In this document: positions 1 to 29,524 of the stretch, piece by piece
Layout: every line of letters begins with the position of its first letter
Numbering within the stretch: the stretch's first letter is position 1
The notes under the pieces: model-generated
The model's input: the letters and a program-made list of their open reading frames with translations, nothing else
What the model was told of the DNA's origin: nothing
Database searches by the model: none
DNA from: a virus
Virus record (IMG/VR): IMGVR_UViG_3300025712_000024
Location: 1-29,524 of that record
Reading direction: 5' to 3' (one strand)
Length of the DNA: 29,524 bases
Position numbers and translations under genes: made by a program

Positions 1-117
1 CCACAAGCACAAAGAAGTCCTAAAAACTCACGTAAAGCTTGTTTATGTGAAGACAATACATATTCAACAAAGTGTTGTAAAGGCACTATAAGAAATCAAG
101 GAATCGGCAACATATAA
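1..117 (+). CDS. Small Cys-rich phage protein, 3' part (5'-truncated by the contig edge)
   Basis: The frame is open from base 1 and stops with TAA at 115-117. It encodes the last 38 residues of the 46-residue protein that is complete at 29360-29500, so it is the same gene seen twice because of the terminal overlap, not a second gene. The only difference is Arg instead of Ser at residue 13 of the full protein. The Cys pattern C-L-C, then Y-S-T-K-C-C, is intact. See the entry at 29360 for the description. Confidence 0.75.
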   Translation, partial: PQAQRSPKNSRKACLCEDNTYSTKCCKGTIRNQGIGNI

Positions 118-141
118 TCCAAAAATGCAACAAACAATTTA
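1..141. repeat. Terminal direct repeat, left copy (assembly overlap of a circular genome)
   Basis: Bases 1-141 match 29384-29524 at every position except base 15 (A here, C at 29398). A repeat lying exactly at both contig ends is what a circular or circularly permuted molecule gives when assembled. The single mismatch is most simply a population variant. It changes codon 13 of the small Cys-rich protein from Ser (right copy) to Arg (left copy). A real fixed terminal redundancy cannot be excluded, but the P22 gp3-like small terminase fits headful packaging of permuted DNA. Confidence 0.9.
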
Positions 142-145
142 AAAT

Positions 146-159
146 AAAGTTAATATAGT
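146..159 (+). promoter_or_regulatory. Start-proximal motif AAAGTTAATATA before the gene at 160
   Basis: This is a variant (one base different) of AAAGTTATTATA found also at 2881, 20801 and 28750. It ends 2 bases before the ATG. All four instances precede virion genes. The closeness to the start favours a translation signal over a promoter. Confidence 0.45.
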
Positions 160-522
160 ATGGAACGACTAAATAAGATTTTTGCTGACTGGGCAAAAGA
201 TGACAAAAAAACGGAATTAGCTTCTGAAAAAGTAGAACTTGCAAGTGTGGCAGATTTAAAAAAATCGATAAGCGCTTTAGATAAAGAATTGGAATCTAAT
301 TTTAAAAAAAGAAATGCATTTTTTAAGGCAAAACAAGATTATTCAAATTCTATTAAAAATATTGAATCAATAAGAAGTGCTGCAAATAAAGAGGCAAAAG
401 CTTTCGCCAAAGCTGCAAAAGATTTAGGTTTAACGCCAGATAGCGTAAAAGAATATAAAGAAGCACTTTTTATTGTTGATTCAGCTAAAAAAGATTTGGC
501 AGATGCTAAAAAACTATTATAA
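160..522 (+). CDS. Helical coiled-coil protein in the capsid-assembly cluster
   Basis: This 120-residue protein is rich in Lys, Ala, Glu and Asp, with long stretches predicted by eye to be helix or coiled coil (about residues 20-120). It has no signal peptide, membrane segment or catalytic motif. On the closed circle it follows the XkdF-like protease and the small Cys-rich gene, and it precedes the scaffold-like protein and the capsid gene. Position and composition suggest a capsid-assembly helper or second scaffold-type protein, but I do not recognise the family. The start is preceded by the motif AAAGTTAATATA, which also occurs before three other virion genes. Confidence 0.75.
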   Translation: MERLNKIFADWAKDDKKTELASEKVELASVADLKKSISALDKELESNFKKRNAFFKAKQDYSNSIKNIESIRSAANKEAKAFAKAAKDLGLTPDSVKEYKEALFIVDSAKKDLADAKKLL

Positions 523-548
523 GATAAACACGAATAATTAAATAAGCT

Positions 549-1184
549 ATGAACAATAAAGCAATACTAAACAAAGTAAGAGAACTTCTTGGAATGGAAG
601 TTAAACTTGAACAACGTAAATTAGAAGATGGTGTAACAATCATTGAAGCAGATGAATTTGCACCAGAAAACGAGGTCGTTATAATTACAGAAGACGAACA
701 AAGAATTCCACTTCCAATCGGAGAATACAAAATGGATGATTCTAAAATTTTAGTTGTTACTGAAGAGGGTTTGATCGCAGAAATCAAAGAAGAAGCAGCT
801 GAAGAAGAAGAAGAAGTAATTGAAGAAGAAGCTAAAAAAGACTACGACGAAAAAGAAGAAGAAATGGCAGACGAAGCAAAGCCTGTTAAAAAAGTAGTTG
901 AATCAATCGTAAAAGAAACTTTCTTTAATGAAATCGAAACTTTGAAAAAAGAAAACGAAGAACTTAAAGCAAAACTTCAAAACCTTTCTAAAGTAGAAAC
1001 TACTGAAGAAACAGAAGAAGTTGTTGAGGACGAAAAAACGGAACTTTCTACAGAAGAACTTGATCCAGCAGTTAAGCCAATTTCTTTCAATCCAGAAAAT
1101 AAGGAAGTAAGAGAAAAAATGTTATACGCACAAAACAGAACAGAAACTACTTTAGATAGAATCTATAAAAAATTAAATAAATAA
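549..1184 (+). CDS. Probable capsid scaffold protein
   Basis: This 211-residue acidic protein lies immediately upstream of the major capsid gene. Three parts are visible: an N-terminal beta-rich segment (about residues 15-80; DGVTII and a PLPIGEY-type stretch); a Glu-rich linker (about 80-110); and a heptad-like coiled coil with LKKENEELKAKL (about 130-150). A conserved-looking tail, ISFNPENKEVREK, follows near residue 180. Acidic coiled-coil proteins in this position are typically scaffolds that fill the procapsid and are removed by the prohead protease, here probably the protein at 28764. The role is inferred from position and composition. A capsid-associated structural protein is the alternative. 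Confidence 0.75.
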   Translation: MNNKAILNKVRELLGMEVKLEQRKLEDGVTIIEADEFAPENEVVIITEDEQRIPLPIGEYKMDDSKILVVTEEGLIAEIKEEAAEEEEEVIEEEAKKDYDEKEEEMADEAKPVKKVVESIVKETFFNEIETLKKENEELKAKLQNLSKVETTEETEEVVEDEKTELSTEELDPAVKPISFNPENKEVREKMLYAQNRTETTLDRIYKKLNK

Positions 1185-1210
1185 ATAATAATAATTAAAA
1201 CCTAAAAATT

Positions 1211-2146
1211 ATGGCAGATCAGCCGACATTTCCAGGTAGCACTTATGCAGGATTAGCAGCAGGAAAATACATTTCCGCAGCTCTTTTAAGTGCGCCTACA
1301 ATTGAAAACGGTGGCGTTACCGTTCTTGAAAACGTCAAAGGAAAATCAGTATTACAAACTATTGATACTAACGACTTATTCCAAGATGCAACTTGTGATT
1401 TTGACGAAACACGTACTGTAACAATGGGCGAAAGCATATTAACTGTTAAAGATATGCAAGTAAATTTACAACTTTGTAGAAGCCAGTTTCACGACACGTT
1501 TTCAGCAATTGAGATGGGTGCTTCTGCTTTTGCAGATATTCCTAAATCTTTTGAAGATTACTTATTAGGATATGTTGCTTCTAAAGTTGCAGCTTCTAAT
1601 GAAACTTTATTGTGGACAGGTGTTGCAGGTGCTAACGCATACGATGGTATCGTTACTTTATTAAACGCAGCAGGATTGCCAGCAGCACAAGATATTACGG
1701 CAGTAGCTTCTACGGCAGCTAACGTAATCGATGAAATGGGGTCTGTAATTTCAGCCGTTCCTACAACTGTGTGGGGAAATGAGGATTTGAAATTGTATGT
1801 ATCTTCCAATATCGCCCGTAATTACGTGCGCGCACTCGGAGGATTCGCAGCAGCAGGACTTGGTGCAAATGGTACAGACAACAAAGGTACACAATGGTAT
1901 ACAAACGGAAGCTTGTCATTCGATGGTATTCCTGTTTTTGTTGCTAACGGAATGGCAGATAATACAATGGTAGCAGCACAGACTTCTAACTTGTATTTTG
2001 GAACGTCTTTATTGTCAGATTGGCAAGAAGCTTCTGTAATTCCAGTTCATTTATATGATGGATCTGATAATGTAAGAATCGTTATGAGAATGCAAGTAGG
2101 CGCACAAGTAGGAATAGCTAACGATTGTGTAGTTTATTCAGTATAA
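1211..2146 (+). CDS. Major capsid protein
   Basis: This 311-residue protein is assigned as the main shell subunit. It begins MADQPTFPGSTYAG and contains a long helix-like stretch around residues 95-135 (QLCRSQFHDTF), a glycine/alanine-rich central part and a C-terminal beta segment (VRIVMRMQVGAQVG). These fit an HK97-fold capsid protein of the Bacteroidota phage type. It sits between the scaffold-like gene and a strong terminator, and has regular codon use with many G/C third positions compared with its neighbours, as expected for a highly expressed gene. A structure prediction showing the HK97 fold would settle the call. Confidence 0.85.
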   Translation: MADQPTFPGSTYAGLAAGKYISAALLSAPTIENGGVTVLENVKGKSVLQTIDTNDLFQDATCDFDETRTVTMGESILTVKDMQVNLQLCRSQFHDTFSAIEMGASAFADIPKSFEDYLLGYVASKVAASNETLLWTGVAGANAYDGIVTLLNAAGLPAAQDITAVASTAANVIDEMGSVISAVPTTVWGNEDLKLYVSSNIARNYVRALGGFAAAGLGANGTDNKGTQWYTNGSLSFDGIPVFVANGMADNTMVAAQTSNLYFGTSLLSDWQEASVIPVHLYDGSDNVRIVMRMQVGAQVGIANDCVVYSV

Positions 2147-2165
2147 TATAAATCAGATTAAAGAA

Positions 2166-2193
2166 AGGTAGGTAAAAGTACCTGCCTTTTTTT
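2166..2193 (+). terminator. Rho-independent terminator after the capsid gene
   Basis: A 9-bp stem (AGGTAGGTA at 2166-2174 with TACCTGCCT at 2179-2187, one G-T pair) encloses a 4-base loop and is followed by seven T residues including the stem end (2187-2193). It sits 20 bases after the capsid stop codon. It probably sets high capsid mRNA relative to downstream genes, with readthrough or a further promoter supplying the tail tube gene. Confidence 0.9.
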
Positions 2194-2213
2194 ATTCATA
2201 AAACTTTAAAAAA

Positions 2214-2786
2214 ATGAGTTGTGATATTACAAACGGACGTATAGAACAATGTAAAGATTCAGTAAGTGGATTAAAAGCGATTTACTTCGCCAATTTCGAC
2301 GATTTGGATTCTGACAATGTTGTATATGATGCCACAAACGGAGATGTTATTGACACTTGGCAACCAGCAGCACCTTTAAGCCTATACAAATACGAATTGA
2401 AGAGTACAACAAATTCTTTTACTACGGCCATAGAAAGCAGTAGAGATAACGGAACGACGTTCTTCACTCAAACTTTAGTAGCTGCTTTAAAAAGACAAGA
2501 TTTTGCTACACACAAGAACGTAAAACTTCTTGCATACGGAAGACCAAGAATAATTGTTAGAACAATGACAGACCAATTTTTCTTAATGGGTCTTGATCAA
2601 GGCGCAGACGTTTCAGCAGGAGAAATTTCTTCTGGTGCAGCACTTGGAGATTTTAACGGATATTCTTTGACCTTTACGGCTATGGAAGAACTTCCAGCTA
2701 ACTTTATTGATGTAACAACCGAAGCAGGACTTGCTACGGCTTTTGCAGATGCAGGAGCAACTGACGCAGTTATTGTTACTTCTTAA
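2214..2786 (+). CDS. Probable major tail (tail tube) protein
   Basis: This 190-residue beta-rich protein lies alone between two terminators, next to the capsid gene, which marks an abundantly made virion component. The segments YKYELKSTTNSFTTAIESSRDNG-like (shortened here) and the later MGLDQGADVSAGEISSG and DFNGYSLTF stretches alternate strands and turns as in tail tube subunits. No catalytic motif or membrane segment is present. In Bacteroidota phages a protein of this kind commonly follows the capsid gene. I infer tail tube; a capsid decoration protein is the main alternative. Confidence 0.7.
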   Translation: MSCDITNGRIEQCKDSVSGLKAIYFANFDDLDSDNVVYDATNGDVIDTWQPAAPLSLYKYELKSTTNSFTTAIESSRDNGTTFFTQTLVAALKRQDFATHKNVKLLAYGRPRIIVRTMTDQFFLMGLDQGADVSAGEISSGAALGDFNGYSLTFTAMEELPANFIDVTTEAGLATAFADAGATDAVIVTS

Positions 2787-2815
2787 GATTCTTTCTTATA
2801 CCTTTCATAACAAAG

Positions 2816-2841
2816 AGGCACTTTTCGGAGTGCCTTTTTTT
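2816..2841 (+). terminator. Rho-independent terminator after the tail tube gene
   Basis: The stem AGGCACT (2816-2822) pairs with AGTGCCT (2829-2835) around TTTCGG, which can form a UUCG-type tetraloop closed by a U-G pair. The T-run extends to 2841. It isolates the tail tube transcript. Genes from 2899 onward therefore need readthrough or a promoter in the 2842-2898 spacer. Confidence 0.9.
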
Positions 2842-2898
2842 GTTTACATAAACACGAATTAAAAACAAAATATTTAAAAAAAAGTTATTATAGTAGAT
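2842..2898 (+). promoter_or_regulatory. AT-rich spacer with two shared motifs before the portal operon
   Basis: After the terminator this spacer holds ACATAAACACGAATTAAAA (2846-2864), nearly repeated at 7282 before another virion gene, and AAAGTTATTATA (2881-2892), repeated before the genes at 160 (one base different), 20815 and 28764. No TAnnTTTG host box is visible. Because a terminator lies just upstream, a phage-specific promoter here is plausible. The second motif sits so close to the ATG that a role in translation is equally likely. Confidence 0.5.
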
Positions 2899-3249
2899 AT
2901 GATTATTTTACAACCGATAGCAACAGAACAAAGTTTTAGCTTTATACCAAGAAGCCAAACTTATGACACGTTATATATCACAGGAGAATCTACAAACGTA
3001 ACAACTGAAATAACAATAACAAGTTTTGCAAATGGAGATTACTACGATACAATAAACGCAACTTTTGTTAATGGCTTATTCAATTTAGTAAACAATACTT
3101 TTTACACTTTGGAACTAAAAAACGGAACAACGATAGTACACAAGGATAGAATCTTTGTAACGGATCAAACGCCTGTTGTAAACTATTCAGTAAATGACGG
3201 AGAATTTACTTCAAACGTCAGTAACAACGAATTTATTATTTATGAGTAA
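2899..3249 (+). CDS. Small beta-rich virion-associated protein, function unknown
   Basis: This 116-residue protein is made of short alternating hydrophobic and Thr/Asn-rich segments (for example TEITITSFANGDYYDTI), suggesting a single beta-sandwich domain. It has no signal peptide or catalytic residues that I recognise. It is the first gene after the 2816 terminator, and its last codons overlap the portal start (ATGAGTAA: portal ATG at 3242, this stop at 3247-3249), so the two are translationally coupled. Position suggests a head or neck accessory protein. I do not recognise the family. Confidence 0.7.
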   Translation: MIILQPIATEQSFSFIPRSQTYDTLYITGESTNVTTEITITSFANGDYYDTINATFVNGLFNLVNNTFYTLELKNGTTIVHKDRIFVTDQTPVVNYSVNDGEFTSNVSNNEFIIYE

Positions 3250-5008
3250 TAACATACACGTATTAGAATTAAGTGGCTACGAAGCGCCTGTAATCAAAGA
3301 ATCTAAAAGAGAAGATTGGGTTGAATTTGGTACGGATAATAACTACTATCAGTATTTAATCGACAGATACACGAATAGCACTACTAACAACGCCATAATA
3401 AACAACATCACTCGTTTAGTATACGGAAGAGGTTTAAGTGCAACAGACGCATCAAGAAAGCCTAATGAGTACGCACAAATGATGTCACTATTCAATAAAG
3501 ATTGTGTTAGGCACTTATGTACTGATTTAAAGTTGTTAGGACAATGTGCCGTTCAAGTCATATACACGAAAGACAGAAAGAAAATTGCACAAGTACATCA
3601 TATACCTGTTCAATTATTACGTGCTGAAAAGTGTAACGAAGAGGGCAAAATTGAAGCTTACTATTATAGTGACGATTGGACAGATTTAAGAAACTACAAG
3701 CCAAAAAGAATACCTGCGTTTGGATGTTCAAAAGAAGATATTGAAATCTATTTTATAAAGCCATATAGTGTAGGAATGAAGTATTATTCTTTGGTAGATT
3801 TTATCGGCGGTATTCCTTATGCAGTTTTAGAAGAAGATATTTCTGAATACTTAATAAACGAAGTAGAAAACGGATTTAGTGGAAGAAGTGTAGTAAACTT
3901 CAATAACGGAGTGCCAAGTGAAGATCAACAACAAATAATAAAAAACAAAGTACAAAGCCAATTAACAGGAATGAGTGGCGAAAAGTTAATAGTAGCTTTT
4001 AACAACAATGCAGAATCAAAAACAACAGTAGATTCTATGCCTGTAAATGATGCACCAGATTTGTATAGTACTTTATCGGAAGAGTGTTTAAGAAAAATAA
4101 TGTTAGCACACAATGTAACGAGTCCTTTATTGTTTGGCATAGCATCGTCTAATGGATTTAGCAGTAATTCAGACGAATTAAAAGACTCGTTTGCGTTGTT
4201 TTCAAATATGGTAATTGCACCAATGCAAGAACTTTTGTTGGATGCTTTCGATCAGATACTTGCATATAACGGAATAGCTTTAAACTTATTCTTTAGAACG
4301 TTAAAACCTTTGGAGTTTGTAGATTTAGAAAACGTACAAACAGAAGAACAAATACAAGAAGAAACAGGATTAGAATTAAGTGGCGATTTTGTAGGCAAAG
4401 AACTCATAGAACTTGGCGAAATGCCTAAAGCTGATTGGTTGCTTATAGATGAATTTGAAGTAGACTACGATACAGACGAAGACGAAAATACGTTACTTTC
4501 AAGCGACATAAAAACGGAATTAAGCCTAAAAGATAGATTAATAAATTTAGTAAGTACAGGAACGGCTTTTCCAAACGCAAAAAGTACACAAGACGATGTA
4601 ATTGATGGAATTAAATTTATTACACGTTATGTTTATGCAGGAAAAACAGGTGGCAATAGTGGAAAAGGCAGAGAATTTTGCGAAAATATGATGAATGACA
4701 AACGAGGAAACAAGATATATCGTAAAGAAGACATCATAAGAATGAGTGGACAATCTGTAAATCCAGGCTTTGGTGTTGATGGCGCTAATACTTATTCGAT
4801 ATGGCTTTACAAAGGTGGGCCGAATTGCTATCACAGATGGAATAAACAAGTTTATGTAGCTTTTGAGGGTACAGGAATTGACGTTAAAAGTCCTTTAGCA
4901 TCACGTATATCAAGTGCAAAAGCAGCTAAATACGGATATATAATTAAAAATCCAAATTTAGTAAGCCAACGACCTATTGATATGCCTAATCAAGGATATA
5001 AAAAATAA
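3242..5008 (+). CDS. Portal protein with a MuF-like C-terminal extension
   Basis: This 588-residue protein combines a portal-type core (about residues 1-425) with a separate C-terminal domain (about 430-588). The core begins with a NNYYQYLIDRY segment and contains a helix-rich LAHNVTSPLLFG/SNSDELKDSFALF region, both typical of Bacteroidota portals. The C-terminal part has FCENMM, YRKEDIIRMS (from residue 493), VNPGFG and YKGGPNCYHRW (Cys529, His531). This arrangement resembles the C-terminal domain of Mu gpF/SPP1 gp7 minor head proteins, which bind the portal. I start at 3242 because that ATG overlaps the preceding stop; a more upstream in-frame start would read far into the previous gene. 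No separate minor head gene is seen, consistent with fusion. Confidence 0.85.
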   Translation: MSNNIHVLELSGYEAPVIKESKREDWVEFGTDNNYYQYLIDRYTNSTTNNAIINNITRLVYGRGLSATDASRKPNEYAQMMSLFNKDCVRHLCTDLKLLGQCAVQVIYTKDRKKIAQVHHIPVQLLRAEKCNEEGKIEAYYYSDDWTDLRNYKPKRIPAFGCSKEDIEIYFIKPYSVGMKYYSLVDFIGGIPYAVLEEDISEYLINEVENGFSGRSVVNFNNGVPSEDQQQIIKNKVQSQLTGMSGEKLIVAFNNNAESKTTVDSMPVNDAPDLYSTLSEECLRKIMLAHNVTSPLLFGIASSNGFSSNSDELKDSFALFSNMVIAPMQELLLDAFDQILAYNGIALNLFFRTLKPLEFVDLENVQTEEQIQEETGLELSGDFVGKELIELGEMPKADWLLIDEFEVDYDTDEDENTLLSSDIKTELSLKDRLINLVSTGTAFPNAKSTQDDVIDGIKFITRYVYAGKTGGNSGKGREFCENMMNDKRGNKIYRKEDIIRMSGQSVNPGFGVDGANTYSIWLYKGGPNCYHRWNKQVYVAFEGTGIDVKSPLASRISSAKAAKYGYIIKNPNLVSQRPIDMPNQGYKK

Positions 5009-5014
5009 CAAGAT

Positions 5015-5515
5015 ATGGCAAAAGCACTATTAATAAGCAGACAAGATGCGATTCGTTTCACAAATATGAACGGAAACATAGACACGGATAAATTTATTCA
5101 GTACGTTTCGATCGCACAAGATATACATATTCAATCAATGTTAGGAACTAAACTACTTGAAAAACTACAAGCAGAAATAATTGCAGGAACTTTGGCAAAT
5201 CCGTATAAAGACTTATTAGAAATTTACATAAAACCTGCCTTAATTCACGCAAGTATGTTAGAGTTCTTGCCTTTTAGTGCAGTAACTATTGCAAACAAAG
5301 GCGTATATAAACACGGAGCAGAAAATTCAGAAACGGTAAGTAAAGAAGAAATAGATTTTTTAGTAGAAAAACAACGACAGACTTATATGCACTACAAAGA
5401 AAGGTTTGTAGATTATATATGCGACAATAGTAGCACGTTTCCAGAATACAATACAAATACAGGAAGTGATATGAGTCCAAACGAAAGTACAAATTTTACT
5501 GGTTGGATTTTATGA
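5015..5515 (+). CDS. Probable head-tail connector (adaptor) protein
   Basis: This 166-residue protein starts seven bases after the portal stop. It is mainly helical (residues about 25-100), with a middle segment LLEIYIKPALIHASMLEFLPF. A conserved-looking VTIANKGVYKHG turn is followed by a charged helix. Short all-helical proteins directly after the portal are usually adaptor or connector proteins (gp6/gp15-like) that bind the portal exit and receive the tail. No enzyme motif is seen. The role is inferred from position and predicted helicity. Confidence 0.65.
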   Translation: MAKALLISRQDAIRFTNMNGNIDTDKFIQYVSIAQDIHIQSMLGTKLLEKLQAEIIAGTLANPYKDLLEIYIKPALIHASMLEFLPFSAVTIANKGVYKHGAENSETVSKEEIDFLVEKQRQTYMHYKERFVDYICDNSSTFPEYNTNTGSDMSPNESTNFTGWIL

Positions 5516-5622
5516 AGAAACATTACACACCAAAAGAAAAGAACGTAAAACGTTTACAGACGTTTTTAAATAAATATTATGGCAGAAATAAAGATCAGCG
5601 ACCTAACGGCAAAGAGTGCTAA
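5512..5622 (+). CDS. Possible tiny basic protein overlapping its neighbours
   Basis: A 36-residue frame starts with ATG in an ATGA overlap with the connector stop (5513-5515) and runs 44 bases into the next gene. It is strongly basic (MKKHYTPKEKNVKRLQTFL at the start) and ends in Cys. The stop-start overlap, the A-rich upstream context and the presence of a Lys/Arg-rich helix favour a real gene. Its small size and the overlap with the gene at 5579 argue for caution. No function can be assigned. Confidence 0.4.
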   Translation: MKKHYTPKEKNVKRLQTFLNKYYGRNKDQRPNGKEC

Positions 5623-6436
5623 TTTAGCAAACACGGATTTATTTGTTATAGCAGAATCTGATGGTGCTGGTGGCTTCGTATCAAAGAAAATCACAGGTGC
5701 AGAAATATCGGCTATTGCTGGAGATAACATTTATTTAATAGATGGCACGATTAGAAGCAACAGAACGGTAGATTTAAACGGTGTTTACTTGGCTTTTCAA
5801 AATAGTGGCGCAGATGTATTTAAAATTAGTGCAGCTGATGTTATAAGCTTCAACAATGCTTATTCATTTCCTACGGCAGATGGAACGGCAGGACAAGTTC
5901 TTAAAACTGATGGTGCAGGAACTTTATCTTTTAACCAACCAACGACAGGATTATATGCACAAACGGTAGTTAGTGCAACACTAACAAACACAACAACAGA
6001 AACGAGTATAGTTGGAAGTGGAGTAGGAAGTTTAACAATACCAGCAGATCACTTTGTAGTAGGAGATTCTTACCACGCAAAAATTGGTGGCGAAATTTCA
6101 GCACAAAATGGCGACGATATCACAATAAGGATAAAAAGTGGTGCAACGGTATTAGCAACAACAGGCACTATTTCTTTAAGTCCTACGACTGGTTTAGGAT
6201 GGGAATGTGAAATAGATTTCACAATAGCAGCTATCGGTGCAAGTGGAAGTATTTGTACTAATGGGAATTTTGCATATACACGAAACACAGGAGGACTTGA
6301 GGGTTATGTATTTCAAGATGTAGAAGCTTTTGATTCAACTATTGCAAACACTATAGATATTACGGCAGAATGGGGACAAGCTAAAACACAAGACGAAATA
6401 CATAGTGCAAACTTTGTACTACATAAAACTTATTAA
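5579..6436 (+). CDS. Tail fibre or adhesin-type virion protein
   Basis: This 285-residue protein is rich in Gly, Ser, Thr and Ala with almost no long helices. An N-terminal KISDLTAKSANLANTDLFVI segment resembles anchoring regions of tail fibres. TADGTAGQVLKTDGAGTLSF (about residues 99-118) is a motif common in fibre and adhesin proteins just before a C-terminal domain. The last ~150 residues form a probable beta-sandwich. It precedes a LamG-domain protein, so the two probably form the host-recognition set. A decoration protein on the capsid is an alternative. Confidence 0.7.
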   Translation: MAEIKISDLTAKSANLANTDLFVIAESDGAGGFVSKKITGAEISAIAGDNIYLIDGTIRSNRTVDLNGVYLAFQNSGADVFKISAADVISFNNAYSFPTADGTAGQVLKTDGAGTLSFNQPTTGLYAQTVVSATLTNTTTETSIVGSGVGSLTIPADHFVVGDSYHAKIGGEISAQNGDDITIRIKSGATVLATTGTISLSPTTGLGWECEIDFTIAAIGASGSICTNGNFAYTRNTGGLEGYVFQDVEAFDSTIANTIDITAEWGQAKTQDEIHSANFVLHKTY

Positions 6437-6438
6437 TA

Positions 6439-7287
6439 ATGGCAAATACGATATATTGGGGACAGGCAGCAGTTGAAAACACGAATGGATTCGGAAAATC
6501 AGCAACAAATAATACTATAGATTTTGGCGAAGTTTGCGCAAATAGTTTGAGTCCAGAAACCAACTTAACAGGAACAGGTGCAACGCCAAGTTTTAGCAAT
6601 ACTCAAAGTATAGAGCTTGATGGAATGGATGCCTATGTTGATTGTAACAGTGCTGCAAGTTCTATTAGTGCAGATAATGAGGGAACAATTTCTGTATGGG
6701 TAAACCCTAATGATATTTCAAGTAATCAAACAATATTAAATTTTAGTGCATCCACACAAACAAGGCAATATTTAATTTTAAACTTAAGTTCATCACTTGG
6801 TTTTACTATTGATATGCGTACAACGTCTAACTCATCATCAGGATTTATTGTTTATGCTAATGTAAATCCTTTTAGCGTTGGAGCTTGGACGCATTTAGCA
6901 ATAGTACAAAATGGAGTAAGTCCACAATTATATGTTGATGGAGTGGCAGTAGCACAGACTTTTTTGGTGTCTACTAATGACCAAAAATGGTTAAACGATA
7001 TGGCAAGTTTTGACACTATAAACATAGGCAGAATTTTTACATCTGATTTAGACCAAAATTATTTTGATGGATTAGTAGACGAGGTTTCCTATTTCAGTAG
7101 TGCCTTAAGTTCAACTGACATAGAAACTATATACAACAATGGAGTTCCTAATGACATTAGTAGTCTATCGCCTGTTTCTTGGTGGCGTTTTGAGGGAACA
7201 GGAACAACTGCTATAGATAGTGGAACAGGTGGAAATGATGGAGTATTAGATAACACGGTAGTACGAAGCACAGATGTACCTACATAA
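6439..7287 (+). CDS. LamG-domain (concanavalin-like lectin) protein, probable receptor binding
   Basis: This 282-residue protein has a clear laminin-G/pentraxin-like domain (about residues 55-240). Visible pieces are ELDGMDAYVDC, GTISVWVNP, WTHLAIVQNG, QLYVDGVAV, NIGRI and FDGLVDEVSYFSSALS followed by IETIYNNG. A C-terminal WWRFEG...DSGTGGNDG repeat-like segment follows. Such domains bind glycans and are frequent on Bacteroidota surface and phage proteins. There is no signal peptide, as expected for a virion protein. It lies two bases after the fibre-like gene and probably binds a surface polysaccharide of the host. Confidence 0.85.
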   Translation: MANTIYWGQAAVENTNGFGKSATNNTIDFGEVCANSLSPETNLTGTGATPSFSNTQSIELDGMDAYVDCNSAASSISADNEGTISVWVNPNDISSNQTILNFSASTQTRQYLILNLSSSLGFTIDMRTTSNSSSGFIVYANVNPFSVGAWTHLAIVQNGVSPQLYVDGVAVAQTFLVSTNDQKWLNDMASFDTINIGRIFTSDLDQNYFDGLVDEVSYFSSALSSTDIETIYNNGVPNDISSLSPVSWWRFEGTGTTAIDSGTGGNDGVLDNTVVRSTDVPT

Positions 7288-7309
7288 AAACGAATTAAAA
7301 TAAAATAAA

Positions 7310-7561
7310 ATGCACGGATTTGAACATTACGGAATAATAGACATAGCAGCAGCAAACGCAGTAGACTATTCACAAGTTGGAGAAACAAGTATTGATACGA
7401 TTAGAATAAATTTAGCTTTAACTGAATTTGTTTTAAAATGGCATCACACACCAACATTTATAGAAGATGGAACAATAGTTCCTTTACAAACTTTAACACA
7501 CGAAGAGGCTTTGGCACTTATGCAAACGCCAGAATGGAGTGAAGAAATACCTGTTGAGTAA
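7310..7561 (+). CDS. Small unknown protein before the lysis genes
   Basis: This 83-residue acidic protein contains an N-terminal IIDIAAANAVDYSQVG segment and a second half with QTLTHEEALALMQTPEW. It has no membrane segment or signal peptide, and I recognise no family. Its stop overlaps the next start (TAATG), so it belongs to the same transcript as the small membrane protein and holin. The upstream spacer holds the AAACGAATTAAAATAAAATA element that resembles the one at 2846. Confidence 0.65.
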   Translation: MHGFEHYGIIDIAAANAVDYSQVGETSIDTIRINLALTEFVLKWHHTPTFIEDGTIVPLQTLTHEEALALMQTPEWSEEIPVE

Positions 7562-7722
7562 TGGATATTAGAAACCATCAAAACGTACTTGCAGTATTAT
7601 ATTTTCTTGCTGGATGCTTCTGTGCCTTTTCTTGTATGTTTACAAGTACAGAATTACACGTACAGGCGTTTGGTGTATTTCTATTATTTAAAATTATTTG
7701 GCTTATAACGGAACAACTTTAA
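7561..7722 (+). CDS. Small two-helix membrane protein, possible lysis accessory
   Basis: This 53-residue frame starts at the TAATG overlap and ends one base before the holin gene. Two hydrophobic stretches are visible: about residues 9-27 (VLAVLYFLAGCFCAFSCMF) and 36-50 (AFGVFLLFKIIWLIT). The connecting loop contains FTSTELHV. It is tightly packed between its neighbours. Its place directly before a holin suggests a second holin or antiholin, but this is inference only; no motif identifies it. Confidence 0.65.
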   Translation: MDIRNHQNVLAVLYFLAGCFCAFSCMFTSTELHVQAFGVFLLFKIIWLITEQL

Positions 7723-7723
7723 G

Positions 7724-8200
7724 ATGAAAACACAACTCTATGTACTGACAACTAAAATTAAACTTTACTCAACTAAACTGATGGCTATTATTCTTTCGTT
7801 TTTTTTACCTATTGTTGGTATTCTTATTCTTATTGCAGCTTCTGTTATTTTAGATACAATTACAGGTATCTGGAAAGCAAAGAAACTTAAACAACCAATT
7901 ACAAGCAGAAGACTATCTGCAATCATATCAAAGATTTTACTTTATGAAGCAACCGTTATGTTGTTTTATGCTATGGATAAATTTCTATTAAACGATATTG
8001 TTATTTCGTTTTTTAGTATCGAATTACTTACTACTAAAATCTTGGCTTTAGTTCTTGTTTCTATTGAAGTTATTTCTATCAATGAAAACTACAAGGCAGT
8101 AAAAGGCATTGATTTGTGGGCATCATTAAAAAACTTATTTGCAAGAGCAAAGGAAGTAACAAGCGATTTTAAAAACATCAAAAAAAATGAAGATTTGTAA
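7724..8200 (+). CDS. Phage holin (Phage_holin_4 / toxin-secretion holin type)
   Basis: This 158-residue protein has three hydrophobic helices at about residues 18-42, 65-85 and 93-118. Between the first two lies a signature stretch DTITGIWKAKKLKQPITSRR, typical of the holin family 4. The later VLVSIEVISINENYKAVKG segment is also typical of the family (E-x(1-2)-SI-x-EN). The protein would form the membrane lesion that triggers lysis timing. It is followed by the amidase with a 14-base overlap, so both are made together. A Lys-rich cytoplasmic tail (about residues 140-158) ends the protein. Confidence 0.85.
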   Translation: MKTQLYVLTTKIKLYSTKLMAIILSFFLPIVGILILIAASVILDTITGIWKAKKLKQPITSRRLSAIISKILLYEATVMLFYAMDKFLLNDIVISFFSIELLTTKILALVLVSIEVISINENYKAVKGIDLWASLKNLFARAKEVTSDFKNIKKNEDL

Positions 8201-8837
8201 ATGTTGCAGACAACCAATTAAATTGGATAGTAAAAACTTATACATATTTGATAACGGACACGGTGGTATTATAGATGGTGTTTATCAAACGGCAGGAAAA
8301 CGAAGTCCTATTTGGCCAGATGGCACACAACTTTTTGAGGGCGAATTCAACAGAAGTATTGTAGACAGATTAATGAAGCTTTGCGAAGATGCAAATATTG
8401 ACTGCATTAATTTAGTAGATACAAATGTAGATATTCCTTTAAGCACCAGAACATCACAAGCAAACGAAATTTACAGAAACACGGATAAACCTTGTATCTA
8501 TATTTCTATTCACGCAAACGGCTTTAGTGACGAAGCAGCACACGGATGGGAAGTTTACACAAGTATAGGAGAAACAAAAAGCGATGAGATCGCAGAAGTG
8601 TTGTTCAACAAAGCACAGGCAGAATTTCCTACTCACACAATGCGAAAAGATACAAGAGATGGAGATGCAGACAAAGAAGCAAACTTTTATGTTCTTAAAA
8701 ATACTGCTATGCCTGCGATATTATCAGAAAACTTCTTTATGACTAACGAAGCTGAATGTAGACTATTGATGAGTAATGATGGAAGAAATAGGATAGCCAA
8801 GATTCACTTTGAAATGATTAAAGAATTAGAAAAATGA
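8187..8837 (+). CDS. N-acetylmuramoyl-L-alanine amidase (Amidase_3), endolysin
   Basis: This 216-residue protein is a zinc amidase that cuts the bond between N-acetylmuramic acid and L-alanine in peptidoglycan. The Amidase_3 signature is complete: DNGHGG (His25), a Glu in EGEFNR (Glu51 or Glu53), SIHAN (His109) and the catalytic Glu in LSENFF (Glu181). No signal peptide is present, so export depends on the holin encoded just upstream. A short Cys-rich head (C4, C6, C7) precedes the catalytic domain; its purpose is unclear. No cell-wall-binding domain follows, as usual for endolysins acting on Gram-negative hosts. Confidence 0.93.
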   Translation: MKICKCCRQPIKLDSKNLYIFDNGHGGIIDGVYQTAGKRSPIWPDGTQLFEGEFNRSIVDRLMKLCEDANIDCINLVDTNVDIPLSTRTSQANEIYRNTDKPCIYISIHANGFSDEAAHGWEVYTSIGETKSDEIAEVLFNKAQAEFPTHTMRKDTRDGDADKEANFYVLKNTAMPAILSENFFMTNEAECRLLMSNDGRNRIAKIHFEMIKELEK

Positions 8838-9256
8838 AAGTAATATATTTAATTTGCGTTCTAACGTTGTTTTCGTGTTCTGCGAAGTATCACTATAACA
8901 AAGCACTTAAACGTGGCTTACAAGTCACGCAAACAAGCGACACGATAAGAATTAGCACAATAGATTCTATTCCTGTAATAAAACACGATACAATAGTATA
9001 CGAACACTTTTATAGTTCTAAAGATACTATTATAGAATACAAGACCGTATATGTGCCACAAACAAGGTTAGAAACACGAATAGAATACAAGCTAAAACGT
9101 GACACTTTAAGAATGATTACAAGAGTAGAAGTGCAAAGGGCAAAAGCAGAAGCCAAAGCCAATAAGAAACCAAACTATTGGTGGATGTTAATATTTGCTT
9201 TAGTGTTTGGTGCAGTTATGTTTGTTTTAAATAAGCTAATAAGTAAGATAATATGA
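8834..9256 (+). CDS. Probable unimolecular spanin (u-spanin)
   Basis: This 140-residue protein has an N-terminal lipoprotein signal (hydrophobic residues 3-14, lipobox LFSC with Cys15) and a C-terminal membrane helix (about 113-138, YWWMLIFALVFGAVMFVLNK). Between them is a beta-rich periplasmic part with repeated DTI units (residues about 35-80), then a charged helix. One protein anchored in the outer membrane by lipid and in the inner membrane by a helix is the architecture of T1 gp11-type u-spanins, which fuse the two membranes at the last lysis step. It overlaps the amidase by 4 bases, supporting the role. The assignment rests on architecture, not on sequence similarity. Confidence 0.7.
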   Translation: MKVIYLICVLTLFSCSAKYHYNKALKRGLQVTQTSDTIRISTIDSIPVIKHDTIVYEHFYSSKDTIIEYKTVYVPQTRLETRIEYKLKRDTLRMITRVEVQRAKAEAKANKKPNYWWMLIFALVFGAVMFVLNKLISKII

Positions 9257-10125
9257 AAGTAATCAGACACGGTAAGAACGTACACGAAATACAATTAGAG
9301 GGTAAATATGCAGAAATAGCTATGTTAAGCGATTTACACTGGGACAATCCAAAATGTGATCAAGACCTACTTAAAAAACATTTAGACTATTGTAAAGAAG
9401 AGAATATTCCTGTAATGATTAATGGAGATATGTTCTGCTTGATGCAAGGACGTGGCGATAACAGGCGTAATAAATCAGATATCAGACCAGAACACAACAA
9501 CGCAAGATATTTAGATTCAGTTGTTGAAACGGCAGTTGAATGGTTTACACCTTATGCAGATATTCTTACGGTTATTGGATATGGAAACCACGAAACAGGA
9601 ATAATTAAGTGGCAAGAAACTGACATACTTCAAAGATTTGTAGACTTACTTAACTTAAAATGCCATTCTAACGTGCAAGTTGGTGGTTATGGTGGTTGGG
9701 TTATTATTAAAATGAATAATCATTCAAGAATAGCAACTACAAAAATTAAATATTTTCACGGATCTGGTGGTGGTGGAGTTGTTACAAAAGGTGCTTTAAA
9801 TCTTACAAGGGCATTAGAATTGTACGAGGGTTGTGACGTTTACACAATGGGCCATATACACGAAAATGCAGCACGAAATGACGTTAGAGATGCTTTGGAA
9901 AGTAACTCAAAGAAAGGTTATAGTATAAATCACAAGCCTATACACTTAATGATTACAGGCTGCTATAAAGAAGAGTACGGAGATGGATCAAAAGGTTGGC
10001 ACGTAGAACGTGGCGCACCTATTAAGCCAATTGGTGGCCGTATGCTTACTATCAAAATAGTAAGAAATAAAACAAAAGATGTAGATGAAACCATCAAATA
10101 CATAGATTCGCACAGAATTTTCTAA
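9253..10125 (+). CDS. Calcineurin-like metallophosphoesterase
   Basis: This 290-residue protein carries the full metal-binding set of the calcineurin-like superfamily: SDLHWDN (Asp27, His29), NGDMF (Asp59), YGNHET (Asn112, His113), FHG (His169) and GHIH (His201, His203). It should be a two-metal hydrolase of phosphoester bonds. The substrate cannot be read from sequence: DNA ends, nucleotides or a signalling nucleotide are possible. It overlaps the spanin by 4 bases and is the last gene before the early promoter, so it is transcribed with lysis genes although it probably acts on nucleic acid. Confidence 0.85.
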   Translation: MKVIRHGKNVHEIQLEGKYAEIAMLSDLHWDNPKCDQDLLKKHLDYCKEENIPVMINGDMFCLMQGRGDNRRNKSDIRPEHNNARYLDSVVETAVEWFTPYADILTVIGYGNHETGIIKWQETDILQRFVDLLNLKCHSNVQVGGYGGWVIIKMNNHSRIATTKIKYFHGSGGGGVVTKGALNLTRALELYEGCDVYTMGHIHENAARNDVRDALESNSKKGYSINHKPIHLMITGCYKEEYGDGSKGWHVERGAPIKPIGGRMLTIKIVRNKTKDVDETIKYIDSHRIF

Positions 10126-10182
10126 ACAACACCTTTGTAACTTATTGATTTTTAAACAACTAAAAAATAATTGTAACTTTTT

Positions 10183-10225
10183 TTGTTAATAAGTCGTTAT
10201 ATATTGTTAATAATGTATATATTTG
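10183..10225 (+). promoter_or_regulatory. Early promoter with two operator-like direct repeats
   Basis: TATATTTG at 10218-10225 fits the Bacteroidota -7 box TAnnTTTG. The matching -33 TTG is not clear (TCG at 10194-10196 has acceptable spacing). Two perfect copies of TTGTTAATAA lie at 10183-10192 and 10204-10213, starting 21 bases apart, two turns of the helix, so a dimeric protein could bind both on one face. The second copy sits in the promoter spacer. Transcription would start near 10230 and drive the early genes from 10248. The same 122-base gap also has TTGTAACTT twice (10135 and 10171). Confidence 0.65.
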
Positions 10226-10247
10226 TGTATACAATTTAATTAAAGTT

Positions 10248-10466
10248 ATGGAAAGAATAGAAAAATTAGAAACACTTACTACGATTGATGAATACATTAA
10301 GTATTACAAAAATCGTATTGACGAAAGAGAATGGAGTAATGAGTTTGGTGCTGGTTTGCAGCTTCAATCAATTAGAAAAATTAACGACCACGACATAGAC
10401 ATCTACACAAGATGTATTGATAGGTTAAATGATAGGTTTAGAAAATTAGCAATTACACTTAAATAA
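10248..10466 (+). CDS. Small unknown early protein
   Basis: This 72-residue charged, helical protein (MERIEKLETLTTIDEYIKY at the start) has no membrane segment or recognisable domain. It is the first gene after the early promoter at 10218, with the ATG about 18 bases downstream of the expected transcript start. First genes of early operons often modulate the host, but nothing in the sequence shows a target. The pattern DRLNDRFRKLA near the end could form an amphipathic helix. Confidence 0.65.
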   Translation: MERIEKLETLTTIDEYIKYYKNRIDEREWSNEFGAGLQLQSIRKINDHDIDIYTRCIDRLNDRFRKLAITLK

Positions 10467-10473
10467 ATAGATT

Positions 10474-10572
10474 ATGAAAGAGAAAGAAGCAAAAAAAGAA
10501 TTATTATTTGGATTCGTGTTTATGGCAGTTGCCTTTACGTTTTATTATTTAGCAGTAAATTTATTAGTATGA
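10474..10572 (+). CDS. Very small single-helix membrane protein
   Basis: This 32-residue frame consists of a charged head (MKEKEAKKE) and one hydrophobic helix (about residues 10-32, LLFGFVFMAVAFTFYYLAV). It starts 7 bases after the preceding stop and ends in an ATGA overlap with the following gene, so it sits neatly in the operon. The topology would be a short cytoplasmic N terminus and a membrane-embedded C terminus. Function is unknown; superinfection exclusion or membrane attachment of replication are only speculation. Confidence 0.55.
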   Translation: MKEKEAKKELLFGFVFMAVAFTFYYLAVNLLV

Positions 10573-10844
10573 GTTACGAAATAGAAATAGAATATTACGA
10601 TCAAGATGGTGCAATATTTTACATAGGCGAAACACCATATCAAGTGGAACTTTTTATAGAAACACGAATAATAGAAGAACTTGATAGCTACAATAGCTTT
10701 AACGACAAGCTATCATACGCACAAGTAGAAGAAACATATTATAGAGTACAGAAAGAAACGTTAAGATGTGATGGTGTGAACTATTATAACGAAGAAGATT
10801 TGTGCGAAGAACTTGAAGAAATACTAAACAAATGGAACAATTAA
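10569..10844 (+). CDS. Small acidic unknown early protein
   Basis: This 91-residue protein is strongly acidic, with many Glu, Asp and Tyr residues (for example LCEELEEILNKW at the end). No domain is recognised. It is coupled to the preceding membrane peptide by an ATGA overlap and overlaps the next gene by 13 bases. Small acidic early proteins may mimic DNA or bind host proteins, but I have no direct evidence for either. Confidence 0.65.
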   Translation: MSYEIEIEYYDQDGAIFYIGETPYQVELFIETRIIEELDSYNSFNDKLSYAQVEETYYRVQKETLRCDGVNYYNEEDLCEELEEILNKWNN

Positions 10845-11071
10845 AAATAGACTGGTGGAGTAATTTTAACGAAGAATTATACTGCAATTATTTAATAGCA
10901 AAAGACGAAAAAATGAACACTTATAAAATACTATACAAATACTATAAAGGTGCTAATACTGACGCAGAATGTTGCCAAGCAGTAAAGTATGTAAAAGCAG
11001 AAGACAGACAGGAAGCTATCAAGCTTTGTGGCTTATGGAAAAAGTTAATAATTAGTATTGAAAAGGTATGA
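10832..11071 (+). CDS. Small unknown early protein
   Basis: This is a 79-residue protein from the first ATG. A second in-frame ATG at 10913 (residue 28) follows an A-rich stretch and could be the true start of a 52-residue protein beginning MNTYKILYKYY. The later part contains ECCQAVKYVKAEDRQEAIKLCG, which resembles short ligand- or nucleic-acid-binding folds with a V-x-A-x-x-x-x-E-A turn. No function can be named. The upstream start overlaps the previous gene by 13 bases. Confidence 0.6.
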   Translation: MEQLKIDWWSNFNEELYCNYLIAKDEKMNTYKILYKYYKGANTDAECCQAVKYVKAEDRQEAIKLCGLWKKLIISIEKV

Positions 11072-11116
11072 AGAAAATAATTGAATATCTTTATTGTCTT
11101 ATTATAAATTGGATAT

Positions 11117-11494
11117 ATGGAAGAATTGATGAGTAGTGTACTGCACTACATAGAAAAAGACGAATTAAAAAAACGTTGTAGACAAAGAAAATATGTACAC
11201 AAAAGAATATACTTTTTTAACGTTTTAAGAACTGCTGGATATACTTATCAAAGTATTGGCGATTTATTCGGATTAAATCACGCCACAATAGTACACGGAA
11301 TTAAAACTTTTAAGAATTTAAAGAAAGCAAAAGATCCGTTAATGTTTTTGGATATTGCAGAATACGATGGCAAGTTTAAAATCAATGATACAAAGTACGA
11401 TTTAAAAACGGATATTCTAAAAGCTACAACAATTAGAGATTTACAAATAATAAAAGGAAGAACAGAAAAACAACTTTATAAAGAATTGATATGA
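11117..11494 (+). CDS. DnaA domain IV-like DNA-binding protein
   Basis: This 125-residue protein has a helix-turn-helix that resembles the C-terminal DNA-binding domain of DnaA. A basic helix (KRCRQRKYVHKRIYFFNVLR, residues 19-38) is followed by YQSIGDLFGLNHATIVHGI (44-62), comparable to the DnaA IG-x-x-FG-x-DHTTV signature. The AAA+ ATPase part of DnaA is absent. It could recognise the phage origin, recruit or compete with host DnaA, or act as a repressor. A C-terminal tail of about 50 residues has no clear motif. It overlaps the ParB-methyltransferase gene by 4 bases. Confidence 0.75.
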   Translation: MEELMSSVLHYIEKDELKKRCRQRKYVHKRIYFFNVLRTAGYTYQSIGDLFGLNHATIVHGIKTFKNLKKAKDPLMFLDIAEYDGKFKINDTKYDLKTDILKATTIRDLQIIKGRTEKQLYKELI

Positions 11495-12663
11495 TACAAG
11501 TAAAAGAAGAATTTAAGAATTTAATACCAGCATTAAGTGCTGAAGAATATGCGCAGCTTGAAGCAAACATATTAGAAGAGGGAATACGAGAGCCTATAAT
11601 AACTTGGAATGGATTTATAATAGATGGACATAATCGTTATAGTATAGCACAACGATTTGATGTAGAGTATAGAACTACAAGCAAACATTTTGCAAGTGAA
11701 GAAAGTGTAAAAGAATGGATGATATTAAATCAATTTGGAAGACGTAATTTAAGCAACTATCAAAGAAGTGTTTTGGCTTTAGAACTTGAAGAAGTTTTTA
11801 GCAAAAAAGCAAAGGAAAGAATGATACAAGCTAAGCCTGTTCCGAAATCAGAACAGGGTAAAACTATTGAAAAGTTGTCAAATGTTGCCAATGTAGGTAA
11901 AGACACTATTTCTAAAGTAAAAAAAATACAAGAGAAAGCACCAGAAGAAGTAAAAGCAAAACTTGCAACTGGAGAAGTAAGTATAAACGCAGCTTACAAA
12001 GAAATAAAGAAAGAAGAAAAGAAAGAAGAAAAAATAGCAGAACGTAAAAGGTTAGCAGAAAAAGGCGCAAAAAAAGAAATAGAAATAGACTTTAGACTTG
12101 GAGATTTTCAAGAAGTTTTTGCAGACTTGCCAGATGGAAGTATAGATTGTATAATTACAGATCCACCTTATCCTTATGAATTTATAGAAGTATGGACTAA
12201 ACTTTCAAGGTTTGCAAAACGTGTATTAAAACCAAATGGTTTTTGTATTGCATATAGTGGACAAATGTATTTGCCAGAAGTAATGAAAAGAATGAGTGAA
12301 AATTTAGATTATTATTGGACGTTTGCCGTTTATCACGAGGGACAAACGCAAATAGTCAATGGAATAAATTTAATGTGTAGATGGAAACCTGTACTAATAT
12401 TTCAAAATGGCAAGAAAAAAATAGAAAATACTTTTCAAGATTATTTTATTTCAGAACAAAGAGAAAAAAACGGACACGACTGGCAACAAAGTAAAAGTGG
12501 CGTAGCTTATTTAATTGAAATGTTTACTAAACCAATGGATACAATTTTAGAGCCGTTTGCTGGAAGTGGTACAACTATAATAGCAGCCAAAGAAAAGAAA
12601 AGAAAAGTTTTAGCTGCTGAAATAAACGAACAAACTTATAACATAGCAAAATCTTTATTATGA
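11491..12663 (+). CDS. ParB-domain / DNA methyltransferase fusion (adenine-N6 or cytosine-N4)
   Basis: This 390-residue protein carries two parts. Residues about 1-165 are ParB/Srx-like: LSAEEYAQLEANILEEGI, then FIIDGHNRYSIAQRF, followed by a helical region with NVGKDTISKVKKI that looks like a helix-turn-helix. Residues about 195-390 are an amino-methyltransferase with DPPYP (Asp224-Tyr227, motif IV) before EPFAGSGTT (354-362, motif I), a permuted order of the beta type. A Lys/Glu-rich linker joins the parts. The enzyme should methylate amino groups of bases, probably to protect phage DNA. The target sequence is not readable. Confidence 0.88.
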   Translation: MIQVKEEFKNLIPALSAEEYAQLEANILEEGIREPIITWNGFIIDGHNRYSIAQRFDVEYRTTSKHFASEESVKEWMILNQFGRRNLSNYQRSVLALELEEVFSKKAKERMIQAKPVPKSEQGKTIEKLSNVANVGKDTISKVKKIQEKAPEEVKAKLATGEVSINAAYKEIKKEEKKEEKIAERKRLAEKGAKKEIEIDFRLGDFQEVFADLPDGSIDCIITDPPYPYEFIEVWTKLSRFAKRVLKPNGFCIAYSGQMYLPEVMKRMSENLDYYWTFAVYHEGQTQIVNGINLMCRWKPVLIFQNGKKKIENTFQDYFISEQREKNGHDWQQSKSGVAYLIEMFTKPMDTILEPFAGSGTTIIAAKEKKRKVLAAEINEQTYNIAKSLL

Positions 12664-13025
12664 CAAGGCAAGAACAAACAGGAAATAGAGAACACGATTT
12701 ATTTTTTAGTGAATGGATAAGAGAAAAATTACCAGATAGTTATACAGGATACAGATGTTACGATATAGATTTTGTTTTATGGCATAAAAAATTAAAGCAA
12801 ATAATGTTTATAGAATTAAAAAGCTACAATACAGAAGTTAAATCAGATCAGCATTTAATATTAACAAAATTAGATAAATGGATAAAAAAAGGAATAGATG
12901 AAGAATGGACTTATAAAGGTTTACATTTAATACAATTTGAAAAATTTAATTTTGAAAATGGAAAAGTATTTTTAAATAGAGAAGAAATTAATGAAGAAGA
13001 ATTAATTAAATTTTTAACTTTTTAG
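12660..13025 (+). CDS. PD-(D/E)XK-type nuclease, small
   Basis: This 121-residue protein has the core YDIDFVLW (Asp37) followed by a strand ending in FIELKSYN (Glu52, Lys54), the D...E-x-K signature of the PD-(D/E)XK nucleases. It has a helix on each side as in the minimal fold. It overlaps the ParB-methyltransferase by 4 bases (ATGA). It could be the cutting partner of that methyltransferase, a DNA-processing nuclease for recombination, or a host-DNA nuclease. The A/T-rich codon use is more extreme than in its neighbours, which may indicate recent acquisition. Confidence 0.7.
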   Translation: MTRQEQTGNREHDLFFSEWIREKLPDSYTGYRCYDIDFVLWHKKLKQIMFIELKSYNTEVKSDQHLILTKLDKWIKKGIDEEWTYKGLHLIQFEKFNFENGKVFLNREEINEEELIKFLTF

Positions 13026-13026
13026 T

Positions 13027-13034
13027 TATATTTG
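13027..13034 (+). promoter_or_regulatory. Host-type promoter -7 box (TATATTTG)
   Basis: TATATTTG is an exact TAnnTTTG match. It lies immediately after the nuclease stop codon (13023-13025) and is identical to the boxes at 10218 and 16513. No TTG is seen at the proper -33 distance. The start of transcription would be near 13038-13040, exactly where the first helix of the structured RNA begins. Confidence 0.6.
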
Positions 13035-13037
13035 TGG

Positions 13038-13117
13038 AGTTGGTAGGACAATCAAAATATTTAGAGTATAGCGTAAGTAAGTGTTCCTACCCACTGAAAG
13101 CGTTATACTTTTTTTTT
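13038..13117 (+). ncRNA. Structured RNA with interleaved helices and a terminator (candidate small RNA or attenuator)
   Basis: Helix 1 pairs AGTTGGTAGGA (13038-13048) with TCCTACCCACT (13085-13095): ten pairs and one mismatch. Helix 2 pairs GTATAGCG (13066-13073) with CGTTATAC (13101-13108): eight pairs including one G-U, directly followed by nine T residues (13109-13117). The 5' strand of helix 2 lies in the loop of helix 1, so together they form an H-type pseudoknot or compete. A promoter box ends 4 bases before helix 1, and the DUF6291-like gene starts 12 bases after the T-run. The element fits either an ~79-nt stable RNA or an attenuator of the replication operon. Confidence 0.65.
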
Positions 13118-13129
13118 AACCAATAATTT

Positions 13130-13702
13130 ATGGCAGAAAATAAAAAAAGCTTTTTACTTTATTGCGACTTATTGCATACGGTCAAGAAGTTAAATGATGA
13201 ACAGGCAGGAAAGCTATTTAAACACGTTTTAGAGTACGTCAACGACTTGAATCCAGAAACCGAAGACATTATAACAGATTTATGTTTTGAGCCGATCAAA
13301 CAAAACTTAAAACGTGATCTACAAAAATACGAACAGATAAGAGAAAAGAAACGAGAAGCAGGAAAGAAAGGTGCTAATAAAAGATGGCAGAATATAGCAC
13401 CTGTTAAAAGTGCTAAAAAGAAAATGGCAAACATAGCCGTAAATGTTAATGTTAATGATAATGTAAATGATAAAGATATATATAGGGCTTTCGCCCATTT
13501 GTCTATGTCTTTAGATGAATTTAACAAATTAGAAAAAGATTATACTAAACAACAAATTGATGGTGTATGCGATGCGATCCAAAACTTCAAGAAAAACACG
13601 AATTATAAAAGCTTATATTTAACTGCTAAAAATTGGTTGAAGAAAGAACAAACAAAAAAAGAAGTAGAAAGTAGTAATGGATTTAAAGCACCGTGGCAAT
13701 GA
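13130..13702 (+). CDS. DUF6291-type replication protein
   Basis: This 190-residue protein begins with the conserved block [17 protein letters not shown] (residues 5-21) and [19 protein letters not shown], seen in Bacteroidota phage and prophage proteins I associate with DUF6291. A basic helix ([14 protein letters not shown]) follows, then an unusual Val/Asn/Asp linker (residues about 104-117) and a C-terminal helical domain ([19 protein letters not shown]). The organisation parallels phage replication initiators or helicase loaders, with a DNA-binding part and a partner-binding tail. The next gene, an ATPase of the helicase class, starts in an ATGA overlap, which supports this role. The gene lies directly after the structured RNA. 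Confidence 0.7.
13439..13480 (+). repeat. Seven 6-bp near-repeats inside the replication gene; possible origin
   Basis: Seven consecutive hexamers of the form G(T/A)(T/A)AAT or close (GTAAAT, GTTAAT twice, GATAAT, GTAAAT, GATAAA, GATATA) run in frame with codons for Val/Asp and Asn/Lys/Ile. The stretch is almost free of C and is followed by a small GGGC-TTTC-GCCC hairpin (13485-13496). Lambda and P22 place their origins inside the initiator gene in a similar way, so an unwinding site here is a reasonable but unproven idea. Confidence 0.4.
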
Positions 13703-14598
13703 AAGGTTATAAGGTAACAGAAGCAAAAGATATTTTAAACAAGATATACAAGCATAGAGATAATTACAACAACAAAGGAAAGTATTTAGGATGGAAAGGA
13801 ATGGATGAGTTCTATTCTATGCAATTAGGCAACTGCACAGATTGGACAGGTTTCCCTATGAGTGGTAAAACACAGGTATTGATGGAGTGCCTACTTAATA
13901 CAAGTAAGTTTTACGGATGGAAACATCTTGTTTACTTTCCAGATGTAGGTAGTAATGTTGAAATAGTTGCAGATTTAATTCACAAGCTTACAGGCAAAAG
14001 TTTTAATCCATTAGATAACAACGTGATTAAAGACAAAGAGATAACAAATAGTTTAGATTGGATTTTTGAACACTTTAAAATACTAACCAAATATGATGTT
14101 AAAGCCAAATTAACACCGTTTGAATTTTATGATTATGCAGTAGAACTTAAACAAAAACACGGATTACAAACGGCAAGTATTGATAGTTGGAAAGATTTAA
14201 GCCATCCATATAACGAGTATGGAGGTTATGCACAATATTTAGAAGTAATACTTCCTTATAGAAACCAAATAGCAGAAGATAACAATCTACACTTACATAC
14301 AATTATTCATCCTAAACTAACTGAAAAGATAAACGGCAAAAGAAACGTGCCAAGCCCATACGATCTAAAAGGTGGCTCTGAATGGTTTAATAGTGGCAAG
14401 TGTATGATTACCGTTCACAGAGAAGATTTAAGCTACAATCAAGCAATAATAAACTTTAATAAGATTAAGCCACGTTCAGTTGGAAATATAGGCCAATTAG
14501 AATTATGGTTTGATAAAGAAAAATTTCTATATTATGAACAAGATAATCCTGTGCCGAATGTTTACAATAAGATTTACGCACAACCAAAACACGAATAA
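13699..14598 (+). CDS. RecA/DnaB-like P-loop ATPase, probable replicative helicase
   Basis: This 299-residue protein has a Walker A motif GFPMSGKT (residues 51-58) in a RecA-type core. [20 protein letters not shown] (about 163-182) is in the Walker B region, [11 protein letters not shown] is a likely sensor strand, and [12 protein letters not shown] is typical of DnaB/KaiC-like enzymes. It probably drives DNA unwinding at the fork, loaded by the preceding protein. I start at ATG 13699, which overlaps the previous stop (ATGA); a GTG at 13693 is an alternative. There is no primase domain, so host primase would be needed. Confidence 0.8.
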
Positions 14599-14891
14599 TG
14601 GACACTTTAGAAATACTAAAAGCAAAGATAAACCTACAAACAACTATTATTAAGTTCACAAGTAGTATAGAGGAGTTACAAGCAAAGCATCCAGAACGTA
14701 AAGACTTAATTGATTCTATGCTTGATTCACTTGAAGACATCAGCTATTTTCAATCCGTGTTTATGCAGTTTGAAGACCAATATCTTTTAGAATGTAAAAG
14801 TAATTTACGTTTGCAAATGGTTATAAGTGAACAAAAACACGAATTAGAAAAGCTTAACATTTTAGTAGAAAACTTAAAAGAGGGTATATGA
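14598..14891 (+). CDS. Small coiled-coil protein of the replication cluster
   Basis: This 97-residue protein is mostly helical, with probable coiled-coil stretches at residues about 1-35 and 65-95 (ISEQKHELEKLNILVENLK). Its ATG shares one base with the ATPase stop and its end overlaps the C5 methyltransferase start (ATGA), so it is made from the same mRNA. I recognise no family. It may be a partner of the ATPase or an accessory of recombination, but nothing in the sequence proves this. Confidence 0.65.
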   Translation: MDTLEILKAKINLQTTIIKFTSSIEELQAKHPERKDLIDSMLDSLEDISYFQSVFMQFEDQYLLECKSNLRLQMVISEQKHELEKLNILVENLKEGI

Positions 14892-16000
14892 TAAAGGTAG
14901 GAAGTGATTTTAGTGGAGTAGGTGCATTTAATCAAGCGTTAATAAGATTAGGCATAGAATACGATGAGGTTTTTGCTTGTGATATGGACAAGTATGCAAG
15001 AGAAACATTTATACATAATTACGGAGAACCAAAGTATTATCCAAAAGATGTATATGAAAGAGAAATACCAAAGGAAAGTTTAGATATTTATATGACTTCT
15101 CCTCCTTGTCAAGCTTTTAGTTTAGCTGGAAAAAGATTAGGCAAAGACGATAAAAGAGGGGTGTTGTTTTTTAATAGTCACGAGTTCATAAAAACGAACA
15201 AACCAAAATACTTTATATTTGAAAATGTCAAGGGTTTATTATCAGACGATAATGGCAATACTTTTAAAGAGTGGATAAATATGTTAGGTGGAAAAAGTGT
15301 AAATGGTTTGCCTGTATTGTTTCCTTATAAAAATTCAGTTCCATATCACATTTACTACAAAGTAATGAACGCAAAAAAACACGGAGTTCCACAAAATAGA
15401 GAAAGAGTTTTTATAATTGGTGTTCGTGATGATCAAGATAATACGTTTAGATGGGCAAAAGAAGAGCATTTAACTAAACGACTAAAAGACGTACTTGAAA
15501 ACGAAGTAGATGAAAAGTATTTTTTAAGTCACACAATTATAAACGGTTTTTTGAAACACAAAGAAAGACACGAAGAAAAACAAACAGGATTTAAATGGCA
15601 ACCAAAAAACGAAAATGATACGGCTAACACGTTAAGGGCAAATGCAGCTTTGTGTCCTACTGATAATACAATACAAATAAAATCAGCAACTAAAAAAGGT
15701 TATGAAAAAGCTAATGAAGGCGATAGTATAAACTTTAGTGTTCCTAATTCAGAAACACGGAGAGGAAGAGTTGGTAAAGGTGTAGCACAAACTTTAGACA
15801 CGCAATGCAATCAAGCAACTTTAGAAAATCAAAACATAAGAAGATTAACACCAAGAGAATGTTTTAGACTTATGGATTTTCCAGATACTTTTACTTGGAT
15901 TTGTTCAGATAGTCAAGCATACAAACAAGCTGGAAATAGTATTGTAGTACGTTGTTTAGAATTAATAATAAAAGAATTTAATTTAAATGCCACGTTGTAA
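14888..16000 (+). CDS. DNA (cytosine-5) methyltransferase
   Basis: This 370-residue protein has all main C5-methyltransferase motifs in canonical order: SDFSGVGAF (motif I, residues 6-14), SPPCQAFS with catalytic Cys74 (IV), FENVKGLL (VI), GVPQNRERVFIIG (VIII), RRLTPRECFRLMDFP (IX) and QAGNSIVV (X). The target-recognition part lies about residues 210-310. No restriction enzyme is next to it, so it is likely a solitary phage enzyme that protects the genome against host restriction. Its target site cannot be read from the sequence. Confidence 0.95.
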   Translation: MIKVGSDFSGVGAFNQALIRLGIEYDEVFACDMDKYARETFIHNYGEPKYYPKDVYEREIPKESLDIYMTSPPCQAFSLAGKRLGKDDKRGVLFFNSHEFIKTNKPKYFIFENVKGLLSDDNGNTFKEWINMLGGKSVNGLPVLFPYKNSVPYHIYYKVMNAKKHGVPQNRERVFIIGVRDDQDNTFRWAKEEHLTKRLKDVLENEVDEKYFLSHTIINGFLKHKERHEEKQTGFKWQPKNENDTANTLRANAALCPTDNTIQIKSATKKGYEKANEGDSINFSVPNSETRRGRVGKGVAQTLDTQCNQATLENQNIRRLTPRECFRLMDFPDTFTWICSDSQAYKQAGNSIVVRCLELIIKEFNLNATL

Positions 16001-16508
16001 AAACTGCAAAGAAAAGTTTGAAGTAAAACACTTCAATCAGAAGTACTGCTTTAAAAGTGATTGTGTCAAGGTATGGGTAGAAACCGCAAAAGTAAAGAAC
16101 TGGAAGAAAGAAAAGAAGCGACTAAAAGACGAATTAGAAACGGTGCAAAGCTTAACTAAAAAAGCACAGGTATACTTTAATGCATACATTCGTGAACGTG
16201 ATAAGCATAAACCTTGTGTAAGTTGCGAAAAGCTATTAGGAAGTAAATTCGATGCTGGTCACTACTTTAGTACAAGCCACAAGAACGTAACTTTCGATGA
16301 AAATAATGTTCACGGTCAATGCGTAGCCTGTAACCAACACAAACACGGAAACCTACTAAACTACCAAATAGGTATAGAAAAACGAATAGGTGGCGAAGAA
16401 CTAATAAAATTACACGAAGAAGCACACAAGATAAGAAAGTATACAAGAGAAGAATTGAAAGCGATTATTGAAATGTATAAACAAAAAAAGAAAGAATTAA
16501 ATAAATAA
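15987..16508 (+). CDS. ninG: NinG/Rap-type recombination nuclease
   Basis: This 173-residue protein matches the lambda NinG (Rap) family. It has an N-terminal zinc-ribbon-like head (C4-x2-C7, C21, C26), a long charged helix (about 35-65), and a C77-x2-C80 / C112-x2-C115 core with DAGHYFSTSHKN between, resembling an HNH-like zinc fold. In lambda, Rap cuts branched DNA (D-loops and Holliday junctions) during recombination. Here it stands with ERF and an exonuclease. Its start overlaps the C5-methyltransferase by 14 bases. Confidence 0.9.
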   Translation: MPRCKNCKEKFEVKHFNQKYCFKSDCVKVWVETAKVKNWKKEKKRLKDELETVQSLTKKAQVYFNAYIRERDKHKPCVSCEKLLGSKFDAGHYFSTSHKNVTFDENNVHGQCVACNQHKHGNLLNYQIGIEKRIGGEELIKLHEEAHKIRKYTREELKAIIEMYKQKKKELNK

Positions 16509-16512
16509 TACT

Positions 16513-16520
16513 TATATTTG
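16513..16520 (+). promoter_or_regulatory. Host-type promoter -7 box before the ERF gene
   Basis: TATATTTG lies five bases after the NinG stop and fits TAnnTTTG; the following T (16521) extends the match to the boxes at 10218 and 13027. A -33 TTG is not visible. Expected transcription start is near 16525, so the ERF gene must start at ATG 16545 and not at the upstream TTG at 16518. Confidence 0.55.
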
Positions 16521-16544
16521 TATAAACAAAAAATAAATAATGTT

Positions 16545-17078
16545 ATGAAAGACACAGTAATTGGAAGACTGGCCAAAATCCAGCAAGAATTAAAAGCACC
16601 AAAGAATCAATTTAACAAGTTTGGAAACTACAAGTACAGGAGTTGTGAAGATATACTTGAAGCCGTTAAGCCACTATTAAACGGATTGGCACTAAATCTA
16701 ACTGACGAAGTAAAAGAAGCAGCAGGCTATATGTATGTAGAATCAACTGCTATGATTACAGATGGAACAAAGATGCAGGCAGTAAAAGCACAAGCAGGAA
16801 TTGATCCAAATAGAAAAGGAATGGATATCGCACAAGCATTTGGAAGCAGTTCAAGTTATGCAAGAAAGTACGCACTTAACGGATTGTTTTTAATAGACGA
16901 TACGAAAGACGCAGACACAACAAATACGCATAATAAAAACGAAGTAAAGAAAGAGAAGCTAACTAAAAAACGATTTGAAGACGCATTGAAAGCTTTACAA
17001 GATGGCAAAATAAACAAAGCCAAGTTAGAAGAGTTTGATTTATCGCCTTTACAAGTTAAAGCACTTGAGTTATGTTGA
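16545..17078 (+). CDS. ERF-family single-strand annealing protein
   Basis: This 177-residue protein of the ERF (essential recombination function) family anneals complementary single strands in phage recombination. The core features are FNKFGNYKYRSCEDILEAVKP (residues about 23-43), a VESTAMITDG strand, and the strongly conserved block AFGSSSSYARKYALNGLF followed by LIDDTKDAD (near 100-130). A Lys-rich tail follows. It partners with the exonuclease encoded directly downstream (7-base overlap), the usual pair for double-strand break repair. ATG 16545 is chosen because the promoter box at 16513 overlaps any earlier start. Confidence 0.93.
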   Translation: MKDTVIGRLAKIQQELKAPKNQFNKFGNYKYRSCEDILEAVKPLLNGLALNLTDEVKEAAGYMYVESTAMITDGTKMQAVKAQAGIDPNRKGMDIAQAFGSSSSYARKYALNGLFLIDDTKDADTTNTHNKNEVKKEKLTKKRFEDALKALQDGKINKAKLEEFDLSPLQVKALELC

Positions 17079-17755
17079 AGATTAGATGTTCAGCACTTGG
17101 CAAAATAATGACCAATAGCAGAAGCAAGTCCGAAGTATTGAGTAAGACTTGCAAGACCTACTTACAGGAGTTGGCAATAGAAGAAATGTACGGAATCAAG
17201 AAAGAATTTTCAAGCCGTTACACAGACAAAGGCAACCTTGTAGAAGATGAAAGTATTTCATTAGCACAAGAAGTATTAGATTTTGGATTGATGTATAAAA
17301 ACGAAGAACATTTTAACAATGGTTTTTTAACAGGCACTCCAGACGTAAACACGGATAGTATACTTTTAGATGTAAAAAGTAGTTATGATGCAACAACGTT
17401 TCCATTCTTTGCTGAAGATATACCAAACAAAGATTACTATTATCAGCTTCAAGGCTATATGGCTTTATGTAACAAACGTAAAAGTGTTCTTGCATATTGT
17501 TTAGTAAACACACCAGATGAAATCGTTGAAGACGAAGTAAGGCGTGAACATTGGAAGAATCATTTAATAGATGAATCAGAAGAACTGCGATCAGATGTAG
17601 AAGCCAAACACAATTTTGATCATATACCAACAGAAAAACGAATCAAAACGTTTGAAGTAAGATATGATAAAGACGTTGTTAAAGCTATCTACGACAGGAT
17701 AAAAGAATGTAGAGAATATTACAAAACTTTAATAGATGAAAACACGAAAGACTGA
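17072..17755 (+). CDS. PD-(D/E)XK exonuclease of the recombination pair (YqaJ/Cas4-like)
   Basis: This 227-residue protein starts with the RCSALGKIMTNS block typical of phage recombination exonucleases. Catalytic residues fit the PD-(D/E)XK order: Glu58 in KGNLVEDE, Asp91 in GTPDV, and Asp100-Val-Lys102 in LLDVKSS, followed by YYYQLQGYMALC. It would resect 5' ends to give the single strands annealed by ERF. No Cys cluster of the Cas4 iron-sulphur type is seen. It overlaps ERF upstream and the tiny ribbon-helix-helix gene downstream. Confidence 0.85.
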   Translation: MLKIRCSALGKIMTNSRSKSEVLSKTCKTYLQELAIEEMYGIKKEFSSRYTDKGNLVEDESISLAQEVLDFGLMYKNEEHFNNGFLTGTPDVNTDSILLDVKSSYDATTFPFFAEDIPNKDYYYQLQGYMALCNKRKSVLAYCLVNTPDEIVEDEVRREHWKNHLIDESEELRSDVEAKHNFDHIPTEKRIKTFEVRYDKDVVKAIYDRIKECREYYKTLIDENTKD

Positions 17756-17864
17756 CATAGTTACAATAAGAGTAACAGAAGAAGAGAAGAAGCTTTTAAA
17801 AGAAAAAGCAAGGCGTAAACGAAAGACGTTAAGCGCATATATAATAAGTAAAACAATAGATTAA
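17736..17864 (+). CDS. Tiny ribbon-helix-helix DNA-binding protein
   Basis: This 42-residue basic protein has a strand VTIRVT (residues 9-14), a first helix EEEKKLLKEKARRK (15-28), a turn (RKTL) and a second helix SAYIISKTI (33-41). This is the pattern of Arc/MetJ/CopG-type dimers that bind DNA by the paired strand. The gene overlaps the exonuclease by 20 bases and ends three bases before the next ATG. It is a candidate repressor of early genes, for instance at the direct repeats near 10183-10213, but that link is not shown. Confidence 0.7.
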   Translation: MKTRKTDIVTIRVTEEEKKLLKEKARRKRKTLSAYIISKTID

Positions 17865-17867
17865 GTT

Positions 17868-18125
17868 ATGGAACAAAAGAACAACACAGGTGCAATCTTT
17901 AAAAACGATTACAAAAAAACGGAAACACAACCAGATTACAAAGGTAAGGCCGTTATTGATGGTGTAGAAAAAGAAGTGGCACTATGGCTAAACGAAAGTA
18001 AAAGTGGAGTAAAGTATTTTAGTGCAAAGTTTAGTAAGCCGTACCAAGCAGAAGTTGAAGCTGGTGGCAACGAAGACGCGAAGCACGATGCACAACGATC
18101 AGATTTAGACGATCTGCCTTTTTAG
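17868..18125 (+). CDS. DUF736-like protein with an SSB-like acidic tip
   Basis: This 85-residue protein begins with NNTGAIFKNDYKK (residues 5-17), then PDYKGKAVIDG and KEVALWLNESKSGVKYFSAKFS, which resembles the DUF736 pattern and could form a small beta fold. The last residues, DLDDLPF, resemble the conserved C-terminal tip of bacterial SSB proteins (acidic residues followed by P-F). SSB tips bind partner enzymes at single-stranded DNA. Location at the end of the recombination operon fits an SSB-type role, but classic OB-fold residues were not identified. Confidence 0.65.
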   Translation: MEQKNNTGAIFKNDYKKTETQPDYKGKAVIDGVEKEVALWLNESKSGVKYFSAKFSKPYQAEVEAGGNEDAKHDAQRSDLDDLPF

Positions 18126-18144
18126 ATTATAAACTATAAAACGG

Positions 18145-18175
18145 AAGAAGCACTTTGAAAGAGGTGCTTTTTTTT
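18145..18175 (+). terminator. Rho-independent terminator ending the early module
   Basis: AAGCAC (18148-18153) pairs with GTGCTT (18164-18169) around a 10-base loop. The stem can be lengthened by A/G-T pairs into the T-run, which spans 18168-18175. It follows the DUF736-like gene by about 20 bases and separates the early module from the sigma-factor transcript. Confidence 0.85.
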
Positions 18176-18228
18176 ATTCACAACGTTTCGTTAAAAACTT
18201 CGTCTATACACTATTAGAAAATAATCGT

Positions 18229-18236
18229 TACATTTG
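18229..18236 (+). promoter_or_regulatory. Host-type promoter -7 box before the sigma-like gene
   Basis: TACATTTG fits TAnnTTTG and is followed by T like the other three boxes. The expected transcription start (near 18241) leaves a leader of only about ten bases before ATG 18252. No -33 TTG is clear. The position after the 18145 terminator makes an independent promoter necessary for the sigma-like gene. Confidence 0.65.
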
Positions 18237-18251
18237 TTTAATATCTAATCA

Positions 18252-18785
18252 ATGAACTGGTTAAAAGAAGTTGCTAAATTTCACGCTGACTATTTAAGAA
18301 TCGTACAAAGCTACGGAGAAGACTTCTACGCAGAAGATATAGTTCAAGAAATGTACATAAGATTACACAAGTATGCAGACAGGGAAAAGGTTATACAAAA
18401 AAACGGAACACTTAACCGTGCATACATACACTTTACTTTAAGAAACATATTTAAAGATTTGACAAAGGAACGAAACAAGCACCAGATGGTTAATATAGAA
18501 GAACGTAAAGATATTGGCGTAACTTATGATTATATTTCAAAAGAAGAAGCCTTTAGTGGTTTAATTAAACGAGTAAAAGAAGAAGCAGAAACGTGGCATT
18601 GGTACGATGAGATGTTATTTAAACACTATTTTGATAGTGGTATGTCAATGCGTGAACTTGCTGATGAAACACGAATAAGTACAAGTAGTATATTTCAAAC
18701 AATAAAATACTGCAAAGGAAAACTAAAAGAAAATCTGAATGAAGATTACGAAGACTATAAAAACGAAGATTACGAATTAATTTGA
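18252..18785 (+). CDS. Sigma-70-like factor (phage-encoded)
   Basis: This 177-residue protein has a region-2-like helix with AEDIVQEMYIRLHKY (residues 27-41) and a region-4-like helix-turn-helix from Met131 (MSMRELADETRISTSSIFQTI) ending in KYCKGKLKENL. Length and layout match small sigma factors with only regions 2 and 4. It would bind host core RNA polymerase and redirect it, most probably to virion genes, since it is the first gene of that module and has its own host-type promoter. An acidic, repetitive tail ends the protein (NEDYEDYKNEDY). A DNA-binding regulator without sigma activity is possible. Confidence 0.75.
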   Translation: MNWLKEVAKFHADYLRIVQSYGEDFYAEDIVQEMYIRLHKYADREKVIQKNGTLNRAYIHFTLRNIFKDLTKERNKHQMVNIEERKDIGVTYDYISKEEAFSGLIKRVKEEAETWHWYDEMLFKHYFDSGMSMRELADETRISTSSIFQTIKYCKGKLKENLNEDYEDYKNEDYELI

Positions 18786-18787
18786 TT

Positions 18788-19213
18788 ATGGAAAAAAACG
18801 AAGAATATTATTTAGGATTAGATAAACGATCTAAAGAATACAAAGACTGGAAGAAGCAGCAACCTGTTGAGGGTTTAGGCGACGTTATCGAAAAGGTAAC
18901 AGAAGCGACAGGAATAAAGAAAGCTATTAAATGGTTGGCAGGAGATGACTGTGGATGTGAAGAACGTAAAGAAAAATTAAACGCATTATTTCCAAGAAGA
19001 TTTAAAGCCGAGTGCCTACAAAAAGACGAATACGAATATTTAAAAGAATGGTTTTCAAAAGATAGCAATAGAATGAAGCCAAGTGAACAACGTGATTTAT
19101 TAGTAATTTACAATAGAGTATTCAGAACTAAACAACAATATACAACGTGTGCAAGTTGTTTAAGAGATATAAACAACAGAATTAAAAAAGTATACGAAAC
19201 TTACGAAGATTAA
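18788..19213 (+). CDS. Conserved-looking Cys-pair protein upstream of terminase
   Basis: This 141-residue protein has an amphipathic segment GLGDVIEKVTEATGIKKAIKWL (as short pieces, residues 29-50), then DDCGCEERKEKLN (Cys55, Cys57) and, near the end, TTCASCLRDI (Cys121, Cys124). The C-x-C and C-x2-C pairs could hold one metal ion. I associate proteins of this pattern with the terminase neighbourhood of Bacteroidota phages, but no function is known to me. ATG 18788 is chosen; the in-frame TTG at 18782 overlaps the previous stop. Packaging accessory is the likeliest role by position. Confidence 0.65.
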   Translation: MEKNEEYYLGLDKRSKEYKDWKKQQPVEGLGDVIEKVTEATGIKKAIKWLAGDDCGCEERKEKLNALFPRRFKAECLQKDEYEYLKEWFSKDSNRMKPSEQRDLLVIYNRVFRTKQQYTTCASCLRDINNRIKKVYETYED

Positions 19214-19217
19214 TAAG

Positions 19218-19649
19218 ATGGCAAAAAAAGGAAGACCTAAATCACTAAAAGACGCACAAGAATTAGAAGACATTTTTGACGCATACAAAACCTACACAAA
19301 AACGAATCCAAGATTTAAATATCACCTAAACCAAAGAACAGGAGATATGGTAGGAGAACCATTAGAAGTTCCACTAACAATAGAGGGCTTTGAACTATAC
19401 TGTCACAAGAAATTTAACTTCACGGCAAAGCATTATTTAGAGAATACAGAAAAGAGATACGAAGATTTCTGTACTATCTCTACACGTATACGCAAAGAAA
19501 TACGCGACGATCAAATCAAAGGTGGTATGGTAGGCCAATACAATCCAAGCATTACTGCACGATTAAATAGCCTAAAAGAACAGATAGAACAAACGAATAT
19601 AGAGCAACCACTTTTTCCAGATGTTTCAAAGAACAACGGCAATAAATAA
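19218..19649 (+). CDS. Terminase small subunit (P22 gp3-like DNA-packaging protein)
   Basis: This 143-residue protein has a basic head MAKKGRPKSLKDA, then TIEGFELYCHKKF and YEDFCTISTRIRKEIRDDQI. The block GGMVGQYNPSITARLNSLK is highly typical of gp3-like small terminases. This family binds the packaging start and hands DNA to the large subunit in headful packaging. The end of the gene overlaps the large subunit by 29 bases, confirming the pair. Confidence 0.88.
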   Translation: MAKKGRPKSLKDAQELEDIFDAYKTYTKTNPRFKYHLNQRTGDMVGEPLEVPLTIEGFELYCHKKFNFTAKHYLENTEKRYEDFCTISTRIRKEIRDDQIKGGMVGQYNPSITARLNSLKEQIEQTNIEQPLFPDVSKNNGNK

Positions 19650-20781
19650 AATACTTGCGTTAAAAAAACGGATTAAGATAGTTCAAGGTGGAACATCAGC
19701 AGGAAAGACATACGGCATACTTCCTATCTTAATAGACCGTGCAGCCAAAACACCTAACACAGAAATAAGCGTTGTATCTGAATCTATTCCACACTTGAGA
19801 AGAGGTGCTTTAAGAGATTTTGTAAAGATTATGAAATCTATCAACAGGTTTGTAGATGACAGATTTAACAAGTCACTACTAAAATACGAATTTGCAAACG
19901 GCAGTTTTATAGAATTTTTTAGTGCAGACGATTCAAGTAAACTTCGTGGTGGTAGACGTACAATACTTTACATAAACGAGTGCAATAGTGTAAGCTTTGA
20001 ATCTTACAACGAACTTTCAATACGTACAAAAAACGAAGTATTTCTTGATTACAATCCAACTGCTGAATTTTGGGTACAAACAGAAATAGAAGACCAAGAA
20101 GATGCAGAAAAGATAATACTTACTTACAAAGACAACGAAGCACTTGATAACGGAATCATAAGCCAGATAGAAAAGAACATAAAGAAAGCAGCTACAAGCA
20201 ACTATTGGAAGAACTGGGTACGTGTTTATGTAGATGGCGAGATGGGGCAATTAGAGGGCGTTGTATTTAGTAATTGGAAACAGATTGATACAATACCAGA
20301 CGAAGCAAGATTGATAGGCATAGGAATTGACTTTGGATATACAAACGACCCTACAAGTATTATTGAAGTGTACAAACATAACGAAACACGAATACTAAAC
20401 GAAGTAACCTATCAAACAGGATTATTAAATAGCGACATAGCAAAAATACTTCCAAGCAACGTGCCGTGTTATGCAGATTCAGCAGAGCCAAAAAGTATAG
20501 CAGATATACAACGGTATGGCATAACAATAAAAGGAGTAACAAAGGGCAGGGACTCTATAAACTACGGTATTGATGTTATGCAACGTGAAAACTATTTAGT
20601 TACTTCTAATAGCACCAGCCTAATTAAAGAATTAAGGAGTTATTGCTGGGACACAGACAAGACAGGAAAACGTTTAAACAAACCTGTAGATAATTTCAAT
20701 CACGCAATAGATGCAGTACGTTATCACGAGATGGAAACGTTAGGAATGAATAAGAATTACGGAAGTTATAATATTCTGTAA
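19621..20781 (+). CDS. terL: Terminase large subunit (packaging ATPase-nuclease)
   Basis: This 386-residue protein has an ATPase part with Walker A GGTSAGKT (residues 23-30) and Walker B TILYINE (Glu120 catalytic), and a nuclease part of the RNase H type with DFGYTNDPT (Asp237), DSAEP (Asp286) and NHAIDAVRY (Asp364). It pumps DNA into the procapsid and makes the cuts. It is rather short for the family, but all motifs are present. No endonuclease-disabling substitution is visible. The start overlaps the small subunit. Confidence 0.95.
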   Translation: MFQRTTAINKILALKKRIKIVQGGTSAGKTYGILPILIDRAAKTPNTEISVVSESIPHLRRGALRDFVKIMKSINRFVDDRFNKSLLKYEFANGSFIEFFSADDSSKLRGGRRTILYINECNSVSFESYNELSIRTKNEVFLDYNPTAEFWVQTEIEDQEDAEKIILTYKDNEALDNGIISQIEKNIKKAATSNYWKNWVRVYVDGEMGQLEGVVFSNWKQIDTIPDEARLIGIGIDFGYTNDPTSIIEVYKHNETRILNEVTYQTGLLNSDIAKILPSNVPCYADSAEPKSIADIQRYGITIKGVTKGRDSINYGIDVMQRENYLVTSNSTSLIKELRSYCWDTDKTGKRLNKPVDNFNHAIDAVRYHEMETLGMNKNYGSYNIL

Positions 20782-20800
20782 AGTACAAAAACACGAAAAA

Positions 20801-20812
20801 AAAGTTATTATA
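20801..20812 (+). promoter_or_regulatory. Start-proximal motif AAAGTTATTATA before the tail chaperone
   Basis: This is an exact copy of the shared motif, two bases before the ATG at 20815, preceded by AAAACACGAA, part of a second recurring element. The 33-base spacer after the large terminase holds no host-type -7 box and no terminator. Confidence 0.45.
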
Positions 20813-20814
20813 TT

Positions 20815-21555
20815 ATGAAGTTAGATATACTGCTGCCAAATTCACTATCTGAAATACCACTATCAAGGTATCAAGAGTTTGTAGCTATGAAAGAAAAGAG
20901 TAACGACGAAGAACTGATTGCAAATAAAATGATACAGATATTTTGTGGCTTACAATTAGGAGAAGTTGCAAAGATTAAACTAAAAGATTTAAACGGATTA
21001 ATCAAGCACTTTACAGAAGTGTTTAGTGAAAAGCCACAACTAATACGAAACTTTAAAATAAAAAACATAGAATTTGGATTTATTCCTAATCTGGAAAACA
21101 TCAGCTTCGGAGAATATGTTGATTTAGAACATCACTTAAAAGATTGGAGTACATATCACAAGGCAATGGCAGTAATGTTTAGGCCGATAAAAGAAAAGCA
21201 CAAAGACAAGTATTCTATAATAGAATACGAGCCAAACGAAGATATGCAGGACTTGATGAAGTTTGCGCCTTTAGATGTTGCAATAAGTGCAAGTGTTTTT
21301 TTTTGGAGTTTAGGAAGCGAATTGTTACAAGCTACTCTAACTTATTTGAAGAACGAACTGATGAAGACGAAGGATTTAACGAATTTTCAGAAAGAGTTCA
21401 GTTTGGCAAACAATGGGGTTGGTATTCAAGTATATATGGACTCTCTGGCAACGACCTTACAAAATTTGACACAGTTACAAAATACGGACTTACTAAATGT
21501 CTCACATATTTATCTTTCGTCAAACAAAAAAACGAAATTGAAAGCCGTGAACTAA
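20815..21555 (+). CDS. Tail assembly chaperone, zero-frame product (gpG-like)
   Basis: This 246-residue protein is the frame-0 product. Residues 1-163, up to VFF, are shared with the frameshift product; the remaining 83 residues overlap the -1 frame. The N-terminal part (LSEIPLSRYQEF, then KMIQIFCGL and ISFGEYVDLEHHL) is helical and fits the tail chaperone family of Bacteroidota phages. It precedes tail completion, distal-tail and tape measure genes, as expected. Chaperones of this type bind the tape measure before tube assembly. Its long stop-free second half in an AT-rich genome suggests that both overlapping frames are used. Confidence 0.8.
   Translation: MKLDILLPNSLSEIPLSRYQEFVAMKEKSNDEELIANKMIQIFCGLQLGEVAKIKLKDLNGLIKHFTEVFSEKPQLIRNFKIKNIEFGFIPNLENISFGEYVDLEHHLKDWSTYHKAMAVMFRPIKEKHKDKYSIIEYEPNEDMQDLMKFAPLDVAISASVFFWSLGSELLQATLTYLKNELMKTKDLTNFQKEFSLANNGVGIQVYMDSLATTLQNLTQLQNTDLLNVSHIYLSSNKKTKLKAVN
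21297..21303 (+). promoter_or_regulatory. -1 frameshift site (T TTT TTT) in the tail chaperone gene
   Basis: A run of nine T (21296-21304) places T TTT TTT in the zero frame (codons TTT 21298-21300 and TTT 21301-21303 preceded by T). This is the classic slippery heptamer. Slipping by one base continues with TTG at 21303-21305 and then an open frame to 21572. The result is a 252-residue fused product. Transcriptional slippage on the T-run would give the same result. No clear downstream stem or pseudoknot was found by eye. Confidence 0.85.
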
Positions 21556-21572
21556 AACGACAAATGAAATAA
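21303..21572 (+). CDS. Tail assembly chaperone, -1 frame extension (gpGT-like T part)
   Basis: These 89 codons have no usual start and begin exactly at the slippage point. The product contains FGKQWGWYSSIYGLSGNDLTK and CLTYLSFVKQKNEIES. The W-G-W-Y ... D-L-x-K ... CLTYLSF pattern is typical of the downstream half of tail chaperones in this phage group. It is joined to the first 163 residues of the frame starting at 20815, giving a 252-residue protein, with the stop two bases before the next ATG. In lambda the T part links the chaperone to tube subunits. Confidence 0.8.
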   Translation: MEFRKRIVTSYSNLFEERTDEDEGFNEFSERVQFGKQWGWYSSIYGLSGNDLTKFDTVTKYGLTKCLTYLSFVKQKNEIESRELKRQMK

Positions 21573-21574
21573 TT

Positions 21575-22027
21575 ATGAACTACTTCGATATAATAGACAA
21601 ACTAAAAACACACTTCGATAACGATGAACTAATAAAAACCGTTACACAAGGCGATATCTTTGACGTTGATTTAAATAAGCAAACAATATTTCCTTTAGTG
21701 CATTTGATCGTAAATCAAGCCACGTTTGAAGAAAACGTCATAAGATACAATATAAGTATTTTGGCTATGGATATCACAGACATATCAAAAGACGAAACAA
21801 CAAATAAATTTGATGGCAACGATAACGAACTATATGTATTAAATACTATGATGGCAGTATTGAATAGAGTTTATGAGTTGTTAAGAAGAGGCACACTTTA
21901 CACGGATGCCTTTCAAGTGGATGGCAATCCAACGGCAGAATTTTTTACAGAAAGGTTTGAAAATAAACTTGCAGGCGCAACATTAACCTGTGATATTTTA
22001 ATCGGCAATTCAATGACTATTTGTTAA
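21575..22027 (+). CDS. Probable tail terminator or completion protein
   Basis: This 150-residue protein starts two bases after the frameshift product ends. Pieces such as FPLVHLIVNQATFEENVIRYNISILAMD (split strands, residues about 40-68) and a later AGATLTCDILIG form alternating strands and helices like the gpU-type tail terminators. Its neighbour is an HK97 gp10-like protein, and such pairs are common at the head-tail joint. No enzyme motif is present. The call is by fold impression and context. Confidence 0.55.
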   Translation: MNYFDIIDKLKTHFDNDELIKTVTQGDIFDVDLNKQTIFPLVHLIVNQATFEENVIRYNISILAMDITDISKDETTNKFDGNDNELYVLNTMMAVLNRVYELLRRGTLYTDAFQVDGNPTAEFFTERFENKLAGATLTCDILIGNSMTIC

Positions 22028-22584
22028 TGGCAGAATTTAATAACATACAAGAACTATTAGATGACTTCAAGGATAATGTAATCCGTGAAGCAAAAAAAGG
22101 TATTCCAAGAGATACAGGAAATCTTGCAAATAGTTTAAAAGGATATGTTAAAGAATCAAAAAATAGTATTCAAATTTCTTTTGAGATGGATGAATACGGA
22201 TTTTATAAAGATCAAGGTGTAAAAGGAAATAAAAGTTCTAACAAAGGAAACGGACAAAACAAATCGCCTTATAAATTTGGAACAAATAGTTCACTAATAG
22301 GAAAAGCAAACGGTGGTATGTCTGGCATTATGGCAAAATGGGCCAAGCGTAAAGGCTTTCAATGGAAAGATAAAGAGACAGGCAGATTTATGAGCCATAA
22401 GAGTATGGGTTATATTATAGCAAGAAGCATATATTCCAAAGGCTTAAAGCCAAGCTTGTTTTTTACAAAGCCATTTGAAAAGTATTACAATAAACTTCCA
22501 GATGAACTTATGGAAATGTTCGGCTTTGATATGGAAAAACTATTTAATCAAATTACTGAAGAAAACTTTAAACAACTAAAATGA
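22021..22584 (+). CDS. HK97 gp10-like tail completion protein
   Basis: This 187-residue protein begins with a helix (FNNIQELLDDFKDNVIREA), followed by KGIPRDTGNLANSLKG (residues about 23-38). The P-x-D-T-G-x-L-x-x-S motif is the hallmark of the HK97 gp10/phi ETA family, which works at the head-tail connection or tail completion. A basic, Gly/Asn-rich stretch (about 60-90) and helices with FMSHKSMGYIIARSIYSKG follow. It overlaps the preceding gene by 7 bases and the next by 4. Confidence 0.8.
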   Translation: MLMAEFNNIQELLDDFKDNVIREAKKGIPRDTGNLANSLKGYVKESKNSIQISFEMDEYGFYKDQGVKGNKSSNKGNGQNKSPYKFGTNSSLIGKANGGMSGIMAKWAKRKGFQWKDKETGRFMSHKSMGYIIARSIYSKGLKPSLFFTKPFEKYYNKLPDELMEMFGFDMEKLFNQITEENFKQLK

Positions 22585-23672
22585 AATTATCACGAAGTCC
22601 ATACATAATAGAGGTAGACGATGCTACACAAACAGGAAGCAAAATAGAATTATTTTTGGCGAATACACCTGGCTTTTTAGCAAATCCACAATACACACTA
22701 TCTAAATTAATTCCTGCGTCTAACAACACTAAAACTTTTTACAATATAAGTCCTTACGTAAGAGAATACTACACTTTTAACGTGTGGCAAAGTGCGACAG
22801 GTTTAACGTATGGCATCGACACAAGTACAAATTACTTGGTAAACTACAAAGTTAAGTCTTATAACTTGATAGGTGGAACGTATGTATTAAATACAACAGA
22901 AACAGGAACTTTTGTAGATGGCTACAACTACTATATGGATGGCTACAACGCAACAACACCAATAGCACTTTTAGATGAGGGTACTTATTTTTACAACTAC
23001 GATGCTACAATACCAACTACACAAGGTAATGGATTATGGGGCAGTTTTGATTGTGAATTAAGTATAGGAGATGTTGTGAAATATACTGATTTAGTAACAG
23101 GTGCAACATTTACAGACACGGCAACTACTGATGGAGTAAAAAGCTATGCACGAGCATACTTAACTTATGCACCAAACGGTAACAAAGTAGAAATCTTAAT
23201 AGGTGGCGTAACAGAACGTTGGACTGCATACTTTAAGCCACAATGTGAGCCAAAGTATCAGCCAGTAGTTGTGGACTTTATTAATCGTTACGGAAGTTGG
23301 TCAAGAATATTCTTTCAAAAAGTTAAGAAAAGAAGTATCAACGTAAAAACGAATGAATACAAATTCAATCCAAGCGCATTACCTTACTATCCTAACTTGT
23401 CTGGCGATGGTCAATTTAAAGAGTTTAACATAAACGCAAAAGAAACTATTAAGCTAAACACAGGATGGGTTAACGACGACTATGGCGATTATATACAACA
23501 GATGTTATTGAGTGAGAAGGTGCTTCTATTAGATTACGAGGTAAACACGAACTACACTCCTGTAAAAGCCAAAACTAAATCACTTCAAAAACAAGTAGGA
23601 ATAAACGATGGAATGATTAACTATGAGATGGAGTTTGAATTTGCTTACGATTTAATTAACAATGTAGTTTAA
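22581..23672 (+). CDS. Virion tail protein, beta-rich (distal tail candidate)
   Basis: This 363-residue protein is built of alternating strands and turns with many Tyr, Asn and Thr residues (for example SPYIIEVDDATQTGSKIELFL at the start). No helix bundle, signal peptide or catalytic motif is visible. It lies between the gp10-like protein and a large distal-tail protein, and its end shares one base with the latter (AATGA-type overlap at 23672). It probably belongs to the tail tip or baseplate. I recognise it only as a Bacteroidota phage structural protein. Confidence 0.65.
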   Translation: MKLSRSPYIIEVDDATQTGSKIELFLANTPGFLANPQYTLSKLIPASNNTKTFYNISPYVREYYTFNVWQSATGLTYGIDTSTNYLVNYKVKSYNLIGGTYVLNTTETGTFVDGYNYYMDGYNATTPIALLDEGTYFYNYDATIPTTQGNGLWGSFDCELSIGDVVKYTDLVTGATFTDTATTDGVKSYARAYLTYAPNGNKVEILIGGVTERWTAYFKPQCEPKYQPVVVDFINRYGSWSRIFFQKVKKRSINVKTNEYKFNPSALPYYPNLSGDGQFKEFNINAKETIKLNTGWVNDDYGDYIQQMLLSEKVLLLDYEVNTNYTPVKAKTKSLQKQVGINDGMINYEMEFEFAYDLINNVV

Positions 23673-26083
23673 TGAGAACTGTACAAGTATACATAGAGGG
23701 GCAAAGACTTGATTTATTTAAAGACGAAATAATAAGCGTTACAAGTAAGCAGCAAGATATCCAAGATATTAGCAAAGTATTTACTGACTATTCACAAAGC
23801 TTTAGTGTTCCGAGTTCAATTAAAAACGATGCAATATTTAAGCATTTCTATAATAGTGATATTGGCGATTTACAAGATATCAATACAATCTTTGACCACA
23901 ACATCCGAAGAGATGCATACATAGAAATAGACTTAACAACATTTAGACGTGGAAAAATAAGTTTAGAAAAATCAGAAGTAAAAGACAACCAACCTTATAG
24001 TTATCAAATTACTTTCTACGGAGATATATTGGCACTTAAGGATAAATTTCAAGACGATAAATTGGCTGATATGTCTGAACTTGATTTTTATAATTTTGCG
24101 TATGATGGCGCAGCAGTTCAAGACAGAATAACAAATGGAAGCATTACTTATGGTGTTAGGTTTCCTTTAATCTTTAATAGAGATATAACTTATGGAACAG
24201 GTGGAAGCACAGACATAGGAACAACAGGAACAGGAAGTGTTTTGTACAATGAATTATTTCCAGCTATTAAACTACTTTCTTTAATTAACGTAATACAAAC
24301 GAGGTACGGAGTTACGTTTAGTGGAACATTTTTTGGAGATAAAAGATTTAGTAATGCTTATTTGTATTGTAAAAATTCAGAAGATTTTACTTTTGTAACT
24401 GAATCTAAATTAATGGATATAACAAGTGGAAGTACGGATATTATTAATTATAATACAACTAAAACTTATTTAGATTATTTTGATTTAGGTACAGATACAT
24501 TAAGCTTTGGTCAAATATCATTTTCAGAAGCATTTCCAGGAGCAACGCCTGGTCTTCAAGCTGCATTTCTATATAGTGTTGTTTTAGAAATTAATTCTGT
24601 AAATCCAGCAACACCACAAACAATATTTTATATTGATGTAATATTGAATAACCAAGTAGTTCAAACAATAACTGCACAATCTCCTGGAACAACACAAATT
24701 ATTGAGGGTAGTAGTGTAAATACACCTAACACTAATTATAGTTTTAGATTTAGGGCTCAAAATGCTTTATCAGTTACTTTTAAAATTACTTATCAGCAAC
24801 TTACATATATTGACACAGGTAGTGGCATTGATACGGCTATAAATAGATATTATGGAACAGGAGCAGTAAGTGTAAATAATGATTTTAGTGTTGTTAACTA
24901 CGTTCCAGATATGACCGTAAGCGACTTCTTTAAAGGAGTTCTAAAGATGTTTAATTTAACTTGCTATGGAACGGCAGAAAATGTGTTTCAAGTTGAGCCG
25001 TTAGACGATTGGTATGCGAAAGGCGCAGTTGTAGATATCACGAAATACACGGATATAAAAAGCATAAACATAGACAGGCTTAAATTATTTAAAACAATAG
25101 AATTTAACTACCAAGAAAGTGAAAGTGCTACAAATACAATATTTAAAAATCTTACAGGTCGTGGCTATGGAAACACGAAGAACACTTTTGATTATGATGG
25201 TGGTGCTTTTAAAGTAGAATTGCCTTTTGAAAATATGATGATGCAAAAGTTTCAAGGCACGAATCTACAAATAGGCGAAACAATAAATCAAGATGGAAAC
25301 AAGTACGTTCCTAAACCTATGATAATTTATGAGTACGAAGAATTAGCACAAGATTATAGATTTACAGATGAAACAAGTACAAGCACTTTAACAGAGTATG
25401 TTCCTTTCGGACAAGATGTAAAAGTATTGACTGAAAACTACACACTTAATTTTAATGCAGACATAAGCACCTTAACAAACATAGCTGAACAGAATACACT
25501 TTTTAAAACATATTATTCTGGATATTTACTTAATCTGTTTAATTTAAAGAATAGAAGAACAACCATAAAAACGAATCTACCTGTAAGCCTATTAACTGAA
25601 TTACGTTTGAATGACAGGCTAATTATTAGAGATAAAAGATACATTATAGAATCAATGAAATCTAATCTCAATACTGGCGATGTAGATTTTGTTTTGATAA
25701 ATGATTTTAGACCTGTTATTGCTATCGGTGGAGGTGGTCCAACAGAGCCATTAATTCCAAGTGATGTATCACAATGTTTAGACGTTAGAATCTTATTTCC
25801 TAACGGAGTAGTTCAAGCAGATATAACTTGTAGCAATCCAAGTGTAACGATTACGCCAAGCACTTTAACAAGTGAGGGTACGATTCAAGTATGTATTCCA
25901 GACAATCCAAATACTACAACGGTACTAAAAACTGAAGATGATATAGACTACATAAACACGGAAGATACTAAACGAGTAAGAACAGAAGAGGGAACTATTG
26001 AACTATACACTTTAGTTGTTACTTATACATTCAGTAACGGAACACAAACAAGCAACCAAATATTTATCCAACAACAACCGTAA
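23672..26083 (+). CDS. Large distal-tail / baseplate protein
   Basis: This 803-residue protein starts TVQVYIEGQRLDLFKDEII and DISKVFTDYSQSFSVPSS, a block I associate with the N-terminal baseplate-ring part of tail proteins in Bacteroidota phages. The middle (about 170-400) is beta-rich and Thr/Ser-rich; MTVSDFFKGVLKMFNLTCYGTAE (as pieces, about 414-436) starts a Tal-like segment. The final ~110 residues form a separate Ig-like domain after the Gly-rich hinge IGGGGPTEP. It probably caps the tube and touches the host surface. No lytic domain was found. Confidence 0.7.
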   Translation: MRTVQVYIEGQRLDLFKDEIISVTSKQQDIQDISKVFTDYSQSFSVPSSIKNDAIFKHFYNSDIGDLQDINTIFDHNIRRDAYIEIDLTTFRRGKISLEKSEVKDNQPYSYQITFYGDILALKDKFQDDKLADMSELDFYNFAYDGAAVQDRITNGSITYGVRFPLIFNRDITYGTGGSTDIGTTGTGSVLYNELFPAIKLLSLINVIQTRYGVTFSGTFFGDKRFSNAYLYCKNSEDFTFVTESKLMDITSGSTDIINYNTTKTYLDYFDLGTDTLSFGQISFSEAFPGATPGLQAAFLYSVVLEINSVNPATPQTIFYIDVILNNQVVQTITAQSPGTTQIIEGSSVNTPNTNYSFRFRAQNALSVTFKITYQQLTYIDTGSGIDTAINRYYGTGAVSVNNDFSVVNYVPDMTVSDFFKGVLKMFNLTCYGTAENVFQVEPLDDWYAKGAVVDITKYTDIKSINIDRLKLFKTIEFNYQESESATNTIFKNLTGRGYGNTKNTFDYDGGAFKVELPFENMMMQKFQGTNLQIGETINQDGNKYVPKPMIIYEYEELAQDYRFTDETSTSTLTEYVPFGQDVKVLTENYTLNFNADISTLTNIAEQNTLFKTYYSGYLLNLFNLKNRRTTIKTNLPVSLLTELRLNDRLIIRDKRYIIESMKSNLNTGDVDFVLINDFRPVIAIGGGGPTEPLIPSDVSQCLDVRILFPNGVVQADITCSNPSVTITPSTLTSEGTIQVCIPDNPNTTTVLKTEDDIDYINTEDTKRVRTEEGTIELYTLVVTYTFSNGTQTSNQIFIQQQP

Positions 26084-26271
26084 TGATTAAAAACATAGTA
26101 GACTTATTAGCAATAGACGATTTTTATAATGGCAGCTACAATGTACAAGTGGCGAAAGGATTATATAGTTATGAAACAGGAGTGAAAGGAATTTATAAGC
26201 AAAAGAAAAGAATGAACTTGTTAAAAACACGAAATAAAGACACACTCAAATGGCTGAAACAAGAACTATAA
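26083..26271 (+). CDS. Small basic protein between distal-tail and tape measure genes
   Basis: This 62-residue protein starts in a TAATG overlap with the previous stop and ends 22 bases into the tape measure gene. The first half (IVDLLAIDDFYNGSYNVQVAKGL) looks folded; the second half is Lys/Arg-rich (KGIYKQKKRMNLLKTRNKD). Function is unknown. Tight packing and overlap on both sides support a real gene. A small tail-tip accessory protein is the most natural guess. Confidence 0.6.
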   Translation: MIKNIVDLLAIDDFYNGSYNVQVAKGLYSYETGVKGIYKQKKRMNLLKTRNKDTLKWLKQEL

Positions 26272-28742
26272 ACGTAAACATCAAAAACAATGCTGATAAA
26301 ACGGCAAAAGATTTTGATAATTTAAATGATTCGTTAGACGAAACTGCAAAAGCAAACGAGCAGGTAAATGAATCGTTTGATACAGGAGCAACATTTGCTA
26401 AAAGATATGGAGATGCCATAGAGCCACTTACTACACGAATGGGCGAAGCAGAAGATCGTCTTTATGAATTAGCACTTGCAGGAGATACGGCTTCACAAGA
26501 ATATCAAGAACTATTAACCAAAGTAGGAGAATATCGTAAAGTTCAAATACAAACGGATTTAGCAGTAGATGGCGCAGCGACTACAATGACGCAAAAGTTA
26601 GGTAGTGCGTTAAATGGTGCTACAAGTGGCTTTGCAGCTACACAAGGTGCTATGGCTTTGTTTGGAGATGAGAACCAAGCACTTGAAGAATCACTTTTAA
26701 AAGTTCAATCTGCATTAGCTATACAGCAAGGAGTACAAGGTCTTACAGAAGCTTACAGAGAATTATCAATAGGTAGTAAATTGGCAGCAGCAGGACAAGC
26801 AGCATTTACTTTTGTTACTGGTGGTGCAACAACAGGATTAAAGTTGTTTAGAGCAGCACTTATTAGTACAGGTGTGGGTGCTTTAGTTGTAGGTATTGGT
26901 TTACTCGTGGCAAATTTTGACAAGGTTAAAGAAGTATTAACAGATGTAAACAAAGGCTTTAAGGAGGGTGGCTTATTAACAAAGGCACTAATGATTTCTT
27001 TCGCTCCTTTAATCGCCACGGTTAAAGTATTTCAAAAAGGTCTAAAAGCATTAGGTATAGCTCAGGGCAAAAATGCAGAACAAGAAAAAGCAGATGCTAA
27101 AAGACGTGAAGAAGAAGCAAAAGCAGACGAAGATAGATGGAATGATAAAAAAGACAGGCTAAATAAAGAATATGAGTTAAAACGAAAATTAGCACAAAAA
27201 GAAATTGCTTTAGCAAAAGCAAAGGGTGAAGAAACAAGAGAAGCAGAACGAAAAATAATAACAGACGCAATAGCTGATGCTGAAAAAAACGCAAAAGACG
27301 ACAAGGATAAATTTGAAGAAGAAACTAGAGATACTATTGATAGTATTCAAAAAAGAATAGATGCAAAAAAGAAGGCACAAAAAGTAATACAAAAAATAGA
27401 GGCTGAGGGTATAAAAGATAGGTCTGATTTATCTGTTGTAGAATCCCAAATTTTAAGAAATGCTCGTGTAAATATGTATACCCATACATTTGAGATTGAA
27501 AGACAATTAGAAGCATCAAATAAAAGATTAAATGAATTTAGGAATAAAGAGACTAAGAAATGGATAACAACTACTAAAGGTGACGTTGAATCTTTACAAA
27601 AAGATTTAGAAATTTTTGACGCTGAAGAAGTAAAGGATAATGCAGACAAATTAAAACAAAAACAAGAAGATAGATTAAACACTGCCAGAAAAATAGAAGA
27701 CCTTGAGAACTCTTTACTAAAGGACGGAATAGAGAAAGACCTTGAAATCAATAGAGACAAGTTTAGAAGACTACAAGAGGATGCCAAGAAAAACACGAAG
27801 CTAACTGCAAAAGAAAGAGCAGCGTTAAAAGACCTTTATGACAAGCAAGAACTTGCACAACAAAAAGTAATTAATAAAAAGTACGTTGATTTAGAAAAAG
27901 AGAAAAACAAAAAAATTGATGAAGAAAAAGCTAAAGCAAATCAAGAAAGAATAGATAAAGAAGATGCTTTATTTCAGTTAGAACTTGACTTAATGAAAGA
28001 CAGGCAAATGGCAGAAATAATTGCTTTGTCACAAAGTTATGAAGCAAAGTATTTACTTGCACAAGATAATGCAGAACTTACAAAACAATTAGAAGCACAA
28101 TTTTTAATAGATCAAGCTGCAATAGAAGATCAATTTAGATTAGAAAAGTTGGCCAAAGACAAAGAGGCATCAGATAAACAAAAAGACTTAATAGAATCCG
28201 AAAGACAAGCAAGACTTGAAGCAATACAAAAAGGTTTAGAATATGCGCAACAAGGTGCAGACGCAATTCAACAAATTGGCGATTTAGTTTTTTCTAATAA
28301 AATGGCTAAACTTGAAGAGGGAAGTAAGGAAGAAGAAGAACTTGCAAGAAAACAATTTAAGTTTAACAAAGCGATGCAGTTAGGGGGTGCTATTATAGAT
28401 GCAGGTAAGGCAATTACAGCTTCTCTTGCTTCTGCTCCTATTGCTATTGGGCCTGTTCCTAATCCTGCTGGTATAGCATCTCTTGCGTTTGCAGCTACAA
28501 CGTCTGCCGTAAATATTGCGAAAATTGCTTCTACTAAATTTGAATCAACTGGCGATCCTGCTGACACACCTACGCCAAATATAGACGAATCAGCAGCACC
28601 TAATTTTAACGTTGTTGGAGATAGTGGAATAAATCAAATAGCACAATTACAACAACAACCTGTACAAGCTTTTGTAGTTAGTGGAGAAGTAACGACAAGC
28701 CAAGCACTTGACAGAAACAGAGTACAAAATGCAACACTATAA
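26250..28742 (+). CDS. Tail tape measure protein
   Basis: This 830-residue protein is the longest in the window. It is largely helical with long charged coiled-coil stretches (about residues 270-680), one hydrophobic segment around 200-225 (ALISTGVGALVVGIGLLVA) and another around 710-760 (AIIDAGKAITASLASAPIAIG). The end, QPVQAFVVSGEVTTSQALDRN, is a typical tail of Bacteroidota tape measures. At roughly 1.5 angstrom per residue it predicts a tail of about 125 nm, as in a siphovirus. It lies after the distal-tail genes, the reverse of the lambda order. Confidence 0.85.
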   Translation: MAETRTINVNIKNNADKTAKDFDNLNDSLDETAKANEQVNESFDTGATFAKRYGDAIEPLTTRMGEAEDRLYELALAGDTASQEYQELLTKVGEYRKVQIQTDLAVDGAATTMTQKLGSALNGATSGFAATQGAMALFGDENQALEESLLKVQSALAIQQGVQGLTEAYRELSIGSKLAAAGQAAFTFVTGGATTGLKLFRAALISTGVGALVVGIGLLVANFDKVKEVLTDVNKGFKEGGLLTKALMISFAPLIATVKVFQKGLKALGIAQGKNAEQEKADAKRREEEAKADEDRWNDKKDRLNKEYELKRKLAQKEIALAKAKGEETREAERKIITDAIADAEKNAKDDKDKFEEETRDTIDSIQKRIDAKKKAQKVIQKIEAEGIKDRSDLSVVESQILRNARVNMYTHTFEIERQLEASNKRLNEFRNKETKKWITTTKGDVESLQKDLEIFDAEEVKDNADKLKQKQEDRLNTARKIEDLENSLLKDGIEKDLEINRDKFRRLQEDAKKNTKLTAKERAALKDLYDKQELAQQKVINKKYVDLEKEKNKKIDEEKAKANQERIDKEDALFQLELDLMKDRQMAEIIALSQSYEAKYLLAQDNAELTKQLEAQFLIDQAAIEDQFRLEKLAKDKEASDKQKDLIESERQARLEAIQKGLEYAQQGADAIQQIGDLVFSNKMAKLEEGSKEEEELARKQFKFNKAMQLGGAIIDAGKAITASLASAPIAIGPVPNPAGIASLAFAATTSAVNIAKIASTKFESTGDPADTPTPNIDESAAPNFNVVGDSGINQIAQLQQQPVQAFVVSGEVTTSQALDRNRVQNATL

Positions 28743-28749
28743 ACAAATA

Positions 28750-28761
28750 AAAGTTATTATA
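28750..28761 (+). promoter_or_regulatory. Start-proximal motif AAAGTTATTATA before the prohead protease
   Basis: This is an exact copy of the shared motif between the tape measure stop and the protease ATG at 28764. The 21-base spacer has no terminator or host-type promoter box. It marks the first gene of the head-assembly block. Confidence 0.45.
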
Positions 28762-28763
28762 AT

Positions 28764-29363
28764 ATGAGCAGTGAATCAAAAACATTTAAAATCGTAGAAC
28801 TTATAATTGATCCAAACGATGAACAAAGTGGAATAGACGCAATTTCTTTAGTAGAAACTCCTGCGATTGAATCCAACTTCATCGCACTTTCTAAACAAAA
28901 ACACGAACTATATCTAAAAGAGATTAACGCAGAAAAGAAAATTTTAATGGGTGCTGCACTTATTCCAGATAAAAGTATTTACAGAAGAAACGACAAAGGC
29001 GACGAATACTATATTTACTTTTCTAAAAACACGGTACGACAGGCAAGTGAATTATTCTTTAAAAAATCGAATCATAAAAACGCAACCTTTGAACACGAAA
29101 ATAAAATTGATGGCGTTACAATCGTTGAAAGTTGGATAGTAGAAGATAGCAAGAAAGACAAAACGGCTTTATATGGCTTAGATGTACCTGTAGGCACTTG
29201 GATGGTATCGGCAAAGATAGACGATCAAGAACTATACGACAAAGCAAAGTCTGGCGAAATAAAAGGATTTAGTATTGAAGGTTATTTTGCAGACAGATAC
29301 GATATGAGTAAAGACGATAAAAAAACGGAAACAATAAACAAACTAAAAGACCTATTGAAATGA
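28764..29363 (+). CDS. Prohead maturation protease, XkdF-like
   Basis: This 199-residue protein resembles XkdF-type putative serine proteases: DEQSGIDAISLVETPAIESNFIAL (as pieces, residues about 18-41), MGAALIPDKSIYRR, FEHENKIDGVTIVESWIVED and VGTWMVSAKIDDQELYDKAKSGEIKGFSIEGYF. The last block is a strong family mark. It should process the scaffold-like protein (549) and perhaps the capsid protein during head maturation. Catalytic residues cannot be assigned with certainty. The motif AAAGTTATTATA precedes its ATG. It overlaps the next small gene by 4 bases. Confidence 0.82.
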   Translation: MSSESKTFKIVELIIDPNDEQSGIDAISLVETPAIESNFIALSKQKHELYLKEINAEKKILMGAALIPDKSIYRRNDKGDEYYIYFSKNTVRQASELFFKKSNHKNATFEHENKIDGVTIVESWIVEDSKKDKTALYGLDVPVGTWMVSAKIDDQELYDKAKSGEIKGFSIEGYFADRYDMSKDDKKTETINKLKDLLK

Positions 29364-29500
29364 GTAAAAAGAAAGTAGAAAGGCCACAAGCACAAAGCAG
29401 TCCTAAAAACTCACGTAAAGCTTGTTTATGTGAAGACAATACATATTCAACAAAGTGTTGTAAAGGCACTATAAGAAATCAAGGAATCGGCAACATATAA
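29360..29500 (+). CDS. Small Cys-rich phage protein (complete copy)
   Basis: This 46-residue basic protein starts in an ATGA overlap with the protease stop. After a Lys/Arg/Gln-rich head, the second half reads CLCEDNTYSTKCC (Cys22, Cys24, Cys33, Cys34) and ends with QGIGNI. Four Cys in C-x-C and C-C pairs could hold one zinc ion or form disulphides. I have seen similar C-L-C ... Y-S-x-x-CC ... QGIG endings in Bacteroidota phages but know no function. Position between protease and scaffold genes suggests head assembly. The left-end copy (1-117) has Arg in place of Ser13. Confidence 0.75.
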   Translation: MSKKKVERPQAQSSPKNSRKACLCEDNTYSTKCCKGTIRNQGIGNI

Positions 29501-29524
29501 TCCAAAAATGCAACAAACAATTTA
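29384..29524. repeat. Terminal direct repeat, right copy
   Basis: This is the second copy of the 141-bp end repeat, identical to 1-141 except for one base (29398). It carries most of the small Cys-rich gene that begins at 29360, and then the spacer that leads, after circularisation, into the gene at 160. Confidence 0.9.

Follow-up and report, generated by a model that had tools for sequence, protein, structure and literature searches.

Purifying selection on two C-terminal ends encoded in the same bases behind a T9 slippery run of a putative phage tail chaperone gene

The frameshift gene and its neighbors

The stretch of DNA analyzed in this work (the window) is virus DNA of 29,524 bases from IMG/VR with a G+C content of 33%. 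The gene order in the window includes a terminase gene, the frameshift gene, tail genes, and a tape measure gene. The relevant features are as follows (positions are those of the window):

19621-20781, + strand: large terminase, the gene immediately upstream, which corresponds to an annotated gene of the Nonlabens phages
20815-21303, + strand: N-terminal part (stem) of 163 codons common to both products, AlphaFold2 (AF2) pLDDT mostly 83-94, found in about 200 relatives
21296-21304, + strand: T9 slippery run containing the heptamer T TTT TTT at 21297-21303, in phase (T9 or T10 in relatives)
21304-21555, + strand: frame-0 C-terminal part, 83 codons and stop (TAA, 21553-21555), product of 246 aa
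21303-21572, + strand: frame -1 C-terminal part, 89 codons and stop, predicted to be helical, with the motif WGWY...LTKCLTYL (T-like)
21575-22027, + strand: next gene (150 aa), whose ATG lies 2 nt past the -1 stop and 19 nt past the frame-0 stop
26250-28742, + strand: tail length tape measure protein (PHROG 9483, E 2e-8; PHROG 1538, E 4e-7), the expected partner of a tail chaperone

The frameshift gene starts with the ATG at 20815 and its codons 161-164 read GTT TTT TTT TGG. The codons of the -1 frame run from 21303 to 21569 and are followed by the stop codon TAA at 21570-21572, so that the shifted product is 252 aa long. When the sequence was re-read, the coordinates, the 163-residue stem, the 83 frame-0 codons, and the 89 codons of the -1 frame given in an earlier, sequence-only description of this locus (the original prediction) were all found to be correct. 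Its statement that the -1 frame begins at the slip point and lacks a usual start holds in part: the first start-like codon is TTG at 21303, within the slip site, but the frame is already open in the window from 21183, i.e. 40 codons before the slip. Many relatives have a -1 stop just 9-18 nt upstream of the slip. The sole other T9 run of the window (13109-13117) is located between two genes (13025 and 13130). A long ORF at 3194-5008, which by eye resembles a portal protein with an extra C-terminal domain, overlaps its upstream ORF by 56 bases. The gene order from 19621 to 28742 is unusual in that the putative chaperone gene lies right behind the terminase gene, and the tape measure gene starts 4.7 kb downstream with five genes in between.

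In the AF2 model of the frame-0 form, the stem has a long helix (residues 153-187) that passes through the slip site and is followed by a low-confidence stretch after residue 187, a second helix (203-221, pLDDT ~70), and a basic tail (222-246) in which confidence falls until the end is disordered. The frame-0 products of distant relatives terminate roughly at the end of helix 203-221. The frame-0 fold is common to 35 viral proteins, uncharacterized where named, and several viral proteins of 226-267 aa match both the frame-0 and the -1 models, which suggests that they may be fused or differently annotated versions. No convincing relatives of solved structure were found by sequence and fold; this does not show a new fold.

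Relatives and the length of the frame-0 end

Relatives were collected by three IMG/VR searches of different bias, using the full frame-0 protein, the N-terminal 163 residues alone, and the -1 part alone as queries. Loci cut by contig ends were excluded from the tally of frames and runs. Whichever query found them, approximately 200 non-identical intact relatives keep a T9-T10 run and both frames. All 114 non-redundant relatives carry T9 or T10, as do all 48 non-identical distant ones (~35-47% identity in frame 0), which were reached starting from the Nonlabens sequence.

The frame-0 end contains 83-101 codons in the window's clade and 43-82 codons (mostly 51-63) in distant relatives. Early frame-0 stops in relatives, which the original prediction had named as evidence against itself, are absent in most but do occur in the Nonlabens phages P12024S and P12024L and their kin (26-28% identity), where the frame-0 end is 16-25 codons long. 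In a maximum-likelihood tree of the stem, every sampled member with at least 83 frame-0 codons falls in one clade (98/96). The frame-0 end was lengthened separately, to 72-82 codons, in a second lineage (L304, L310, L312, and L315). Because two lineages are involved, at least two lengthenings must have occurred, provided that ~55 codons, the common length, is the older state. By sequence comparison, a frame-0 extension that continues the helix and adds a G.G/SLKE helix (mostly 51-63 codons) occurs widely in the family, and it has been lengthened in the window's clade.

A few members carry a broken or fused gene. In L125 (about 3489-3527) a single nonsense codon 12 codons past the slip closes the -1 frame and leaves frame 0 intact, and in L256 the stem is broken by one nonsense codon. 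In L260 (958-967) T10 replaces T9 and the stem reads straight on into the usual -1 part as a 259-codon ORF, which is either a natural fusion or a one-base metagenome error. All of these look like isolated base changes or errors.

The Nonlabens phages P12024S and P12024L (genus Inhavirus, genes 38/39 and 40/41) belong to the same family, PHROG 32199, and share the position after the terminase, the T9 run, and a -1 part of 81 codons. They differ in that frame 0 ends 25 codons past the slip and the next gene is 130 nt away. The two parts are annotated as separate hypothetical proteins. In P12024L and P12024S (L081 and L082, 4528-4695 in each) the -1 part appears as a separate 55-aa gene and the preceding slip site and frameshift were missed, an example of how databases split or truncate such genes. 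The host of these two phages is Persicivirga sp. IMCC12024, a flavobacterium from seawater that is now placed under Nonlabens, and on that account the hosts of the family are likely to be flavobacteria, probably marine. Host or prophage copies of the gene were not found in the genome collections scanned.

Chance and selection in the double open frame

By a naive composition estimate, 83 stop-free codons have a probability of 7e-4. In a recoding test, synonymous codons were drawn from the usage of the window's own genes while the protein of one frame was held fixed. With the -1 protein fixed, not one of 20,000 trials kept frame 0 free of stops; with the frame-0 protein fixed, the -1 frame stayed open in 0.02%. 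Values were similar when 16 relatives of the window's clade were recoded. In 113 of 114 relatives the third (+1) frame shuts after 0-7 codons; in the one exception it does so after 18. A chance origin of the double open frame is excluded, in agreement with the original prediction that such a long second frame would be unlikely by chance. We also considered sequencing error as the source of the second frame; this was ruled out by the agreement of ~200 loci.

Synonymous-rate analysis in relatives, which the original prediction had proposed as a check, was carried out on a tree of 110 non-redundant sequences. Every substitution inferred on the tree was sorted by what it does in frame 0 and in frame -1, and the N-terminal part supplied the expected counts through its four-fold sites. 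Changes that leave the -1 residue as it is but replace a frame-0 residue were accepted at 0.011, as compared with 0.024 for N-terminal synonymous changes. Changes silent in -1 but creating a frame-0 stop were observed 4 times versus ~190 expected at the N-terminal synonymous rate (~50-fold avoidance). The frame-0 dN/dS was 0.59 (0.43-0.83) with -1 class N and 0.22 (0.16-0.45) with -1 class S, and the -1 dN/dS was 0.30 and 0.11 in the two classes; the -1 frame of the N-terminal part, which is non-coding and served as the control, was without such constraint (0.79-1.8). The frame-0 constraint repeats in the distant clade alone (0.64, 0.47-0.91) and likewise in shallow branches.

The accepted -1-silent changes in frame 0 are chemically conservative (z 5.8 overall; 6.5, 3.5, and 1.25 in the first, middle, and last thirds of the frame-0 end), and the N-terminal control has a z of -2.6, which is not exactly zero, so small effects are not to be over-read. 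At E5, E17, L47, and L63 of frame 0 (post-slip numbering) there were zero -1-silent replacements versus 15-30 expected. Residue constraint on frame 0 is found in the first ~55 codons and is weak in the last third; in the last 28 codons of the overlap, 1 frame-0 stop was seen versus ~118 expected. To judge from these counts, openness is kept more than sequence in the last ~25 frame-0 codons. Judged by these substitution patterns, both ends are under purifying selection within the shared bases, i.e. the overlap is dual-coding. The earlier suggestion that both C-termini may be functional is supported in that both frames are open in relatives and under purifying selection.

It could be argued that function past the slip resides in the -1 frame alone and that codon bias is what leaves frame 0 open for so long, as AT-rich DNA combined with a well-conserved -1 protein could leave some frames open. 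Barring gross errors in the alignments, this explanation is refuted in view of the recoding result, the avoidance of stops together with the residue constraint, and the immediate closure of the +1 frame.

Mechanism of the shift and roles of the two products

We consider the ribosome to be the probable site of the slip, although with modest confidence. The heptamer T TTT TTT is in the correct phase for ribosomal -1 slippage in every member, and conserved hydrophobic and aromatic residues on either side of the two phenylalanines could account for the flanking T's. Alternatively, RNA polymerase may slip on T9 and add one U to some mRNAs, from which normal translation would give the -1 end; this alternative concerns the mechanism of the shift and is compatible with dual coding. 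Runs of nine A or T are known to slip in bacterial transcription (PMC5009743), and the A9 run of tssM3 slips at 15-25% (PMC4256274). In the present family the run is T9/T10 throughout, even where it is displaced two bases relative to the codons and though seven T's suffice for the heptamer, and other T runs of at least nine are rare (3 in all in 599 kb of these loci). The original prediction does not remark on this length, at which slippage during transcription may also occur. No consensus for a conserved stimulatory RNA structure was found in 18 sequences by modeling of structures other than pseudoknots, and z for single-sequence RNA folding was between -1.4 and +1.8. Polymerase slippage is possible on these grounds, but set against the correctly phased heptamer it is somewhat doubtful. 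In the known cases of transcriptional slippage (Thermus dnaX, Shigella spa13, Citrobacter/Yersinia tssM) an A/T run, of about nine in several cases, likewise gives two C-termini (PMC4256274, PMC5009743), and both tssM1 forms are needed (PMC4256274, PMC5009743). These genes differ from the present one in that they are not viral tail genes and, in the cases compared, one product is simply shorter or longer. The combined picture of a large family of uncultivated, probably flavobacterial phages that makes its chaperone as two near-equal proteins, with both C-termini functional and encoded by the same 165-300 bases through polymerase slippage on an obligatory T9-T10, is tentative and, taken as a whole, unlikely.

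The name "tail chaperone" used in the original prediction fits the anatomy of the gene and finds weak support in sequence and fold searches. As in G/GT pairs, a slippery site kept in relatives joins a stem to a domain in an alternative frame; the gene does not lie directly upstream of the tape measure gene as G/GT genes do. No sequence match to lambda G was found, and there was no significant match to Pfam chaperone families, PF10109 (Phage_TAC_7) being hit by 1 of 45 members at E 0.043. A fold match in BFVD named "tail assembly chaperone" has an E of 0.34. T4 gp26 and gp51 were tried as relatives and dropped, as single-sequence profile comparisons were not significant. A frameshifted virion or neck protein instead of a tail chaperone would agree with the position directly behind the terminase, five genes upstream of the tape measure gene, and with the best sequence family, PHROG 32199, having no assigned function. 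Against this, a -1 frameshift pair of this kind typically serves tail assembly in long-tailed phages (PMC5009743), PHROG 166 "tail protein" is matched by 24 of 45 members (best E 3e-5), and no second such frameshift was noticed in a non-systematic look through the window; we regard a virion or neck protein as rather unlikely. Because membership is argued from anatomy and weak matches and the gene does not adjoin that of the tape measure protein, we describe the gene as one that appears to work like a chaperone pair, not as a proven member.

The reading that we consider likely is that of one gene with two proteins of near-equal length, both ends being selected and the roles being similar to those of G and GT. 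The 163-residue stem would be common to a presumably major 246-aa frame-0 form and a presumably minor 252-aa -1 form, the latter arising when the reading machinery slips one base back on T9, and ~250 bases past the slip would encode both ends. By analogy with the lambda G and GT chaperones, the stem may bind the tape measure protein, and tail-tube subunits may be recruited by the -1 end; chaperones of this type do not remain in the virion. The frame-0 end would be a second functional C-terminus, probably for self-assembly or tape-measure binding, in place of a stub of a few codons as in lambda or P2. The main role of the last ~25 frame-0 codons is probably to have unshifted ribosomes finish beside the start of the next gene, because stop avoidance there is strong and residue constraint is weak. 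In 53 of 114 relatives of the window's clade the frame-0 stop precedes the next ATG by 4 nt and the -1 stop overlaps that ATG, an arrangement that would also suit a frame 0 kept open solely to carry unshifted ribosomes to the next start (by coupling or by avoiding polarity), its residues being irrelevant. Such coupling cannot explain the whole extension, because most distant members stop 55-90 nt ahead of the next gene and are still constrained, and the first ~55 frame-0 codons are constrained at the residue level. Coupling as the sole role is quite improbable; it probably applies to the frame-0 tail only. Points that count against two functional ends with G/GT-like roles are that the Nonlabens phages manage with 16-25 frame-0 codons, that constraint in the last third is weak (z 1.25), that no significant solved-structure or Pfam chaperone match was obtained, and that the gene is located behind the terminase gene and not before the tape measure gene.

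The lambda G/GT pair also has a -1 slip after the stem, a shared N-terminus, a -1 extension, and a next gene that overlaps the -1 end. Lambda slips on G GGA AAG and its frame 0 ends 5 codons later, whereas here the slip is on T9 and 83 codons follow. The products of 246 and 252 aa are alternative endings and not a short and an extended form; no sequence similarity was found, and the tape measure gene of the window does not adjoin the frameshift gene. P2 gpE/E+E' slips -1 on a similar T-rich heptamer (T TTT TTG), but frame 0 ends 6 codons past it and the tape measure gene follows directly. TP901-1 gpG/gpGT, both products of which are needed (PMC4493119), also uses a -1 slip; frame 0 ends 8 codons past the heptamer and the tape measure gene again follows directly. 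An earlier description of such an overlap was not found in the literature searched, which did not cover the survey of Xu, Hendrix and Duda (2004), where long overlaps may be noted.

In the G/GT chaperones measured here (lambda, P2, and TP901-1), the unshifted form ends 5-8 codons past the slip and the shift is read as adding a domain. In the present family the unshifted form appears to have a selected C-terminus of its own, so that the slip would be a choice between two endings, and a C-terminal function of the G form becomes testable. The family is also a further, clear example of prolonged dual coding in double-stranded DNA phages, its natural variants ranging from 16 to 101 codons, with at least two separate lengthenings.
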